The notes beneath the pieces are model-generated. The model saw only the letters and a program-made list of their open reading frames with translations. It made no database searches and was not told where the DNA came from. The translations under genes and the position numbers were made by a program. Positions 1 to 64,000 of a DNA stretch of 64,000 nucleotides are shown here, piece after piece. How positions within the stretch are numbered: the stretch's first letter is position 1; every line of letters starts with the position of its first letter. The stretch lies in contig CAMDRO010000005.1 in assembly GCA_945906795.1 (NCBI GenBank), positions 1 to 64,000 on the forward strand, in the 5' to 3' direction. The DNA is from Spirosoma fluviale (lineage in GTDB: Bacteria > Bacteroidota > Bacteroidia > Cytophagales > Spirosomataceae).

Positions 1-132
1 TCACGCACCTTGCAAGTAATCACTGAAATACATGAGGATGTAAAACCCATTTTTATTAAACTAGCTTTCGTGTTTTTTTGCCTAAGTATTCTGCTCAAAT
101 TAACACTTATTTCAAATGTTTTAGAAGATTAA
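1..132 (+). CDS. C-terminal fragment of an unrecognised membrane protein (cut by window start)
   Basis: Frame 1 is open from the first base to a TAA at 130-132 and encodes 43 residues before the stop. About twenty hydrophobic residues (positions 18-37 of the fragment, rich in Phe, Leu and Ile) form one probable membrane helix, followed by a short polar tail ending Leu-Glu-Asp. Only one base separates its stop from the ispE ATG, so the two genes are probably co-transcribed. The start lies outside the window. I do not recognise the family; that it is a real gene is inferred from the open frame, the helix-like composition and the tight spacing. Confidence 0.55.
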   Translation, partial: SRTLQVITEIHEDVKPIFIKLAFVFFCLSILLKLTLISNVLED

Positions 133-133
133 T

Positions 134-943
134 ATGGTCCTATTTCCAAGCGCTAAAATAAATTTGGGTTTATTCATTACGAAAAAAAGAGTGGATGGTT
201 TTCACGAATTAGAAACCTGTTTTTTCCCTATTCCATGGTCTGACATTTTAGAAATCACCCCCGCATTAGCTTTCAAATTTAGCTCAAGTGGCTTGCCTAT
301 TTCCGGCGAAATACAAGATAATTTATGCTGCAAGGCCTTTCTTGCACTATCTGAGGATTTTAAAATTCCAAATGTTCATATACACCTACATAAAATTATC
401 CCGATGGGCGCAGGGCTTGGTGGGGGTTCTTCAGATGCCGCATTTACCTTAATGGGCCTAAGGGATTTGTTTGAATTACCTTTGACCCATCAGGAGCTGC
501 TTCCTTTTGCTCAAAAATTAGGAAGCGACTGTGCTTTTTTTCTGACTAATGAAGCCCAATTTGGGACAGGAAAAGGAGATGTGTTGACTCCTATTCCAAC
601 GAGTTTACGTGGCTTATATGCGATCGTTTTATACCCTAATTTTGGTATATCAACCCAAAAAGCGTATGCTGGAATTCAACCCAATCCAGCTCCAGGCTTT
701 CTGCCGGATTTAGTAAAGTCGCCCATGCCTACTTGGAAACATACGATAAAAAATGATTTTGAGAAAGCGTTATTTGTAGAGTATCCATTGCTCGCTGAAA
801 TTAAACAAGACATGTACGATTTAGGCGCAGAATATGCGGCAATGAGTGGTTCTGGATCGACTATTTTTGGGTTATTTAAAAACGAAGTTAGCCCAAAAGA
901 CGCATGGACTAACTTCATTAAGTGGGAAGGATTTATCCCTTAA
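134..943 (+). CDS. ispE: 4-diphosphocytidyl-2-C-methyl-D-erythritol kinase
   Basis: This GHMP kinase phosphorylates the 2-hydroxyl of 4-diphosphocytidyl-2-C-methylerythritol with ATP, a cytoplasmic step of the MEP route to isoprenoids. The 269 residues are close to the usual 270-290. Visible features are the N-terminal SAKINLGL segment with the substrate-site lysine at residue 8, the glycine/serine-rich GHMP ATP loop PMGAGLGGGSSDA at 90-102, the SDCAFF segment with the probable catalytic Asp132, and a C-terminal AMSGSGSTIFGLF loop typical of the family. The ATG at 134 gives the standard N-terminus. The 3' end overlaps by four bases the end of the convergent efflux adaptor gene. The assignment is firm. 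Confidence 0.95.
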   Translation: MVLFPSAKINLGLFITKKRVDGFHELETCFFPIPWSDILEITPALAFKFSSSGLPISGEIQDNLCCKAFLALSEDFKIPNVHIHLHKIIPMGAGLGGGSSDAAFTLMGLRDLFELPLTHQELLPFAQKLGSDCAFFLTNEAQFGTGKGDVLTPIPTSLRGLYAIVLYPNFGISTQKAYAGIQPNPAPGFLPDLVKSPMPTWKHTIKNDFEKALFVEYPLLAEIKQDMYDLGAEYAAMSGSGSTIFGLFKNEVSPKDAWTNFIKWEGFIP

Positions 944-2067
944 TCTTTCGCAAAAATTGCTTCTAAAGCAGATGCGCCACTGATGACTAATTTACCCTCG
1001 GGCAAATTAACGAGTGGCTTAATGCCTACCCATTCCTTCGTCGAACTTAGAATTTCGACAGGGATTTGTTTCACGATTCCCGTTGAACTTTCGATATAAA
1101 TAAATCCAGCCTTGCCTACGCGAGCTAATGCCGCTTGCGGAACAGCGGATACGGTTTTAGATCCCACGGTGATTTTTGCACTAACAAATTGCCCCACGGT
1201 AAATAATTTTTCATCTGCCATTTTCTCGAAATGACCATGAACAGAAGTGGTCCTTGTCTCCAAATTAACTTGTTGGCCAATCAAAAATATTTTTGCTTTT
1301 GCACTTAGCCCTTCTGTTTCCACCAGAATGGTTTGGCCTATTTTCAACTTAGATAAATCTTTCTCAAATACTTTTATTTCAACATGCTTATCCAGCGTAC
1401 CTACAATTTTGACTAAAATATCAGTAGGAGTTACATATTTTCCGATCGCCAAATATTGTTCCTCAATATAGCCATCGATCGGCGATTTGACGGCCAATAA
1501 TGCATTCATATTCCCCTTAGCTAACGCTTTCATATCACATCCAATCACCTCAAGTTTCAAACTTAAAGCCTTAACCTGAGTCTGCAAATTAACCTGATCC
1601 GCCTCCGCTTGTTGGAATTTTTTCTTGGAACCCACCTCCTCATTACTTAAAACTTGTTGGCGCGATTTTTCCACATTAGACAAACCTAAAGCACTCATAG
1701 CCTGCAGGTATTCTTGCTGCATTTGAATGTAATCTAAACTAGTAATGGTCGCTAAGACTTGGCCTTTACTCACCTTTTTACCTGGTAAAAGTTCAAACGT
1801 TGTCTTTACATATCCAGCAATAGGTAGCGAAACTAAGGCGATGGAAACTGGAGGTACATCCACTAGACCCGCACATTTAACTTCTTCCCCCATCTCGTGT
1901 TGGACTATTTCCCCCAAATTAATTCCTGCATTTTGCTTTTGCTCAGCTGTTAATTTAATTTCCTGGGTCCTTGTTGCAGCAGGTTGATTTATTGATTCAT
2001 TTTTCTTTGAATCACATGAGGCTAATATCATGAGCCCCCATACTATTATTTTTATTTGCTTATTCAT
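940..2067 (-). CDS. RND efflux periplasmic adaptor lipoprotein (CzcB/CusB type)
   Basis: This is the membrane-fusion subunit that would bridge the inner-membrane RND pump and its outer-membrane channel across the periplasm. The 375-residue protein starts with a signal sequence and a lipobox (Leu-Ala-Ser-Cys, Cys18), so it is probably a lipoprotein. A lipoyl/barrel-sandwich half near residues 75-110 (SLPIAGYV then LLPGKKVSKGQ) is followed by a helical hairpin (about 115-185), the second lipoyl half (VKSPIDGYI), a beta-barrel and a C-terminal domain. I see no His-rich N-terminal metal-binding extension. The start overlaps by eight bases the end of the upstream pump gene, indicating one operon and coupled translation. 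Confidence 0.9.
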   Translation of the reverse strand: MNKQIKIIVWGLMILASCDSKKNESINQPAATRTQEIKLTAEQKQNAGINLGEIVQHEMGEEVKCAGLVDVPPVSIALVSLPIAGYVKTTFELLPGKKVSKGQVLATITSLDYIQMQQEYLQAMSALGLSNVEKSRQQVLSNEEVGSKKKFQQAEADQVNLQTQVKALSLKLEVIGCDMKALAKGNMNALLAVKSPIDGYIEEQYLAIGKYVTPTDILVKIVGTLDKHVEIKVFEKDLSKLKIGQTILVETEGLSAKAKIFLIGQQVNLETRTTSVHGHFEKMADEKLFTVGQFVSAKITVGSKTVSAVPQAALARVGKAGFIYIESSTGIVKQIPVEILSSTKEWVGIKPLVNLPEGKLVISGASALEAIFAKD

Positions 2068-5000
2068 TGCCTAAAATTGTTTCGATTTGAATGACTGTTT
2101 GGTTGTAAGCCAAAATCTCTTGTAAATATTGTTCTCTGATTTGCCATGCTTGTTGGGCATTTTGCAACATTTCTACGTACTCAATTTCACCTGCTTTATA
2201 GCTTTTTAGTGCGGTATTTTCCAACCAAATTGCCTGAGGCAAAGCGGTTTCTTGGAAATAAGTAAGGGAGTTTATATACTTATTTAATTGGGCCAAATAG
2301 GATGTGTACTCCCTAGATAATTGATCCAAATTTTGATCTTTCTGACTTTCAAATACTTGAACTTGCTTCTCTGAAGACGCAACTCTGGCCTTTTGACCTT
2401 TGTTAAAAATGGGTATTCCAATACCGGCTTGCACATAGTTTTGTCCTCCAAAATTTTCAATGCTTTGAGACACCAAACCAAAACGCAAATCGGGCTTCAG
2501 CTTTTCACGTTCGACCTGCACCTGCAATTTACCTGCGTCAATTTGTTGGTCGATCAATTGCATTTGAGGATTATTAGAAACCTCCTTAGCTAAAAACTTT
2601 GCTTCGCGATTCAACTTTTCAACAGCCATGATTTCAAAAGGCTGTGGGTAGTTAGTCCAATACGCTAAATTTTGAAGGCTAATTTTCATGTCAGATTCCA
2701 AGGCCATTCGTTTTTGCTGAAACTCGCGCAACCGCGATTCCGAAGCAACTAATTCGAGTCGATTCGTTTCGCCTTCTTTAAATTTTAAGGCCGCCGCTTT
2801 TTTCATTTGCGAATAAATACTATCCTGCTTTTGAAGAAACTCGTGGTTTTTTTGTTGGACCATCAACAAATAATAATACCATTTTACAGACGAAGCGACT
2901 AAATTTTCGGTGATTTTGAGTCTTTTTTCAGCCACCATTTTTTGAGAGCTGAGCGCTTTCACTTGGGCTTTCAAAAGACTCGGCCATGGAATATTTTGGT
3001 TCGCAATGATGGTATAATCTTGACTAAAATAAGTCTGTGTTTTCCCGTATTGAAAATCAACAGATCCTTTAGGAAGTTCTCGGCCTGTACCTATAAAAGC
3101 CTCCGCGGCTTGTACCTCCATGTTCCCAGTAGTAATTAATTTATTATTTTTTTGGGCATGGTCTAAGCAGTTTTGAAGGCTCAACTTTGTAGGGTTTTGA
3201 CCCATCATCGTCAAACTAAAACAAAGCAATAAAGCGATAAGTCCGATTGACTTTTCCTTCAATTTTCGTTCTTTTCTAGTCATAATGATCGAGTAGACCA
3301 CGGGAATAACGACCAAAGTTAAAAAGGTAGCCGTAATTAAACCTCCTATGACGACGGTGGCCAAGGGCCTTTGAACTTCAGCACCCGGCGACTGACTCAG
3401 GGCCATGGGCAGAAATCCTAAAGAGGCAACGGAGGCCGTCATAATCACTGGTCGAAAACGTAATTCTAGGCCTTTGGCCAATCGCTCTTTGACACTTAAA
3501 CCTTCATTTGCGAGCGTTTTAAAGTAAGAAAGCAATACAATTCCATTCAGTACAGCCACTCCAAAGAGTGCGATAAATCCGATGCCGGCAGAAACAGAAA
3601 ATGGCATATCGCGTATCCAAAGAGCCCAAACTCCTCCAATAGCCGAAAGCGGTATGGCCAGATAAATGATGGCTGCTTCGACAAAAGATTGAAAGGTAAA
3701 AAAGAGCAGGATAAAAATAAGGGCCAAGGCGATGGGAACCACCAGAGAAAGTCGGGATTTCGCAGCTACTAAATTTTCGAAAGTACCTCCATAAGTCACA
3801 TAATAACCGGCTGGTAAAACTATTTTATTTTTCATCACCTTTTGTATGTCAGCTACTACGCTCTCCACATCTCGATTTCGCACATTGATACCGATGGTAA
3901 TTCGTCGGTGTGTATTATCCCGAGCAATTTCAACAGGCGCGTTTTCATAATCCACTTCGGCCACTTCCTGCAATGGAATATGTGATCCATTAGGCAAATC
4001 TAAATAAAGCTCTCGTAGATTTTGTATGTCGGTCCGATGGGCAGAATCCATTCTCACCACAAGATCAAAACGTTTTTCACCTTCCATGACAATACCAGCC
4101 GTCTCACCGGCAAAAGTCATTTTGATCATTCGATTGACATCTTGAATTTGAAGGCCATATTGGGCCATTTTGCCTCGATTATATTTAACAACCAGCTGAG
4201 GAATCCCGTCAATTTGTTGCACCTTGATGTCCCCAACCCCGTCTATTTTTCGAATATACCTAGCGGCTTCGGTTGCGTGAGAAAAAAGTTCATCTAAATC
4301 TTCCCCAAATATTTTAATGGCAATATCAGACTTGACGCCGGCAATCAACTCATTAAACCGCATTTGAATCGGTTGCGTAAATTCAAAATTAACTTCTGGA
4401 AAAACACCCAAAGCTCGGTCCATTTTTTCCTCTAATTCCTGAGGGGTTTTAGCTGCCTTCCATTCGGATGGTTCTTTTAAAATAATCAGAAGATCACACG
4501 CGTTAATCCCCATAGGATCCGTAGGAATTTCGGAAGCTCCAATTCGAGAAACAACTTGCTTAATTTCATTTGGGAACTTTTTCAATAATAATTTTTGCGC
4601 TTCCGTGTTTACGTGAATACTTTGGGATAAACTGGCGTTTGTTGGCAAAATAGCTTCCACCGCAAAATCTCCTTCATTTAATTCCGGAATAAATTCCCCC
4701 CCCAACGTTGTGAAAAGCCAAATACTGCCCATGAATAAAATCCCTGACCCTAAAATTACCCACCTTCTCGAATGTAAGGCCCAATCAACAATGGGTTTAT
4801 AGCCACGAAACATAAAATTCATGATCCGATCCGCTATGGTCAATTCGTGACTTATTTTTTTATTCAAAAACAAGGCCGACATCATGGGAACATAAGTCAA
4901 AGAAAGTAGCAAAGCTCCAAAAATAGCAAAGCTTACGGTTTGTGCCATAGGCCTAAACATTTTACCTTCAATACCTCCTAAGGCCATAATGGGTAAGTAA

Positions 5001-6379
5001 ACAATTAAGATAATGATGACTCCAAAAGCTGCCGACTGAAAAATGGCTTGGGAAGAAACGGTCACTTCTTCATCCATGGCATGTTGGCTCAATACTTCTC
5101 CCTTTCGATGCAGATGCAATCGATGTATAATGGATTCGACAATAATGACTGCGCCGTCTACAATTAAGCCAAAATCAATCGCTCCAAGGCTCATCAAATT
5201 AGCTGAAACTCCGAAAATCTGCATCATAGCAAATGCAAAAAGAAGGCATAATGGTATCACGGATGCCACAATTAGGCCGGCTCTAAAATTTCCAAGAAGC
5301 AATACCAAGATAAAAACGACGATCAATCCTCCTTCAAGTAAATTCTTTTCAACCGTCGAGATGGATTTTCCTATTAAGACGCTTCGATCCAAAAAGGGTA
5401 CAATTTTAATTCCTTGAGGCATTGTTTTTTGAATGATTTCCATTCTCAAATGCACTTCTTTGACTACATTGTTGGCATTTGCCCCTTTCAACAAAAGCAT
5501 CACGGCTCCTACGACTTCTCCCTTTCCATTTCTGGTCATCGCACCATACCGGACGGCCTTTCCAAATTGAACAGTTGCCACATCTTTGATCAAAATAGGT
5601 AATCCTCCGGTTCCCCTTTGGACAACAACGGTATTTTCAATGTCTTCTAAGGAGCTCAACATCCCTTCAGACCTAATGAAATAAACATCGGTCCCTTTTT
5701 CTAAATAACTACCTCCAGAATTTGAATTATTATTTTCTAAGGCGGTAAAAATCTGATTAATAGAGACATGGGCAGCACTAATTCGTTCAGGATTAATGGC
5801 CACTTCATATTGCTTTAAATTTCCACCATAAGAACTCACCTCTACAACGCCCTTAATTCCAAGTAACTGACGTTTAACAATCCAATCTTGGTAGGTTCTT
5901 AAATCAGCTAATGAATATTGGTTTTCAAAAGCGGGGTCAACTTCCAAGGTATATTGATAAAATTCTCCGAGACCCGTGGTAATAGGTGCCATTTCAGGAA
6001 CGCCCGCACCCTTTAATAAATACGGCTCGGCACCCCTCAACTTCTCGGAAACTTGTTGGCGCGCCACCTCCGTCGCCACATCGTCTTCAAAGACGACCGT
6101 AATAATAGACAGTCCCATCCTCGAAATTGAACGGATATCACGCACATTGGGAATCGTTCTTAATGAAATTTCTAGGGGATAGGTTACAAATTTTTCGACT
6201 TCAGACGCTGCTAAAGCTGGCGACTGAGTGATTACCTGTACTTGATTCGATGTAATATCGGGCAAAGCGTCGATGGGCAATTGGCTTAAAGAATAACTTC
6301 CCCAAGCAATTAAGCCGACCACGAAAATTCCGACAACTAATTTATTGCGGATACTAAATGAAATTATTGAATTGATCAT
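2060..6379 (-). CDS. Heavy-metal efflux RND transporter fused to a TolC-type outer membrane domain
   Basis: Proton-driven exporter of metal ions. Residues 1-1035 form a complete HME-family RND pump with twelve helices and two large periplasmic loops. Helix 4 carries DFGLIVDGAVIIVE, placing D402, D408 and E415 at the same numbers as the essential proton-relay residues of CzcA; this favours Zn/Co/Cd export over Cu(I), whose CusA-type pumps have a different helix-4 motif. After a Lys/Arg-rich linker (1035-1044), residues 1045-1060 look like a signal peptide (ALLLCFSLTMMGQ), and 1062-1439 are a TolC/OEP domain with the long heptad-like helices of CusC-type channels. Pump-channel fusions of this size are known in Bacteroidota. 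Start ATG at 6379; the small gene at 6418-6801 lies just upstream. Confidence 0.93.
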   Translation of the reverse strand: MINSIISFSIRNKLVVGIFVVGLIAWGSYSLSQLPIDALPDITSNQVQVITQSPALAASEVEKFVTYPLEISLRTIPNVRDIRSISRMGLSIITVVFEDDVATEVARQQVSEKLRGAEPYLLKGAGVPEMAPITTGLGEFYQYTLEVDPAFENQYSLADLRTYQDWIVKRQLLGIKGVVEVSSYGGNLKQYEVAINPERISAAHVSINQIFTALENNNSNSGGSYLEKGTDVYFIRSEGMLSSLEDIENTVVVQRGTGGLPILIKDVATVQFGKAVRYGAMTRNGKGEVVGAVMLLLKGANANNVVKEVHLRMEIIQKTMPQGIKIVPFLDRSVLIGKSISTVEKNLLEGGLIVVFILVLLLGNFRAGLIVASVIPLCLLFAFAMMQIFGVSANLMSLGAIDFGLIVDGAVIIVESIIHRLHLHRKGEVLSQHAMDEEVTVSSQAIFQSAAFGVIIILIVYLPIMALGGIEGKMFRPMAQTVSFAIFGALLLSLTYVPMMSALFLNKKISHELTIADRIMNFMFRGYKPIVDWALHSRRWVILGSGILFMGSIWLFTTLGGEFIPELNEGDFAVEAILPTNASLSQSIHVNTEAQKLLLKKFPNEIKQVVSRIGASEIPTDPMGINACDLLIILKEPSEWKAAKTPQELEEKMDRALGVFPEVNFEFTQPIQMRFNELIAGVKSDIAIKIFGEDLDELFSHATEAARYIRKIDGVGDIKVQQIDGIPQLVVKYNRGKMAQYGLQIQDVNRMIKMTFAGETAGIVMEGEKRFDLVVRMDSAHRTDIQNLRELYLDLPNGSHIPLQEVAEVDYENAPVEIARDNTHRRITIGINVRNRDVESVVADIQKVMKNKIVLPAGYYVTYGGTFENLVAAKSRLSLVVPIALALIFILLFFTFQSFVEAAIIYLAIPLSAIGGVWALWIRDMPFSVSAGIGFIALFGVAVLNGIVLLSYFKTLANEGLSVKERLAKGLELRFRPVIMTASVASLGFLPMALSQSPGAEVQRPLATVVIGGLITATFLTLVVIPVVYSIIMTRKERKLKEKSIGLIALLLCFSLTMMGQNPTKLSLQNCLDHAQKNNKLITTGNMEVQAAEAFIGTGRELPKGSVDFQYGKTQTYFSQDYTIIANQNIPWPSLLKAQVKALSSQKMVAEKRLKITENLVASSVKWYYYLLMVQQKNHEFLQKQDSIYSQMKKAAALKFKEGETNRLELVASESRLREFQQKRMALESDMKISLQNLAYWTNYPQPFEIMAVEKLNREAKFLAKEVSNNPQMQLIDQQIDAGKLQVQVEREKLKPDLRFGLVSQSIENFGGQNYVQAGIGIPIFNKGQKARVASSEKQVQVFESQKDQNLDQLSREYTSYLAQLNKYINSLTYFQETALPQAIWLENTALKSYKAGEIEYVEMLQNAQQAWQIREQYLQEILAYNQTVIQIETILGNE

Positions 6380-6417
6380 AGGTCTTTAAATTAACTTAAA
6401 AAATGCTTCTGCAAATT

Positions 6418-6801
6418 TTAAGCCCTAGGAGGCGCGATCAGAACGCGGGATAATGAAAAATGATACAGATTTATTTGTTGAAGATCTTTCCTACGTGAAA
6501 TCAAAATTAAAATAGGCCAAATACACAAAAAGTATAAACCAGGAATAACATAGCCAATAATCCCATTAAAATCGATGGAAGGAAGACTTGGATGCTCGCT
6601 TGTTTTGCTATGTTTCGAATCTGCTGCATAATGTAGCCAAAGAAAATCGACAAAATTGAAATTTGATTTTTCTATCTTCTTATGCACCTGAAAATGCTTT
6701 ACTAGTTCGTTTGCCTTAAATGATTGTTCCAAACCTACTTTAGGCAGAAGACTGCCAAAAATAAATAAAACAAAAAGAAAAGAGACCACTACATTTTTCA
6801 T
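6418..6801 (-). CDS. Small membrane protein upstream of metal-efflux operon, function unknown
   Basis: The 127 residues start with a signal peptide or first membrane helix (residues 1-20, FLFVLFIFGSLLP), followed by a central hydrophilic stretch with several histidines (HFQVHKK, LHYAADSKHSK, EHP) and a second hydrophobic segment at about 83-101. It ends in a Pro-Pro-Arg-Ala tail. The gene lies 38 bases upstream of the fused RND pump on the same strand, so it is probably the first gene of the efflux operon. Histidine content and context suggest a periplasmic metal-sensing or metal-handling accessory, but that is inference; I do not recognise the family. ATG at 6801. Confidence 0.7.
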   Translation of the reverse strand: MKNVVVSFLFVLFIFGSLLPKVGLEQSFKANELVKHFQVHKKIEKSNFNFVDFLWLHYAADSKHSKTSEHPSLPSIDFNGIIGYVIPGLYFLCIWPILILISRRKDLQQINLYHFSLSRVLIAPPRA

Positions 6802-6917
6802 TCTCTAAATGTACAGAAATTTCGAAAATTAAATGGATATTTATACTTTGAAAAATTAATAGATTGAGACAAAAGCGTAATAATACACGATTAATTTAAG
6901 GAATCTCCCGTCTATTT

Positions 6918-7535
6918 ATGGATGAAATAAATCTTTTATGGCACCAGTTGACCGATTCGGAAACCATTATCCGATCGGGATTGCTGTTCATCACCTTAAT
7001 CGTATTTGCTGAGAGTGGCCTATTCTTCGCCTTTTTCCTACCCGGTGATTATTTACTCTTCCTAACGGGTGTATTCGGGGGGACAGGCGTTTTAAAGGAA
7101 CCTTTGTCGACTATTTTACTCAGTATATTTCTGGCAGCCGTGATCGGTTCATTATGTGGTTATTTACTTGGTCGATTTTTCGGAAACTCCCTTCAAAGGA
7201 GGCCTGATAGCTTCTTTTTCAAGAAAAAGCATTTAGAATCCACAAGAGAATTTTTTAAAAAATACGGTTTTGGTGCTTTAGTCCTCAGCCGATTTTTACC
7301 TGTTGTGCGAACATTTACACCTATTCTAGCTGGAATTAGTAAAATGTCTTGGTATAGCTTTTTGTTTTTAAACATTTTTGGAGCTGCTATGTGGGTTGGC
7401 ATATTAGTCGCCGGCGGATATTATATGGGTCAGCACTTTCCATGGATTATTAATTATGTACAATACGTAATTTTGTTTTTTTTGGGAATCACCACCTATA
7501 CGATCATCAAAGGCTATTTGAAATTCAAACAATGA
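6918..7535 (+). CDS. DedA family (SNARE-associated/VTT domain) membrane protein
   Basis: DedA proteins are inner-membrane proteins linked to lipid-carrier and phospholipid flipping and to membrane-potential homeostasis. The 205 residues match the family's normal size. Diagnostic features are the acidic residue in the first hydrophobic region (E32), PGDYLL at 42-47, and the basic/proline signature RFLPVVRTFTPILAG at 125-139, followed by two C-terminal helices. Its TGA stop overlaps the ATG of nuoA by four bases (ATGA), so the two are translationally coupled. The exact lipid substrate cannot be told from sequence. Confidence 0.92.
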   Translation: MDEINLLWHQLTDSETIIRSGLLFITLIVFAESGLFFAFFLPGDYLLFLTGVFGGTGVLKEPLSTILLSIFLAAVIGSLCGYLLGRFFGNSLQRRPDSFFFKKKHLESTREFFKKYGFGALVLSRFLPVVRTFTPILAGISKMSWYSFLFLNIFGAAMWVGILVAGGYYMGQHFPWIINYVQYVILFFLGITTYTIIKGYLKFKQ

Positions 7536-7993
7536 TCGAGCAATTTGCATATGTATTCGCTTTTTTGGCAACAGGCATTTTATTTATTGCCTTAATTTTA
7601 TTTGTATCCCGTTCCTTGCGGCCATTTAGACCCAATGCAGAAAAACTAAGCACCTATGAATCAGGGGAAGAACCTATGGGGAATGCCAATATTCGCTTCA
7701 ACCCAAGGTTTTATGTGATCGCGCTCTTATTTGTTTTATTTGAAATAGAATTAATATTTCTATTTCCATGGGCTGTAGTTTTTGGAAATAAGCAATTAGC
7801 GTTAGCAGATTCCAATTGGCCAATCTATGCCCTATTGGAAATGTTTATTTTTATTGGAATACTGGCGCTAGGATTAGCTTTTGCTTGGGTTAAAGGGTAT
7901 TTAACATGGGAGAAACCGTCGACTAAGCCTGAGCAAATGAATGGACCTATCCCGATGGACGCGTATAAAAAATATTTGCCTAATCGGAAATAG
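7532..7993 (+). CDS. nuoA: NADH-quinone oxidoreductase subunit A
   Basis: NuoA is a three-helix subunit of the membrane arm of respiratory complex I and lies near the quinone channel. The 153 residues show the hallmark cytoplasmic-loop segment YESGEEPMG (42-50), followed by RFYVIALLFVLFEIE with conserved acidic residues E71 and E73, then PWAVV and a third helix at about 101-120. Family members usually have Cys in the YECG position; here it is Ser44. The gene is coupled to dedA, and the neighbouring base after its TAG stop begins the stop of the convergent porP-like gene. No other nuo gene occurs in the window, so it is detached from the rest of the nuo operon. Confidence 0.92.
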   Translation: MIEQFAYVFAFLATGILFIALILFVSRSLRPFRPNAEKLSTYESGEEPMGNANIRFNPRFYVIALLFVLFEIELIFLFPWAVVFGNKQLALADSNWPIYALLEMFIFIGILALGLAFAWVKGYLTWEKPSTKPEQMNGPIPMDAYKKYLPNRK

Positions 7994-9028
7994 TTACCAC
8001 CTGGGATTGGTGGAATATACTTTATTCTTCATTTTAATGGCAATCATTATCTCGTGAGAGCCTAAGGAAGTCCGAGCCAAGCCTAAGCTGTGATTTTCGT
8101 AGAGGTAAGTCATGTACAAATTTTGATTTAAATTTACGCCAAACATGGCTCCAATTGCCTCATTATGCCTATATGAGGCTCCCATCCACACTAAATCGTC
8201 AAAATTTACTTTGAAATTTCCTTCCACACCAAACACGGCATTTTTCATGTATTTAGCCAAAATCGAAGGTGAAAAAGTCCAATAGCGACCCACTTTTATT
8301 TCTCTTCCAAATTGAAAAAATAGATTTGGATTTGTTTGTCCCAGCCAAAGAATTCTGACGGTATCATTTTGCGCAATATTTATTCGGGTGAGACTATAAT
8401 TATCCATTGCAATTTGATTGGCCGACAAGCCAATGTGAAATTTTCGATTGTAATACAGGATTCCTACATTGACCAATGGTTGGATCCCATTCAGTTTTGA
8501 CTGAGTCATATAAGGATCTCCTTCGTCTTTTACCAAAAAACCACCTATGCTAAGGCTTCGTTGGTATACGCCGATCGTGGCGCCTACCGCCAATTTTTCT
8601 TCTCCTCCTAATGACAGGTGATATCCATAAGAAGCTCCTAGCGAAATACTAGACAATGGGCCAAAATTATCAGACATGGCTTGCAGGCCCAATCCTTGAT
8701 GAAAATTAGCTCGATAGATTTTTTTTCGCATTCTTGTCGGCGTAAATGTCCTTCTAATCGTTCTTGAAATAAAAGGCGTTTTCCCTGAAGAGGTCCGATC
8801 CGTCTTGTCAAATGCCATATTAGCTGTGGCATAAAAACTAGACATATTAGTGTTAAACCCGGTCCATTGTTGGCGATATCCCGTTTTTATATCCCAATAA
8901 TCCTCGTATCCAGTAAAGGCAGGATTATATAGATATCTGTTCATCATATATAAGCCAAATTGGGGTGTTTGCTGGGCTAGGCCTACAAATGACATACATA
9001 AGACAAAAAGAAGAATTAAAAATTTCAT
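7994..9028 (-). CDS. PorP/SprF family type IX secretion system membrane protein
   Basis: PorP/SprF proteins are outer-membrane beta-barrels associated with type IX secretion and gliding; single members often work with particular large adhesins. I place the start at the ATG at 9028, giving 344 residues that open directly with a signal peptide (MKFLILLFVLCMSFVGLAQQ). The diagnostic N-terminal motif follows: PQFGLYMMNRYLYNPAFTGY, then RQQWTGF. The rest alternates polar and hydrophobic residues like a barrel. It stands alone, without porK/L/M/N or gldKLMN neighbours, so it may be an accessory paralogue rather than the core porP. Confidence 0.9.
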   Translation of the reverse strand: MKFLILLFVLCMSFVGLAQQTPQFGLYMMNRYLYNPAFTGYEDYWDIKTGYRQQWTGFNTNMSSFYATANMAFDKTDRTSSGKTPFISRTIRRTFTPTRMRKKIYRANFHQGLGLQAMSDNFGPLSSISLGASYGYHLSLGGEEKLAVGATIGVYQRSLSIGGFLVKDEGDPYMTQSKLNGIQPLVNVGILYYNRKFHIGLSANQIAMDNYSLTRINIAQNDTVRILWLGQTNPNLFFQFGREIKVGRYWTFSPSILAKYMKNAVFGVEGNFKVNFDDLVWMGASYRHNEAIGAMFGVNLNQNLYMTYLYENHSLGLARTSLGSHEIMIAIKMKNKVYSTNPRW

Positions 9029-9135
9029 TACTAGGAGTTCGAACCACAAAAATCGGTTAAATATATTTAATTTCGTAAGTTATTTTTGGAAAAAACCGTT
9101 GCATTAAAAATTCTACCCAAGATATCCATTGATCC

Positions 9136-10686
9136 ATGCAAGTTAAAAGTTACCCAATAGAAAGTCTACATTCATTCTCAAAACTGCTAATTGATTACTT
9201 AGCGGAGTTTCCTGCCTTAGCGCAATTTTACGGAAACACCCCAAAATTGGAGGAATTTGAAAAACAAATAGCGGGAAAAAAATCATTTAGTTACTCCAAT
9301 AGAGCCGTTTTACACGAAATAATTAAGGGGCAATATCATGAGATAGGCCAAGAAGTGGAGATTGATTCTATATTGGATGAAAATACGTATACGGTTACGA
9401 CGGGGCACCAATTAAATATTTTTACGGGGCCGCTTTATGTGATTTATAAAATCGTGTCCACGATTAATTTAGCAAAAAAATTAAAAGCAACATACCCAAA
9501 GGCCCATTTCATTCCCGTGTATTGGTTGGCGACCGAGGATCACGATTGGGATGAAATAAATCACTTTTATTGGTTAGGTAAAAAATTCGAAATTGCTACT
9601 TTACAAAATGGGGCTGTCGGCAGATTTTCTTTATCGGAATTTGAACCATTTTTGAAAGAGCTTCCTACCACAATTCCGGCCTTCCTGGACGCCTACGCTC
9701 AGGCAAAAAATCTGAGTCAAGCGGTGCGAATGTACATGCATGAATTGTTTGGAGATCAGGGTCTAATCTGTCTTGATGCAGATGATGCTAGGTTGAAATC
9801 CATATTTACGCCAATTGTTTTAGCTGATTTATTTGACCATTCGCATCTCGCATCCGTGGAAAATGCAACCAAATTATTAAGCGAAATGGGTTATAAAACT
9901 CAGATCAATGCAAGAGAAATTAATTTGTTTTATTTAATGGACGGGGTCCGTGAGCGCATTGAAAAAAGGGGAGATATTTATCAAGTATTAAACACAACCA
10001 CTACTTTTTCTACAAAAGAATTACAAGTAGAAGTGGCGAAATTTCCAGAAAGATTTAGCCCAAATGTCGTTTTAAGGCCATTATACCAAGAAATGATTCT
10101 GCCAAATTTGGCCTATATTGGAGGCCCCGCAGAAGTTGGATATTGGCTCCAATTAAAAGGGATTTTTGATTTACACCAAGTACCTTTTCCTATTTTATTG
10201 CCGCGAAATTTTGCCATCATCTTACGTAAAAAACATCAAGAAAAAATTAGCCAATTAGGTGTGGGTCTTACGGATTTGTTTTTAGATGATTTCGCATTAA
10301 ACCGGAAATTTGTGTCGAATCAAAGTGAGCATGTGCTAGATTGTCAATCCGAAATAAACCTGATAAATCCGATTTTTAATGTATTAGCGAAGCGAGTGAA
10401 ATTAGTCGATTCGACCTTAGAGGCAAGTGTAAAAGCTGAGTTCAAGCGAATGGAAAATGGACTTGATCGAATAGGTAAAAAGTTAAAAAGGGCGGAAGAA
10501 AGAAATCACGAAACATCGATTCGTCAATTGAATCAATTGAAAGTAGACTTGTTTCCAGAGGGTGAATGGCAGGAAAGGCATGAGAATTTATTAAATTATT
10601 ACATGGAGCAGCCGGCTTTCATTCAACAATTATTAGACACATTTGATCCACTTCTTTTTGAGATGTATGCGATCAATTTGGATTAA
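9136..10686 (+). CDS. bshC: Bacillithiol biosynthesis cysteine-adding enzyme BshC
   Basis: BshC adds cysteine to glucosaminyl-malate, the last step of bacillithiol synthesis. The 516-residue length fits. Recognisable segments are TVTTGHQLNIFTGPLY (86-101) and LATEDHDWDEINHFYW (131-146) in the Rossmann-like core, PNLAYIGGPAEVGYWLQ in the centre, and a charged coiled-coil near 430-480 followed by the closing helix ending in LLFEMYAINLD. It is the first gene of a plus-strand operon with selU, cysE and cysM; the gap to selU is two bases. Placing the cysteine-consuming enzyme next to the cysteine-making enzymes is functionally sensible. Confidence 0.95.
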   Translation: MQVKSYPIESLHSFSKLLIDYLAEFPALAQFYGNTPKLEEFEKQIAGKKSFSYSNRAVLHEIIKGQYHEIGQEVEIDSILDENTYTVTTGHQLNIFTGPLYVIYKIVSTINLAKKLKATYPKAHFIPVYWLATEDHDWDEINHFYWLGKKFEIATLQNGAVGRFSLSEFEPFLKELPTTIPAFLDAYAQAKNLSQAVRMYMHELFGDQGLICLDADDARLKSIFTPIVLADLFDHSHLASVENATKLLSEMGYKTQINAREINLFYLMDGVRERIEKRGDIYQVLNTTTTFSTKELQVEVAKFPERFSPNVVLRPLYQEMILPNLAYIGGPAEVGYWLQLKGIFDLHQVPFPILLPRNFAIILRKKHQEKISQLGVGLTDLFLDDFALNRKFVSNQSEHVLDCQSEINLINPIFNVLAKRVKLVDSTLEASVKAEFKRMENGLDRIGKKLKRAEERNHETSIRQLNQLKVDLFPEGEWQERHENLLNYYMEQPAFIQQLLDTFDPLLFEMYAINLD

Positions 10687-10688
10687 AT

Positions 10689-11729
10689 ATGCCAGAGAAA
10701 CTAGATGTCATTTCGTTTTTGGCTGAAGCCAACCAATATCCGCTCATCGATGTTCGATCTCCGGCTGAATTTGAACGGGCACATATTCCAGGAGCGATAT
10801 CATTCCCCATTTTCACCAATGAAGAACGGGCGCAAGTGGGGACCACTTATAAGCAACAAGGCAAAGATAAGGCCGTTGAATTAGGCCTAGAAATCGTAGG
10901 ACCTCAATTAGCCAAATGGGTAAAAGCGGTGAAAAAAATAGCAAAAGACGGGGTTCTCTTGGTTCATTGTTGGCGTGGCGGCATGCGTTCAGGCAGCATG
11001 GCCTGGCTTTTTAAAACGGCCGGATTAGAGGTAAAGGTTTTAGTTGGCGGTTATAAAGCGTATAGAAAATTCATATTATCTGAATTAGAAAAAAAGATCC
11101 CATTAATCATATTAGGTGGAAAAACCGGGAGTGGAAAAACGGAAATCTTGATTGAGATGAAGAAAAGAGGTATTCAGGTCATTGACTTGGAAGGCCTGGC
11201 GCATCATCGGGGTTCAGCCTTTGGGCATTTAGGTTTGGAGGAGCAGCCGAGTAGTGAGCACTTTGAAAATCTTTTGTTTCATGAATTGCGTACTATGGAT
11301 TTAAAAAAGCCCATTTGGGTGGAAGATGAAAGTAGGCATATAGGCAAGGTGTTCATGACGGAATCTTTTTATATCCAGTTACGGAATTCCCCTTGTTTAT
11401 TCTTGGATATCGACGCAAAATATCGGCTCCCACATTTGGTAAAAGTCTATGCTCAATATCCAAAGGCTGATTTATTGATCGCGTTGGAAAAGATCAAGAA
11501 GCGTTTAGGCGGACAGCATTTTCAAAGGGCCGTGGAATGCTTAGAAATAAATGATTTTAGTGAAGTAGCGGCCATAACGCTAAACTATTACGATAAGGCG
11601 TATCTGCACGGCTTAATGCAGCGCGATGATGTACAAATTGACCGACTAGAAATTCAGACTTTAGACACAAATTTGCAGGTAAATTCGGTTTTAGCCCATG
11701 ATCTAGTTAAATTTAATTTTAATACTTAA
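10689..11729 (+). CDS. mnmH/selU: tRNA 2-selenouridine(34) synthase
   Basis: SelU (MnmH) replaces sulfur by selenium at the wobble 2-thiouridine of some tRNAs, via a geranylated intermediate and selenophosphate. The 346 residues contain an N-terminal rhodanese domain (1-125) with the active-site Cys94 in the loop VHCWRGGMRSGS, and a P-loop domain starting with a Walker A motif GKTGSGKT at 144-151. This two-domain order is diagnostic. It lies two bases after bshC and four bases before cysE. Function needs selenophosphate synthetase (selD), which is not in the window. Confidence 0.94.
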   Translation: MPEKLDVISFLAEANQYPLIDVRSPAEFERAHIPGAISFPIFTNEERAQVGTTYKQQGKDKAVELGLEIVGPQLAKWVKAVKKIAKDGVLLVHCWRGGMRSGSMAWLFKTAGLEVKVLVGGYKAYRKFILSELEKKIPLIILGGKTGSGKTEILIEMKKRGIQVIDLEGLAHHRGSAFGHLGLEEQPSSEHFENLLFHELRTMDLKKPIWVEDESRHIGKVFMTESFYIQLRNSPCLFLDIDAKYRLPHLVKVYAQYPKADLLIALEKIKKRLGGQHFQRAVECLEINDFSEVAAITLNYYDKAYLHGLMQRDDVQIDRLEIQTLDTNLQVNSVLAHDLVKFNFNT

Positions 11730-11733
11730 TTCT

Positions 11734-12537
11734 ATGCTGCCTGAATCTTTTATTGCAAACATCTTAGAAAAGCACGTGCAAACCCGTGCATTTCCGGCCA
11801 CATCTGAAATCAAAAAGCTATTTACAAAAATTGTCCTAACGCTATTTCCTGAGCAGTCTAAAATACATTTCAAAACAAAAGTAGAATTAAAAGCTGTGTT
11901 TGAAAGTTTAGAAACTGGATTAGAGAGTATTTTACATTCCATGAAAGGGGAGCTAAAAGAATCCCCAGAAATATTAGCTCAAAAATACTTTAGTCAAATT
12001 CCGGAAATCCACGCATTGTTATTGACCGATGTGGAGGCCATGGTGCAAGGAGACCCAGCCGCTAGCACAGATTATGAAGTAATAAGAACCTATCCAGGGT
12101 TTTATGCGATGGCTTTTTATAGGTTAGCACATGGATTACACCAATTATCCATCCCCTTGATCCCTAGAATTTTAACTGAATATGCGCATTCAAAAACGGG
12201 TATTGATATTCATCCGGGGGCAAAAATAGGTCGGTATTTTTTCATGGATCATGGGACAGGAATCGTCATAGGCGAGACCTGTATGATCGGTGAGCGAGTG
12301 AAAATTTATCAAGGGGTCACATTAGGTGCACTTTCCGTCGACAAGAAAATGGCTTCGACTAAAAGACATCCAAGCATCGAAGATGGGGTGGTTATCTATT
12401 CGGGTGCCACTATTTTAGGAGGCGAAACAGTCGTAGGAAAAGAATCCATCATCGGTGGAAATGTTTGGCTAACTCATAGTGTTCCGGCACAAACTAAAAT
12501 TTATCATCAGGCAAATTCAAAATTAATCAAAGGTTAA
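11734..12537 (+). CDS. cysE: Serine O-acetyltransferase
   Basis: The enzyme transfers acetyl from acetyl-CoA to L-serine, giving O-acetylserine, the committed step of cysteine synthesis in the cytoplasm. The 267 residues comprise an N-terminal helical domain (1-145, with DPAAST before TYPGFYAMAFYRLAH) and a C-terminal left-handed beta-helix with hexapeptide repeats. The active-site region reads GIDIHPGAKIGRYFFMDHGTG, followed by GETCMIGERVKIYQGVTLGA. The fit to the bacterial family is strong. The stop is one base from the cysM start, as expected for genes whose products act in sequence. Confidence 0.94.
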   Translation: MLPESFIANILEKHVQTRAFPATSEIKKLFTKIVLTLFPEQSKIHFKTKVELKAVFESLETGLESILHSMKGELKESPEILAQKYFSQIPEIHALLLTDVEAMVQGDPAASTDYEVIRTYPGFYAMAFYRLAHGLHQLSIPLIPRILTEYAHSKTGIDIHPGAKIGRYFFMDHGTGIVIGETCMIGERVKIYQGVTLGALSVDKKMASTKRHPSIEDGVVIYSGATILGGETVVGKESIIGGNVWLTHSVPAQTKIYHQANSKLIKG

Positions 12538-12538
12538 A

Positions 12539-13414
12539 ATGAGCAACTTGTTAGATTTGGTTGGCAATACCCCATTAGTGGCACTTACTCATTTGCATGA
12601 TAATCCCAAAGTTAAAATTTTTGGGAAATTAGAGGGCGATAATCCTGGGGGTTCTGTCAAAGATCGTGCGGCAAAAAGCATGATTCAAGGAGCATTAGAA
12701 CGAGGGGAAATCAAGGCGGGGACTAAATTGATCGAAGCAACTTCAGGAAATACAGGTATCGCATTGGCTATGATTGCCCGATTATATGGAATTGAGATTG
12801 AATTAGCCATGCCATCCAATTCGACCAAAGAACGCATCCTGACCATGGAGGCTTTTGGCGCCAAAGTAACTTTAACTGAGACGATAGAATCAGCGCGCGA
12901 TTACGCCATTGAAAAGGCAAGTCAAGGCGAATACATTTTACTAAATCAATTCGAAAATCCTGATAATTATTTAGCCCATTACAGAACTACAGGCCCTGAA
13001 ATTTATCGAGATACTCAGGGAAAAATTACTCATTTTGTCAGCTCCATGGGAACTACAGGAACGATTATGGGTACTTCCATGTATTTAAAAGAGCAAAATG
13101 CTGCTATACAAATCGTGGGTTGCCAACCGACCGAAGGGTCTAAAATACCCGGAATTAGACGTTGGCCCATTGAATACCGCCCCAAAATCTATGACCCCTC
13201 ACGCGTAGACCGAATTATGGACGTTTCTGAATTTGACGCGATCGAAATGACTCGAAAACTAGCTAAAGTAGAAGGCGTTTTTGGAGGAATGAGTAGTGGA
13301 GGCGGCGTGTCAGCTAGCATCCGACTAGCTAACGAATTAGAGGAAGGGCTAATTGTTTGTATTATCTGTGATCGAGGAGATCGCTATTTATCGAGTGGAT
13401 TATTTGGCGATTAA
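12539..13414 (+). CDS. cysM: Cysteine synthase B (O-acetylserine sulfhydrylase)
   Basis: This PLP enzyme converts O-acetylserine plus sulfide (or thiosulfate, for CysM types) to cysteine. The 291 residues show the PLP lysine K41 in NPGGSVKDRAAKSMI, the substrate loop TSGNTGIAL and the phosphate-binding glycines SMGTTGTIMG. The KLEGDNPGGSVKDR wording and the short length are closer to CysM than CysK; the B-type assignment is an inference from these features. The last 15 bases overlap the end of a convergent lipoprotein gene. It ends the bshC-selU-cysE-cysM operon. Confidence 0.93.
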   Translation: MSNLLDLVGNTPLVALTHLHDNPKVKIFGKLEGDNPGGSVKDRAAKSMIQGALERGEIKAGTKLIEATSGNTGIALAMIARLYGIEIELAMPSNSTKERILTMEAFGAKVTLTETIESARDYAIEKASQGEYILLNQFENPDNYLAHYRTTGPEIYRDTQGKITHFVSSMGTTGTIMGTSMYLKEQNAAIQIVGCQPTEGSKIPGIRRWPIEYRPKIYDPSRVDRIMDVSEFDAIEMTRKLAKVEGVFGGMSSGGGVSASIRLANELEEGLIVCIICDRGDRYLSSGLFGD

Positions 13415-13963
13415 CACGCCTAATATTTTATAGCTGGTGGGTTCTGCTAAAAAAAACTGCTGCATTCCTTCGATATAATACGTTTGAATGCGCCCCTCTG
13501 AAAAATTCATAAATAGCTTTTTCCGAGTTTCAAATAAAAAGTTTTTTTGAGAAATCTCAATTTCCACCTTTGCGGGGCGCTCCACAGCGTCTAAGTGAAT
13601 AATCATCTTTTTAACTGGTAAATTTTCGTCTTTTTTCAAGGAGTACCAATAAAATCCGGGCTCAGAAAGGTTATCATAACTCTTTTCATAAGCTGGCTTA
13701 TTAAGATCCGCTTCTAGATATAATGCGAATTCCTTTTCCCAATCCAAATTTGAGACAATTTTTACTTCCTTTTTCCCATCCAAAACAACCGTCTTGTGCA
13801 CCTTTTGATTTGATTTGGCATAGCCATTAATTTGCTGCTTCAAGAAAGCCGACCATGCAAAATACGTATTCTTCTGTATCGATTTCTCAGAGGTGCCGCA
13901 AGCTAGCAGCATTCCTAAAACGAAAATAAACCCCGTCAAATTCTTCAGATAAATCATCATCAT
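13400..13963 (-). CDS. Hypothetical lipoprotein
   Basis: The 187-residue protein begins with a hydrophobic signal segment and a lipobox (Met-Leu-Leu-Ala-Cys, Cys22 counted from the first of three consecutive methionines), so it should be anchored in the periplasm or outer membrane. The mature part is rich in Lys, Glu and aromatic residues, with alternating strands in the second half (AKVEIEISQKNFLFETRKKLF), suggesting a small beta-rich domain. I do not recognise a family. The 3' end overlaps cysM by 15 bases in convergent orientation. The first of the Met codons at 13963, 13960 and 13957 is taken arbitrarily. Confidence 0.75.
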   Translation of the reverse strand: MMMIYLKNLTGFIFVLGMLLACGTSEKSIQKNTYFAWSAFLKQQINGYAKSNQKVHKTVVLDGKKEVKIVSNLDWEKEFALYLEADLNKPAYEKSYDNLSEPGFYWYSLKKDENLPVKKMIIHLDAVERPAKVEIEISQKNFLFETRKKLFMNFSEGRIQTYYIEGMQQFFLAEPTSYKILGVLIAK

Positions 13964-13993
13964 TCAAAGGTAATCATATTAAGCAAACGAATA

Positions 13994-14026
13994 AAAAATC
14001 CTTGGAGTTTAAGTCCAAGGATTTTT
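13994..14026 (-). terminator. Intrinsic terminator downstream of the XRE regulator
   Basis: A perfect inverted repeat with 13-base arms (13994-14006 and 14014-14026) and a 7-base loop lies between the XRE gene and the lipoprotein gene. Read on the minus strand, the GC-containing core TCCTTGGA pairs with TCCAAGGA and the stem runs into a T-rich tail, the form of a Rho-independent terminator. It begins only five bases after the XRE stop. Confidence 0.85.
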
Positions 14027-14030
14027 AGGA

Positions 14031-14237
14031 TCAACCGCCAATCATTTCTTCAATGGGTATGTTTAATACTCGAGTTAAAGAAAAAATCTTTTGAACGTTT
14101 GGGTAATGCTTGCCCGACTCCCAATAATTATAAGCGCTTTGGCTTACTCCGACTGCCTGTGCCACTTGGCGTTGGGTCAATCGCTTGGTCCGGCGAGATT
14201 TAATTAAAAGTACCGAGAAATTCAATTTTGTTTTCAT
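14031..14237 (-). CDS. Small XRE-family helix-turn-helix regulator
   Basis: The 68-residue protein consists almost wholly of one lambda-Cro/C1-type HTH domain: RRTKRLTQRQVAQAVGVSQS followed by AYNYWESGKHYPN and a closing helix ending IPIEEMIGG. The ATG at 14237 is preferred; the frame extends upstream to a TTG at 14291, but the extra residues are not typical for the family. It probably binds DNA as a dimer. No toxin partner is adjacent, so this need not be a toxin-antitoxin gene. A 15-base palindrome at 14387-14401 upstream could be an operator. It has its own terminator immediately downstream. Confidence 0.85.
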   Translation of the reverse strand: MKTKLNFSVLLIKSRRTKRLTQRQVAQAVGVSQSAYNYWESGKHYPNVQKIFSLTRVLNIPIEEMIGG

Positions 14238-14386
14238 AGTGTTAGGCGTTTTTGGTTTATAACTTTTATCTATTTCAAATATGTTATTCAAATTACCTAT
14301 AAAATTGTATAATAATATGAATTTTAATAACTATACTGATTTTAATATGGCTTTACAGGCTGATGAGGCGCCCTACAGTTGATAAA

Positions 14387-14401
14387 TGTCATTTAATGAC
14401 A
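14387..14401. promoter_or_regulatory. 15-base palindrome upstream of XRE gene, candidate operator
   Basis: The sequence TGTCATT-T-AATGACA is a perfect palindrome with seven-base arms around one central base. It lies in the 235-base gap between the XRE regulator ATG and the end of the amidohydrolase gene, about 150 bases upstream of that ATG. Small XRE proteins commonly bind palindromes of this size and often regulate themselves; the link here is only positional. Confidence 0.4.
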
Positions 14402-14426
14402 CCCGCTATTTCACATGAATGAAAAA

Positions 14427-14454
14427 AAAGGAGTAGAATAAATTCCACTCCTTT
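14427..14454 (-). terminator. Intrinsic terminator downstream of amidohydrolase genes
   Basis: Arms 14427-14438 and 14443-14454 pair over 12 bases with a single G-U wobble around a four-base loop. On the minus strand the stem (AAAGGAGT paired with ACTCCTTT) runs into a run of eight T residues. It lies 18 bases after the stop of the 451-codon amidohydrolase frame and probably ends transcription of the two-gene unit. Confidence 0.85.
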
Positions 14455-14472
14455 CATTTTTGACTACTCTGC

Positions 14473-15771
14473 TTACTTAATCGAATATTTATACTTATAC
14501 CGTTCAAACAATTGGCTATGTTTATTATCTAAATTAATGGCTCTTCCTTGAATGAACGCATGTGTCAAAACACTTGATTTCATATCTAAAAGATCCCCAT
14601 GACAAATAACAAGATTGGCATTTTTCCCATTTTCAAGACTTCCTGTGCGCGAATCGATTCCCAATATTTTGGCAGCATTCAGGGTAATCGCTTGCAATGC
14701 CTCTTCTTTTGTTAAGCCATAAGCCGCCATCGTTCCCGCTTGAAAAGCTAGGTTTCGCTGCTGAGTATACCCATCTGACCCATCTTGACAAATGGTAAAA
14801 AGAACACCGGCTTTTTGCAACATCGCACCTGTTTTATACGGTTGGTCTACAGCATCATCATCCGTTGCCGGTAAACTATGGGGCTCGGCTAAGATAACTG
14901 CTACTTTCTTTTCCTTCAAAATATCGCCAATCATCCAAGAATCCGTACCGCCAACAATAACTAATTTAAAGTCAAATTCCGCAGCTAAATGTATGGCGGC
15001 CAACATCTCCTTTACGAGGTCACAGTTGACATACAAGGATTTAGACCGGTCAAACAATCCCTTACAAGCCTCATATTTTAAATTAGTAGCGGCATGTGTT
15101 TTTTCATTTAAATAGGCCTGAGCTTCTTTGAAAAAACTTCTGGCTAAATCAATGCGCTCAAGTCCTAATTTAACTTGGTCCACATCCGCATCCCTACGCC
15201 TAGAGCTCATAAAAGAAGGCCGATTAATTAACGCGGGCATGGTCAAATGAACCCCATTATCTAAGGCATAGGCTGCATCTTCCCAGTTCCAAGCGTCCAA
15301 TTGGACCACTGTGGAGGTCCCTGGAATTAATCCACCACTAGGGACAATTTGAGCAAATAATACCCCATTAGTCCGCAAGGTATTAATGATTTTGCTATCC
15401 GTATTATAGGCGACAATCGACCTTATATTAGGGTGAATATCCCCTAATTCTACATTATCTAAGGTCGATTTTGTAGAGCTCACTTCCACTAAACCCAAAT
15501 TTGTGTTGGGTGCAATAATGCCTGGATAAATATGTTTTCCTGTTGCGTCAATGTGCTCAATATCTCCTGTCAGGGCAGGCGCATTCATGTCTATTTTCAA
15601 TTTTCCTTTCTCAATGATGATATTTCCTGAGATCACTTGGCCATTTCCAATGTGTAAAGTTCCCCCTGTAATCACGATTTTTTTTGATTGAGCAGGCGAT
15701 GGGTGCATGGTTTCTTGAGAAAACAATGGATATGAAACCAAGCATAGTGCGATATATAATATATTTTTCAT
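14473..15771 (-). CDS. Secreted amidohydrolase-family protein lacking the usual metal-binding HxH
   Basis: I start this at the ATG at 15771 (432 residues), which directly gives a signal peptide (MKNILYIALCLVSYPLFSQ) and avoids overlap with the upstream gene. The protein has the amidohydrolase composite fold: an N-terminal beta-sandwich, IYPGIIAPNTNLG where D-x-H-x-H is expected, a TIM barrel, and a C-terminal ITLNAAKILGIDSRTGSLENGKNANLVIC segment typical of the superfamily. The HxH that binds metal in active members reads N-T-N here, so normal hydrolase activity is doubtful. It follows a 1002-residue relative in the same operon. The substrate is unknown; a periplasmic peptide or amide is a guess. 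Confidence 0.85.
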   Translation of the reverse strand: MKNILYIALCLVSYPLFSQETMHPSPAQSKKIVITGGTLHIGNGQVISGNIIIEKGKLKIDMNAPALTGDIEHIDATGKHIYPGIIAPNTNLGLVEVSSTKSTLDNVELGDIHPNIRSIVAYNTDSKIINTLRTNGVLFAQIVPSGGLIPGTSTVVQLDAWNWEDAAYALDNGVHLTMPALINRPSFMSSRRRDADVDQVKLGLERIDLARSFFKEAQAYLNEKTHAATNLKYEACKGLFDRSKSLYVNCDLVKEMLAAIHLAAEFDFKLVIVGGTDSWMIGDILKEKKVAVILAEPHSLPATDDDAVDQPYKTGAMLQKAGVLFTICQDGSDGYTQQRNLAFQAGTMAAYGLTKEEALQAITLNAAKILGIDSRTGSLENGKNANLVICHGDLLDMKSSVLTHAFIQGRAINLDNKHSQLFERYKYKYSIK

Positions 15772-15785
15772 GTGATGTGTCAATT

Positions 15786-18700
15786 TTAGTTTTCTGTTAA
15801 AATCATGCGTTGAGATATGCGATCCCAAAGACTCTTACCATGTCCGTGATCATCTTCGCACATATTTTCCTCTCTGAATGATGGAGTCATCGGTCTGGTG
15901 GAAGCACCTCCTTTTTTAGCCCCAATCATTTTTTGTATCAATCTTTGCTTTTCTTTCTTTAGGTCAACTTGCAATTTCGCATCTACTTCGCGATCAAAAA
16001 CAACAGCGCCATCCACAATAGTCTTTTCAGATTTTGCGTAAATACTTAATGGATGATCAGACCAAATAACTAAATCCGCATCTTTACCTTCTTTAATGCT
16101 ACCCACTCGATCAGCCACATGAAGCATTTTTGCAGGGTTCAACGTAACCATTTTGAGTGCGTCTTCCTCTGACATCCCCGCATATTTAATGGATTTAGCC
16201 GCTTCATGATTTAAGTGACGAGCCATTTCAGCATCATCCGAATTGATGGCCACATTTACTCCATTTTTTTGCATCAAAAAGGCATTTTGAGGAATCGCGT
16301 CGACCACCTCCATTTTATAATTCCACCAGTCTGAGAATGTTGAAGCACTGGCCCCATGCGCTTTCATTTTATCTGCCACTTTATAGCCTTCTAAAATATG
16401 GGTAAATGTATTCACCGTGAAACCAAATTTATCCGCCACTTTCATCATGGCATTAATTTCACTCTGTACGTAGGAATGGCAAGTGATGAATCTTTTATGA
16501 TTTAATATTTCAACCAAAGCCTCTAATTCCAAATCGATTCGCTTTCCAGGACCCTCCTTTTCATAATCGCGTGCGCGCGTAAAAGCATCCGTTAAAACCT
16601 GCTCCACGCCCATTCTTGTATCTGGGAATCGAGGATTTGATGGATTATATGATCGTTTCACATTTTCTCCTAGTGCAAACTTGATAAATGGATCCCAATT
16701 TGCAAACTTTAAGCCTTCGGCTGTTTGGCCCCAACGGAATTTCAATAATTGAGTTTGCCCGCCAACCGTATTGCAACTTCCATGCAAGATGTGGCTGGAT
16801 GTTACCCCGCCGCTAAGTTGTCGGTACATGTCCATATCCTCAGGATCGATTACATCCGTGATGCGAACTTCCGCCGTCACTGATTGAGAGCACTCATTAA
16901 TTCCCCCCGTTGCCGCGACATGCGAATGTTCGTCAATAATTCCTGCAGTAACATGTTTGCCTACCCCATTCACCACGCGGGCAGTTGGGTCTTTCAAACC
17001 TTTGCCAATCGCGGCAATTTTACCATTTTTGATTAGTACATCACTATCTTTTAAAACCCCTGATTTTTCATTCGTCCAAACGGTTGTGTTTTTAATCAAA
17101 ATAGTTTCTGATTTTGGAATTGTTTTTTGCCCATATCCATTAAATGGAAATACGACTGACCCTAATTCTTCTGATTTTGTAGGGCGCTTTTTATTGCTAA
17201 CCGTGTCTGCATTGGCTTCTAGATTGGCTTGCCAAGAAACCCATTCTCCATTCCCCAAAGTACCCGTTCCTAACATTGAATTTCCTAAAAAGTCGCCAGA
17301 TAGGCGCGTCTTTTTGCCTTGATCTGCTTTAGAAGTATAAATCAAATTGATCAATTGGTCCTTCTGATTAAATTCCACTGTCAAGGTATCTTTCCCGAAT
17401 AATTGGGCTTTATAAATCCCGGTTTCGCCTGTCACTGACAACTGAGCGCTTTGATTTCCGAGTGTAAACTTATACTTGCCCGCCAATTCCATTTTGGCAT
17501 CAGTCGAAATCCCATAGGCTGATCCTTGAATCCAGTTTTCAATCAATACTGTTTTATCAGCAAAAATAGGACCATTGGTTATGAGGAAATTGGCCCACTT
17601 ACCCGCCTCTAAACTACCCACCGAATTAGAAACGCCTAATAATGAAGCCGGGATGGTAGTCAATGCCTCCAATGCTTTTTCCTCAGACAATCCGTTTTGT
17701 ATCGCCTTTTTTAAGTTGGGCATGAACTGACTGATATCTTTCAACCCATTCGCGGTCAAGGCAAATGAAATCCCAGCCTTTTCAAAAGCAGCTGGATTGG
17801 TGGGTGCCAATTCCCAATGTTTCAGATCTGATACATTGACAAACCGAGCATCATTTGGGTCTTCCACTTCCATGGCTTGTGGGAAGTTTACAGGTAAAAT
17901 AAAGGATGCTTTAATGGCTTTGACTTCGTCGATTCGTTGGTATTCATTGCCCCCTGCTTTAAAGATGTATTGAACTCCAAATTCATTCGCGATTTTATTC
18001 GCTCGAAAAACAGACCATTTATCGGAAACTTCAAATATTTGTGGCAAACCCGCATTATCATTAAAAGATTGCAAGGTAAGGTTTAAACCCTCTTGGCTTG
18101 GTTTCGTTTTATACCAATTGGCATCCAAAAAATGCTGGCGTAAAAGAGCAATGCTCCCCATCAAAGAATTTGGATAATCTTGCGTGGAGGAACCCTTGTC
18201 GAAAGAAAAGTGAGCGGACGCTTTTTCTTTTAGGATCACCATATTTTCTTTTTCTTTAGCCAAAGTCGTTAACAACCCAACACCACGTGAAATGCCGTCC
18301 AATTGGTGCGTAAGCACTGAACCAAATCCTAATTTTCTGTATTCCTTAGCCCTTGCGTCATTGACATTAAAATTTTTAACATGCAAAACCTCTGTTTTTA
18401 ATGCCTGATTCCATGCATAAGGGCCTTTGGTATTTGAGAGCATTTGAGACGGCGACCGATAGGTAGTCATGGAAGGCTGCACTTGGTTCATCCCATAATC
18501 GCTATATATATCTATAAAGGAAGGATAAATGGATTTCCCTTTACAGTCGATGATGATGGCATCTTTCGGCAGAGGCAAATTAATGCCAACGGATTCGATT
18601 TTACCTTGTTTAATAATCAGAGTAGCTGAATTGATGATGATTTTGGCGTCTTTATAAATCTTTGCATTGATAAAAGCATAGTATCCGGAACGCGGGGTAG

Positions 18701-18794
18701 CCACATCGTTAGCGGGATACGTCGTTTGGGCGAATGATGCACTAAAGCATACTAAAAAAGTCAGCGTGAGCCCGTAAAGTAGGTTTAATTTCAT
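15786..18794 (-). CDS. Secreted tandem amidohydrolase-family protein (degenerate plus intact domain)
   Basis: The 1002-residue protein has a signal peptide (1-22) and two amidohydrolase-like modules. In the first (about 36-430) the metal motif is altered: the IDIYSDYG stretch has Tyr97 and Asp99 where HxH would stand. In the second (about 565-960) the motif is intact: IDEHSHVA with His623 and His625, followed by barrel histidines in ITCHSYVQSE and TFTHILEGYK and an Asp in NVAINSDDAEM. Thus one catalytic and one dead module appear fused. The C-terminus is His/Asp-rich (CEDDHGHGKS), possibly metal-binding. The downstream gene encodes a third, also degenerate, relative, so the two products may form a periplasmic complex. 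ATG at 18794. Confidence 0.88.
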   Translation of the reverse strand: MKLNLLYGLTLTFLVCFSASFAQTTYPANDVATPRSGYYAFINAKIYKDAKIIINSATLIIKQGKIESVGINLPLPKDAIIIDCKGKSIYPSFIDIYSDYGMNQVQPSMTTYRSPSQMLSNTKGPYAWNQALKTEVLHVKNFNVNDARAKEYRKLGFGSVLTHQLDGISRGVGLLTTLAKEKENMVILKEKASAHFSFDKGSSTQDYPNSLMGSIALLRQHFLDANWYKTKPSQEGLNLTLQSFNDNAGLPQIFEVSDKWSVFRANKIANEFGVQYIFKAGGNEYQRIDEVKAIKASFILPVNFPQAMEVEDPNDARFVNVSDLKHWELAPTNPAAFEKAGISFALTANGLKDISQFMPNLKKAIQNGLSEEKALEALTTIPASLLGVSNSVGSLEAGKWANFLITNGPIFADKTVLIENWIQGSAYGISTDAKMELAGKYKFTLGNQSAQLSVTGETGIYKAQLFGKDTLTVEFNQKDQLINLIYTSKADQGKKTRLSGDFLGNSMLGTGTLGNGEWVSWQANLEANADTVSNKKRPTKSEELGSVVFPFNGYGQKTIPKSETILIKNTTVWTNEKSGVLKDSDVLIKNGKIAAIGKGLKDPTARVVNGVGKHVTAGIIDEHSHVAATGGINECSQSVTAEVRITDVIDPEDMDMYRQLSGGVTSSHILHGSCNTVGGQTQLLKFRWGQTAEGLKFANWDPFIKFALGENVKRSYNPSNPRFPDTRMGVEQVLTDAFTRARDYEKEGPGKRIDLELEALVEILNHKRFITCHSYVQSEINAMMKVADKFGFTVNTFTHILEGYKVADKMKAHGASASTFSDWWNYKMEVVDAIPQNAFLMQKNGVNVAINSDDAEMARHLNHEAAKSIKYAGMSEEDALKMVTLNPAKMLHVADRVGSIKEGKDADLVIWSDHPLSIYAKSEKTIVDGAVVFDREVDAKLQVDLKKEKQRLIQKMIGAKKGGASTRPMTPSFREENMCEDDHGHGKSLWDRISQRMILTEN

Positions 18795-18826
18795 GTTTAA
18801 AATTTATTGATTAGATAAAGGTAAAA

Positions 18827-20176
18827 TTATTTGCGTAAATGTATATCCGCTTTGCGATAATAATTAGCTATACATTTACACCAAAGATGTTTAGGGTCAG
18901 TGGATAATTCTTCCATAAAAAACATGGTATTCTTATTTTTGATGGCTGGAATTGTTACGTCTTGTTCCTGAGATTGTAACACTTTTTCAAACCTTTCCGT
19001 ATTTTCTCTAGCGTAATTTTTAGCTTTATCAAAACGCCATTCAACATAAAATTGTTTTGCATTTTGATTGAAAAAGAGTAATGCTATGAAAATAACGAGT
19101 AGGGCAATTTGAGAAATTATTTGATTATGTGGGTTTATTTGAACGAAGCATAATTTAAACCAAACTATTGCAAATCCAAAACCGAGCATTAAATACATTA
19201 AAATTAAACTCTGAATTCTGTCAGGAATAAATTCTTCTCCAAGGCCTAAGGCAATGGGGATAAATACTAAAAAATAACTCAGAATGAATACAAAAAAAAG
19301 TGCTGAAAATTCCGCCAAGGTCAATAATGGCTGCTTTTTAGGCTTTTCTATTGTGACCAATAACATAGCATTAAATACCCAAATTAGGGGTGATTTAACA
19401 TAAATTTTAAGCAACAAGCCAAAATTTAATACAGACTCAGTCAAGCCATTTGTATAATCAATGTTTTTGGGAGCGCGGATATTATTTCCAGGTGAGAGCA
19501 AAACTAGGCCTATGGAAATACCCCAAATAATAAAAAATAAAATAGTCTCTAAGTTAACTTTTTTCTGTTTCCAAGCTGTGAATAATTGGCATGGCCAAAA
19601 AATTCCAGAGAACATGATCATCGAAATTTCACCTGAACCAATCAAGCAAAAAATGATACAAGCAATTAAAAAGATTCTTAGGATAGGCCTGGAACAATAG
19701 AAATAAACGTTGACAAATAAGATGGCTAAATGGAAAGATAAGTAATAATAATGTCCTGAAAACCAATAAAATAATTGGAATAGGCCTGGAATTGTATACC
19801 AACAAACCGCTTGGCTGACGAGGGAAAGAATCCAAAGGTTCGGATCATTGTGCGATAGTTGGAGTGTATTTTTTAAAAAATAATACCCATTCACAAAACC
19901 TACAACGATTAAGGTGATCGTTCCCCACTTAAAATGCTCGAAAGTTGGACTAAAAACGAGTGGGTTAAAGTGAAGTAAAAGATCTGCAAAATAGCGGCCA
20001 CTCCAACCCGCATAATATTGATACGCCCCCTGAAAAATCCCAAAATCCCTTCCCATCCAGCCGAAGCAAAAGTCATCAGTGATGCTGGGTTGATTGTAAA
20101 AAGATAGGGAAATGAGTAGAAATGCCATAAATCCCCACGCCAATAAACTAAGAAATAAAGGGATTTTCGAGAACAT
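18827..20176 (-). CDS. Polytopic membrane protein (DUF6056-like), glycan cluster
   Basis: The 449-residue protein has about ten to twelve hydrophobic helices. The N-terminal loop after the first helix (PSITDDFCFGWMG, then YYAGWSGRYFADLLLHF) resembles the D-D-x-C and GRYF motifs of DUF6056 and related lipid-linked glycosyltransferase-like membrane proteins; this resemblance is from memory. An acidic pair in the first outer loop is typical of GT-C fold enzymes that use polyprenyl-phosphate sugars, so a GT-C transferase role is possible. I choose the ATG at 20176; the frame runs further upstream to 20284 but would overlap the preceding glycosyltransferase gene. It is the last gene of the six-gene cluster. 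Confidence 0.75.
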   Translation of the reverse strand: MFSKIPLFLSLLAWGFMAFLLISLSFYNQPSITDDFCFGWMGRDFGIFQGAYQYYAGWSGRYFADLLLHFNPLVFSPTFEHFKWGTITLIVVGFVNGYYFLKNTLQLSHNDPNLWILSLVSQAVCWYTIPGLFQLFYWFSGHYYYLSFHLAILFVNVYFYCSRPILRIFLIACIIFCLIGSGEISMIMFSGIFWPCQLFTAWKQKKVNLETILFFIIWGISIGLVLLSPGNNIRAPKNIDYTNGLTESVLNFGLLLKIYVKSPLIWVFNAMLLVTIEKPKKQPLLTLAEFSALFFVFILSYFLVFIPIALGLGEEFIPDRIQSLILMYLMLGFGFAIVWFKLCFVQINPHNQIISQIALLVIFIALLFFNQNAKQFYVEWRFDKAKNYARENTERFEKVLQSQEQDVTIPAIKNKNTMFFMEELSTDPKHLWCKCIANYYRKADIHLRK

Positions 20177-20195
20177 GGTTTTAGCTAGTCGTATA

Positions 20196-20921
20196 TTAAA
20201 AAATGACTCTATTTTTACGAAGGTACTGGGTGAAGAATAAGTAGGTAATGTATAAAAATCGATTTTTGGCTCGTTTAATTTCACTAGAAATATTTCTTTT
20301 TCTCGCCTCAGCTACGCGGCAAGTAACTTGAATATCTATCGATTTAGCTGAAGAATTTAATAATTTTCCTGTGTGGTCTAATGAATAGTTCATGTACCTC
20401 GCATCCAATTTAAGGGATTGAAGCAGAGAAGTCTTAACTAATTTAAACGCGCATGAAAAATCTTTGAGTTCCGAATTGAAGATTCCGTTACAAAGTTTGT
20501 TGGATATTTTTTGCCCAAAACGATTAAACTCATTGTCATATTTTCGATTCCGGTGTGTAAAAATAATATCGGCATCTTGGTTACCTAATGCTGTAAGCAT
20601 TGGGTTTACGTTATCGATGGGGAATTGGCCATCGGAATCGGTGATTAAAGTCCAGTCCAATTTGGCTTGAGAAATGGCTTTTTGAAATGAGAATCCGGGT
20701 CCTTCATTGACGTCATTTCGCAAGATGACAACTCGATGGTTTCCCATAAAGGCGTCGCGTAAAGATTCATATTGTTGTAAATCACTGTGATCATCACAAA
20801 TAATCACTTCTCCTTCAGATATATCGGGATGCTGATCGAAATACGCAAGCCATTCGTTTGCTAAATGGATTATTCCGGGGCATTCGTTAAAGGCTGCGGT
20901 GACGATGCTGATGGATTTCAT
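20196..20921 (-). CDS. Family 2 glycosyltransferase (DPM1-like)
   Basis: The 241-residue cytoplasmic enzyme begins with the GT-A nucleotide-binding strand SISIVTAAFNE, has an acidic pair in VIICDDHSD, and carries an intact DxD metal motif in ITDSDGQF (D95, D97). DADIIFTHRNR and DFSCAFKLVK correspond to the acceptor region of dolichyl/polyprenyl-phosphate sugar transferases. No membrane helix follows, unlike many bacterial relatives, but the next gene encodes a polytopic membrane protein that may supply the anchor. Its ATG overlaps the stop of the upstream epimerase gene by four bases. Donor and acceptor are not known. Confidence 0.88.
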   Translation of the reverse strand: MKSISIVTAAFNECPGIIHLANEWLAYFDQHPDISEGEVIICDDHSDLQQYESLRDAFMGNHRVVILRNDVNEGPGFSFQKAISQAKLDWTLITDSDGQFPIDNVNPMLTALGNQDADIIFTHRNRKYDNEFNRFGQKISNKLCNGIFNSELKDFSCAFKLVKTSLLQSLKLDARYMNYSLDHTGKLLNSSAKSIDIQVTCRVAEARKRNISSEIKRAKNRFLYITYLFFTQYLRKNRVIF

Positions 20922-21802
20922 GCTTCGATTAATTGGCTTATTCCTTGTTCAAGGGATATTTCAGGATTCCAATCTAAGTATTTTTGTGCTTTTGATATAT
21001 CGGCTAAAGTTTCTTCCGCGTCACCAGATCTCCTTTCAGTATGGTAATTTTCGATAGGGAAAAAATTAGCTAGTTCTTTGATAGAGTAATTGACGCCAGA
21101 GCCGATGTTAAAAATTTCACCCATGGTCGCGGAATTCATTGCGGCAACATTCGCTTTCACGATATCCAAGACATGGATAAAATCACGCTTTTGCTCTCCA
21201 GAACCATGTATTTCAAGTCTTTCACCTTTTTTAAAACGGTCTAAAAAAATCCCGAGAACCAAAGCATACGCCCCGGTGGCTGGTTGGCCTGGCCCATACA
21301 CATTAAAATACCTCAGAATATTACATTCGAGACCAAAATTCCGATAAAATTGCTGCACATAAAGTTCGCCCACATGCTTAGTGAGGCCATAAAAATTCAA
21401 AAAATCACCGGGATCACCTTCTTTTTGAACCCCTATTTTATTCCCATAAAAGGTAGACGATCCTGAATATACGATACGCTTGACTCCATTTTTTTTACAC
21501 GCTTGAAGTATATTTAATGTCCCTAAAGCATTGCTTTCGTGGCATTGTTCCGGCATATCAAAAGAGGGCCCACTTCTGGAAAAGGCAGCCATGTGAAACA
21601 CCCCATCGACATCTTTGGTCGATTGGAGGCACAAGTTATTATCTTCAATTTTACCAATGATCAAATTGGCTTTAGGGTGAATTTTATTGGGATCACCAAA
21701 AGACATATCGTCTAAAATACTCACCTGATGACCTAAAGAAATTAAGTAATTAGACAGGTGTGTTCCAATAAATCCAGCGCCGCCGGTCACTAAATAATGC
21801 AT
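20918..21802 (-). CDS. NAD-dependent sugar epimerase/dehydratase (extended SDR)
   Basis: The 294-residue extended short-chain dehydrogenase has the Rossmann loop VTGGAGFIGTHL at 5-16, a Ser-Ser-containing active strand (SGSSTFYG), and the catalytic Tyr-x-x-x-Lys in FYGLTKHVGEL. GEIFNIGSGVNYSIKEL matches the substrate domain of UDP-sugar 4-epimerases. It probably converts a nucleotide sugar for the neighbouring glycosyltransferases. The exact sugar cannot be called. The gap to the upstream nucleotidyltransferase is 22 bases and the downstream overlap is four bases, so it is in the operon. Confidence 0.9.
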   Translation of the reverse strand: MHYLVTGGAGFIGTHLSNYLISLGHQVSILDDMSFGDPNKIHPKANLIIGKIEDNNLCLQSTKDVDGVFHMAAFSRSGPSFDMPEQCHESNALGTLNILQACKKNGVKRIVYSGSSTFYGNKIGVQKEGDPGDFLNFYGLTKHVGELYVQQFYRNFGLECNILRYFNVYGPGQPATGAYALVLGIFLDRFKKGERLEIHGSGEQKRDFIHVLDIVKANVAAMNSATMGEIFNIGSGVNYSIKELANFFPIENYHTERRSGDAEETLADISKAQKYLDWNPEISLEQGISQLIEA

Positions 21803-21824
21803 AATAAATTGTTAATCGACAAAT

Positions 21825-22592
21825 TTACGATTTATCGCTAGATCCTTGACGGATTTGATCTTTTTGGTTTAAAAATAAATTAGCTTCATTAAGCTCTTCG
21901 GGGGTATTAATTCCAATGGACTTATAATAAGGCTGATCTAAACGCCAAAAAATCGCTGTATTCTGCTGAATGGTTTCAAAAAATTTAACAAAATTTCGTT
22001 CGCCCGTAACTTTTCCAAAGGGCGCATTGATTTTATATAGTGGCCATACGGACTCAATTGACCCACGGGTAAAGGCAAAAATTCCCATATCTTTAAAACC
22101 AAAAGCGTCACATTTTTCTCCTTCTCTGCTCTCCCAAACTGCGAGCGGAGAACCTAATTTAAACTGAACATAGGGGGAAGAAACCCACACAAGGGGCACA
22201 GAGACCTGGTATTTTTCTAAATCAGAAAACAAGGTTTGATGTAATTCGGCATCACAAAAGGGCTGATCTCCCCATTGCACAATCACTTGAAAATCTTCCT
22301 GGCGATTTAAGAGCGCATCAAATAGTTGATTCATTGCATCAAACATTCCTGTGGCAGATTCTTGGACCCAAACATGTACATTTTTAGGAGCATTTGCGGC
22401 AATATGTGATTCAAAATAATCCTTGCCCGAAGGACTTAAGAGTAAAATCATTTCGTCCACATGCGAGGTTCCCTGCTCCACAATCAGGTCAAAAATAGAT
22501 TTGGCCTGATAAACAGCTGTAAATATTTTGGGCAAATCGCTGTTTAGGCGACTTCCTTTACCTGCAGCAGGAATTACAATGACTTTTTTCAT
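21825..22592 (-). CDS. Sugar-phosphate-type nucleotidyltransferase
   Basis: The 255 residues have the N-terminal nucleotide loop PAAGKGSRLNSDLPK (8-22), with the Gly-x-Gly-x-Arg and a downstream Lys typical of nucleotidyl transferases, and an acidic metal site in VIVQWGDQPF. The enzyme would activate a phosphorylated sugar or small acid as an NDP or CMP derivative. Its substrate is unknown. Its place between a HAD phosphatase and an epimerase suggests an NDP-sugar pathway; next to a CofD-like gene it also recalls the CofC/CofD pair of coenzyme F420 synthesis, though the sequence looks more like a sugar enzyme. The ATG overlaps the HAD stop by four bases. Confidence 0.85.
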   Translation of the reverse strand: MKKVIVIPAAGKGSRLNSDLPKIFTAVYQAKSIFDLIVEQGTSHVDEMILLLSPSGKDYFESHIAANAPKNVHVWVQESATGMFDAMNQLFDALLNRQEDFQVIVQWGDQPFCDAELHQTLFSDLEKYQVSVPLVWVSSPYVQFKLGSPLAVWESREGEKCDAFGFKDMGIFAFTRGSIESVWPLYKINAPFGKVTGERNFVKFFETIQQNTAIFWRLDQPYYKSIGINTPEELNEANLFLNQKDQIRQGSSDKS

Positions 22593-23200
22593 CCTTGATC
22601 GATTAGATAGGTCAAATATTCATTTATTTCAGGAAAATACAAATCTGATTTTTTGGCGATTTTGGGGTTATGAACTCCAACAGCGAATATACCTGCATTT
22701 TTAAGACTTTCTATTCCTTGCATTGAGTCTTCGATTCCATGCATTGAGCCTGAAATATTGAATTTTGAAATACAGGTTAAAAAAGGTTCAGGGTCTGGCT
22801 TGGATTTTGTATAATCATTGGCGGCAATAATTCCGTCAAAAAAACCTGCAATTTGATGCATATTGAGCAATAGGTCGATGGAGAGCCGACTACCTCCCGT
22901 GACAATAAAAACGCGATGTCCTACACTTTTCAATTGGCGGATAAGATTAAAATCAACCAAGGCTTTAATGGAATTTAGATCGGCCTGATATGTTTGGGAT
23001 TTAAACGAAGCCAGTTTTTTCACCATGGCCTCATCATTTGAATAATTGGCAAAAACGTCTTTGGTTTTAATTCCTTTTAGTGATTCATAATTAGGACATT
23101 CCCCTAAGCTAAAGGTCGTAAAAGTCTTTTGAAAAGCTAATTCGTGAGCTGAATCAGTGTCAAAAAGTGTTCCATCAAAATCAAAAAGTAGATTATACAT
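22589..23200 (-). CDS. HAD-superfamily phosphatase (beta-PGM/Gph-like)
   Basis: The 203-residue protein starts at the ATG at 23200 and shows all HAD motifs: DFDGTLFDTD near the N-terminus (nucleophile and acid/base aspartates), a Thr in VTGGSRLS (motif II), a Lys in KSKPDPEPF (motif III) and the acidic pair in GIEDSMQGI (motif IV). A helical cap follows motif I, as in phosphoglycolate phosphatase and beta-phosphoglucomutase. It probably removes or moves a phosphate on the precursor used by the adjacent nucleotidyltransferase; D-glycero-manno-heptose phosphatases have a similar position, but the sugar here is not established. Confidence 0.88.
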   Translation of the reverse strand: MYNLLFDFDGTLFDTDSAHELAFQKTFTTFSLGECPNYESLKGIKTKDVFANYSNDEAMVKKLASFKSQTYQADLNSIKALVDFNLIRQLKSVGHRVFIVTGGSRLSIDLLLNMHQIAGFFDGIIAANDYTKSKPDPEPFLTCISKFNISGSMHGIEDSMQGIESLKNAGIFAVGVHNPKIAKKSDLYFPEINEYLTYLIDQG

Positions 23201-24893
23201 AGAGCCCAAACAAGTTGACGATTACATTTTTTATTTTGGTTAAGATTTTAACTTTTTTAAATGTGCGGTAACTGATTGGCAAAGAAACAAATTCAAAATT
23301 CTTTTTTCTATTTATTTTTTTCAAGAAATAGGATAGGCTTTTATAGGGGATGTCATGTTTTGATTTAATCAAATAAATCCCACTGAGAGGATCCGGCATA
23401 ATTCGCCAAAACCGAATAAAATAGACGATGCTAACCCAATAGGATGTAATCAGGGCAAATAAATAAATTAAATTAGACTCGACAATCGAGTGCTTGAACG
23501 AGTTGATGAGTTGGCGCCTCGATTCAAATCTTGATCCAATCACCGCATCTAATTGGTTTAATTGCATGATTCGAATCCATGCGTCAATTTCATAAAGAGA
23601 AATTTTTCCCGAAGCGTCTAAGTGAAGCGTATAGGATGAAGCCTCTTTTTCGCCTGCTTGGTAGAATTTGATGATCCTTGTTGGATCGCTATTTAGGCTT
23701 TCCATTTCATTGTGGTAATAATCTTTGATAAATTCCTCGGTGTTTTTGGCAAAGGAGATGAGCACGGGAACTTCGCCCGACTTAACATCAAGTGATCGAT
23801 TGATCCAAGTCCATAATTTTTGTCCATCATGATTGCCCGTTGGGTCTGCGACATTGGCAACCGTCAAATTGGGAATCGATTTTAATGGTTTGATGACCGA
23901 ATGGGTATCCACAATAATGGAATCAAAAAAATCAATCTTTGTTTGGCCTAATTCCTGAAGAACTTTTTGAGTAAATTCGTCAAATTGAATATTTGTAGTG
24001 TCGTTATCATAATTATTGTTGACAATGAGCACTTTTGGGGCTTTAGATTTTAGTATTGCATTTTTGCAAATTCGGTAAGAAGGAAGTAGGGAAGAAAACT
24101 GAGTCCCTGAACCAAAAATAATTAAATCAGCTTCTTTTAACGCTTTGAGAGCCTCTTTAGAAACGGCTGGTATTTTTGAAATTCTTTCTATTTCTGCTTG
24201 GGTATAATTGCCTTGCTTATCGAGTGCATAGAGTTCATCTAATGGCAACAGATAAAAATCTGAAAGTGGCTTATTCCCGACAAAATTGACGATATCCGCT
24301 TCATTGGCTAAAAAATTCCCATCGCCGTCAAAGGCCACTATTTTAGAATCATCAGCCGTAGATATATTGATAATTTTTGCTGTTAGCTCAAATTGGGTTG
24401 TCAGTAGATACAGTGCAAGATTGAAATCATTTGTTTCTGCATATATACCCCCTATAATGATGTTACCAACACTAAAACCATTAAGAGTGAAAAAATTATG
24501 GGTAAAATTTAAAAGCTTTTGAGAACCAAGCTCAAAGTATCGAGTAATAAAATTTTCTGAACGACGGTCTAAAGCATACTGTTCTTGAATCAGTTTTTTG
24601 ATCAATTCATTTGGGTTATGAAGAAGGACTCTCGTTTCCTCCTCACTTAATCGATGTTCAAAAAGTTTTTTAAGGTTACGATTATAATCGGTGAAATCAT
24701 CTAAAATATGGGTGAAATTCTTGCGGTAATCTGAGGGCCCAAGCATGCCTTGATTGGCACTCCTTATAACCCCCGTGGAAAGTCCGTCGTCATAGCCATT
24801 AATTAAAAGACTCAAATTCACATAGGATAAATCTTTTAAGTGCTTAATAAGATTAGCATTTCCATTACCCCCAGTAAAAACAACTACGTTCAT
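23193..24893 (-). CDS. CofD/YvcK-like protein fused to a glycosyltransferase-2-like domain
   Basis: I start at the ATG at 24893 (566 residues). Residues 1 to about 375 have the CofD/YvcK fold: FTGGNGNANL (6-15), NGYDDGLSTG with D35-D36-G37, LGPSDYRK (51-58), VGNIIIGG, and FGSGTQFSSLLPS. CofD transfers a phospho-lactyl group to Fo; YvcK binds UDP-sugars. From about 385 the sequence changes to the C-terminal two-thirds of a GT2 enzyme: YTLHLDASG (D426), DAVIGSRF (from 449), two hydrophobic helices, DPLSG (501-505) and LPISYR. The GT2 metal motif DxD reads D-A-S. I infer an enzyme transferring an activated phosphoryl or sugar group in glycan synthesis. It is the first gene of the cluster and overlaps the HAD gene by eight bases. 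Confidence 0.82.
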   Translation of the reverse strand: MNVVVFTGGNGNANLIKHLKDLSYVNLSLLINGYDDGLSTGVIRSANQGMLGPSDYRKNFTHILDDFTDYNRNLKKLFEHRLSEEETRVLLHNPNELIKKLIQEQYALDRRSENFITRYFELGSQKLLNFTHNFFTLNGFSVGNIIIGGIYAETNDFNLALYLLTTQFELTAKIINISTADDSKIVAFDGDGNFLANEADIVNFVGNKPLSDFYLLPLDELYALDKQGNYTQAEIERISKIPAVSKEALKALKEADLIIFGSGTQFSSLLPSYRICKNAILKSKAPKVLIVNNNYDNDTTNIQFDEFTQKVLQELGQTKIDFFDSIIVDTHSVIKPLKSIPNLTVANVADPTGNHDGQKLWTWINRSLDVKSGEVPVLISFAKNTEEFIKDYYHNEMESLNSDPTRIIKFYQAGEKEASSYTLHLDASGKISLYEIDAWIRIMQLNQLDAVIGSRFESRRQLINSFKHSIVESNLIYLFALITSYWVSIVYFIRFWRIMPDPLSGIYLIKSKHDIPYKSLSYFLKKINRKKNFEFVSLPISYRTFKKVKILTKIKNVIVNLFGLYV

Positions 24894-25034
24894 ATTAAAC
24901 TCGATAAGTTTCAAAGTTAATTGATTTTACTGAAATGAGATTTGCTAAAATTATTTTTAGGGGTATTATTTCAAAATAATTTAGTGATTTTTTGTAAATT
25001 GCAGACTCTTAAAAGCAAAGCCTTATTACCTGAG

Positions 25035-26786
25035 ATGCAAAAAATTATTTCACTTTTATTTTTTAGTTTATTTTTATTAGGTAAAACTTCGGCTCAGACT
25101 TTTGGCTCTTTTACTTTCAATAAATTACCCCAAGATTTCCAATTGTATCCAAGAGAGTCTACTAATTTGGCCGATATAACGGTGGAGGGAGTGGCAAAAT
25201 CTGCCGAAATTACCGCGATTTCCATTCGGGTTTTGCGAAATGGCAGTATAAATAAATACCAAAAGGCGGCATTAACATTTAGCGGATCTTCGGCTAAATT
25301 TTCAACTACATTTCAAATACCCGCCGAATTAGCAGAATATGATTTTGAAATTTATGGCTTTAAAGGGAAGGATTCAAGTTTAGTGGTCAAAAGAAAGAAT
25401 GTAGTGGCTGGTGATGTTTTTTATGTAACAGGTCAATCCAATGCATGGATTGGACCGATTGACGATTTGGTTTATCAGGGCGAATGGGTTAGATCTTTTG
25501 GGTTAGTTCAAGGCAATGATAATTATGGGCCTTATAATTTAGCTGATACATTATGGTCACTACCTGTTGGAAGAGCGAGGATTGGACCTTGGGCTGCAGA
25601 AATTGGCCGACTTCTATACGAGTCCGAAAAAATTCCTATTTCCATTATAAATTCCGCAGCAGGTGGATCAGACATAGATTGGAATTCCATTTTAGATGGA
25701 AATCTTTCAGCTCCTGATGGCGGAAACATTATGTACTATAAAGCGATAAAATCGGGTACAATAAAATACGCTAAAGGATTAATATTTAGACAAGGAGAGA
25801 CTGAAGCGGCAGCAGCTAATGGACCAAAATATGAGTGGGGGGTGAAATTTGAAAGCTTAAAGCAAAAGTATAAAAAGTATTTTCCTGCGTCCAAGTTTCT
25901 GTTTGCCCCTCAAAATAATGTTTATGAATATGCTTATCCTCAAGCAGCAACATTAAGAGAAGACATTAGGAAACAGCAGCAAAATGATCCTTACATAAAA
26001 ACTTTTGCTACGGCTGGCCTACCTGGATTTGATCGCATTCATTACACTAACATTGGATACAGACAGGCTGGTTTAGAGTTATTTAGGATAATTTCTAAAG
26101 TGGTTTATAAACGTAATTTAACAAACGAAGTATTTAGCCCAAGCATACAAAGAGTATATTATCTATCTCCAAAGGAACGCAATAAATTATATTTAGAATT
26201 TGACGAAGGCCAAAAGCTTATTATCCCAAATGACACAACCGTCTTGGACAATAAGGGGAATCCTCACATTTCTAAATTTTTTAATCAATTTTTTTGGGAC
26301 CCAACCAATTCAACAAGTTTAGGTAATTATATTTTAAAAGTGGAGTTAGTTGAGATGAATAAGTTATTAATCACTTTCAAAAGTGACTTTGAAGGCTTTA
26401 TCGGCTACATGCCCGACTTTCATAGAGATTTTGTAACTGCTAAAAGCGAATATCCTTTTCCTGGTCCATTCATTAAAAATTCATTGGGTATGCGAGCTTT
26501 AGGATTTTCGTATTTCCCAGTTGAAAAGGATCAGGTTGATTTTTTAGTAAAATTTAATTTAAGCCCAAATCCGGTAAGCGATAAAATAAAAGTTGAATGG
26601 TCAGCAGCCACAAGTGGCGAAATCATTATATACGATATGAATGGGCATATTCAATACTTTGAAAATATTATTGGACTTAAATATAGATGGGTTGACATTT
26701 CTCAACTTCCTAATGCAAATTACTTTATTACATTTAAAAATAAAGAAGGGTTAATTTCCACGAAGCGCCTAGTTATTATCAAATAA
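25035..26786 (+). CDS. T9SS-exported SGNH/sialate-O-acetylesterase-like protein
   Basis: From the ATG at 25035 the protein has 583 residues and a signal peptide ending Thr-Ser-Ala-Gln. The SGNH block I (GQSN, 133-136, nucleophile Ser135) follows the phrase AGDVFYVT, as in sialate O-acetylesterases. Later motifs are INSAAGGSDIDW, RQGETEA and a C-terminal DRIHYTNIGY with the catalytic Asp and His. The last 75 residues are a type A T9SS sorting domain: SPNPVSDKIKVEW, IYDMNGHI, LPNANYFITF, KRLVI. The enzyme therefore probably acts on the cell surface or outside, removing acetyl esters from glycans. It is divergent from the glycan cluster and convergent with the acetyltransferase gene, overlapping it by eight bases. 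Confidence 0.88.
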   Translation: MQKIISLLFFSLFLLGKTSAQTFGSFTFNKLPQDFQLYPRESTNLADITVEGVAKSAEITAISIRVLRNGSINKYQKAALTFSGSSAKFSTTFQIPAELAEYDFEIYGFKGKDSSLVVKRKNVVAGDVFYVTGQSNAWIGPIDDLVYQGEWVRSFGLVQGNDNYGPYNLADTLWSLPVGRARIGPWAAEIGRLLYESEKIPISIINSAAGGSDIDWNSILDGNLSAPDGGNIMYYKAIKSGTIKYAKGLIFRQGETEAAAANGPKYEWGVKFESLKQKYKKYFPASKFLFAPQNNVYEYAYPQAATLREDIRKQQQNDPYIKTFATAGLPGFDRIHYTNIGYRQAGLELFRIISKVVYKRNLTNEVFSPSIQRVYYLSPKERNKLYLEFDEGQKLIIPNDTTVLDNKGNPHISKFFNQFFWDPTNSTSLGNYILKVELVEMNKLLITFKSDFEGFIGYMPDFHRDFVTAKSEYPFPGPFIKNSLGMRALGFSYFPVEKDQVDFLVKFNLSPNPVSDKIKVEWSAATSGEIIIYDMNGHIQYFENIIGLKYRWVDISQLPNANYFITFKNKEGLISTKRLVIIK

Positions 26787-27189
26787 TATCCGCTACATCA
26801 TCGATGTAATAGCAATGCGAATGTTTTTGCATCCCAATTTTAGGATAATATGCCTCCGCTGCGGGCGCGGCCAATAAAATCAATTTCGCTTTTGGGATAT
26901 TTATTTTCAAGATTTTAATTAATTCCTTTCCAATCCCTTGATGCTGATATTTTTCATCTACCGCCAAATCTGCTAGATAAGTCGTATACACAAAATCAGT
27001 CATCGCACGCACTAGCCCGACCAATTGCCCATTTTCATAAGCCCCGATGTAATAGTTGGCATGCGCCAACATGCTCCCCATCGCTTTCAAATCTGACAAA
27101 GGTCTACGTAATCCTAAGGTTGATTTATCCAGTATTTCGATTAAATCATGAACGGTTATTAGGGGGTTTATTTTATATTCAATTTGCAT
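26779..27189 (-). CDS. GNAT-family N-acetyltransferase
   Basis: The 136-residue protein is a single GNAT domain. The acetyl-CoA loop is QHQGIGKELI (motif A), preceded by the strand YLADLAVDEKY, and a C-terminal AEAYYPKIGMQKH closes the site. The N-terminal segment is short. Substrate cannot be assigned; the family acts on amino groups of small molecules, proteins or antibiotics. It is a monocistronic minus-strand gene, convergent with the esterase and divergent from the propeller-phosphatase. Confidence 0.88.
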   Translation of the reverse strand: MQIEYKINPLITVHDLIEILDKSTLGLRRPLSDLKAMGSMLAHANYYIGAYENGQLVGLVRAMTDFVYTTYLADLAVDEKYQHQGIGKELIKILKINIPKAKLILLAAPAAEAYYPKIGMQKHSHCYYIDDVADII

Positions 27190-27353
27190 GAGGTATTTTT
27201 TGATTTGATTCTAACGTGATTATAAAAATAATTTAATACTTCAAACCATAATGATGTTAAAGAATTTACAATTTGTTTACTACTATATTTTTAGTGTTTT
27301 GTACCTTGTACTTTCAAAATTTGACAAAAAATATTCAAACTAATCTAAAACAT

Positions 27354-29795
27354 ATGAAAATTTTAAATCCAATCGCAATTCTCTTTTGTCTATTAATTCC
27401 ATTTTTAGTAATAAGTCAATCCAAATCGCTTAATACTCAATTAGCATCCAAGCGTGTAAAATTACCAAATAGTTGGAAACTTTCTCCTCACGGAAAGTCC
27501 GTATCGCTAGGTGATCTGCCTCTTAACTTGGTCGTGTCGCCCAATAAATCCTATATGGTGGCAACCAATAATGGGCAAAGCGTTCAAAGTCTCCAATTAT
27601 TCAATGTGAAAAAAGGTGAAATTGTCGACAGCAAGGTCATTCCAAAATCATGGTATGGACTTAAAATAGCTGCCGATAATAAAACGATTTATGCATCCGG
27701 GGGAAATGATAATGTCATTTTACATTTTGAAATAGTACAAGATAAACTAGTCGACAAAGGAAACATCGCGCTTAGCAATATTCCAAAAGATAATATCTCG
27801 CCCGCTGGGATGGATTTAGATGACGCAACGGGAATTCTATATGTCGTAACTAAGGAAAACAATAAGCTCTATTTAGTCGATACGCGCCAACAAAAAGTCC
27901 TGGAATCTTTCGCGTTGCCTGCTGAGGGATATACTTGTTTACTCGATAAATCAAAAGGGGTACTCTATATTTCTGTTTGGGGTGGACGCCAAATTTTACC
28001 TTTTGACACGCAATCAAAAAAATTCTTAAAAGCGATTCAAGTAGGGGATCATCCTAATGAAATAGTTTTGACAAAAAACGGGAAACACCTTTTTGTCGCC
28101 AACGCAAATGACAACTCTGTTTCAGTGGTAGATCTTGAAAAAGGCAAAGAAATCGAAGTTTTAAACGCCGCGTTATTTCCAAATTCATTAGAAGGATCAT
28201 CAACGAATGGCATTGCACTTTCTGAAAATGAGGAAAAATTATACATCGCTAATGCAGACAATAACTGTTTAGCCGTTTTTGAAGTAGAAGATTTAGGCAA
28301 ATCAAAATCACTGGGATTCATTCCGGTGGGTTGGTACCCGACCCAAGTAAAAGTTGTTAATGGTATAGTTTACGTGGCCAATGGAAAAGGTTTCTCCTCT
28401 TTTGCAAACCCCAAAGGACCTAACCCAGTCGTTAAAACACAAACCGTAACCTACCAAAAATCGGATAATAATCGGGCCGTAAGAAATGAATACATCGGAG
28501 GATTAATGAAAGGGACTATGTCAATTTTTCCAGAGCCCTCAGCAGCTGATATGTCCATATTGTCAAAAGCTGTTTACCAAAATACGCCCTACACCAAAGC
28601 CGGAGAATTAAACGCAAAAGGCGAAAAAGGGAATCCAATTCCCATGAAAGTAGGTGACAAATCACCAATCAAATATGTCTTTTATATCCTAAAAGAAAAC
28701 AGGACTTATGATCAGGTTTTAGCAGATGTAAAGGGTGGAAATGGAGACACAACCTTATTGTTATTTGGCGAAAAATATACGCCTAACCAACATAAACTTG
28801 TCAAGGATTTCGTTCTTTTAGACAATTTTTATGTGGATGGAGAAGTAAGTTCAGACGGGCATAATTGGTCCACTTCAGCACATGCTACAGATTATTTAGA
28901 AAAAACATGGCCCACTTCCTATGGCGGACGCGGAGGAAATTACGATGGCGAGGGAAACCGAGAAATCGCGAATCCTAAAAATGGTTTTATCTGGGATTAC
29001 TGCAAAAGAGCAGGGGTAAGTTATCGAACCTATGGTGAATTTGCGGATGATTTTAAGCCAAACATTCCTTCTTTAGCCGGACATTTTTGTACCTACTTCC
29101 CTTCGTTTGACCAAAATATCATGGATACGCTTAGGTTCAATCGTTGGCGCAAAGATTTTGACTCATTACTAGTTAAAGGTCAAGTTCCTCACTTTAATTC
29201 GTTACGCTTCCCAAATGACCACACGGAAGGGCAGAAAATTGGCGCAAAAACCCCGTATGCTTATATAGCTGATAATGATTATACCATTGGATTATTTGTG
29301 GAATACTTATCCAAATCTTCTATTTGGAAAGAAACGGCCATTTTTATTGTAGAAGATGACGCCCAAAATGGCTCAGATCACGTAGATGCACACCGGACAA
29401 CCGCTTATGTAGCTGGCGGATTTGTGAAAAGAGGCTTCGTGGACCATACTCCTTATTCAACTTCCTCGATGTTAAGAACCATGGAATTAATTTTAGGCCT
29501 GCCTCCAATGAGTCAATATGACGCATCCGCCACACCGATGTTTAGAAGTTTCACATCAAAAGCCGACCTTTCTGTATTCAAACACATTGTGCCAACGGTC
29601 GATTTGTTCGAAAAAAATACAAAGGAGAATGCGAGCTCTCGAATGAGTGAAAAATTTGATTTCTCAAAAGAAGATTCCGCACCGGATTTAGAGCTTAATC
29701 AAGTCATTTGGAAGGCAGTTCGAGGAGAAAATTCTGAAATGCCGGCACCTCGCAGAGCTGCTTTATTGAACACGACTGAAGAAGATGAAAATTAA
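27354..29795 (+). CDS. YncE-type beta-propeller fused to an alkaline-phosphatase-superfamily domain
   Basis: The protein (813 residues from the ATG at 27354) has a signal peptide, then seven or so YVTN/YncE propeller blades (about 40-380: ILYVVTKENNKLYLVD, KHLFVANANDNSVSVVD, KLYIANADNNCLAVF), and then a phosphoesterase domain of the alkaline phosphatase superfamily (about 435-760). The latter contains KENRTYDQVLADV, FYVDGEVSSDGH and FIVEDDAQNGSDHVDAHRT, with Asp/His residues positioned to bind two metals as in phospholipase C/acid phosphatase-like enzymes. It is likely periplasmic. The downstream TonB-receptor gene overlaps its 3' end, implying joint expression: release of a phosphate ester or its product and uptake through the receptor. 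The natural substrate is not known. Confidence 0.88.
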   Translation: MKILNPIAILFCLLIPFLVISQSKSLNTQLASKRVKLPNSWKLSPHGKSVSLGDLPLNLVVSPNKSYMVATNNGQSVQSLQLFNVKKGEIVDSKVIPKSWYGLKIAADNKTIYASGGNDNVILHFEIVQDKLVDKGNIALSNIPKDNISPAGMDLDDATGILYVVTKENNKLYLVDTRQQKVLESFALPAEGYTCLLDKSKGVLYISVWGGRQILPFDTQSKKFLKAIQVGDHPNEIVLTKNGKHLFVANANDNSVSVVDLEKGKEIEVLNAALFPNSLEGSSTNGIALSENEEKLYIANADNNCLAVFEVEDLGKSKSLGFIPVGWYPTQVKVVNGIVYVANGKGFSSFANPKGPNPVVKTQTVTYQKSDNNRAVRNEYIGGLMKGTMSIFPEPSAADMSILSKAVYQNTPYTKAGELNAKGEKGNPIPMKVGDKSPIKYVFYILKENRTYDQVLADVKGGNGDTTLLLFGEKYTPNQHKLVKDFVLLDNFYVDGEVSSDGHNWSTSAHATDYLEKTWPTSYGGRGGNYDGEGNREIANPKNGFIWDYCKRAGVSYRTYGEFADDFKPNIPSLAGHFCTYFPSFDQNIMDTLRFNRWRKDFDSLLVKGQVPHFNSLRFPNDHTEGQKIGAKTPYAYIADNDYTIGLFVEYLSKSSIWKETAIFIVEDDAQNGSDHVDAHRTTAYVAGGFVKRGFVDHTPYSTSSMLRTMELILGLPPMSQYDASATPMFRSFTSKADLSVFKHIVPTVDLFEKNTKENASSRMSEKFDFSKEDSAPDLELNQVIWKAVRGENSEMPAPRRAALLNTTEEDEN

Positions 29796-31899
29796 GATTT
29801 TTTCACCCTTTTCCCCATTTTCATTTTACATGTATGTCCTAAGCTTTACTAACTTTTCAAAAGTTAGTAAAGCTAAAGGACATAAAAAATGGCTCCTATT
29901 GCTTTTATCAGTTAATTGGATTACCCCAATGGTGAGTTTTGGGCAGAAAAATAATCCAGACACACTAGCAAATATTGTTGTAAGTGCTAGCCGACAGCAA
30001 ATTTCCACTTTAAAAACTCCCTATTCCGTGAGCGTCTTCCAACAAAAAGACATCGAGAAATTAGCATCACGCGCCACTCCAGATATGCTTTCCAATATCA
30101 CAGGAGTCTTCATTCAAAAAACCAATTTGGGAGGTGGTTCCGCATTTGTCAGGGGTTTAACGGGGAACCAAACCCTGCTCATTATCGATGGAATTAGGTT
30201 TAATAATTCAACTTTTCGCTACGGCCCCAACCAATACCTTAACAACATAGACCCCTCAATAGTCTCCAAAATTGAATTGTTAAAAGGTAGCGGATCTGTG
30301 CAATACGGATCCGATGCATTAACTGGTGTGGTGAATTTCTTCACGCTTCAGCCTGAATTTACGGCTCAAAAAACCTTTGGCGGACAGTTGTCGGCGCGCG
30401 TAGCAACCCAAGGAATGGAGCTGAGCGAGCAATTAAAAATGACTTTTACCTCCGAAAATACCGGCATCGTTTTTGTGGGTGCCAATAAGCAATTCGGCGA
30501 TATTGTACGAGGTGGTGGATTAGGTTTGCAGCGGCCAACAGGCTATAATGAATGGGGTTATTTTGGTAAAATTCGCCAAAAAGTATCAAAAACATGGGTT
30601 ATAGAAGGTCTATTACAAACCACCAAGCAAACCCAAGTACCTGTTTTCCATAAAATCCAATTGGAAAATTTCAAAATCAACGAAATGGATTTACAGAAAT
30701 ACCAAAGAGGCTATTTAAAAACTGTTGGTCAATATGAAAATCCCATCTTTAGAAAAATCGAGTTTTCTGTATCCCAACAAACCAGCATCGAACAAAGAAA
30801 ACTTCAGAAAAATGCCTCGACATCGCTTCGCGCTGAAAGGGATGAGATCAATACCATGGGTATTTTGGCCAACGTACAAAGTCAATTTTCTTCTACATGG
30901 TCTGCGCACAGTGGCATCGATTATTTTAATGACCGGATAAATAGTTCACGTGAAGATATTAATTTGACCAATAATTCGATCAAAGCACTAAGAGGACTTT
31001 ACCCTAATGACGCAGGATACCAATACCATTCCATCTATTCCATACATCACTTAGACTTAGATGCATGGCAAGTAGAAACCGGATTGCGGTTTCACCAAAA
31101 TGTAGCTAGCCTACCGGATACCACTCTAGGTTTAACTAAAGTGAAATCAAGTGCGCTCGTATATTCGCTGGGTATAGCGCGCGCCATCATCCAAGGAATT
31201 TCCCTCTATGCCAATACAAGTTCAGGATTTAGGGCGCCCAATATGGACGATTTAGGTAGCCTAGGCATCATAGATTTTAGGTATGAGCTACCTGCTTTTG
31301 ACCTAAAACCTGAGTATTCTCAAAATTATGAGGTTGGAATTAAAATTTCAAAAGCCAAATTTTTTCAGGAATTGACCATTTTCCAAACTGAATTAGAAAA
31401 TTTAATCACCCGAATAAAAACGAGTAAAGTCATTCAGGGCTATCCTGTTTACGAAAAGCGAAATGTGGATAAAGCATTTTTAAGAGGGGGAGAATGGAGC
31501 GGTCGTTATGAACTTTCAAATTCCGTTTCCGCAAAAGCCAATATTTCCTATGTTTATGGCCAAAGCGTGACATTAAATGAACCCATACGGAGAATTCCGC
31601 CTTTGCATGGTGGGTTCAACATCAGCTATGCTAGAAAAAATCTATATTTAAATTCTGAACTTTTATTTGCAGCTACCCAAGACCGATTAAGCGCCGGAGA
31701 TAAAGCAGATAATCGAATGAATCCCTTGGGAACGCCGGGTTGGGCGATAATCAATTTGCAGGCCAATTACCTATTTAATTCACACTTAAGTGTTTCTTTA
31801 CAAGCTCACAATATGGGCGATGTCGACTATCGCATGCATGGATCAGGAATCAATGGAGTAGGAAGAAGTTTATGGGGCCAAATTCATTTGAATTTTTAA
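29785..31899 (+). CDS. TonB-dependent outer membrane receptor
   Basis: TonB-dependent receptors import large or scarce solutes across the outer membrane. The protein has a plug domain with IVVSASR (TonB-box-like region), ATPDMLSNITGVFIQ, FVRGLTGNQTLLIIDGIRFN and GSGSVQYGSDALTGVVNF, followed by a barrel ending in a terminal strand RSLWGQIHLNF. It lacks an N-terminal carboxypeptidase-like domain. Two ATGs (29785 and 29830) are possible: the hydrophobic signal core LLLLLSVNW begins near residue 37 of the long form. The 29785 start overlaps the previous gene by 11 bases. A 46-base near-palindrome lies inside the 5' coding region and is repeated after the gene. The ligand is unknown; context suggests an organophosphate or metal complex. 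Confidence 0.9.
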   Translation: MKIKIFSPFSPFSFYMYVLSFTNFSKVSKAKGHKKWLLLLLSVNWITPMVSFGQKNNPDTLANIVVSASRQQISTLKTPYSVSVFQQKDIEKLASRATPDMLSNITGVFIQKTNLGGGSAFVRGLTGNQTLLIIDGIRFNNSTFRYGPNQYLNNIDPSIVSKIELLKGSGSVQYGSDALTGVVNFFTLQPEFTAQKTFGGQLSARVATQGMELSEQLKMTFTSENTGIVFVGANKQFGDIVRGGGLGLQRPTGYNEWGYFGKIRQKVSKTWVIEGLLQTTKQTQVPVFHKIQLENFKINEMDLQKYQRGYLKTVGQYENPIFRKIEFSVSQQTSIEQRKLQKNASTSLRAERDEINTMGILANVQSQFSSTWSAHSGIDYFNDRINSSREDINLTNNSIKALRGLYPNDAGYQYHSIYSIHHLDLDAWQVETGLRFHQNVASLPDTTLGLTKVKSSALVYSLGIARAIIQGISLYANTSSGFRAPNMDDLGSLGIIDFRYELPAFDLKPEYSQNYEVGIKISKAKFFQELTIFQTELENLITRIKTSKVIQGYPVYEKRNVDKAFLRGGEWSGRYELSNSVSAKANISYVYGQSVTLNEPIRRIPPLHGGFNISYARKNLYLNSELLFAATQDRLSAGDKADNRMNPLGTPGWAIINLQANYLFNSHLSVSLQAHNMGDVDYRMHGSGINGVGRSLWGQIHLNF
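29833..29922 (+). repeat. Hairpin repeat, copy 1 (inside 5' end of TonB receptor gene)
   Basis: A 90-base unit that recurs without gaps at 31903-31992 with eight differences. Its first half is a near-perfect inverted repeat: outer six-base arms (29835-29840 with 29877-29882) and inner 16-base arms (29842-29857 with 29859-29874) around a one-base centre, interrupted by one and two unpaired bases. In the second copy a G-C pair of the outer stem is changed to A-T on both sides, which keeps the pairing. Here the unit is translated as part of the receptor signal region. Confidence 0.85.
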
Positions 31900-31902
31900 T
31901 GC

Positions 31903-31992
31903 TATATCCTAAGCTTTACTAACTTTTAGAAAGTTAGTAAAGCTAAAGGATATAAAAAATGGCTACACTTGCTTTTATCAATTAATTGGATT
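31903..31992 (+). repeat. Hairpin repeat, copy 2 (between the two TonB receptor genes)
   Basis: The second copy of the 90-base unit lies in the 139-base gap between the receptors, starting four bases after the first receptor's stop. The inverted-repeat arms (31905-31910 with 31947-31952, and about 31912-31927 with 31929-31944) are retained. In the reading frame that corresponds to copy 1 it has an in-frame TAG, so it is not coding; it looks like a duplicated and decayed gene start or a copy of a structured leader for the next receptor gene at 32039. Confidence 0.85.
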
Positions 31993-32038
31993 TTCAGAAA
32001 TGTAAATTGATTAAACATTTTAGCCATTTATTGGTTGG

Positions 32039-34501
32039 ATGAGCATGAAAAATTTACATCTTACATTCATTTTTTCCCTTTTAATTTCTTCTATGAATTT
32101 TAGTTGGGCTCAGACCAACGGGAGAATTTCGGGAAAGGTTGTAGATAAATTAACTCAGAAGCCTATCGAGGGGGTCAACATAAATTTAGAGTCGACCAAT
32201 AAAGTAAGGCAGACAGACAGCCTTGGTAAATTCAGAATTACAGGCATTCCCTTGAAATCGTATAATTTAATTTTATCCATGGTCGGGTATAAAAAGCAAA
32301 CGCTTTTTAATGTCATTATAAATGCAGGGAATGAAAGCTTTTTTAATATAGAATTAGAGCCGGTCAATAATGAGTTAAATGAAGTCATTGTCACTCAAAA
32401 CCGAAAGGCAGCTAAAGTGGCCACACTTGAATCCCCGTTAAGCGTTCAGAGATTAACAACCGAGGAAATAAAAAGTAATCCAGGAGGTAATTTTGATATA
32501 AGTAAAGCGATACAAGCCCTCCCGGGTGTTGGAGGTGGCGCACAAGGAGGAGGCTTCAGAAACGATATCATTATTCGTGGTGGAGGTCCAAACGAAAACG
32601 TTTATTACCTGGATGGAATTGAAATCCCCGTGCTAAATCACTTCCAAACCCAAGGTTCAAGCGGTGGACCTCAAGGAATGTTAAATGTTTCCTTTATTGA
32701 AGATGTGAAACTGAGCTCGTCGGCATTTGATGCGCGATATGACAATGCATTAAGTTCCGTATTTCAGTTTCGCCAAAGAACCGGGAATCCCAATAAATTT
32801 CAAGGAAATGTTCGTTTAAGCGCCACAGAGTTTGCTTTAACCTCGGAAGGACCCTTATCTAAAAGTGGGAAAACAACTTTTTTGGCATCCGCGAGACGCT
32901 CCTATTTACAGTTTCTTTTCCAAGCTTTAGACATTCCCATAAGACCTAATTTCTGGGATTTTCAAACCAAAATTACGCATCAAATTGACAGCAAAACCTC
33001 CATTTCATTTATGGCATTGGGGGCTATTGATGATTTTAGTTTTTCCACCATCAAAAAAGAAACTCCGGAAAAACTATACATCTATAATTCAAATCCCATC
33101 ATTAACCAATGGAATTATACGGCCGGGTTAAGTTTAAAAAGATTAACCAAAAATGGTTATTTTAATTTGGCCATCAGTCGAAATACATTTGATAATGACA
33201 TCAGAAAATACGAAGACAACCAAATTAAGGATCCTAATCTCGTCAACTTATCACTTCAGTCTAGAGAAACCGAAAACAAATTGCGATTCGATTTTAATAC
33301 CATTCAAAATGGCTGGAAAATTAGTTATGGATTATCGGCCCAATTGATTGATTACACCAATAATACTCGGACGGTTATTCGAAAAAAATTAACAGATGCC
33401 GCTGGAAATGTGATTCAACCTGAACTTAAATATTCTTTTAGTAGCCCACTAGGATCATTTGCAAAATATGGGGCTTTTGGCCAAGTAAGTAAAGTGTTTT
33501 TTAATACCCGACTCGGATTAAGTGCTGGGCTAAGAACCGACATGAATTCATTTACAGAACAAGGAAGTGATCCCCTTCAAACCTTATCCCCAAGGTTATC
33601 TCTAAGTTATGTTTTATCCGACAAATGGACTTTAAATGGATCCATAGGACGCTATTATAAATTAGCACCTTACACTATTTTAGGCTTTGCTGATAATAAC
33701 GGAAAATTGGTCAATAAAAATACAAAGTATCAAGCTAGTGATCATTACGTCGCAGGACTTGAATATTTAGTGAACGATGGATTGCGATTTACCGCAGAAG
33801 CATTTGTAAAAAATTATAGTCAAGTTCCTATTTCGATCAGCAAGGGGATTTCGTTGGCCAACTTAGGTGGAGATTTTAACGTGCTTGGAAATGAACCCGT
33901 GACTACTACGGGAAAAGGAGAGGCCTATGGTTTTGAATTTTTTGCTCAAAAGAAACTAACTGAGAAATTCTTTGGAATACTTTCATACACGTATTACAAT
34001 AGTTCTTACAGTGGATTAGATGGTGTTTTAAAGCCAAGCAGTTGGGATAATAGACATTTACTCAGCCTAACTTGGGGCTACAAATTTCCTCGTAATTGGG
34101 AGTTAGGACTGAGATTCAGATACCAGGGAGGAGCGCCTTATACTCCTTTTGATGAGCTAACTTCCAAAGCTAACTTCATGACTCAAGGCTCAGGAATTTT
34201 TGATTATGCACAATTAAATACACGCCGACTAAGAAGTTTTCATTCTAGCGATGTGCGAATTGACAAAAAATATAATTTAAAATCTACCACCATTGATGTG
34301 TTTTTGGATGTGACCAATTGGTACATCGCCGCAGCCGACGCCGTTCCCTATTTTGCTTTTAAAAGAACGGATGACAACAAAGGTTTTGCAACCACCGATG
34401 GAAAACCTATTCAAACCAACGGGAGCAATGGCTTACCTGTTTTGCTAAATAATGACAAGCCTTCTGTCACGCCTACGATTGGTTTTATTGTGGAGTTTTA
34501 A
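32039..34501 (+). CDS. TonB-dependent receptor with carboxypeptidase-regulatory-like domain
   Basis: The 820-residue receptor has a signal peptide (to about residue 25, ending Trp-Ala-Gln) and an N-terminal carboxypeptidase-regulatory-like beta-sandwich (ISGKVVDKLTQKPIEGVNI, MVGYKKQTL), then a plug (LPGVGGGAQGGGFRNDIIIRGGGPNENVYYLDGIEIP) and a large barrel ending in IGFIVEF. This architecture is typical of Bacteroidota. The gene may start at 32039 or at the second ATG at 32045. It follows the first receptor by 139 bases and is not a close paralogue of it. I cannot assign the ligand; neighbours suggest linkage to the propeller-phosphatase. Confidence 0.9.
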   Translation: MSMKNLHLTFIFSLLISSMNFSWAQTNGRISGKVVDKLTQKPIEGVNINLESTNKVRQTDSLGKFRITGIPLKSYNLILSMVGYKKQTLFNVIINAGNESFFNIELEPVNNELNEVIVTQNRKAAKVATLESPLSVQRLTTEEIKSNPGGNFDISKAIQALPGVGGGAQGGGFRNDIIIRGGGPNENVYYLDGIEIPVLNHFQTQGSSGGPQGMLNVSFIEDVKLSSSAFDARYDNALSSVFQFRQRTGNPNKFQGNVRLSATEFALTSEGPLSKSGKTTFLASARRSYLQFLFQALDIPIRPNFWDFQTKITHQIDSKTSISFMALGAIDDFSFSTIKKETPEKLYIYNSNPIINQWNYTAGLSLKRLTKNGYFNLAISRNTFDNDIRKYEDNQIKDPNLVNLSLQSRETENKLRFDFNTIQNGWKISYGLSAQLIDYTNNTRTVIRKKLTDAAGNVIQPELKYSFSSPLGSFAKYGAFGQVSKVFFNTRLGLSAGLRTDMNSFTEQGSDPLQTLSPRLSLSYVLSDKWTLNGSIGRYYKLAPYTILGFADNNGKLVNKNTKYQASDHYVAGLEYLVNDGLRFTAEAFVKNYSQVPISISKGISLANLGGDFNVLGNEPVTTTGKGEAYGFEFFAQKKLTEKFFGILSYTYYNSSYSGLDGVLKPSSWDNRHLLSLTWGYKFPRNWELGLRFRYQGGAPYTPFDELTSKANFMTQGSGIFDYAQLNTRRLRSFHSSDVRIDKKYNLKSTTIDVFLDVTNWYIAAADAVPYFAFKRTDDNKGFATTDGKPIQTNGSNGLPVLLNNDKPSVTPTIGFIVEF

Positions 34502-34543
34502 GGACTATAGGAATTTGAACATCAAACAAAAAACGCACAGATT

Positions 34544-35449
34544 TTACAAAACCTTTTTTGACTCCTCAATCAAAAGATCCAAATCTGCTTTCATCGCATC
34601 CGTTAATTCCCCCACATCGCGCCGAGTATAAAGGTCGATATCAAAACCTGTTTTTTGTAATACATATTTCGCGGCTGTCGGATAAGACGTGTGCATCACA
34701 TCCATGTTGTCTGTAAAAAATGCTTGAACCCGAGCGACCTGCGCCGAATCGCCCGTATCGTTGAAATGGGTGCATAGCCACACAATTAATTCCGGAAATA
34801 AATTTCCTTGTATACAAGAAAGTCCTTTTGTGCCAGCTTGCAAGGATAAAAGCGCATGGCCCATATACGCATCATATAAACCAAAATTATAATCCATTCC
34901 AGCCTTCACTCGACCCCTAACTTTTTCAATATCCAAGCTGGTGTCTTTATGGTAAACCAAACGGCCCGTTGGCAATAAATCTTCCAAAATATCCACCGTA
35001 ATTAAGCGCTTATACGGAACTGGACATTCATAAATTCCCAAGGGAATCCCAGGAGTCAAATCCATAAACTGATGCATACGTTCTAAAAAAACAGCATCCG
35101 ATTCATGTTCTTGACTTAAAATATTATTCAGGACAATCACCGCCTGAACACCTAAAGCATGTAATTTTTTTGAAAAATCGGCCATCTTTTCCATGGTCCC
35201 TTCTATGGTTCCAGTCGCCACAACAGGCACTCGGCCAGCAACAGTTTCCACCACCGTTTTCACCACATCTAAACGCTCCTGCTCAGATAATTCATACATT
35301 TCACTCGATAGGCAATTGGCAAATAATCCCTTGGCTCCCACCTGAATGTACATGTCGGTCAAGCGCACAAGTCCTTTAAAATCAATATGGCCCGTGGGCG
35401 TAAAAGGGGTCAACATAACGGGGATAAATCCCTCGGGTAATTGGCTCAT
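34544..35449 (-). CDS. Dihydrodipicolinate synthase/N-acetylneuraminate lyase family aldolase
   Basis: Class I aldolases of this family cleave or form 2-keto acids through a Schiff base. I choose the ATG at 35449 (301 residues) over the TTG two codons upstream. Visible residues are GFIPVMLTPFT at the N-terminus, the family tyrosine in GIYECPVPYKR (about 140) and the Schiff-base lysine in LVYHKDTS (about 168). The usual GTTGE loop reads FANCLSSEMYEL, so the substrate probably differs from aspartate semialdehyde. Downstream of a symporter and a sialidase-like gene, it is more likely a sugar-acid aldolase than DapA. Confidence 0.87.
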   Translation of the reverse strand: MSQLPEGFIPVMLTPFTPTGHIDFKGLVRLTDMYIQVGAKGLFANCLSSEMYELSEQERLDVVKTVVETVAGRVPVVATGTIEGTMEKMADFSKKLHALGVQAVIVLNNILSQEHESDAVFLERMHQFMDLTPGIPLGIYECPVPYKRLITVDILEDLLPTGRLVYHKDTSLDIEKVRGRVKAGMDYNFGLYDAYMGHALLSLQAGTKGLSCIQGNLFPELIVWLCTHFNDTGDSAQVARVQAFFTDNMDVMHTSYPTAAKYVLQKTGFDIDLYTRRDVGELTDAMKADLDLLIEESKKVL

Positions 35450-35455
35450 AAACAA

Positions 35456-36958
35456 TTATTTTTTGAAGATTTTTGACAAAACAAATCCAGTCCCTACAAT
35501 GCTTAATGTCCCTAAAACCACCGTCATCTTAGAATCCAATGGCAAACGATACCCCTCAGGTAAATTATCTTTAAATGAAATCATCGCGATAATAATGACT
35601 CCGATCGTAGCGGCAATCTTGGCTTGCCAGTTGACGACGTGTTGAGCCAAATAACCCATTAAGAAAATGCCCAACATCCCTCCGGCAAAAATGCCTGATA
35701 ATTTCCACCAGACGTCCAACAAGCTTTTCACCCCGATCATGCTAATCCCAAAAGTGATGCCCATGATTCCCATCACCGCCGTAGCCACAAGTAAAATTCG
35801 CAATTGCTTTTTCGGCGCTACATCCTTGTCCACATAACGCATGTAAATATCATTCAAAAAGACGGTCGCCGAACTGTTCATCCCGCTACTCATCGTACTC
35901 ATCGCGGCAGATAATAATGCCGCCATCAACAATCCCAAAAAGCCAGTAGGTATTTGAGTCTTCATGAAAAAGGGCAAAACCTTATCTCCATAATCGGCCG
36001 CCTTTAAAGCCTCAATCGCAATCCCTTTTTCAGCTGCCACCTGCTGTTTTAATTCAAAAATCAAGGCCGGATTTTGGCCATAAAAAACATATAGCGCCGT
36101 TCCGATCAGAAAAAACAAAAACGAAACAGGGAGAAAATACATCGCACAAAGCCATACACTCTTGGCCGCATCCTGCGTATTTTTTGCCGTATGATATCGC
36201 TGAATATAATTTTGATCAATACCAAAATTGGTCAAATTGATAAAAAATCCATAGAGTAAAACCACCCAAAAAGAACTGGTCGAGAAATCCAACGAGAAAT
36301 CCCCTAGGTCAAATTTATGTTCCGCCACTCCCGTTTCAATCACCTGGCTTATACCCACTTGAGATAAAATAATACCCAAAATCAACAAAGCCCCCATGGT
36401 CTTAATGACCGCTTGTATCACCTCCGTCCAGATCACCGCTTCCATGCCGCCAAGGACCGTGTAAAAAATAATGCAAAAACCGGATACGATGATAATCAAT
36501 CGCATGTCTAATCCTGTTAACGCATTCAAGGTCAAAGCAATGCCGTAAAATATGGTTCCCATGCGCGCCAATTGGGTCATGATAAAACACAGCATGGCAT
36601 AAGTCCGCGCCCAAGATCCAAAGCGTTTTTCTAAATGGGTATAGGCACTAATTTCTCCACTATTCCGATAAAAAGGTACAAAATATCGGGTGGCCACAAA
36701 GGCAGCAAATGGGATAGAAAGACTGAAAACAAATGGATTCCAATTGCTTCCAAACGATTTTCCAGGATCTCCCAAAAAAGTAATGGCACTTAAAAAAGTG
36801 GCATAAAAACTGAGGCCTAAAGCCCAGCCAGGAATAGATCCTGAAGCCGTGGTAAACTGCTCCGAACTTTTATTTTTTCTGGAAAAATAAAAACCTATCG
36901 ACACCATCGCGATTAAATAGGCAATAATGATCAGTAGGTCTAAGATGGGAAGGCTCAT
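35456..36958 (-). CDS. Sodium:solute symporter (SSS) family transporter
   Basis: The 500-residue inner-membrane protein has about thirteen hydrophobic helices. Family features are the N-terminal SIGFYFSRKNKSSEQFTTASGSIPGWALGLSFYAT region (substrate and Na+ site helices), GGMEAVIWTEVIQA, a central NFGIDQNYIQRYHTAKN and ALLSAAMSTMSSGMNSSATVFLNDI. SSS members take up sugars, sialic acid or organic acids with Na+. It sits between the sialidase-like gene (one-base gap) and the aldolase gene (start codons within a few bases), so it likely imports the product of the former. Confidence 0.9.
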   Translation of the reverse strand: MSLPILDLLIIIAYLIAMVSIGFYFSRKNKSSEQFTTASGSIPGWALGLSFYATFLSAITFLGDPGKSFGSNWNPFVFSLSIPFAAFVATRYFVPFYRNSGEISAYTHLEKRFGSWARTYAMLCFIMTQLARMGTIFYGIALTLNALTGLDMRLIIIVSGFCIIFYTVLGGMEAVIWTEVIQAVIKTMGALLILGIILSQVGISQVIETGVAEHKFDLGDFSLDFSTSSFWVVLLYGFFINLTNFGIDQNYIQRYHTAKNTQDAAKSVWLCAMYFLPVSFLFFLIGTALYVFYGQNPALIFELKQQVAAEKGIAIEALKAADYGDKVLPFFMKTQIPTGFLGLLMAALLSAAMSTMSSGMNSSATVFLNDIYMRYVDKDVAPKKQLRILLVATAVMGIMGITFGISMIGVKSLLDVWWKLSGIFAGGMLGIFLMGYLAQHVVNWQAKIAATIGVIIIAMISFKDNLPEGYRLPLDSKMTVVLGTLSIVGTGFVLSKIFKK

Positions 36959-36959
36959 A

Positions 36960-37973
36960 TTATAATTGGATTACCACGTGTTTAATTTTCTCGCGCTTCC
37001 ATGTATACGTAATGTGAATTTTACCATCTTTTGTTTGAATGACCGCTGGATAGGAGAACTCTGCTTTGGGCTCATTTTCCAATACTGAAATCTCATCCCA
37101 TTTCTGTCCATCTTTCGAAATCACGACATTGAGTGGTGACCGTCTTCCACCCCATGCTTGGGATTCTTTCGTCACATGATTGTAAATAAGTACATGTCGG
37201 CCATCTTTTAAGGTCACCGCGTCAGTTCCTGAATTCGGATTAGGCAATGTAGTTGCTTTTAGCGCAGACCACGTTTTCCCTTGATCACCTGAAAAGGATT
37301 CTAAAATTAGACCATTTTTACTCCGACAAAGCAATTGCAAGCGGCCATCGGGTAGAAATAAAACACTGGGTTGAATCGCAGAAAATTCTTTTCCATCATT
37401 AATGGCTTCAGTGCGAGACCAGGTACGGCCGCCGTCTTTAGTCATCTCAAAATGCACACGCCAGCCCTGATCTTCCGAAGAAGTAGGACACAACAATGTT
37501 CCATTTTTTAACATCACTGGTTTATTTTTAATCGGCCCGTAAATGCCATCCGGCAATTTTTCCGCGGCAGACCAAGTTAATCCATTGTCTTTCGAGCGTT
37601 TTAACATTCCCCACCAAGTAGAAGGCGTGGGCCCCACTTTGTAAAATAAGATCAATTCGCCTTTTGGCATTTTAAATAATACGGGATTCCAAGTTGGGTA
37701 GCGCAAAGACTCATTTTGAACTCCATTCGCCACTTCCACCGGCGCAGTCCATTTTCCTTTTTCCAATCGGCTTACCCAAATTCCCACATCCTTATCTTTT
37801 TCGGCAGTTCCTCCAAACCAAGAAGCAATGATTCCGCGCGGGGTTTCCTCTAGCGTAGAAGCATGGCAAGAAGGGAAGGGTGCCTTTTCGTAGATAAACT
37901 CCGATGTGATTTTCTGTGCAAAAACAGGCTGGATTAACATGCAAAATGCAAAAGCTTGAATGAATTTGATCAT
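36960..37973 (-). CDS. Secreted sialidase-like (BNR repeat) glycosidase
   Basis: The 337-residue protein has a signal peptide (1-19) and a six-bladed propeller with several Asp-box repeats (SKDNGLTW, TKDGGRTW, SGDQGKTW, SKDGQKW). The N-terminal CHASTLEETPRGIIASWFGG segment is characteristic of BNR_2-type proteins annotated as exo-alpha-sialidase. It is likely periplasmic. Whether it acts on sialic acid or another acidic sugar is not shown by the sequence, since this subgroup is poorly characterised. It is the first gene of the operon with the symporter and aldolase. Confidence 0.85.
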   Translation of the reverse strand: MIKFIQAFAFCMLIQPVFAQKITSEFIYEKAPFPSCHASTLEETPRGIIASWFGGTAEKDKDVGIWVSRLEKGKWTAPVEVANGVQNESLRYPTWNPVLFKMPKGELILFYKVGPTPSTWWGMLKRSKDNGLTWSAAEKLPDGIYGPIKNKPVMLKNGTLLCPTSSEDQGWRVHFEMTKDGGRTWSRTEAINDGKEFSAIQPSVLFLPDGRLQLLCRSKNGLILESFSGDQGKTWSALKATTLPNPNSGTDAVTLKDGRHVLIYNHVTKESQAWGGRRSPLNVVISKDGQKWDEISVLENEPKAEFSYPAVIQTKDGKIHITYTWKREKIKHVVIQL

Positions 37974-38120
37974 GGTTTCTATAGGTTTAATTGCAAGTTA
38001 GAAAAAATATATTTTAAACTTGAAGGAATGTTTCTCACACATTTTCTATCTTCAAAATTCAACATATCTCTTAAATAATAAAAAATTAAAAAAACATTTG
38101 GGTAAAGAAGAATAACAAAC

Positions 38121-38158
38121 ATTGAATTAAAAATTGAATTATCATGTATTAATTCAAT
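38121..38158. promoter_or_regulatory. Repeated ATTGAATTA boxes upstream of the heme lipoprotein gene
   Basis: The nonamer ATTGAATTA occurs as a direct pair (38121-38129 and 38133-38141, 12-base period) and once inverted (TAATTCAAT, 38150-38158), forming a palindrome with an eight-base spacer. The cluster lies in the 221-base intergenic region between the divergent sialidase-like and heme lipoprotein genes, 36 bases before the latter's ATG. Such arrays are typical of regulator binding sites, but the low-complexity AT background makes chance recurrence possible. Confidence 0.35.
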
Positions 38159-38194
38159 AATTTTTATACATTTATTTCGTAAAAATCAGTAAAA

Positions 38195-41185
38195 ATGAAA
38201 TACTTAATTTTAGCGATTAGCCTACTGATCATCGCTTGTCAGGGCAAAGAACATCCCAACATAAAGCTCACGGAGGAGCATCAAAAAGCATTAAATTCCA
38301 TTCAAGTCATGGATGGATTTGAAGTGGAATTAGTGGCCGCTGATCCCTTAATCGCAGATCCAGTGGCGATGGAAATAGACGAGGATGGCAATTGGTACGT
38401 ATTAGAAATGTCAGGCTATCCATTAGACTTAAGCAAAAAAGGACACGTTAAAAAGTTGGTAGATACGAATCAAGACGGCTACCCAGACAAGAGTATTTTA
38501 TTTGCCGACAGCCTAACACTTCCCATGGGCATCATGAAATGGAAAAAGGGAATTTTAGTCGCAGATTCCCCCAACATCCTTTATTTAGAAGACACGGATG
38601 GAGATAATAAAGCGGATAAACGCGAAGTAATTTTGACGGGATTCTCTTTATCAAACCCGCAACACAATATGAATAGCCCAAAATTTGGGATAGACAATTG
38701 GATTTATTTAGGCCATTCGGGAGCCATCAATTCCTTCTCGTATGAAAATATTTTTGGAGATAAAGGAAAAGAAATCACGTTTTCGGGCCATCCAAACGCA
38801 GCTAAATTGCCACAAAACGGGAATGGCCGAAATGTTCGTTTTAAACCCAACTCATTTGAGATCGAGTCCTTATCGGGGGAGACCCAATATGGTCACACCA
38901 CGGATCCTTGGGGCCGACGTTTTTATACCGATAATGCCGACCATCTTTTTCATGAGGTGATCGACGCGCGTTATGTAAATGCCAACAAAAATTTAGTGAT
39001 TTCAGAAGCCATGTCGAAAATTCCAGATCATGGAGATGCGTGTGAAGTGTACCCGATTTCAGAAAATCCAAATCATCAATTGCTCACCGACATAGGCGTG
39101 GTGTCTTCCAGTTGCAGTGTGACTTGGTATGACGGAGGGGCTTTTGGGAAAGACTTTAAAAATGTGACATTCATAGGGGAGCCAACGCATAACCTGGTTC
39201 ATGCCGACATCATTGAGTCAAAAGGCGCAACCTTTTCAGGCAAAAGACTCCTAGAAAAAAAGGAATTTTTAGCGTCAAAAGATCCATGGTTTCGTCCCGT
39301 TAATTTTTACGTAGGCCCCGATGGAGCGCTATATGTGGTTGATTATTACCGCCAATTGATTGAACATCCGGAGTGGATGTCAGATGAGGTAAATAAAAGT
39401 GGGGCATTATATAACGGCTCAACGAAAGGCCGAATATACCGCGTGACCAAGAAAGGAAGCGACCCAATGGATTGGATGAAATCTGTCCGCTTGAGTGAAA
39501 AATCTTCGGAGGATTTAGTAAAATTACTAAGCCATGAAAATGGTTGGTTTAGAAAAACAGCCCAACGACTTTTATTTCAAAGGGGGGATAAAAAAGTAGC
39601 TTCTGCTCTGTCTGATGTGGTCCGTTCTGATGCGGAATACGGTCCTGTCGCCGCATTATGGTTGCTGCACGACTGGGGAATTTTAAGTCCAAAAGATCTT
39701 GAAAATGCCCTAAAATCGGGTTCAGAAGGGGTTCGGGAAAATGCATTACAACTCGCGGATCGCATGATGCAAAAACCTGGATTTAAAGAAAATTCCGTTT
39801 TAAACGAGTCTTTAATTGCATTAGCAGATGATCCATCGGCACGTGTCAGATTTCAGTGGATTTGTTCGTCGAGCTATCTTATTTTACCCAAAATGGCTGA
39901 ATTAAAAGCGAAGATTTTGACCAAGGACATAGACGATCATTGGACTGGAATCGCGGCGATTGCATCATCACAAGGTGCCGAATATGATTTATTAAAATTT
40001 AGTACACAGGCTATGGGGGCCACAGCTAGCGAGGGAAAATCTGAATTTTTGGGATACCTCGCTGCTACTTTAGTGAAGAAGGGAGATACTGAATTTTTAA
40101 ATTTAGCCATAGACAACAATCCTAAAAATGACTGGTGGCAGGCTGCCATTTTAAAAGGGATTGCGGCTTATGTGAATGAAACACACGCCGACTTTAAACT
40201 AACTGAGCCACAAAAGGAATTAATGGCCCGCACTTTTTATAGTACGGAAAACAATGAATTGAGAGGATCAATAATCCGAATATTTGCCATCAGTGGTTTG
40301 CCAAAAAACACATCTATCATTGCTGAAGGCATTAAAAAAGCCAGTACTTCTGCCAACAAAGAATTACAAGCCAGTTCATTAAAATTGGCCGCATTATCTA
40401 AGACACCAGCGATAGAAGCACAACTCGTGGGCCTTTTAAGTCAAAAAAATCCGGAATATTTACAGGTGGCCGCCATCACTTCCTTGCCTAAAATTTTAAA
40501 GCCTGCCGATTTAATTGCGATCAATCGAGCGTATTCTTCTATGGCACCCAAGGCTAAAAAAGAATGGATTAAATACATGCTTTTCAATGATAAATACATC
40601 ACTAACTTGCTCAGGGAAGTTGAAAAAAATAACATCCCAAAAGCCGATTTAGCTTGGCCACAGTTTGTCGAGTTAATGAATTATTATGACAAGGGGGTAC
40701 GCGCTTTGGCGAGAAAAGTGTTAGCTGTCGCGGAAGACCGAAAGGCAATTTTACAGAACTATTTGCCGGCGGTGGAAATGGTCGGAAATGTGGAAAACGG
40801 AAAGAAAGTTTTTGAGGCTAATTGCACCAGCTGCCACATCATTAAAGATGTAAAAGGTGTGGAGTTTGGGCCTAATTTGTCGACCTTAAAAAGCAGAAAT
40901 GCCTTGTCCATCGTCACAGAAATTATAAATCCTAACAATTCAATTGCCGATAAATATGGCCAATGGGAAGTTGAGATGACGGATGGAACTCGATTATCAG
41001 GAATTATAACTTCTGAAAATAATCAATCCATTGCATTAAAATTAATGGGAGGAACGATTCAAAATATTGAAAAGACCCGAATTAAATCGAAGCGCGATAT
41101 GCGGATTTCTGCCATGCCTAATGGCTTAGAAGGCAATATAAACCTAAAGGCCATGGCTGATTTACTCGCTTATATTAAGAAATAA
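38195..41185 (+). CDS. PVC-type heme-binding lipoprotein (propeller dehydrogenase, HEAT, cytochrome c)
   Basis: The 996-residue lipoprotein (lipobox Ile-Ile-Ala-Cys, Cys15) has a long N-terminal beta-propeller dehydrogenase-like domain (about 30-420; GFEVELVAADPLIADPVAM, WYVLEMSGYPLD, DGALYVVDYYRQLIEHPEW), a middle region of HEAT-like helical repeats (about 440-830) and a C-terminal cytochrome c-like domain with heme motif CTSCH at 877-881 and probable axial Met in the final third (SAMPNGL). Proteins with this order are common in Planctomycetes and Bacteroidota and are thought to oxidise sugars or alcohols in the periplasm with electron transfer to the heme; activity is inferred. A terminator hairpin follows. 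Confidence 0.9.
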   Translation: MKYLILAISLLIIACQGKEHPNIKLTEEHQKALNSIQVMDGFEVELVAADPLIADPVAMEIDEDGNWYVLEMSGYPLDLSKKGHVKKLVDTNQDGYPDKSILFADSLTLPMGIMKWKKGILVADSPNILYLEDTDGDNKADKREVILTGFSLSNPQHNMNSPKFGIDNWIYLGHSGAINSFSYENIFGDKGKEITFSGHPNAAKLPQNGNGRNVRFKPNSFEIESLSGETQYGHTTDPWGRRFYTDNADHLFHEVIDARYVNANKNLVISEAMSKIPDHGDACEVYPISENPNHQLLTDIGVVSSSCSVTWYDGGAFGKDFKNVTFIGEPTHNLVHADIIESKGATFSGKRLLEKKEFLASKDPWFRPVNFYVGPDGALYVVDYYRQLIEHPEWMSDEVNKSGALYNGSTKGRIYRVTKKGSDPMDWMKSVRLSEKSSEDLVKLLSHENGWFRKTAQRLLFQRGDKKVASALSDVVRSDAEYGPVAALWLLHDWGILSPKDLENALKSGSEGVRENALQLADRMMQKPGFKENSVLNESLIALADDPSARVRFQWICSSSYLILPKMAELKAKILTKDIDDHWTGIAAIASSQGAEYDLLKFSTQAMGATASEGKSEFLGYLAATLVKKGDTEFLNLAIDNNPKNDWWQAAILKGIAAYVNETHADFKLTEPQKELMARTFYSTENNELRGSIIRIFAISGLPKNTSIIAEGIKKASTSANKELQASSLKLAALSKTPAIEAQLVGLLSQKNPEYLQVAAITSLPKILKPADLIAINRAYSSMAPKAKKEWIKYMLFNDKYITNLLREVEKNNIPKADLAWPQFVELMNYYDKGVRALARKVLAVAEDRKAILQNYLPAVEMVGNVENGKKVFEANCTSCHIIKDVKGVEFGPNLSTLKSRNALSIVTEIINPNNSIADKYGQWEVEMTDGTRLSGIITSENNQSIALKLMGGTIQNIEKTRIKSKRDMRISAMPNGLEGNINLKAMADLLAYIKK

Positions 41186-41189
41186 AATG

Positions 41190-41216
41190 ATGGGCAAAGC
41201 ATCGAGCTTCGCCCAT
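41190..41216. terminator. Bidirectional terminator between heme lipoprotein and Gfo/Idh/MocA genes
   Basis: The stem ATGGGC-A-AAGC (41190-41200) pairs with GCTT-C-GCCCAT (41206-41216) over eleven positions with one A/C mismatch and a five-base loop. On the plus strand it runs into a T-rich stretch (41216-41229). The convergent gene on the minus strand ends at 41222, so the hairpin may serve both directions, although the minus-strand tail is less T-rich. Confidence 0.8.
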
Positions 41217-41221
41217 TTTCT

Positions 41222-42421
41222 TTATTTTTTCCAGGTTTCTTTTTCAGAAATTTCACCTGTTTTTTTATTTTTCAAAATAACTTTTTTATCCCCATTGGGC
41301 AAAATTTCCTCCTTAATAAACCAATGCTCCGCATCATATTCTTGAAACACGGACGGTTTTTCTATCCCTGTTTTACCTCGCCAAACGGGTAATTGAACAG
41401 GCTCCCACAATTTTGTTTTGGCTGATTTATAGGCTGCATCCACGATGGCGTTAACTACATACCCATCGTAAAAAGTTTCACGCGGTTGTACTCCTTTTTC
41501 AAATGAGTCAAACATGTCATTAAACATGGTCGGGTAGCCTAATTCGTGCGCTTCATCGCCCACGGGAAATTGCCAACCGCTTGTCGATTCTGCCTTTTCC
41601 GCCACATAATCTGTACCGACACCGGTGGTAAACATTTCAAAACCCGTGCGTAAAAATGAATTCACCCAAATGGTTCCTTCGGTTCCCATGACCTCATCTC
41701 TCAAATCCATGCCTCCACGAAAAGTCCAAGAAACTTCAAATTGGCCTATCGCTCCATTCTCATATTTCACTAAACCGATTGCATGATCCTCTGCGTCGAT
41801 CGGCTTCACTTGGGTGTCGGCCCAGCACATCACCTCGACAGGCAAAATATCTTTGCCAATAAAATTTCGAGCAATTTCTATGCAGTGGCAACCTAAATCT
41901 AATACGGCTCCTCCCCCCGCTTTTTCAATATCCCAAAACCAATCGGAATGGGGACCAGGATGCGTTTCCCTCGACTTCGCCCAAAGTACTCGGCCTATCG
42001 AACCCGCCTCCACACTCTTCACCGACTTTAAAAATTTGGGAGTATAACAAAGGTCTTCTAAATACCCAGCAAAAACACCTGCTTCCTCACAGGCCAAAGT
42101 CATACGCAATGCCTCCGCAGCAGTCCGACCTAAAGGCTTGGTGCATAACACCGATTTTTTGTGTTTCACACAAAGCATCACGGCTTCTTCATGTAGGTAA
42201 TTTGGCAAAGCGATGACCACAAATTCCGTTTCAGCATGGGCGATGGCCTCTTCCATTTCTGTGGTATAATGTGCGACTTGATAGTCCGTCGCAAAGCGAA
42301 TGGCCGTTTCTTTTTTACGTGCATAAACTACGGTGACCATATCTTTTCCGCGTCTGCCGCAGAGGGATTCTGCATAAAATCGGCCGATGAAGCCCCCTCC
42401 TAAAATACATACTTTAGCCAT
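41222..42421 (-). CDS. Gfo/Idh/MocA-family NAD(P)-dependent oxidoreductase
   Basis: The 399-residue protein has an N-terminal Rossmann domain (VCILGGGFIGRFYAES at 4-19) and the family motif KPLGRTAAEA (about 95-104, catalytic Lys), with EDLCYTPKF and GGGAVLDLGCHCIEIAR in the C-terminal substrate domain. Such enzymes oxidise hydroxyl groups of sugars, inositols and sugar acids. It has no signal peptide and is cytoplasmic. It ends the PhyH-isomerase-dehydrogenase run; the gap to the upstream gene is eight bases. The sugar is not determined. Confidence 0.9.
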   Translation of the reverse strand: MAKVCILGGGFIGRFYAESLCGRRGKDMVTVVYARKKETAIRFATDYQVAHYTTEMEEAIAHAETEFVVIALPNYLHEEAVMLCVKHKKSVLCTKPLGRTAAEALRMTLACEEAGVFAGYLEDLCYTPKFLKSVKSVEAGSIGRVLWAKSRETHPGPHSDWFWDIEKAGGGAVLDLGCHCIEIARNFIGKDILPVEVMCWADTQVKPIDAEDHAIGLVKYENGAIGQFEVSWTFRGGMDLRDEVMGTEGTIWVNSFLRTGFEMFTTGVGTDYVAEKAESTSGWQFPVGDEAHELGYPTMFNDMFDSFEKGVQPRETFYDGYVVNAIVDAAYKSAKTKLWEPVQLPVWRGKTGIEKPSVFQEYDAEHWFIKEEILPNGDKKVILKNKKTGEISEKETWKK

Positions 42422-42429
42422 AATACTTT

Positions 42430-43332
42430 TTAATTAAATAATGCTTTGACTATTTTTAAATCGATGGAATGCGCTTGAGCAGCATCCATGGTTTGCACCG
42501 TTTTAGCTTCAAGGCATTGCTCGATAACTAAATGCGGTTTTATTTTTTGTTTTTTTAATTCTTTGGCAAAGCGAACATAATCGATGTCGCCTTTCCCAGA
42601 AAATGTTTCGGTCCAAATACCATTTTTTGACTGACGAATATGTAAGGCAACAATCCTATTTCCGTAGGTTTTCAAAATATCAAAAACCGTTTGTTCTGAG
42701 TTTCCAGCACCCCGATAAACCCAATGGACATCCATGCAAAAAGCAAGATTTTCGGGTTTTGTATGTTGCAAAACATAGTGAAATTCTCGAGCACTTTCAC
42801 GAAACTCCACATCGTGGGTATGGTAGGCTAAGGTGATTCCCTTTTGTTTTAAAAGCCCGCCCAGCGTATTCAGTTTTTCCACTTGGCACACTAGTTCCGC
42901 ATCACTTTTGCGGGCTCCATTTTTTAGTGGACTGGGGTTTGTCACGATGATGTTGGTCCCTTCCGATTTCAATCGGTCTGCAATCGCTAAGATTCGTTGG
43001 ATCGACAAATCAGCTTCCTTGGGTTCATGCAAAATACTGCCCACGTAAATGGACGGCAGGGAAATATCGTATTTTTTTAATGCCGGAATTAACTTATTTA
43101 AATCGTCTACATTTCCGATGGATGGCTCCAAAGCCTTCAAACCTGAACGCGCATAATCTTGGATACAAGCATCCCAATCTTGGCCCCATACTTTACCTGC
43201 TCGTTGGTAAAAAGTAATCCAATTGTATCCGTTGCTGGAGATGAATTGTTGCGCTTGGCTTGGATAAAAAAGAGAGGCTCCTGCCGGCAGTATCAGCAAA
43301 AATTCGCGTCTAGAAAATGGCTGCGTCATCAT
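42430..43332 (-). CDS. Xylose-isomerase-like TIM barrel (sugar phosphate isomerase/epimerase family)
   Basis: The 300-residue protein begins with a Tat-like N-terminus (SRREFLLIL, twin arginines at residues 8-9) and a hydrophobic stretch, so it may be exported folded. The barrel shows GLKALEPSIGN, LAYHTHDVEF, FCMDVHWVYRG, IVALHIRQSK and HLVIEQCLEA, carrying the metal-binding His/Asp/Glu residues of the AP endonuclease 2-like superfamily. These proteins isomerise or epimerise sugars or keto-inositols. The stop overlaps nothing but the ATG overlaps the stop of the upstream PhyH gene by four bases, so the genes are coupled. Confidence 0.88.
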   Translation of the reverse strand: MMTQPFSRREFLLILPAGASLFYPSQAQQFISSNGYNWITFYQRAGKVWGQDWDACIQDYARSGLKALEPSIGNVDDLNKLIPALKKYDISLPSIYVGSILHEPKEADLSIQRILAIADRLKSEGTNIIVTNPSPLKNGARKSDAELVCQVEKLNTLGGLLKQKGITLAYHTHDVEFRESAREFHYVLQHTKPENLAFCMDVHWVYRGAGNSEQTVFDILKTYGNRIVALHIRQSKNGIWTETFSGKGDIDYVRFAKELKKQKIKPHLVIEQCLEAKTVQTMDAAQAHSIDLKIVKALFN

Positions 43333-44141
43333 TTGAATGAAAGAGTAATTTCCTTTTCTTTCAATAGAAAATCGGCCTGATTAACTTCTTTTTTTCCACT
43401 GTCAAGCAAAGCCTCGTCGGGCACCATCGCCACTGGCGTAATGCAAGAGGTGTTTTTTTCCCTGAACGGAATATTGTGGGCAAGGTTGTAGGCAGAAATG
43501 ACAGACCAACGGGCAGTATCAGAAAGATTTGCTTCGGAGCGATGGAGGACATTGGGGTGGAAAAATAGGACATCTCCCGCTTTTAATTCACAGTAAATAA
43601 GGTCTGAAACTTTTTCCGCTTCTTGGACAAAATCCATGTCGGCTCCTTGCTGCTCCCCCGCAAAATGATGCTCAATTCTTTGCATTTTATGGGTGCCTTT
43701 CAAAACTTGCAGACAGCCATTTTCGATTGTGGCATCCGTCAAAGCAACCATCACCGAAATCATATCTTCGGGATATAAAAACCCATTTTTATACCAATAT
43801 CCATAATCTTGATGCCACTCCCAAGCGCCTCCTACTCGAGGTTCTTTTTGCATTACTTTTGAGTGAAAATGGCAAACTTCGCCAGGTCCTAAAAGGCTTT
43901 GAACTCCTTGAACTAGTCGGGCGCAACGTGACATTAAACCAAAAGAATCGTCCCCTGCAGTAAACCAAAGCGTTAGTTTTGTTTTCTTTCCGTTTTGGTC
44001 ATTTAAGTCAAATGAGTTGCTGACCACTGAGTCGTCCGTCGCCACACCATACAATAGGTCAATTTCTGCTGGTCTAAACATGGCAGGGATTTGTACATAA
44101 CCATCCTGATGATAGGAGTCGATTTGAGCTTGGGTCAACAT
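43329..44141 (-). CDS. Phytanoyl-CoA dioxygenase (PhyH)-family Fe(II)/2-oxoglutarate oxygenase
   Basis: The 270-residue cytoplasmic protein shows the 2-oxoglutarate oxygenase facial triad: His-x-Asp in WEWHQDYGYW near residue 115 and a distal His in FHPNVLHRSEANLS. GDVLFFHPN is a family phrase. It probably hydroxylates a small molecule, possibly a sugar derivative or osmolyte (its relatives include ectoine hydroxylase). It lies directly upstream of the isomerase-like gene (four-base overlap) and 68 bases downstream of the GH140-like gene. The reaction is not known. Confidence 0.88.
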   Translation of the reverse strand: MLTQAQIDSYHQDGYVQIPAMFRPAEIDLLYGVATDDSVVSNSFDLNDQNGKKTKLTLWFTAGDDSFGLMSRCARLVQGVQSLLGPGEVCHFHSKVMQKEPRVGGAWEWHQDYGYWYKNGFLYPEDMISVMVALTDATIENGCLQVLKGTHKMQRIEHHFAGEQQGADMDFVQEAEKVSDLIYCELKAGDVLFFHPNVLHRSEANLSDTARWSVISAYNLAHNIPFREKNTSCITPVAMVPDEALLDSGKKEVNQADFLLKEKEITLSFK

Positions 44142-44209
44142 ATTATATAATTAGGTTTAGCGATGCCAAATTAATAAATAATATCAGAATTTAATGCGCT
44201 TGACCTATT

Positions 44210-45985
44210 CTAATTTGGGGCCTTTACCTCTGCCTTGTTGACGGGTTGGGCCGCATTCACTGTGGTCGCTGAACTATTTCCTGACGCTGTATTTACTGAG
44301 GGTACTGTAGGCGTTGTCGCTGGATTTGCTTGTAAAGTACTTGTCGCTGAAGTCTGAGGTTTATTTTCAGGTTTTACTTCTGGGCCAACGGCGGGTGTAG
44401 TTAATGGACTCGTTTGCAAAGGACTCGTCGCTGAAGATTGTGGTTTATTTTCAGGTTTTACTTCGGGGGCAACGGCGGGCGTAGTTGGTGGACTCGTTTG
44501 TAATGGACTCGTTGCTGAAGATTGTGGTTTGGTTTCAGCTTTTACTTCAGGGGCATTGGTCGGTGTTAATGGCGTCACGGGAGCTTTAGTCTCCAAGCTT
44601 GGTTTTACTTCAGCAGCGGGCTCAACTTTAACTTCGGGTTTAGGATCTGGTATAGATTCTAATACCATAACCCAGTCCAAACCATATCCTTTTGTGGGCG
44701 GGGTGAAAGTCTGAATCCCGGTATTATTGATGTTATTTTTTGTTGACTTTTCACCCGTCCTTGGATTGACCCAAAAGTAGGCCGATTTTTCTCCGGGGAT
44801 TTGACCCATTTTGAGACGGAACCTTTTACCTATGCAAGAGTACACAAAAACATAGTCTTTGCCTCGGGTGGCTTGAATGCGTTCCCCGGGTGTTTCATCC
44901 GACTCAATTAAAATGGATTGGTCTGGGATGCGGTCGAGCATGGACTTAGATTCCATTAATTCTCGGGCAAATTTCATTTGGTTCGCACCAGGCAAATCCA
45001 AAGCAATTTTCCATGGAAAATGGGGGCCATTAATGCCGACACGTGTGGAATCAAACATTTGCCACACATCATGACAGCCATAGGTATGACCAAAAGCCCC
45101 AGCAAATAAATCTAAGTAGGCGTATTTTCTGATGTCGTAGGCACTAGAGGTGCCTAAATCCTTGGCATTAAAACAAACGGGGTGATCTTCGTACATCGGT
45201 TCTCCGTCGATGATCGGCTTAAATGGGGCCTTGTTATATAAAGTCGATACTTTTAAATAATGTTCTTGATCTCGGCAGTGGCCATTTTGAAACATATTGA
45301 AATCGAGCCAATCGCTTTGATGAAACCATTCGGCTGAACCTAGGGCATTGGGTTGGGGATGAAAACTCATCAGCACCTTGTTGGGCCCTCCGGCGCCGGC
45401 GCTAACTCCTTCAGCTAAAGCATTCCAAATTTCTATTTGTTGGGCATTCTTAGGATTGCGATCCCCGCCCATGATCCAAATCAAATTGCTCTTTTTTTCA
45501 AAACGCTGACCTATCCATTTTCCATAGGTATTTGCGTTTTTCGCATTAAAAATTTCTGGTCCTTTTCCCCAAGTCGACTTGTCGACCTTGTCTCCCCAAG
45601 TAGGAAGCATGGCAATGGTCAGGCCAAATTTGCCAGCAATAGTAATTAGACTATCTACGTGAGCAAAATATTTTTCATTGGGTTTTGTGGGGTCTAAATC
45701 GATGAGCGGCAAATCGCCATTGGCATTCGGTGTTTGCAATCCATCCAATTCCGCTAAGGCCACCGCTTGAATCACGGTGAATCCTTGCTCACTTCTTTTC
45801 TTGAAATAATAGGTGGCATCTTCTTTGGAAAGTCGATGAAAAAGTTCCCAAGCCGTATCTCCAAGCCAAAAAAATGGCTTGCCCTCTTTTGTAATAAATC
45901 GATGATTTTCGCTTACTTGAAACTGTCCAAAAGTGCTTGAGGACCAAGTTAAAATAAAAACAAAAACGAATAATAAGCGAATCAT
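44210..45985 (-). CDS. DUF4038/GH140-like glycoside hydrolase with proline-threonine-rich C-terminal repeats
   Basis: The protein (591 residues from the ATG at 45985) has a signal peptide, then a TIM-barrel DUF4038 domain (about 20-330) beginning HRFITKEGKPFFWLGDTAWELF with ATYYFKKRSEQGFTVIQAV, GGDRNPKN and HDVWQMFDS. Family members include apiosidases acting on rhamnogalacturonan II. A short beta-sandwich domain follows (about 340-430, RGKDYVFVYSCIGK). The last 140 residues are low in complexity: three consecutive 28-residue units rich in Pro, Thr, Ser and Lys (PEVKPENKPQSSATSPLQ). No T9SS domain is seen. This extension is unusual for the family and may be a linker or cell-surface stalk. It may head the operon with PhyH, isomerase and dehydrogenase genes. 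Confidence 0.88.
   Translation of the reverse strand: MIRLLFVFVFILTWSSSTFGQFQVSENHRFITKEGKPFFWLGDTAWELFHRLSKEDATYYFKKRSEQGFTVIQAVALAELDGLQTPNANGDLPLIDLDPTKPNEKYFAHVDSLITIAGKFGLTIAMLPTWGDKVDKSTWGKGPEIFNAKNANTYGKWIGQRFEKKSNLIWIMGGDRNPKNAQQIEIWNALAEGVSAGAGGPNKVLMSFHPQPNALGSAEWFHQSDWLDFNMFQNGHCRDQEHYLKVSTLYNKAPFKPIIDGEPMYEDHPVCFNAKDLGTSSAYDIRKYAYLDLFAGAFGHTYGCHDVWQMFDSTRVGINGPHFPWKIALDLPGANQMKFARELMESKSMLDRIPDQSILIESDETPGERIQATRGKDYVFVYSCIGKRFRLKMGQIPGEKSAYFWVNPRTGEKSTKNNINNTGIQTFTPPTKGYGLDWVMVLESIPDPKPEVKVEPAAEVKPSLETKAPVTPLTPTNAPEVKAETKPQSSATSPLQTSPPTTPAVAPEVKPENKPQSSATSPLQTSPLTTPAVGPEVKPENKPQTSATSTLQANPATTPTVPSVNTASGNSSATTVNAAQPVNKAEVKAPN
44345..44574 (-). repeat. 84-bp coding tandem repeat in the GH140-like gene
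   Basis: Two full 84-base units (44345-44428 and 44429-44512) and a partial third (44513 to about 44574) lie in frame and encode 28-residue repeats. The two full units are nearly identical; the third has more changes. The high identity suggests recent duplication or slippage, so copy number may vary between strains. Confidence 0.85.
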
Positions 45986-46127
45986 GTAAATCGATTTGAT
46001 TTGCAAATTTAAATGAAATTACACAATTATTAGAAAAACGAATTTTAATTTAAAGGATTGCTAGAAAGAAAAGCGTGCACCGTTGAAGATGAAACGGCTG
46101 TATTGCTTATAAGAAAACATGTTTTGT

Positions 46128-46505
46128 TTAAAAGTCGAACCCTCTTAAGTCAAACGCCTCCTGGGTAGACGACTGAAAATCTAGCCAATCTTTTTCAAAT
46201 TGTTTCTTCTCAGCAACTAGCATCTTTTTTTTCAAACAAATTTGTTGACCAGCCACAGAAGTTAATGAGATCGTTACCTGCCCCAATTCAAATAAAACAG
46301 ACCATTCTTGACATGGAAGGAAAAAATTAGCCGGCAAGATCCAGCTTGAATATAGCTGAGTGTTCACTGGGAGATAATAGTTTTTTAACCCAATGTTTTT
46401 ACATAATAGGTTATTTGTCCATGAATTATACTGGCTGGGGCTTGTCATTGATTGAATTAAAATAATGAATAACAAATTGTTGGCTAAACGAATAAATGAA
46501 AACAA
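46128..46505 (-). CDS. Possible small exported protein, unrecognised (weak start)
   Basis: A 125-codon frame fills a 640-base gap between the GH140-like gene and the TetR gene. It starts with a hydrophobic segment (FIRLANNLLFIILIQ) like a signal peptide and continues with a plausible mixed composition (YSSWILPANFFLPCQEW, GQVTISLTSVAG). The only upstream start is a TTG at 46505, two codons after an in-frame stop; the first ATG is at 46448 and would remove the signal. It could be a real small gene with a TTG start, or the remains of one. I do not recognise a family. It is divergent from tetR and shares its upstream region. Confidence 0.4.
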   Translation of the reverse strand: MFSFIRLANNLLFIILIQSMTSPSQYNSWTNNLLCKNIGLKNYYLPVNTQLYSSWILPANFFLPCQEWSVLFELGQVTISLTSVAGQQICLKKKMLVAEKKQFEKDWLDFQSSTQEAFDLRGFDF

Positions 46506-46535
46506 ATATTAAAATAAATGCACATACCAAGCACT

Positions 46536-46572
46536 TTATTTTGTACCTGAACACCTATAAGGTACAAAATAA
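46536..46572. promoter_or_regulatory. 13-base inverted repeat upstream of the TetR-efflux operon, candidate operator
   Basis: Perfect arms TTATTTTGTACCT (46536-46548) and AGGTACAAAATAA (46560-46572) flank an 11-base spacer. The element lies 75 bases before the tetR ATG and 31 bases before the possible minus-strand gene. No T-run follows, so it is not an obvious terminator. TetR proteins often bind inverted repeats close to their own promoter, making autoregulation by the neighbouring product the simplest reading. Confidence 0.6.
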
Positions 46573-46630
46573 ATAACCAATTCCCCGAATAAAAATAACA
46601 TTTATTATTAAAATTATTAACACTGTTCAT

Positions 46631-46638
46631 TATATTTG
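46631..46638 (+). promoter_or_regulatory. Bacteroidota-type -7 element TATATTTG for tetR
   Basis: TATATTTG matches the Bacteroidota sigma-ABfr -7 consensus TAnnTTTG at every position and lies eight bases before the ATG at 46647. I see no clear TTTG at the -33 position. If it is used, the transcript begins at or near the start codon, so the mRNA would be nearly leaderless, or translation begins at the ATG at 46656. Confidence 0.5.
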
Positions 46639-46646
46639 CAATGTAA

Positions 46647-47276
46647 ATGAATGACATGGGAATTTTAGAAAGAAAAGAGAAGCAAAGGGAAGAAATCAGG
46701 AAGATGATTTTGGAAGCTTCCATGCAGTTATTTGTCAAGGAGGGATTTGAAAACGTATCCATTCGGAAAATTGCAGATCTCATCGAATATAGCCCGACTA
46801 CACTTTACATTTATTTTAAGGATAAAAATGAAATCTTATTTCACCTCTGTGAGATGGGATTCGAGCAAATGATTGCAAGTAATTTGGCACTAGTACAAAT
46901 TGAAAGTCCGATAGACCGACTGTATTTATTGGGTGAGAACTACATCAATTTTGGTTTAGAGAATCCTGAATATTATGATTTGATGTTCATACAAAATGCT
47001 CCCATGAAAACGATTAGAGAGCAAAATTTGGGGCATTGGCCCAACGGAGATATCGCCTTAGAAACCTTAAAACTGATTATTCAAGAATGCATGGATAAGA
47101 AATTAATTCCGACAGGCGATGTGGCCACGATATCCATGGCCGTTTGGGCGGTGGCCCACGGACTGGTCTCGTTGGCGATACGCCAACGGCTAGAGCGCTT
47201 GGTGGAACCGGATAAAGTGGTTCAATCCATGCATGAATCCATTCGCTGGATGATTAATACACTGAAAAAAGCCTAA
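46647..47276 (+). CDS. TetR/AcrR-family transcriptional regulator of efflux operon
   Basis: The 209-residue repressor has an N-terminal HTH (residues about 12-60: IRKMILEASMQLFVKEGFENVSIRKIADLIEYSPTTLYIYFKDK, split here by the usual helix boundaries) and a C-terminal helical ligand-binding domain with a WAVAHGLVSLAIRQRL segment typical of TetR_C_33-like proteins. It lies four bases upstream of the TolC gene, so it is co-transcribed with the pump it probably controls. The inverted repeat at 46536-46572 is a likely operator. Start at 46647 or at 46656 (MGILERKEKQ). Confidence 0.92.
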   Translation: MNDMGILERKEKQREEIRKMILEASMQLFVKEGFENVSIRKIADLIEYSPTTLYIYFKDKNEILFHLCEMGFEQMIASNLALVQIESPIDRLYLLGENYINFGLENPEYYDLMFIQNAPMKTIREQNLGHWPNGDIALETLKLIIQECMDKKLIPTGDVATISMAVWAVAHGLVSLAIRQRLERLVEPDKVVQSMHESIRWMINTLKKA

Positions 47277-47280
47277 AAAA

Positions 47281-48636
47281 ATGAAGTTACTATTAAGTCT
47301 GTTCTTTTTATTAATGCCCTTTGCCTGTATCATGGGACAAAAGTCCATTTTGGATGAATACATCGAATTGGGGTTTCAGCAAAATATTGTCGTCCAACAA
47401 AAACTTATTTCGGCGGAAAAGGCCCTTTTGTCTTTGCAATCCGCTCAAAGTCTATATCAGCCGACGATTGCTTTTCAAGGAGGATATCAATCGGGTGAAG
47501 GGGGTCGAAGCATCTCATTTCCGGTAGGCGATATGCTCAATCCGGTATATGCCACGTTAAACCAGTTGACAAAAAGTTATGCCTTTCCTCAAATTGCTAA
47601 TGTAGAAACGAACTTTTTCCCTCGTAATTTCTATGATGTTAAACTGACCAGTGTCATGCCCATTTACAATCGAGATATCTCCATCAACAAAGAAATCCAG
47701 AGTCAAACATTGGGTATTCAAAAAGCGGATATTCAAGTATATAAAAGGGAGTTAGTCAAAAATATCAAGATAGCATACCTCAATTATTTGATGGCCGATA
47801 AGGCGATTGGCATCTATCAAAATGGATTGCTTTTGGCCCAAGAAGGGAAGAAAATAAATGAGAAATTATTGGCCAATGGCAAGGGCTTACCCGCCTATAT
47901 TCTTAGGTCGGAAAACGAAGTGGTCCAAATGGCCTCCCAACTATCAGAAGCCGAAAAACAAGCAGAATCAGCCAAAATGTATTTCAATTTTCTTCTCAAT
48001 CGCGAATTGCTAACGGAGATAAAAACGAATTTTAATGAGCAAGAAGCCTTAGATATTTTGGAAAAAAATCAAATGGCGGATGTCGATCAAAGAGAAGAAT
48101 TAGCCATGCTGAAACAGGCCATTTCTTTGCAACAATCTGTCGTAAAAATGAATGAGAGTTTTTATTTACCTAAATTAAATGGCTACTTAAATTTAGGTTC
48201 TCAATCGTCCAATTGGGATTTCAATCAGAAATCAACCTATTATTTATTAGGCATGCAATTAGACATTCCGATCTTTTCTGGCAAGCGAAATTTGAACAAA
48301 ATAAAGCAGTCGGCAATGGACGTTGACATGGCTAAAAAATCACTTGACCTAACCAGCAAACAAGTAAGTCTCGCCCTTCAAATCGCACAAAAAAACCTGA
48401 CACAAACATGGGTGGCTTTTCGGGCCAGCCAGAAGCAAATTGGCGTAGCGAACACCTACCAGAAGTTGATCGACAAAGGGTATAAAGAAGGTGTAAATAC
48501 GTATATAGAAACATTAGATGCGAGAAGTCAATGGACGAATGCGCATTTGGCATTGAATATAAATCAATTTAAAATTTTAATAGCCGCAGCCCAAGTAGAG
48601 CGAGAAGCGGCCTCCTATCCTTTAAAAAATGAATAA
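47281..48636 (+). CDS. TolC-family outer membrane efflux channel
   Basis: The 451-residue protein has a signal peptide and two long heptad-rich helical halves, as in TolC/OprM channels that link periplasm and exterior. LDEYIELGFQQNIVVQQK at the N-terminus, LNGYLNLGSQSSNWDF in the second strand pair and DARSQWTNAHLALNINQFK near the end are family features. It is the outer-membrane part of the tripartite pump encoded with the next two genes. The stop overlaps the adaptor start by eight bases. Confidence 0.92.
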   Translation: MKLLLSLFFLLMPFACIMGQKSILDEYIELGFQQNIVVQQKLISAEKALLSLQSAQSLYQPTIAFQGGYQSGEGGRSISFPVGDMLNPVYATLNQLTKSYAFPQIANVETNFFPRNFYDVKLTSVMPIYNRDISINKEIQSQTLGIQKADIQVYKRELVKNIKIAYLNYLMADKAIGIYQNGLLLAQEGKKINEKLLANGKGLPAYILRSENEVVQMASQLSEAEKQAESAKMYFNFLLNRELLTEIKTNFNEQEALDILEKNQMADVDQREELAMLKQAISLQQSVVKMNESFYLPKLNGYLNLGSQSSNWDFNQKSTYYLLGMQLDIPIFSGKRNLNKIKQSAMDVDMAKKSLDLTSKQVSLALQIAQKNLTQTWVAFRASQKQIGVANTYQKLIDKGYKEGVNTYIETLDARSQWTNAHLALNINQFKILIAAAQVEREAASYPLKNE

Positions 48637-49687
48637 GATGAATCTGATCAAATATATTTTTTCAAGCATTATTTTGGTCTTTTGCCTATCCGCCTGCGCG
48701 AAGAAAAAGGCAGAAGAAACCAACATGGCGTCCGATGTGATTCCGGTCAAAGTCATTGAGATAAATCAGGAATCCATAGGTCAAACGATCCACGCCTCAG
48801 GGATTTTTACGACGGAAGATGAAACCTATTTAGGGTTTAAAATTGGCGGTGTCATCCAACACATTTTGGTTAAAGAGGGGGACGCTATAAAGTCGGGCCA
48901 ACTGTTAGCCACCTTAAATTTAACTGAGATCAAGGCACAAGTACAACAAGCTCAGATTGGTTTGGAAAAAGCGGAACGCGATTTTACCAGGGCTGGAAAT
49001 TTGTACAGAGATAGTGTGGCAACCTTGGAACAATTTCAAAACAGTAAATCTGCTTTGGACCTAGCCAGGCAACAAATTTCAGTGTTAAAATTCAATCAAA
49101 ATTATGCGGAAATCAGAGCGGTAAAATCAGGATATGTCTTGAAAAAATTTGCCAATGATGGACAGGTCGTTGGCCCAGGAACCCCAATCCTCCAGATTAA
49201 TGGAGCAAACAAAGACAATTGGGTATTGAAAGTGGGTCTAAGCGATCAAGACTGGTCGACCGTTTCCATCGGCGACCGTGCCACCGTAAGGATTGACACA
49301 GAAAAAGAGCAGAATTTCACGGCAACCGTTATGGCAAAATCAGAAGGGGTTGATCCGATTACGGGCACGTTATGGGTCACGTTAAAAACGAATGGAATCC
49401 CTGCAAAAAAGATTGCTTTGGGGATATTTGGAAAGGCCAACATCCAGCCCAATAAAAAAATAATGGCTTGGGTTGTACCCTTTGACGCCATCATCGACGG
49501 AAATCAAAATCAAGGATTTGTGTTTGTCACTAAAGATGGGAAAACCGCTGAAAAACGACCCGTTAAAATAAGCCAAATAGAACATGGGAAAGTTTTGATT
49601 TCCGAGGGATTATCAGGCGTTAAGGGAATTATTACCAGCGGAAACGCCTATTTAAATGATGGTTCAGCCATTAAAATAATTCGCTAA
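48629..49687 (+). CDS. RND efflux periplasmic adaptor lipoprotein
   Basis: The 352-residue membrane-fusion protein has a lipobox (Leu-Ser-Ala-Cys at about residue 23) and the barrel-sandwich halves FKIGGVIQHILVKEGDAIKSGQLLA and IRAVKSGYVLKK around a short helical hairpin (about 95-150). LQINGANKDNWVLKVGLSD belongs to the beta-barrel domain. It connects TolC with the RND pump encoded just downstream (five-base gap). Either of two ATGs (48629 and 48638) is possible; both keep the signal. Confidence 0.92.
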   Translation: MNKMNLIKYIFSSIILVFCLSACAKKKAEETNMASDVIPVKVIEINQESIGQTIHASGIFTTEDETYLGFKIGGVIQHILVKEGDAIKSGQLLATLNLTEIKAQVQQAQIGLEKAERDFTRAGNLYRDSVATLEQFQNSKSALDLARQQISVLKFNQNYAEIRAVKSGYVLKKFANDGQVVGPGTPILQINGANKDNWVLKVGLSDQDWSTVSIGDRATVRIDTEKEQNFTATVMAKSEGVDPITGTLWVTLKTNGIPAKKIALGIFGKANIQPNKKIMAWVVPFDAIIDGNQNQGFVFVTKDGKTAEKRPVKISQIEHGKVLISEGLSGVKGIITSGNAYLNDGSAIKIIR

Positions 49688-49692
49688 TCATC

Positions 49693-52600
49693 ATGAAGAT
49701 ATCCAATTACGCCGTCAAAAATTATCAATTTACGCTCATCATATTCTTAATGATTGTGGTGGTCGGGATCAGTACGGTCCTAACGATGCCGCGTGCGGAA
49801 GACCCAGAAATGAATGCGCCGCAGTATCCCATCATTGTGGTTTATCCAGGAACAAGTCCAGAAGATTTAGAGGAAATGGTGGTTAAGCCCATCGAAAAGA
49901 AATTGTTCGAATTAGAAGATATCAAACGGATTAATACCACGATTTCAGATGGAGTGGTGATTATGGCGGTTTACTGTAAATACAGTGTGGATGTAGATGA
50001 AAAGTATAGCGAATTAGTTCGGGAAATTAACAGTCTGAGTGCTGAATTACCAAAAGATATTGTTAGGCTAGAGGTGCAAAAAGTGACGCCAACCGGCACG
50101 AATGTTTTACAAATGGCTTTGGTGTCCAATAATGCTCCACAGGATAAATTAAAAATATTTGCTGAGCAATTGGAAGAAGATTTAGAGAAAGTCCCCGGAT
50201 TAAAAAAAGTGACTGTTTCTGGGTTGCCCGAAGAGTTTGTTAAGGTTGATTTAAACATCGAAAAAATGGCCCAAATGATGATCACTCCGGATCGCGTTTT
50301 ACAAGCCATTCAAAGTGAAATCGCCAATATTCCTGGAGGAAATTTAGTCGAAAACAACAAATCATTTAACATTAAAACGAGTGGGCATTATACCAACATC
50401 GACGAAATTAAAAATACGGTGGTGTTTGCCTATCAAGGCAAAAATGTTTTGTTACAAGATGTGGCCTCGGTCTATTTTAGTTATGGGGCCAACAAACATA
50501 TCACTCGAATAAATGGCAACCGTTGCGTGTTCGTTTCTGCGGCTCAAAAAGCGGATGAAAACATTGCCAACACGCAAAAAGCCTATCTCCCCGTCATTGA
50601 AAATTTCAAAAAAACCTTGCCGTCTAATATTGATTTGGTGGTTAATTTTGACCAGGCCAACCAAGTAAACGAAAGACTCAGTGGTTTATTTAAAGACTTT
50701 ATGATTGCCATATTGCTGGTCGCCATAACGCTTCTGCCTTTGGGAATGCGAGCCTCTTTAATCGTGATGATTTCCATTCCACTTTCTCTCGCGATTGGAA
50801 TCATTACGTTGAATTTATTGGGCTATAGTTTGAACCAATTAAGCATTGTGGGTTTTGTGGTTGCCTTAGGATTATTAGTGGATGACAGCATCGTGGTCGT
50901 TGAAAATATCGAACGCTGGATGCGCGAGGGCCACTCAAGGCTTGAAGCTACCTTAAAAGCCACCAATCAAATAGGCATGGCGGTATTAGGTTGTACCGTG
51001 ACGTTAATAGTGGCCTTTATGCCCCTTGTGTTTTTACCTGATTCCTCTGGAGATTTTATAAGAAGTCTACCCATGGCGGTTATTTCCTCCATTCTAGCGT
51101 CCTTATTGGTCTCCCTAACCGTAGTTCCCTTTTTATCTAGTCGGATTTTAAAAAATCATGAGGGAAATCCTGATGGCAATATTTTCATGCGATTAATCAA
51201 AAAAATGATTTCGGGAAGTTATACCAAACTCCTTGATATAGCGATAAAAAAGCCAGTCATCACGCTATTAATTGCCTTAAGTATATTTATTGCTTCCTTG
51301 CAATTGTTTCCCGTGTTAGGTTTCAGTTTATTTCCCTCTTCTGAAAAGCCTCAGTTTTTAGTCAATATTTTCAGTCCCATGCAATCTAATATTGCCTATA
51401 CAGATTCTATTTGCAAAAAAATTGAACACGAATTAAAGTTGGTCCCCGAGGTCCAATATGTGTCATCCAATGTAGGAAAAGGCAATCCAAGAATCTATTA
51501 TAACGTCATTCCTCTGAATGAGCGAAGTGATTATGCTGGGATATTTGTCCAACTCAAAGAAGGGACAGAAGCCAATCGGAAAATTGAAATCATAGACCAA
51601 CTTAGAAGCCAATGGACCCCGTATCCGGGAGCTAAGGTGGAGGTAAAAGATTTCGAGCAGGGCCCACCTGTCATTGCGCCTATCGAAGTGAGAATTTTAG
51701 GAAAAAACATCGATACCCTTCGAATTTTAGCGAGTAAAGTCGAAAATTTATTAGCGAAAAACAAAGCAAGTATTTACATCAATAACCCCTTAAAAAATTT
51801 AAAATCGGATATCCGTGTCGAAATTGACAAAACTAAAGCGAGCATGTTGGGTATCCCCACGGTCAGTATCGACCGAATGGTTCGAATGGTTATTTCGGGA
51901 TTTGACCTGGGGAAAATGACTGATGTAGATGGGAATGAGTTTACGATCCAGGTTTCTAAACCTCATACTAATCAGCCTGACCTGCGTGTTTTTGATGATT
52001 TATATGTCAATAATGTTCAAGGAGCGGCCATCCCATTATCCCAAGTTGCCCAATTGAAACTAGAGACTTCCCCGCAAAGTATCAGTCATTTAAATAAATC
52101 CCGTGTCGTTTCTGTGAGTTCTTTTGTCAAAAAAGGATTTCTTAATTCAGAGGTGATCACTGAAGTGGAGACCTCCTTAAACAGTATAAAATTACCTCTG
52201 GGGTATCATTTCCAAATGGGTGGAGAAGTGGAAAGTCAGAATGATTCTTTTGGCGGATTTGAGACCATTATCCTCGTCACTATTTTTATATTTATAGCCG
52301 TGCTAATCCTTGAATTTGGTACATTTAAAAGTACGCTAATTGTCCTATCGGTAATACCATTAGGCATCATAGGGGCTTTATTAGCCCTCTATTTTACGGG
52401 GAATTCCATGTCATTTGTGGCAACGATTGGCATGATCGCTTTAGCTGGAATTGAAGTCAAAAACACCATATTACTGGTTGACTTTACGAACCAATTAAGG
52501 CGAGAGGGAATGCCGATGGAAGAAGCAATTCGGGAAGCTGGAGAGGTTCGATTCCTGCCGATTATATTAACGACTTTTACGGCAATAGGTGGCTTAATCC

Positions 52601-52731
52601 CAATCGCTATTTCGACTAATCCATTAATTTCTCCCTTGGCCATCGTGATGATTGGCGGACTTATTTCCTCCACCCTTTTGTCCCGAATAATAACTCCCGT
52701 CATTTATAAGTTGATCCCACCGAGGGTTTAA
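49693..52731 (+). CDS. RND multidrug-type efflux permease (HAE1-like)
   Basis: The 1012-residue pump has the two-fold RND layout: helix 1 (FTLIIFLMIVVVGISTVL), a large periplasmic loop, a six-helix block, a second loop and the last helices. Helix 4 carries LGLLVDDSIVVVENIERW, the Asp-Asp proton-relay motif of the hydrophobe/amphiphile-exporting type, distinct from the metal-type motif in the other RND gene of this window. DPEMNAPQYPIIVVYPGTSPEDLE starts the porter domain. With TolC and the adaptor it forms a proton-driven exporter for drugs, bile-salt-like compounds or metabolites; the substrate is unknown. Confidence 0.94.
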   Translation: MKISNYAVKNYQFTLIIFLMIVVVGISTVLTMPRAEDPEMNAPQYPIIVVYPGTSPEDLEEMVVKPIEKKLFELEDIKRINTTISDGVVIMAVYCKYSVDVDEKYSELVREINSLSAELPKDIVRLEVQKVTPTGTNVLQMALVSNNAPQDKLKIFAEQLEEDLEKVPGLKKVTVSGLPEEFVKVDLNIEKMAQMMITPDRVLQAIQSEIANIPGGNLVENNKSFNIKTSGHYTNIDEIKNTVVFAYQGKNVLLQDVASVYFSYGANKHITRINGNRCVFVSAAQKADENIANTQKAYLPVIENFKKTLPSNIDLVVNFDQANQVNERLSGLFKDFMIAILLVAITLLPLGMRASLIVMISIPLSLAIGIITLNLLGYSLNQLSIVGFVVALGLLVDDSIVVVENIERWMREGHSRLEATLKATNQIGMAVLGCTVTLIVAFMPLVFLPDSSGDFIRSLPMAVISSILASLLVSLTVVPFLSSRILKNHEGNPDGNIFMRLIKKMISGSYTKLLDIAIKKPVITLLIALSIFIASLQLFPVLGFSLFPSSEKPQFLVNIFSPMQSNIAYTDSICKKIEHELKLVPEVQYVSSNVGKGNPRIYYNVIPLNERSDYAGIFVQLKEGTEANRKIEIIDQLRSQWTPYPGAKVEVKDFEQGPPVIAPIEVRILGKNIDTLRILASKVENLLAKNKASIYINNPLKNLKSDIRVEIDKTKASMLGIPTVSIDRMVRMVISGFDLGKMTDVDGNEFTIQVSKPHTNQPDLRVFDDLYVNNVQGAAIPLSQVAQLKLETSPQSISHLNKSRVVSVSSFVKKGFLNSEVITEVETSLNSIKLPLGYHFQMGGEVESQNDSFGGFETIILVTIFIFIAVLILEFGTFKSTLIVLSVIPLGIIGALLALYFTGNSMSFVATIGMIALAGIEVKNTILLVDFTNQLRREGMPMEEAIREAGEVRFLPIILTTFTAIGGLIPIAISTNPLISPLAIVMIGGLISSTLLSRIITPVIYKLIPPRV

Positions 52732-52773
52732 TTGAAAAAATTTAATAATTTGGTCTATCTAAACCTGTAAAAA

Positions 52774-54318
52774 ATGTTTTTATTAATCGCCCTTAGCTTA
52801 TTGAGCCTTGTACCTGCAGATTCTTTGACACACCAGCTCGTGGTAGGATCCTACACACAAACTGGAAATCCAGGCATTGAAGTCTTTGACATCAGCCTGC
52901 AGAGTGGAAAATCAAGAAAAGCCTACGATTTGCAAACCCCTGCCGCATCGTTCCAACATATTTCTGCGGATGGCCAATATTTATTTTCGGTCACGGAGGA
53001 AGCAGGAGGTAAATCGGCCGTAAGTTCGTTCGTAAAAAATACAAGGGGCCAATTTGAAAAAATAAATTCAAGTTTGACCACTAGTCCCGGACCCTGTTTT
53101 ATTTTATACCGAGAGGCGAGCAAAACCTTGTATGTGGCCAATTATTCCGGTGGAAGTTTAAGTGTGTTTAAAACATTAGAGGGCCGTATTTCACCCATAA
53201 GCCAGCTCATTCAGTATACTGGATCTAGCGTAAATCCAAGCCGCCAAAAGGAGCCACATGCGCACATGACGATTCTTTCCCCCGATCAAAATTATCTGTA
53301 TGTGAATGATTTAGGGACAGATAAAATATACCAACATAAAATTTTTGCGGATGGTTCGTTGGAAGAAAAATTTACGTCAACGACCGTTCCGGCAGGCCAA
53401 GGTCCTCGGCATTTAATATTTAACAAAGCTGGCAGTAACGCCTATTTAATTACTGAGTTAAAGGGGCAGGTCGACGTGTTTAAAGTGAGTAACAATCAAT
53501 TAAATTTAGTTCAAACATTGGATGCTGATACGGCAAAATCCCCAGATAAAGGAAGTGCTGATATACACCTTTCCCCCAATGAAAAGTGGCTAATCAGTTC
53601 TAATCGGATCAGTTCCAATGAGCTAACTATTTTCGCCGTGCAAGCTGATGGACTTTTAAAGAAAGTTAAACATCAGACTGTGGCGCGCAAACCTAGAAAT
53701 TTTAATTTTGACCCAACAGGCCATTTTGTATATGTGGCGAGTCAAGATGATCACAAAGTGGAAGTATATTCCTTTAACGATCAAACAGGGGAACTAACCA
53801 ATACGCACCAAGACATTTTAGTGAAGGCCCCCGTGAGCCTGCATTTTCTGGAGAAAGAAATCGATGCGGAAGCACAAATAAAAACGTTAAAAATTGGATT
53901 GAAAGCGCCAACCACTCCCATGGCCAATTACATAAAATGTGTGATTTCAGGAAAAATGGTTTTTTTGTCAGGTCATATTCCAGACAAGCCAGAGGGGGGC
54001 CAAGTGGTGGGGAAATTGGGGAAAGAACTTAGTGTTGAGCAGGGTCAAGCAGCGACTCGGCTCGTGGGAATTAATTTACTATCCACTTTAAAAGCAAACA
54101 TAGGTGATCTAAACCGTGTGAAAAGAATTGTAAAAGTAAACGGGTTTGTGAATTCGGAATCTAATTTTACCCAACAGCCTGTTGTGATGAATGGGTTCTC
54201 CAATTTGATGGTAGAGATATTTGGAGAACGCGGACGACACACCCGCTCGGCCATCGGCGTCAATGTGTTGCCCAATAATGTGGCCGTGGAAATCGATATG
54301 GTGGTGGAGTTAAAGTAA
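52774..54318 (+). CDS. Lactonase (6-phosphogluconolactonase-type propeller) fused to a RidA-family domain
   Basis: The 514-residue protein begins with a short hydrophobic segment (1-15) that may be a signal. Residues 20-355 form a seven-bladed lactonase propeller (LVVGSYTQTGNPGIEVFDI, HISADGQYLFSVTEE, LYVANYSGGSLSVFK, LSPDQNYLYVNDLGTDKI, FVYVASQDDHKVEVYSF). Residues 378-514 are a YjgF/RidA domain of the longer PF14588-like type: FLSGHIPDKPEGG, LGKELSVEQGQAATRLVG, VKVNGFVNSESNF, FGERGRHTRSAIGVNVLPNNVAVEID, with the substrate arginine at 491. RidA enzymes hydrolyse reactive enamine/imine intermediates. Fusion to a lactonase is unusual in my knowledge. The joint function is not known; a role in clearing reactive sugar-lactone or imine products is an inference. 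Confidence 0.87.
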   Translation: MFLLIALSLLSLVPADSLTHQLVVGSYTQTGNPGIEVFDISLQSGKSRKAYDLQTPAASFQHISADGQYLFSVTEEAGGKSAVSSFVKNTRGQFEKINSSLTTSPGPCFILYREASKTLYVANYSGGSLSVFKTLEGRISPISQLIQYTGSSVNPSRQKEPHAHMTILSPDQNYLYVNDLGTDKIYQHKIFADGSLEEKFTSTTVPAGQGPRHLIFNKAGSNAYLITELKGQVDVFKVSNNQLNLVQTLDADTAKSPDKGSADIHLSPNEKWLISSNRISSNELTIFAVQADGLLKKVKHQTVARKPRNFNFDPTGHFVYVASQDDHKVEVYSFNDQTGELTNTHQDILVKAPVSLHFLEKEIDAEAQIKTLKIGLKAPTTPMANYIKCVISGKMVFLSGHIPDKPEGGQVVGKLGKELSVEQGQAATRLVGINLLSTLKANIGDLNRVKRIVKVNGFVNSESNFTQQPVVMNGFSNLMVEIFGERGRHTRSAIGVNVLPNNVAVEIDMVVELK

Positions 54319-54326
54319 TTTATAAA

Positions 54327-55604
54327 TCAAGCCGCCGCCATTTCTTTAATCGCTTTAACCAACATATCTAAGTCGGCCGTGGAGGTAAAAACATTGGCCG
54401 TGATTCTACATCCATGCACATTTGAATTGTCGATGCCCACCGTATAAATTCCATATTTATCTAACAGCTTGGCAGCTAAATCCTTCGTTGCCATCCCCTT
54501 AATTCCCACATTAGCAATCGCGCAAGTGCGCGCAGGATCACTAGGAGTATTCATTAAAACACCGGGTATATTTCGAACGCGGGAAGTCCAATAATTTTGC
54601 AAATATCGCAATCGGGCCAATTTATTTTCGGGCCCCATTTTTTTATAAAATTCAATGGAACTAGTAATGGCTAAATGTGCATGCACGGGATGCGTCCCCA
54701 AATGACTTAATCGTTTAATGTCAAACTCCTCATCTGGAAATTCAGCCTCCGCAATCAACGGCCAAATCTTAGCTATCTTTTCTTTTTTAACATATAACAT
54801 TCCGACCCCTAATGGCACTGCTAACCATTTATGTAGACTAGCTCCGTAATAATCGCAGCCCAACTCAGGTAAGGTATAAATTAACTGGGCGACCGCGTGT
54901 GCTCCATCCACCATCACTTCCACGCCTTTTTCGTGGGCCATTTGGCATATCTTTTTTACAGGCATCACTTGGCCCGAAATATTGACCACATGAGACATTA
55001 ACAACAACTTGGTTTTAGGCGTAATCGCGTTAGCATACAACGCTAGGATTTCGTCATCAGAAACCGGATCCAAAGGCAATGAAACTACCTTATTTTTCAC
55101 GCCAAATCGTTTGGCAACCATTTTAAACATGTCCAACATCGCAGGATAATCTTGCTCGGCCATCACCGCTTCATCCCCAGATTTCCATGGATATCCGCCA
55201 ATTATCATATCCAAAGATTCGGTGGTATTGCGGGTTAGCGTCAACTCTTTGGCTGAACAGCCCATTAATTCCGCGACTTGACTGGTTGCTTTTTCCCGAT
55301 TGGCCACTTGGGCCGTTCGCATATAATAAGCCCCCTGTAAATTTACCTCACGTATATGCTTGATGTGCTGCTCCAAAATCTCTTCTGGAAGTATGTTATA
55401 ATACCCACTTTCTAAATTAATATGCTCCGGGTTCAAGCGATATAATTTTTGGTATTTAGCCCAATATGCCTCGTCAATAGCTAAATCACCCGGATTTTTA
55501 TCCTTCGCATACGCTAGCAATTCTTCGATTTTATTGACAGGACTATCCAGACTTGCGAAGCCTGAAAGCAATGCCATGTTTTTCAAAAAGACTCTTTTTT
55601 CCAT
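54327..55604 (-). CDS. Class V aminotransferase-fold PLP enzyme (isopenicillin N epimerase-like)
   Basis: The 425-residue protein has an N-terminal hydrophobic stretch (about 8-18) that could be a weak Tat-like signal, without twin arginines. The PLP-binding lysine is K259 in ASLHKWLAVPLG, preceded by the cofactor-contacting MVDGAHAVAQ with D233 and H236. LTLTRNTTESLDMI is the phosphate-binding region. The family includes cysteine desulfurases, kynureninases and isopenicillin N epimerase-like enzymes; the ASLHKW motif fits the last group. Reaction unknown. It lies 22 bases downstream of a fatty acid hydroxylase gene and is the last gene of the operon. Confidence 0.88.
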   Translation of the reverse strand: MEKRVFLKNMALLSGFASLDSPVNKIEELLAYAKDKNPGDLAIDEAYWAKYQKLYRLNPEHINLESGYYNILPEEILEQHIKHIREVNLQGAYYMRTAQVANREKATSQVAELMGCSAKELTLTRNTTESLDMIIGGYPWKSGDEAVMAEQDYPAMLDMFKMVAKRFGVKNKVVSLPLDPVSDDEILALYANAITPKTKLLLMSHVVNISGQVMPVKKICQMAHEKGVEVMVDGAHAVAQLIYTLPELGCDYYGASLHKWLAVPLGVGMLYVKKEKIAKIWPLIAEAEFPDEEFDIKRLSHLGTHPVHAHLAITSSIEFYKKMGPENKLARLRYLQNYWTSRVRNIPGVLMNTPSDPARTCAIANVGIKGMATKDLAAKLLDKYGIYTVGIDNSNVHGCRITANVFTSTADLDMLVKAIKEMAAA

Positions 55605-55626
55605 TAATCTCTAAAATTTGACCGGA

Positions 55627-56460
55627 TCAGTAATCCGTTTTAATGTCTTTATTGAACGGCAAACCTAATTGGTACGCCATATTTTTATCCTTCTCTCCAT
55701 CTAAAACATCAAGCCCATAGCGGATTTCCGACAATTCCATGACTTGAAAAGTACCAAAAATACGATCCCAAATAGAAAAAATATTTCCATAATTTGAATC
55801 TGTTTGGGGCCTCACCTCATGGTGATGAATCTTATGCATATTGGGGGAAACAATGACATAGGAAATAAATTTATCTACTGCTGCCGGCAAAGAAATATTG
55901 GCATGATTAAACTGAGACAATAAAGCACTGGCGCTTTGGTACATCATCACTAACCACATAGGCGCCCCACAAATAAATACGCCCGTCAGCGTAAAAATGG
56001 CTCGAAAAACACTCTCTCCGGGATGATGGCGATTCGCTGTTGTCGTATCCACGTGCGTGTCAGCATGATGCACCATATGAAATTTCCAAAGAACTTTAAC
56101 CTTATGCTCAATCCAATGAATAAAATAAGCCCCCACTAAATCCAATAATAACATGCCCATTAAAAAAATCGTCCAATTGGGTAAAGCATAAATTTGCAAT
56201 AGACCAAAATGGTTTAAAACCGTCCAATCACTCGCTTGCACAATAATAGTCGCAAAAATAAAATTAATGATGATGGTCGTTAAGGTAAAAATCAAATTCA
56301 ACTTGGCATGTTTCCACTTCCCATAATCATTTTTAAACATCGGGATCACTCCCTCTATGACCCAAAAAAAGGTAATTCCTCCCGCTAAAATAAGCGCTCT
56401 ATGTGAGCTAGGAATTGTATCAAAATAGTTAATCATTTGGTCTAACATATCCAATATCAT
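55627..56460 (-). CDS. Sterol desaturase/fatty acid hydroxylase family membrane protein
   Basis: The 277-residue integral membrane enzyme carries the histidine-box signature for a di-iron site: HWIEHK (first box), KFHMVHHADTHVD (second box), NRHHPGE and NMHKIHHHEVRPQTDSNYG (third box). About four to six helices surround it. Such enzymes hydroxylate or desaturate lipids, carotenoids or ether lipids using O2. The substrate is unknown. Its start overlaps the end of the CE15-like gene by four bases. Confidence 0.9.
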   Translation of the reverse strand: MILDMLDQMINYFDTIPSSHRALILAGGITFFWVIEGVIPMFKNDYGKWKHAKLNLIFTLTTIIINFIFATIIVQASDWTVLNHFGLLQIYALPNWTIFLMGMLLLDLVGAYFIHWIEHKVKVLWKFHMVHHADTHVDTTTANRHHPGESVFRAIFTLTGVFICGAPMWLVMMYQSASALLSQFNHANISLPAAVDKFISYVIVSPNMHKIHHHEVRPQTDSNYGNIFSIWDRIFGTFQVMELSEIRYGLDVLDGEKDKNMAYQLGLPFNKDIKTDY

Positions 56461-57809
56461 TTAAAATACTTCGCGCCAAAATCTAAAAAGAAAGGCCAAT
56501 TGGGCCCCGGAGTATGGCCTTTTTCATGTTGGCGCCAAGCAATTTGCCCTGTTAAAATTCCAGTTCCAATGGGTGGAAATTCAACACGTTTAATACCCTC
56601 TTTCCCATACAATTGATAAGCTGGATCCGCCTCCACACAAGCTTCAAACATACCTTTAGGGTCAACCCAAAGATCTCCTGTACTCCCAGCTCCTACAAAA
56701 ACGGGCCTTGGTGCACAAAGCGCTAGTAATTCGTGGGCATCTACCGGTAAATCACTCCATTGCAAAGGTCCTCCATACTTAATAAAATTTCCAGCCATCC
56801 AATGGTATTCGCCTGAACCGGTTACATTTTCAACTTTCTCACCATAATTTCTACGGTGAATTTTTAAGCCCCCCTCGCCAGAAGAGCTCACGAATGCCGT
56901 AGCAAAACGTGGATCATAGGCCATCGCCACGGCGACTGCTTTTCCATACCGAGAATGTCCCATTAAGGCAATTTTCTTGGCGTCAATTTGTTTTTGAGTA
57001 AGAAAGAAGTCTAGCATTCGGCTCGTGCCCCAGCCCCAAGCACGTAATGACCCCCAGTCGTCCGGTTTTCTATTTTGACCCTTATTCATTAAACCAATAA
57101 TCCCTTTAGTCAATCCAGCGCCATTATCAGCCTGAATACTTGTTGGAATAATCGTAGCAAAACCCCAACCTCGCGCTATTACCTGTTCTTGCCAAGTAGG
57201 TTCTACCGGGGTGTTAGCCGGAACCGGCGGACGCATTCCAGCCGGAAATACAAAACTCAACTCGACAATCACGGGAACCGGTTTTGCAGATTGTTTAGGC
57301 AAAGTTAGCGTTAAGTCCATTTTAACTTCGATAGAAGGAAAAATAGAATTGTCGACAATGCCTTGCCATTTTTGAACGCTTACCTCTGTATTTCCAATTT
57401 TATCATCTTTACTGCTCACCACAATCCATTGGACTTTTGGCGTATTTGAAGGAACCCTTCCATAAATTTCCCGATCAAATTCTTCAAACAATTCGGGCCG
57501 ACGAACCTTCTCCCACATTTTTTTTGTGGTCACCTTTTGTCCCAATTTTGTCGTCAATAAGGAAGGCAAATTAGGAAAAATAACTGCTTTCGATTCATCA
57601 TAATTAGCCGCATTGGGGGCGGTTGCCGTACCACTAGCTCCTAAGCGTAAACTTGTTATGCCCAGTTGCGCCAACATATTTTCGTGGTCTCCCTTCGTCT
57701 TTCGATTCGTTTGCGCAATTAAACTATCCTGCTCTGGGGTCCGTTTAATTTGTGCCCAAGATGCTAGTTGTACTAATAATAAAATAAAAACCAACCATCC
57801 CTTTTTCAT
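56457..57809 (-). CDS. Secreted CE15-like (glucuronoyl esterase-type) alpha/beta hydrolase
   Basis: I start at the ATG at 57809 (450 residues), which gives a signal peptide (MKKGWLVFILLLVQLASWAQ) and leaves ten bases to the upstream gene. The nucleophile motif is G-H-S-R-Y-G-K (Ser286), the Gly-x-Ser-Arg form typical of CE15 glucuronoyl esterases, followed by SSSGEGGLKIHRRNYGE and a C-terminal acid/His region (VGAGSTGDLWVDPKGMF, WRQHEKGHTPGPNWPFF). CE15 enzymes cut esters between lignin and glucuronoxylan or related uronic-acid esters. That role is inferred. Confidence 0.88.
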   Translation of the reverse strand: MKKGWLVFILLLVQLASWAQIKRTPEQDSLIAQTNRKTKGDHENMLAQLGITSLRLGASGTATAPNAANYDESKAVIFPNLPSLLTTKLGQKVTTKKMWEKVRRPELFEEFDREIYGRVPSNTPKVQWIVVSSKDDKIGNTEVSVQKWQGIVDNSIFPSIEVKMDLTLTLPKQSAKPVPVIVELSFVFPAGMRPPVPANTPVEPTWQEQVIARGWGFATIIPTSIQADNGAGLTKGIIGLMNKGQNRKPDDWGSLRAWGWGTSRMLDFFLTQKQIDAKKIALMGHSRYGKAVAVAMAYDPRFATAFVSSSGEGGLKIHRRNYGEKVENVTGSGEYHWMAGNFIKYGGPLQWSDLPVDAHELLALCAPRPVFVGAGSTGDLWVDPKGMFEACVEADPAYQLYGKEGIKRVEFPPIGTGILTGQIAWRQHEKGHTPGPNWPFFLDFGAKYFK

Positions 57810-57819
57810 CGTATAAAAT

Positions 57820-58920
57820 TTATAAATCCTTGACACAGCGAAAACCTGTATGTTCTAAACCGGAATCAGGACTTGACTTCATTCTAGCCGCCACTCGGTA
57901 ACTAGCACAATAAGAATCATTACACAAAAATGACCCGCCACGCATAACTTTTTTAGGAATTCCTGGCTCATCCGGATCAAAACTATCCTTAGGCCCTTTG
58001 GGCGAAATCGCTAATTTAGCTTTTAAAACTTTATAATAATCAGGCCTGTAATTATCGAAGCACCACTCCCACACATTGCCTCCCATATCCGCCAAACCAA
58101 ACCCATTCAATTGAAAACTTTTTACCGGAGCCGTGGTAAATTTATAGCCATCTTTGGCCTCATCTTGGTATGGAAAATTACCTTGCCACGTATTTGCCTT
58201 GATTTTCCCCTGATCCACCGACTCCGTACCCCAAGGATATTCCATGTTTTTCAGGCCTCCTCGAGCCGCCCACTCCCACTCCGCCTCAGTAGGCAAACGT
58301 TTCCCAGCCCATTTCGAATAGGCTTGGGCATCATCCCAAGATACTTGGACTACGGGATGATTTTCTTTTCCAATGATAGTAGAAAGTGGGCCCGATGGAT
58401 GTTGCCAATCCGCCCCGCGTTTAAATTGCCACCATTGGCTATAATCATTTAAGTTTACGGGGCCACTCGTCGGCATAAACACCAATGAACTTGCGGCCAA
58501 CAATGAATCTGGGGGTTTTGGGGTGCCAACAGGTACCTGTTTTTTCATTTCTTCCCAATCAATAGGCCGTTCAGCCGTGGTCACATAACCCGTCGCCTGA
58601 ACAAACTCCTGAAATTGAGCATTCGTAACCTCCGTTTGATCCATCCAAAAACCGGATAGCTTAACCATATGAACAGGATACTCATCTGTTCTTCCCTCTT
58701 TTGTGTGAGAACCCATGCCAAATATACCCGCTGGAATGCGAACCATTCCCTGTACATTAATTTCCTTGTTATTGCTCGGTTTAATGACGTTTTTAGCCAG
58801 TATAAAACCCTTTTTTGTGGGGACAGGTACGTGGCAAACAGGGATTTTTTTTGTTTGGGCCAACAAACTAAATCCGCAAAAAATAAGCATCAATAAAGTC
58901 TTTATTTTCAATCTATTCAT
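57820..58920 (-). CDS. Formylglycine-generating-enzyme (SUMF1)-family protein with intact Cys pair
   Basis: FGEs oxidise an active-site Cys (in Cys-x-Pro-x-Arg) of type I sulfatases to formylglycine. The 366-residue protein has a signal peptide and the FGE-sulfatase domain: RIPAGIFGMGSHTKEGRTDEYPVH, FWMDQTEVTNAQFQEF, RLPTEAEWEWAARGG, NVWEWCFDNY, and near the end GGSFLCNDSYCASYRVAARM with Cys333 and Cys338. Their five-residue spacing matches the active-site pair Cys336/Cys341 of human FGE, so catalysis is possible. No sulfatase gene lies in the window. It heads an operon with the CE15-like gene. Confidence 0.87.
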   Translation of the reverse strand: MNRLKIKTLLMLIFCGFSLLAQTKKIPVCHVPVPTKKGFILAKNVIKPSNNKEINVQGMVRIPAGIFGMGSHTKEGRTDEYPVHMVKLSGFWMDQTEVTNAQFQEFVQATGYVTTAERPIDWEEMKKQVPVGTPKPPDSLLAASSLVFMPTSGPVNLNDYSQWWQFKRGADWQHPSGPLSTIIGKENHPVVQVSWDDAQAYSKWAGKRLPTEAEWEWAARGGLKNMEYPWGTESVDQGKIKANTWQGNFPYQDEAKDGYKFTTAPVKSFQLNGFGLADMGGNVWEWCFDNYRPDYYKVLKAKLAISPKGPKDSFDPDEPGIPKKVMRGGSFLCNDSYCASYRVAARMKSSPDSGLEHTGFRCVKDL

Positions 58921-59033
58921 ATATTAATCTGCCTTTTGGCCAAATCCTAAAATTTCAATTCAAATAGATTTTACTAAATTAATAAAATTTAGAACTTTTA
59001 TCATTTAAATTACAAGGAAAAACTTGATTTAAT

Positions 59034-59711
59034 ATGAAATCCGAAAACCGATCCTACTATGAAATATATGCGTTGGGGGATTCAGCCTTCACTATAGAGT
59101 TCGGCAAGGACATTCATCCCGAGACCAATGACCATGTCATTGCTCGCTTTAAACAATTTCAAGAAAATCCCATCAAAGGCATCATTGACTTAATTCCTGC
59201 CTACCATACATTGACGCTATGTTTTGATTTAACGCAAATTTCTCAGCCCAAATATGGATTAAATACCCTCATTGAGCATGTAAAATTAAGGTTAGAAGAA
59301 CCTGTAGATATAGGGGAAATCTCGCAGAACTTACATGAAATCCCTGTGGTTTATGGCGGTAAAAATGGATTAGACATAATACGAGTGAGTCTAGAAAAAG
59401 AAATCGATGTCAATGAAATTATTCGATTACATGCAGAACCTACCTATCGTGTCTATATGTTAGGGTTTATTCCGGGATTTGCCTATTTGGGCGAATTAAA
59501 TAAGGTGTTATCTATGCCGCGAAAATCTATACCCCAACCTATTATTCCGGGAAGCATAGGGATCGCTGGCCTTCAAACAGGGATTTATCCCTCCATTTCC
59601 CCAGGGGGCTGGAATATCATTGGACATACTGATTTTCCACTTTTAAAAAATGATCTGCCCATTCTCCAACCTGGAGATCGAGTAAAGTTTATCCCACAAA
59701 ATCAAATATGA
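59034..59711 (+). CDS. pxpB: 5-oxoprolinase subunit PxpB
   Basis: PxpB, with PxpA and PxpC, hydrolyses 5-oxoproline (pyroglutamate) to glutamate using ATP, removing a damage product of glutamine and glutathione-like thiols. The 225 residues match KipI-type proteins: YALGDSAFTIEFG at the start, YHTLTLCFD, VVYGGKNGLD, MLGFIPGFAYLGEL and GIAGLQTGIYPSISPGGW. The TGA stop overlaps the pxpC ATG by four bases. It is the first gene of pxpBCA. Confidence 0.94.
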   Translation: MKSENRSYYEIYALGDSAFTIEFGKDIHPETNDHVIARFKQFQENPIKGIIDLIPAYHTLTLCFDLTQISQPKYGLNTLIEHVKLRLEEPVDIGEISQNLHEIPVVYGGKNGLDIIRVSLEKEIDVNEIIRLHAEPTYRVYMLGFIPGFAYLGELNKVLSMPRKSIPQPIIPGSIGIAGLQTGIYPSISPGGWNIIGHTDFPLLKNDLPILQPGDRVKFIPQNQI

Positions 59712-60640
59712 GCCTAATTGTCCATAAAATAGGTATTTTAGATACCATCCAGCATTTCGGTATAAGGGGTCAGCAATCAAAGGGCATTCGGCCGGGAGGG
59801 GTAATGGATCTATTTTCCGCTTCCATTGCCAACGCGCTCGTCGGCAATAAATTAACCGAAGACGTAGTAGAAATTCACTTTCCCGCATGCGAAATCATCT
59901 TTAAAAAATCTTGTATGATTTCTTTAGTTGGCGCCGATTTTACGGCCAAATTAAATGAAAAATACCTCCCATTAAACAGACCAATACTCATCCCTGATGA
60001 AAGTAAATTACGGTTTATTGCACCTAAATCAGGCAGAATTGTTTACCTCGCTGTCCAAGGAGGTCTAGCTGGACAAGGCCAACTTGAAAAAAGCCAAGAA
60101 ATTGATTTTAAGAAAAAACAGAAATTAACCACCGATTTTATACATATTTTTCCCTGGTCAGCCGATACCACGTGGAGAACAGACGCCCCTGAAATTCATG
60201 TCATTCAAGGTCGCGAATGGGAACGATTAAAGGAGGAGTCTCAAAGACAATTTTGTTGCAAGCCCGTTAAAATTTCCAATCACTCAAATCGCATGGGTTA
60301 TCGATTACAGCATAAACCCTTTTATACAAGAACCAACGAAGAAATTATCTCAAGCGCAGTGAATTTTGGGACCATCCAACTACTCCCCAATGGGCATACT
60401 ATTGTTCTCATGGCCGACCACCAAACCACCGGTGGGTACCCTAGGATTGCTCACGTTATTTCAGCAGATCTTCCAAAATTTGCACAAAAGAGCCCTGGGG
60501 ATGAAGTCATATTTCATTTGACAGACCAAGAAACCGCTGAAAAAGAATGGCAGGCCCAACAAAAACACATCAAACAAATTCAAAATATAAGCCAACTAAA
60601 ATTAAATGAATCCTTCGAAAAAAATTCCCATAAATTGTGA
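59708..60640 (+). CDS. pxpC: 5-oxoprolinase subunit PxpC
   Basis: The 310-residue protein is the biotin-dependent-carboxylase-like (KipA) subunit of 5-oxoprolinase. Family features are GIRGQQSKGIRPGGVMDLFS at the start, YLAVQGGLA in the middle, VIQGREWERL, and SNRMGYRL followed by TIQLLPNGHTIVLMADHQTTGGYPR. It forms the complex with PxpB. Its last 35 bases overlap the pxpA gene in another frame, so coupled translation is likely. Confidence 0.93.
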   Translation: MSLIVHKIGILDTIQHFGIRGQQSKGIRPGGVMDLFSASIANALVGNKLTEDVVEIHFPACEIIFKKSCMISLVGADFTAKLNEKYLPLNRPILIPDESKLRFIAPKSGRIVYLAVQGGLAGQGQLEKSQEIDFKKKQKLTTDFIHIFPWSADTTWRTDAPEIHVIQGREWERLKEESQRQFCCKPVKISNHSNRMGYRLQHKPFYTRTNEEIISSAVNFGTIQLLPNGHTIVLMADHQTTGGYPRIAHVISADLPKFAQKSPGDEVIFHLTDQETAEKEWQAQQKHIKQIQNISQLKLNESFEKNSHKL

Positions 60641-61319
60641 TTTAGGCGAGGGTATGCCAAACGATTTGGCCATAATCCCCCTGATAGATGAAGCTAATAT
60701 TGCCTGCGGATTTCATGCGGGAGATTCGCTAACCATGCGAACTACGATTGTAAATTGCCAAAAACATCAAGTCAAAATAGGAGCCCATCCTTCCTATTTG
60801 GACCGTGAGAATTTTGGCCGAACCCTTGTCGCATTAAGTCCCACCGAAATATACCAATTGGTCTACAAACAAGTCCTCATTTTACAGAAAATAGCAACCG
60901 AATCAGGGGCCAAATTAAACCATGTCAAGCCCCATGGAGCCTTATATAATGAATCTGCCAAAAATATAATCGTAGCTCAGGCCATTGCAAAAGCTGTTTT
61001 TGATTTAGACCCATCCCTCATTTTATTTGGCCTTAGTCAAAGTCATTCCATTAGCCAGGCTGAAAAAATAGGATTAAGGGTCGCGCATGAAACCTTTGCT
61101 GATCGAGCCTATCTTTCTGATGGCCAATTGATGCCCAGAAGTCAAATCGGCGCTGTTCATGAGGACGTAAATTTAGTAGCCCAATCATTCATTGATTTGC
61201 AACATGGATTTGTAAAGTCAATCCATGGCCACAAAATATCTTTAAAATCAGACACCATTTGTATTCATGGTGACGGAATAAACGCATTGGAATTTGCGAA
61301 AAAAATTCGCGGCCTCTAG
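60606..61319 (+). CDS. pxpA: 5-oxoprolinase subunit PxpA (LamB/YcsF family)
   Basis: The 237-residue protein is the LamB/YcsF-type subunit of 5-oxoprolinase. INCDLGEGMPND near the N-terminus, IACGFHAGDSLTMR, IGAHPSYLDRENFGR, HVKPHGALYNES, ETFADRAYLSDGQLMPRS and IHGDGINALEF are family hallmarks. The start at 60606 places the Asn-Cys-Asp-Leu-Gly-Glu motif at the expected distance, which makes the 35-base overlap with pxpC real. It completes the pxpBCA operon. Confidence 0.95.
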   Translation: MNPSKKIPINCDLGEGMPNDLAIIPLIDEANIACGFHAGDSLTMRTTIVNCQKHQVKIGAHPSYLDRENFGRTLVALSPTEIYQLVYKQVLILQKIATESGAKLNHVKPHGALYNESAKNIIVAQAIAKAVFDLDPSLILFGLSQSHSISQAEKIGLRVAHETFADRAYLSDGQLMPRSQIGAVHEDVNLVAQSFIDLQHGFVKSIHGHKISLKSDTICIHGDGINALEFAKKIRGL

Positions 61320-61326
61320 CCCTAAA

Positions 61327-62508
61327 TCATTTGATTTGATCCACTGTGATGCCAAAAACTTTTAAACTGATTTGATCTAAATCCGCCTTAGGCCCCATAA
61401 AATGAATCGTTCTATGATGATGTGTTAACGTTTTTCCAGGATCTAATGCCGCCGCCGGAGAGGAACTCTCAATCTCATAAAATTTACCCAATTGGTTTCC
61501 ATTATTGACCCCATCATTGTATGCATTAACTGCGTCTCCGCCTAAAGGGTCCTTTTGAAGCTCCCACTTGCCGTTTACATAGTGAGAATTACCCCCAGGC
61601 AAATCAAATTGAGCCACGGTCAACACCTGTTTTTTCGCATCATAACTTCCAATAAAAGGCAAAGCCCTAGACGGAGAAATGCCAATTTTACTTCGATATT
61701 TTGCATCAGCCTTAAAAAATATGACTCCATTTTCATGTCTTAATCGTACAGCTGGAACCTTCCCAAAATAATCATCCGTATACACAGGCCCTTGTCCATC
61801 CTGTTTAAAAGGCGCCACCACCATTGTTTTTTCTGAAGCATTCAACATACTTAAAATCCAAATGGATAACATCCCATTCGTTTTATTCCAGGAAATTTTT
61901 CCAGTATTAGTGATGGAATTAGCCGTTTCAAACCCCACCATCTTAACCTCATTTGACAGGTTGATTCCGAGCAATTGGTTAATATTCTCTTTGGCTAATA
62001 ATCGAATATCTCGATCCACACGCAGGTTCAAAGTGGTCCCCATATAATTTTCAAACTGCATGTCCTTTGTAAATTTCGCCTCCGATTTAGTAGCAGATAT
62101 TAATTGGAATGGCTCTGAATCTATTTCGGCTGGGACTTGCCAATTTTCAAACGTAAAATCTTGGCCTTTCTTAAAATAAACAGAATATTGGCCCCCCTCC
62201 GGCCCCAACCAAAACCGCTCTTCACCCCCAAATGCCGTCATGTGTTTGAACGTCTTTCGCGTAGCCAATAAATCATAATTAAGCCAACCAAAAGAAGTCC
62301 CATGATCGCCTTCGGCCGTACTGGTCATCACGCGACCCTGTAAATTAGGGGAAATGATGATTTTAGAATCACCGCTAGAATCCTCTAATATTAGAATTCC
62401 CGGCTCACTTTTTTGAAGAAATTCAAAATCAAAACCAAAAGTGCCTTTCGTTGAAGGAGTGTTTGTACAAGAAAAAGCCATAAATAAAAAACAGATTATA
62501 TATTTCAT
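61327..62508 (-). CDS. DUF6786-like lipoprotein (galactose-mutarotase-like fold)
   Basis: The 393-residue lipoprotein (lipobox Ala-Phe-Ser-Cys, Cys14) is mostly beta strands with family-like phrases ISPNLQGRVMTSTAEGD, FGWLNYDLL, FGGEERFWLGPEGGQYS and LPGGNSHYVNGKWELQ. The order recalls aldose-1-epimerase-type sugar-binding sandwiches now listed as DUF6786, recognised from memory. It ends in ALDPGKTLTHHHRTIHFMG. It may bind or remodel sugars in the periplasm. It is convergent with pxpA. Confidence 0.75.
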   Translation of the reverse strand: MKYIICFLFMAFSCTNTPSTKGTFGFDFEFLQKSEPGILILEDSSGDSKIIISPNLQGRVMTSTAEGDHGTSFGWLNYDLLATRKTFKHMTAFGGEERFWLGPEGGQYSVYFKKGQDFTFENWQVPAEIDSEPFQLISATKSEAKFTKDMQFENYMGTTLNLRVDRDIRLLAKENINQLLGINLSNEVKMVGFETANSITNTGKISWNKTNGMLSIWILSMLNASEKTMVVAPFKQDGQGPVYTDDYFGKVPAVRLRHENGVIFFKADAKYRSKIGISPSRALPFIGSYDAKKQVLTVAQFDLPGGNSHYVNGKWELQKDPLGGDAVNAYNDGVNNGNQLGKFYEIESSSPAAALDPGKTLTHHHRTIHFMGPKADLDQISLKVFGITVDQIK

Positions 62509-62613
62509 GAGAATAATTTCAACTTAAAATTTCGCGATTTTATCTAATATTACGCTATATTTTTTGAGATAAATTGTAAATTACATCCTTACAAACCCTG
62601 TTGACATAAAAAA

Positions 62614-63114
62614 ATGATAAAAAAAATCACCCTTGGCCTTATTGGCCTCTTGATTGTAATCCAATTTATCCCCCAAGAGAAAAATCTCTCGGATGATCAG
62701 TTATTTGATATTTCTAAGAAATACGAAATCCCAGCCGACGTCCAAGTAATCATGAAAAATGCGTGTAATGATTGCCACACCAATAAATCAACCTACCCTT
62801 GGTATAGCAATATTGAACCTGTAGGATTTTGGTTAAATCACCATATCAATGACGGCAAAAAACATTTGAATTTCTCTACTTTTTTACAAAAACCGATCGC
62901 GGTTCAAAATCATAAGTTAGAAGAAGTAGCTGAGCAAGTAGAAAAGAAAGAAATGCCAATGCATTCTTATACGTATTTAGGATTGCATGGTGATGCAAAC
63001 TTGACAGACCAACAAAGAGAAGTTTTGATTAAATGGGCCAAGTCACAAATGGCGATGTTGAGGGCGACTTATCCAGCGGATAGCTTAAAAATGAAGCCCC
63101 GTCCTAAATCTTAA
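62614..63114 (+). CDS. Heme-binding domain protein (Haem_bd type, c-type heme)
   Basis: The 166-residue protein begins with a membrane anchor or signal (1-20) and carries one c-type heme motif, CNDCH at 51-55, in the frame KNACNDCHTNKSTYPWYSNIEPVGFW characteristic of Bacteroidota Haem_bd proteins. The conserved HHINDGKKHLNFSTF and MPMHSYTYLGLH segments give candidate axial His or Met ligands. It is periplasmic and may act in electron transfer. A hairpin sits just after the stop, convergent with the PepSY gene. Confidence 0.88.
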   Translation: MIKKITLGLIGLLIVIQFIPQEKNLSDDQLFDISKKYEIPADVQVIMKNACNDCHTNKSTYPWYSNIEPVGFWLNHHINDGKKHLNFSTFLQKPIAVQNHKLEEVAEQVEKKEMPMHSYTYLGLHGDANLTDQQREVLIKWAKSQMAMLRATYPADSLKMKPRPKS

Positions 63115-63122
63115 ACCGTATG

Positions 63123-63160
63123 TATTGGCTTTGGTTTTTTTACCATTACCAAAGCCAATA
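63123..63160. repeat. Inverted repeat spanning the end of the convergent PepSY gene
   Basis: Perfect 13-base arms TATTGGCTTTGGT (63123-63135) and ACCAAAGCCAATA (63148-63160) flank a 12-base T-rich loop. The right arm encodes the last residues (Tyr-Trp-Leu-Trp) and stop region of the PepSY-type gene; the left arm lies after the heme-protein stop. No T-run follows either side, so it is not a standard terminator, but a strong hairpin between converging genes may still halt transcription or protect both mRNA ends. Confidence 0.7.
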
Positions 63161-63763
63161 AATAATGCCAACGGCAATGATTCCAATCACCGCAATAATC
63201 AATCCATTGTTGCGCCGTTTCTTTAAAAATAGAAGCAGGATTAAACCTGTTATCGATATTACGGTCATAAAAATGGCGGAGAAATCGATAATCCACGACC
63301 AACCTTTACCCGTGTCCCGGCCTTTGTGTAGGTCATTCATAACCGCCACCATTCCCATGTTCGTTTCCGTTAAATGATAGGCCCCATCTTCCCGACTAAT
63401 AAAAATATCGGAGGTATAGCCTGGCCCCTGAAACGAAATAGAACATTCCCGGTCATCAATTCGAAAGTCATTCAATAAGCCTTTTACGCCATGAGTAGCC
63501 CTAAAATATTCGACAATAGTCAATTTAGGGATCTTTGCCGTATCGGATTGATTCACCCAAGCCGGATTTAATTTGGCATCCAATTCCTTCACCGAAGTCT
63601 TCTCCGGAAACCAATCGACATGATTCAATGTCAATCCCGTGACCGCAAAAAACAGGACAATGATAAAGCTAAACATAGACAAGTAAATATGAAGCCAACG
63701 AGTCCATGTAGCGACTGGCGTTTTCCAAGTGGTCTTAGCATTTGGGGCCGTAGTTTTTCCCAT
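63146..63763 (-). CDS. PepSY-associated transmembrane protein
   Basis: The 205-residue inner-membrane protein has a PepSY-type N-terminal helix (WTRWLHIYLSMFSFIIVLFFAVTGLTLNH), a periplasmic domain (about 53-145, with a KGLLNDFRIDDRECSISFQGPGY segment) and two closing helices (about 152-175 and 186-204). Relatives belong to iron-uptake or reductase operons, in which they are thought to pass electrons or assist metal release. It is directly adjacent to, and follows, the DUF2271-like gene (start codon one base from that stop). Confidence 0.85.
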   Translation of the reverse strand: MGKTTAPNAKTTWKTPVATWTRWLHIYLSMFSFIIVLFFAVTGLTLNHVDWFPEKTSVKELDAKLNPAWVNQSDTAKIPKLTIVEYFRATHGVKGLLNDFRIDDRECSISFQGPGYTSDIFISREDGAYHLTETNMGMVAVMNDLHKGRDTGKGWSWIIDFSAIFMTVISITGLILLLFLKKRRNNGLIIAVIGIIAVGIIYWLW

Positions 63764-64000
63764 TTATTTATTTCTATAAGCTAATGATGCGGAAGTTATT
63801 TCCTCATTACCAGGAAGTACTTGGTCCTTCGGTTTTCCGTCAAAATTCATCTCCTGCTTGATCAATTGGTACGTCCCATGTTCCCGAGCCGCTTCCACAA
63901 AAACCGTATATTTCCCCTGATTAACTAATTGGCCCGCATCATTCTTTCCATCCCAAACCAAAGAGTAATTCCCGGCTGATCGAGTTGCGCCAGTAATAGA
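63764..64000 (-). CDS. DUF2271-like periplasmic protein, C-terminal fragment (cut by window end)
   Basis: The frame stays open to the window end, so the gene starts beyond it; 78 codons are visible. ITGATRSAGNYSLVWDGKNDAG and VFVEAAREHGTYQLIK match the C-terminal half of DUF2271 proteins, which occur next to PepSY-type membrane genes in predicted iron-related operons. A TTG near 63961 is an internal Leu codon, not the start. It precedes the PepSY gene in the same unit. Confidence 0.8.
   Translation of the reverse strand, partial: SITGATRSAGNYSLVWDGKNDAGQLVNQGKYTVFVEAAREHGTYQLIKQEMNFDGKPKDQVLPGNEEITSASLAYRNK

Follow-up and report, generated by a model that had tools for sequence, protein, structure and literature searches.

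What does a protein do that joins a CofD/YvcK domain to what looks like part of a GT2 glycosyltransferase, and with which partners does it act? Such a protein is encoded in the window analyzed here, the whole stretch of 64,000 nt from the freshwater bacterium Spirosoma fluviale. A first-pass annotation, made from the sequence alone, had described one frame of 566 residues at forward coordinates 23193–24893, and all the motifs it listed are present: D35-D36-G37, LGPSD (51–55) and FGSG (260–263) and, further along the protein, LDASG (425–429), DAVIGSRF, DPLSG and LPISYR. The strand had to be corrected, because the plus strand at this position is full of stops, which rules out a reading in that direction; the single open frame, as read from the sequence, is on the minus strand (Table 1). 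That annotation had also considered a frameshift joining two ordinary genes. Other species of the genus have full-length homologs without stops, of 60–92% identity, and this conservation excludes an assembly or frameshift artifact. As to the same fusion in other Bacteroidota, it was found in 12 of the 222 family genomes searched, but all 12 are from this genus, and among 395 genomes drawn across the phylum it was present solely in its own; among the genomes searched, the fusion is limited to one genus.

Table 1. Coordinates of the fusion gene, its predicted domains and the neighboring genes in the window.
Feature	Coordinates	Strand	Basis
CofD/YvcK–degenerate GT2 fusion gene, 566 aa	23193..24893	(-)	ATG at 24893, stop 23195-23193
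CofD/YvcK-fold domain, residues 1–371, conserved D35 and D55	23781..24893	(-)	PF01933 6e-28
Putative degenerate back half of DPM-like GT2, LDASG for DxD, residues 372–566	23196..23780	(-)	HMM comparison
HAD phosphatase or mutase, closest among named subfamilies to the beta-phosphoglucomutase type	22589..23200	(-)	PF13419 4.5e-26
GlmU-type sugar-1-phosphate nucleotidyltransferase, MobA-like NTP transferase fold	21825..22592	(-)	PF12804 9e-8
NAD-dependent nucleotide-sugar epimerase or dehydratase	20918..21802	(-)	PF01370 2.5e-54
GT2 glycosyltransferase, DPM/polyprenyl-phosphate type, with D-S-D	20196..20921	(-)	PF00535 3e-16
DUF6056 membrane protein, downstream of the cassette	18827..20284	(-)	PF19528 2.3e-12

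The N-terminal part belongs to the CofD/YvcK superfamily, as the motifs had suggested, scoring 98.3 bits with the PF01933 profile against a curated cut-off of 30. An AlphaFold model from an 18-row alignment resolved the CofD domain alone (pLDDT block means of 63–96, mostly above 75, for residues 1–371; a 9-row alignment gave 39.8), and structure searches with it bore out the predicted CofD/YvcK fold, with VIA Z scores of 31.3 to YvcK (2ppv, 2hzb and 2o2z), 20.6 to FbiA and 19.8 to CofD 3c3d. As modeled, the domain is nearer YvcK than CofD (Z 31 versus 20). Its profile matches at E up to 1 included no F420-specific CofD model. With YvcK/GlmR (UPF0052) it shares the fold over 282–295 residues, a glycine-rich start and residues D35, D55, N144, E198 and N292 (window numbering), but it is fused, lies in a sugar cassette and remains below the threshold of the YvcK family TIGR01826 (90 bits; cut-off, 196). 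Residues S54, K58, T264, D296 and D298 of the domain, of which S54, K58, D296 and D298 mark its clade, are missing from two aligned YvcK rows, and a 100/99 branch of the tree splits the domain, together with proteins from viral contigs, from three YvcK rows. The bacterial clade is situated beside the viral group, not inside it (90/92, not starred), in a join that rests on flagged long branches. At the level of sequence, the domain is thus shown to have a fold like that of YvcK but to form its own subfamily, which groups with viral-contig proteins.

The back end of the protein had been annotated as a GT2 domain, and this stands in part. Residues 367–566 did not match any Pfam family, including PF00535 or other GT2 families, and a PDB sequence search with the GT2 half gave no match. 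Against an HMM of DPM-like GT2s, built on 39 rows of which some are near-copies, these residues scored 22.0 bits, versus 5.8 for the best of 200 shuffles; the best of 2000 shuffles of residues 372–566 reached 8.8 bits, and of the 64 ORFs in the window, only the true GT2 scored higher than the whole fusion ORF (18.5 bits), the next one reaching 6.2. With hhalign, the probability was 54% (E 1.3e-4) for one GT2 set, and 12% and 0.7% for two others. The tail therefore appears homologous to GT2 beyond chance, and a wholly unknown C-terminal fold was set aside for a GT2 remnant on the HMM scores against shuffles. The alignment begins at the DxD strand and reaches the C-terminus; the second D of this motif, as annotated, is replaced by S (DAS) in a column where 38 of the 39 rows have D, whereas the spacing from P-x-Y-N-E to DxD is ca. 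46 residues by our count, as opposed to 79–88 in 21 measured GT2s, the nucleotide-binding N-half being ca. 38 residues short. Instead of a whole domain, the tail would correspond to about half a GT-A fold with most of the nucleotide-binding half gone, and is probably non-catalytic, as already suspected. Foldseek and VIA are uninformative here, because their rows lie in the CofD part, the tail (residues 372–566; pLDDT below 50) not having been modeled with confidence. Ten true relatives of the tail were found in 99 relative genomes, leaving uncounted a further match with four internal stops, and none was found in viral contigs or in plasmids.

The fusion gene is followed by four genes, of which that for the HAD, with an ATG start, overlaps its end and is in turn overlapped, end to start, by the nucleotidyltransferase gene. 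The cassette GT2 scored 200.8 bits with the DPM-like HMM; matches of the HAD to TIGR02009 (2e-23), of the nucleotidyltransferase to the glmU model (5e-12) and of the epimerase to galE (1e-46) and heptose epimerase (2e-35) were all under their cut-offs. These five genes plus DUF6056 kept the same order in all nine loci examined, from the 92% and the 60% lineages, and the nucleotidyltransferase was found in 10 of 38 genomes of the genus, all ten with the fusion; in two further fusion genomes the contig ends within the fusion gene. In a cassette-free genome (L175), the matched parts of DUF6056 and of a 614-aa esterase are ca. 300 bases apart and the five genes are missing as a unit. The cassette (CofD fusion, HAD, nucleotidyltransferase, epimerase and GT2) is therefore present or absent as a block. 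The order of its enzyme classes matches that of the NDP-heptose pathway (kinase, GmhB HAD phosphatase, nucleotidyltransferase and NAD epimerase), with CofD in the kinase slot, although no sugar kinase or isomerase is among the Pfam matches of the cassette and the epimerase does not reach the heptose-model cut-off. The cassette contains no DNA-base glycosyltransferase, its glycosyltransferase being a GT2, and its nucleotidyltransferase had no match in plasmids.

Relatives of the CofD domain occur on viral contigs, several of them larger than 200 kb. They were recovered with the broader alignments A5 and A8, in scans that miss some CofD-bearing contigs; alignment A1 gave no match, and scans with single proteins of one phage matched that phage alone. 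Matches in the phage collection to YvcK from Listeria, Staphylococcus and other host-type sequences were taken as ordinary YvcK from their low identity and organism. Searched against 50,697 phage records at E up to 0.01, the window nucleotidyltransferase matched just one, a 462-kb phage that also carries the best CofD match, ca. 2 kb away. The 39 viral loci considered were found by CofD search: the CofD ORF also matched a HAD HMM in all 39 (weakest, 3.6e-34), a nucleotidyltransferase was nearby in 38 (the exception being L209, whose stretch ends 3.5 kb on), and a DNA-base glycosyltransferase, T4-BGT-like in 33 and TAGT in 4, was within 8 kb in 37. There was no base glycosyltransferase in loci L207 and L220, the record of L207 having a TAGT elsewhere. 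In the ten distinct records of the first set, eight contained BGT and the remaining two TAGT; in the reverse view, the CofD set was present in 29 of 34 BGT loci, many on contigs shared with the CofD-found set.

The viral and window trios are not identical. The nucleotidyltransferases aligned pairwise with an E of 1e-14, and a three-row HMM gave a match, at an E of 4.3e-18 or better, in each of the 12 first-set loci, one of which, L069, is from the phage used in training. The viral module has CofD fused to a IIB/PMM-like HAD with BGT or TAGT nearby, an arrangement absent from the window cassette, which instead has a separate HAD gene of another kind: this belongs to PF13419, whereas the viral rows gave PMM or HAD-IIB matches, below cut-offs, and the two align at the first motif only (E 0.025). 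Because they look like different families, the HAD step common to both may have arisen by convergence or may differ. The fusions also swap partners, being CofD–HAD in viruses, HAD–nucleotidyltransferase in L143 and CofD–GT2 in the window. These sequence comparisons show that CofD is linked to a HAD and to a nucleotidyltransferase of GlmU type, and that viral contigs have a matching trio beside DNA-base glycosyltransferases.

In support of a kinase slot, an APH match was found in four of the five records with a BGT locus lacking CofD, as judged within 10-kb flanks and from the CofD scans, which did not return these records, versus 2 of 25 CofD-bearing records (Fisher p 0.0026); one of the four is below the family cut-off, and these two CofD-bearing records encode an APH protein in addition to CofD. 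Locus L141 contains a nucleotidyltransferase–APH fusion similar in size and order to the phage proteins TH1_060 (PMC12838424) and ORF53_52c (PMC6024577), which the passages cited connect to UDP-pentose supply; Thanatos TH1_063 is shown there to be a UDP-xylose pyrophosphorylase (PMC12838424). The papers describing these genes of RB69 (ORF53_52c) and Thanatos (TH1_060 and TH1_063) link them to the modification of DNA with sugars, and a nucleotidyltransferase–APH protein of similar size and order occurs in BGT records that have no CofD in the locus; ORF53_52c and TH1_060 have an APH-type phosphotransferase domain where CofD–HAD stands in the viral module.

Both the conserved partners (HAD, GlmU-type nucleotidyltransferase, epimerase and GT2) and the siting of the viral versions next to DNA glucosyltransferases point to a role in the supply of nucleotide sugars. 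We give a probability of roughly 55% to a pathway in which CofD and HAD yield a sugar-1-phosphate and the nucleotidyltransferase converts it to an NDP-sugar, used for DNA glycosylation in phages and for a glycan here; its chemistry we infer from the predicted enzyme classes. The CofD domain, with a metal at D35/D55, would phosphorylate the anomeric position of a phosphosugar, using a Mg-nucleotide or an NDP-linked donor; the HAD would take off the other phosphate, or act as a mutase; and the epimerase would remodel the NDP-sugar made by the nucleotidyltransferase, before the cassette GT2 transferred the sugar to a glycan or a lipid carrier. The enzyme that finally uses the sugar in phages would be the BGT- or TAGT-type DNA glycosyltransferase. 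The GT2 tail may provide a surface on which the cassette GT2 or the membrane docks, or be what is left of an acceptor-binding part. As known, CofD chemistry takes the phospho-group from an NDP-linked donor, not from a free nucleotide, and its kinase-like use is an extrapolation. D35 and D55 are kept in the window protein, L006, Acaryochloris, two YvcK rows and all 34 distinct viral rows; the second D of the DD pair, however, is N in 27 of these 34, which counts against this pathway.

A less probable alternative is that the CofD domain itself makes the UDP-sugar from UTP and sugar-1-phosphate, beside or in a complex with the GlmU-like enzyme. GlmR/YvcK, its closest fold, is reported to make UDP-GlcNAc from UTP and GlcNAc-1-P, with ca. 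100-fold lower activity in D40A/D41A/N198A, according to the passages cited (PMC10128056). D40/D41 are matched by D35/D36, but the three-residue set is incomplete in the window protein, where the position of N198 is S272 (33 of the 34 distinct viral rows have T there; position assigned by counting along the alignment). Besides, the module already has a GlmU-type nucleotidyltransferase with a conserved GD aspartate, so that a second such enzyme would be redundant.

Somewhat less likely still is the logic of F420 biosynthesis, in which the nucleotidyltransferase would make an NDP-linked compound and CofD would move its phosphorylated moiety to a sugar, a glycan or a DNA hydroxymethyl. The pairing of a nucleotidyltransferase with CofD in F420 synthesis (PMC8764529) and the direct transfer by FbiA with one divalent cation (PMC7253369) are precedents in the passages cited, and the domain shares with CofD/FbiA the superfamily, the fold (Z ca. 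20) and the conserved D35/D55. Nevertheless, identity in structural alignments is 11–14%, and the domain scores as related to YvcK, to which it is also structurally nearer, rather than to F420 CofD. No CofC model was among the profile matches of the partner, which scored best with GlmU-type models, and an NDP-linked compound consumed by CofD would not be there to supply BGT or TAGT. A glycan phosphotransferase of a new type, as first proposed for this gene, is possible on such grounds, but it is not the best reading, since the partners and the viral context favor nucleotide-sugar supply. We consider improbable a non-catalytic regulator of the nucleotidyltransferase that binds UDP-sugars, as YvcK does (PMC5482804), after the action on GlmS proposed for B. 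subtilis YvcK/GlmR (PMC7525490; passages cited), because, although N218 of YvcK is kept as N292 in every row examined, Y265 and R301, required for UDP-GlcNAc binding, are not kept in the window or viral rows (in a gappy part of the alignment), and the constant pairing with, and fusion to, HAD in viral proteins favors an enzyme. In the UDP-GlcNAc-binding set T14, N218, Y265 and R301, T14 corresponds to N10 of the window protein.

Within the preferred pathway of sugar-1-phosphate formation and activation, a more specific and tentative proposal is that this new CofD/YvcK branch is a sugar-anomeric phosphotransferase that, with the HAD and the GlmU-type enzyme, would form a previously undescribed route to NDP-sugars, serving DNA glucosylation in large phages and, in freshwater Cytophagales, a glycan through a chimera combining the CofD nucleotide site with acceptor binding by half a GT2. 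In the portions of the PMC open-access literature searched, we found neither CofD in phage DNA modification nor a CofD–GT2 fusion, and the term CofD was not found in the parts of jumbo- and large-phage papers searched. The CofD-like, HAD and nucleotidyltransferase core near DNA-glucosylating enzymes points to an undescribed way to activated sugars, tying a poorly understood fold, that of YvcK/CofD, to nucleotide-sugar supply through strong gene linkage. It suggests a donor pathway, open to testing, for the glycosylation of DNA by phages with homologs of T4-BGT or TAGT, where the sugar may differ from host UDP-glucose, and a like trio belongs to a sugar cassette that bacterial genomes of this group have or lack as a whole.

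The first-pass annotation had reported a 566-residue frame uniting a CofD/YvcK domain with the back end of a GT2 enzyme. The frame exists, although it lies on the minus strand, from 24893 down to 23193, and full-length homologues without internal stops (60–92 % identity) in other species of the genus argue against a frameshift or an assembly join. Its N-terminal part is indeed a CofD domain (PF01933, residues 3–334, 6e-28). In the AlphaFold model (18 rows), residues 1 to about 371 had pLDDT block means of 63–96, mostly above 75, and comparison with Foldseek and VIA-align returned a CofD/YvcK fold, nearest to the YvcK structures 2ppv, 2hzb and 2o2z (Z 31.3, 282–295 residues, rmsd 2.1–3.4) and then to FbiA (Z 20.6) and CofD (Z 19.8). 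The score with the YvcK model of NCBIfam was 90 bits, under its cut-off of 196; the other nearest model, GAK-system CofD-like, gave 62 bits (cut-off 340). Residues D35 and D55 occur in all aligned rows (the window protein, L006, an Acaryochloris plasmid protein, two YvcK and 34 distinct viral rows), and S54, K58, T264, D296 and D298 are common to the window, Acaryochloris and viral rows and absent from both YvcK rows.

Searches of curated families and of PDB sequences with the C-terminal half of the window protein gave no match, and the L006 row attracted two unrelated family names, both under their cut-offs. Using an HMM built from 39 DPM-like GT2 rows (own genome plus a phylum sample, with some near-copies), this half scored 22.0 bits (E 4.6e-9, taken as a single comparison) and the 60 % relative 11.3 bits, the best shuffled controls reaching 5.8 (of 200) and 8.8 (of 2000). 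The profile-profile probability was modest: it reached 54 % with the 39-row set, and two further sets of GT2s gave 12 % and 0.7 %. The alignment begins at the DxD strand and continues to the C-terminus. In the 21 GT2s measured, 79–88 residues separate the P-x-Y-N-E motif from DxD, and in the fusion the CofD domain ends near residue 371 and DAS starts at 426; therefore, the nucleotide-binding half is largely absent. The GT2-like back end stands, but not as a complete domain, differing from DPM-like GT2s in this loss and in having DAS in place of DxD. From its sequence, we take it as a probably degenerate GT2; its pLDDT in the model is below 50.

The same fusion, sought in other Bacteroidota, was found within the genus but not elsewhere in the family (12/222 genomes, two of them with the fusion cut by a contig end). 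Since the own genome was the only one of 395 drawn across the phylum to show a CofD match with an E-value of 1e-6 or less, this domain was likely gained laterally. The genes fusion/HAD, HAD/nucleotidyltransferase and epimerase/GT2 overlap end to start, and all five, plus that for DUF6056 (shortened by the locus end in L011), were kept in the nine loci examined, from both lineages. Of the 38 genomes from the genus, ten encode the nucleotidyltransferase, and all ten also have the fusion. Three fusion-less genomes were inspected at the neighbouring amidohydrolase gene: one (L175) has amidohydrolase, DUF6056 and a 614-aa esterase together without the five genes, at whose position ca. 300 bases separate the matched parts of DUF6056 and esterase; the stretches fetched from L173 and L174 contained neither of these two.

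Features of the cassette and of related loci
Locus	Coordinates	Strand	Feature
Window		minus	Gene order: fusion, HAD, nucleotidyltransferase, epimerase, GT2, DUF6056
Window	24942-26786		Divergent 614-aa gene adjoining the cassette, found also in L175
L012	6117-7934		Homologue of the 614-aa gene; matches SASA sialate-esterase family, with Por secretion tail
L017	11983-13080		Stand-alone CofD, Acaryochloris conjugative plasmid
L143	3921-6285		Viral; CofD alone, then HAD-nucleotidyltransferase fusion (HMM)
L072	1768-2979		Viral locus with CofD-HAD-nucleotidyltransferase; TAGT in the same record
L204, L212, L213, L219			TAGT-type glycosyltransferase next to CofD-HAD-nucleotidyltransferase
L070	3564-4436, 1998-2954		Hexapeptide-repeat transferase-like or methyltransferase genes close to module
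L079	4781-5587		As for L070
L141	19085-20809		575-aa nucleotidyltransferase-APH fusion; BGT-bearing viral contig, CofD set absent from the 10-kb flanks of BGT

A tblastn search of 50,697 phage records with the fusion and with the nucleotidyltransferase led in both cases to uncultured phage LR756500 (462 kb), the sole match of the latter at E up to 0.01. This phage encodes a 612-aa protein with CofD (3e-22) and a HAD-motif region (weak PMM and HAD_2 matches). Scanning IMG/VR, whose loci are metagenome contigs, many fragmentary, with CofD motifs identified 12 loci (10 distinct; L078 repeats L077 and L080 repeats L075), all with CofD-HAD by sequence and with a nucleotidyltransferase, situated directly downstream in ten, upstream in L072 and three genes on in L069, the training phage of the nucleotidyltransferase HMM. 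A neighbour of ca. 375 aa, recurrent in 7/10 loci (BLAST clusters), is a homologue of T4 beta-glucosyltransferase (BGT; PF09198, 1.4e-20 for the row tested). BGT occurs in 10/12 records (8/10 distinct), and TAGT, another type of DNA-base glycosyltransferase, in both distinct records without it, ca. 146 kb off in that of L072. Close to the module were also thymidylate-synthase-like (5/10 loci) and nucleotide-kinase genes (6/10 and 4/10). At E up to 1e-5, the BGT of L075 matched 119 of the 50,697 annotated phage records, including LR756500.

A second scan yielded 39 viral loci (34 distinct CofD sequences), all with a HAD HMM match within the CofD ORF (weakest 3.6e-34), and all except L209 with the nucleotidyltransferase. 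BGT, which in L217 is divided between two frames, was present in 33 and TAGT in four (HMM built from Pfam-named rows); L207 and L220 had neither in the locus, the L207 record containing TAGT elsewhere. Reciprocally, starting from BGT, 29/34 loci contained the CofD set, which was absent within 10 kb of BGT in L138, L141, L142, L145 and L146; the CofD-found and BGT-found sets overlap, with many contigs in both and a few mutual copies. The architecture of L143 is rewired, Pfam matching its CofD and nucleotidyltransferase and leaving HAD without a match. One TAGT-bearing record encodes a C5-cytosine methylase near CofD, which would fit the formation of hydroxymethylcytosine by a methyl/TET route, and the hexapeptide-repeat and methyltransferase neighbours hint at decorated sugars.

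In a 32-row tree, a branch with 100/99 support separated three YvcK rows from the viral rows and the bacterial clade. The bacterial CofD clade lay beside the viral group, not within it, with support of 90/92, too low for the program to mark it as firm, and with long branches flagged. The Acaryochloris protein, with neither HAD nor nucleotidyltransferase among its annotated neighbours, fell inside the viral rows.

We compared 30 viral records for APH, a kinase-type phosphotransferase: five whose BGT locus lacks CofD (10-kb flanks) and 25 bearing CofD. APH-type matches appeared in 4/5 of the former (one below the family cut-off; the fifth record is a 13.7-kb fragment) vs. 2/25 of the latter (p 0.0026), and five of these six proteins matched the nucleotidyltransferase HMM. 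The viral nucleotidyltransferase-APH proteins are alike in order and size to RB69 ORF53_52c and Thanatos TH1_060, which their authors suggest take part in supplying UDP-pentose (PMC6024577, PMC12838424). This distribution of APH and the likeness to phage proteins linked to UDP-pentose suggest that CofD-HAD may do a job comparable to that of a sugar kinase; on this basis, CofD, in the kinase slot, and HAD would supply a sugar-1-phosphate from which the nucleotidyltransferase would make an NDP-sugar.
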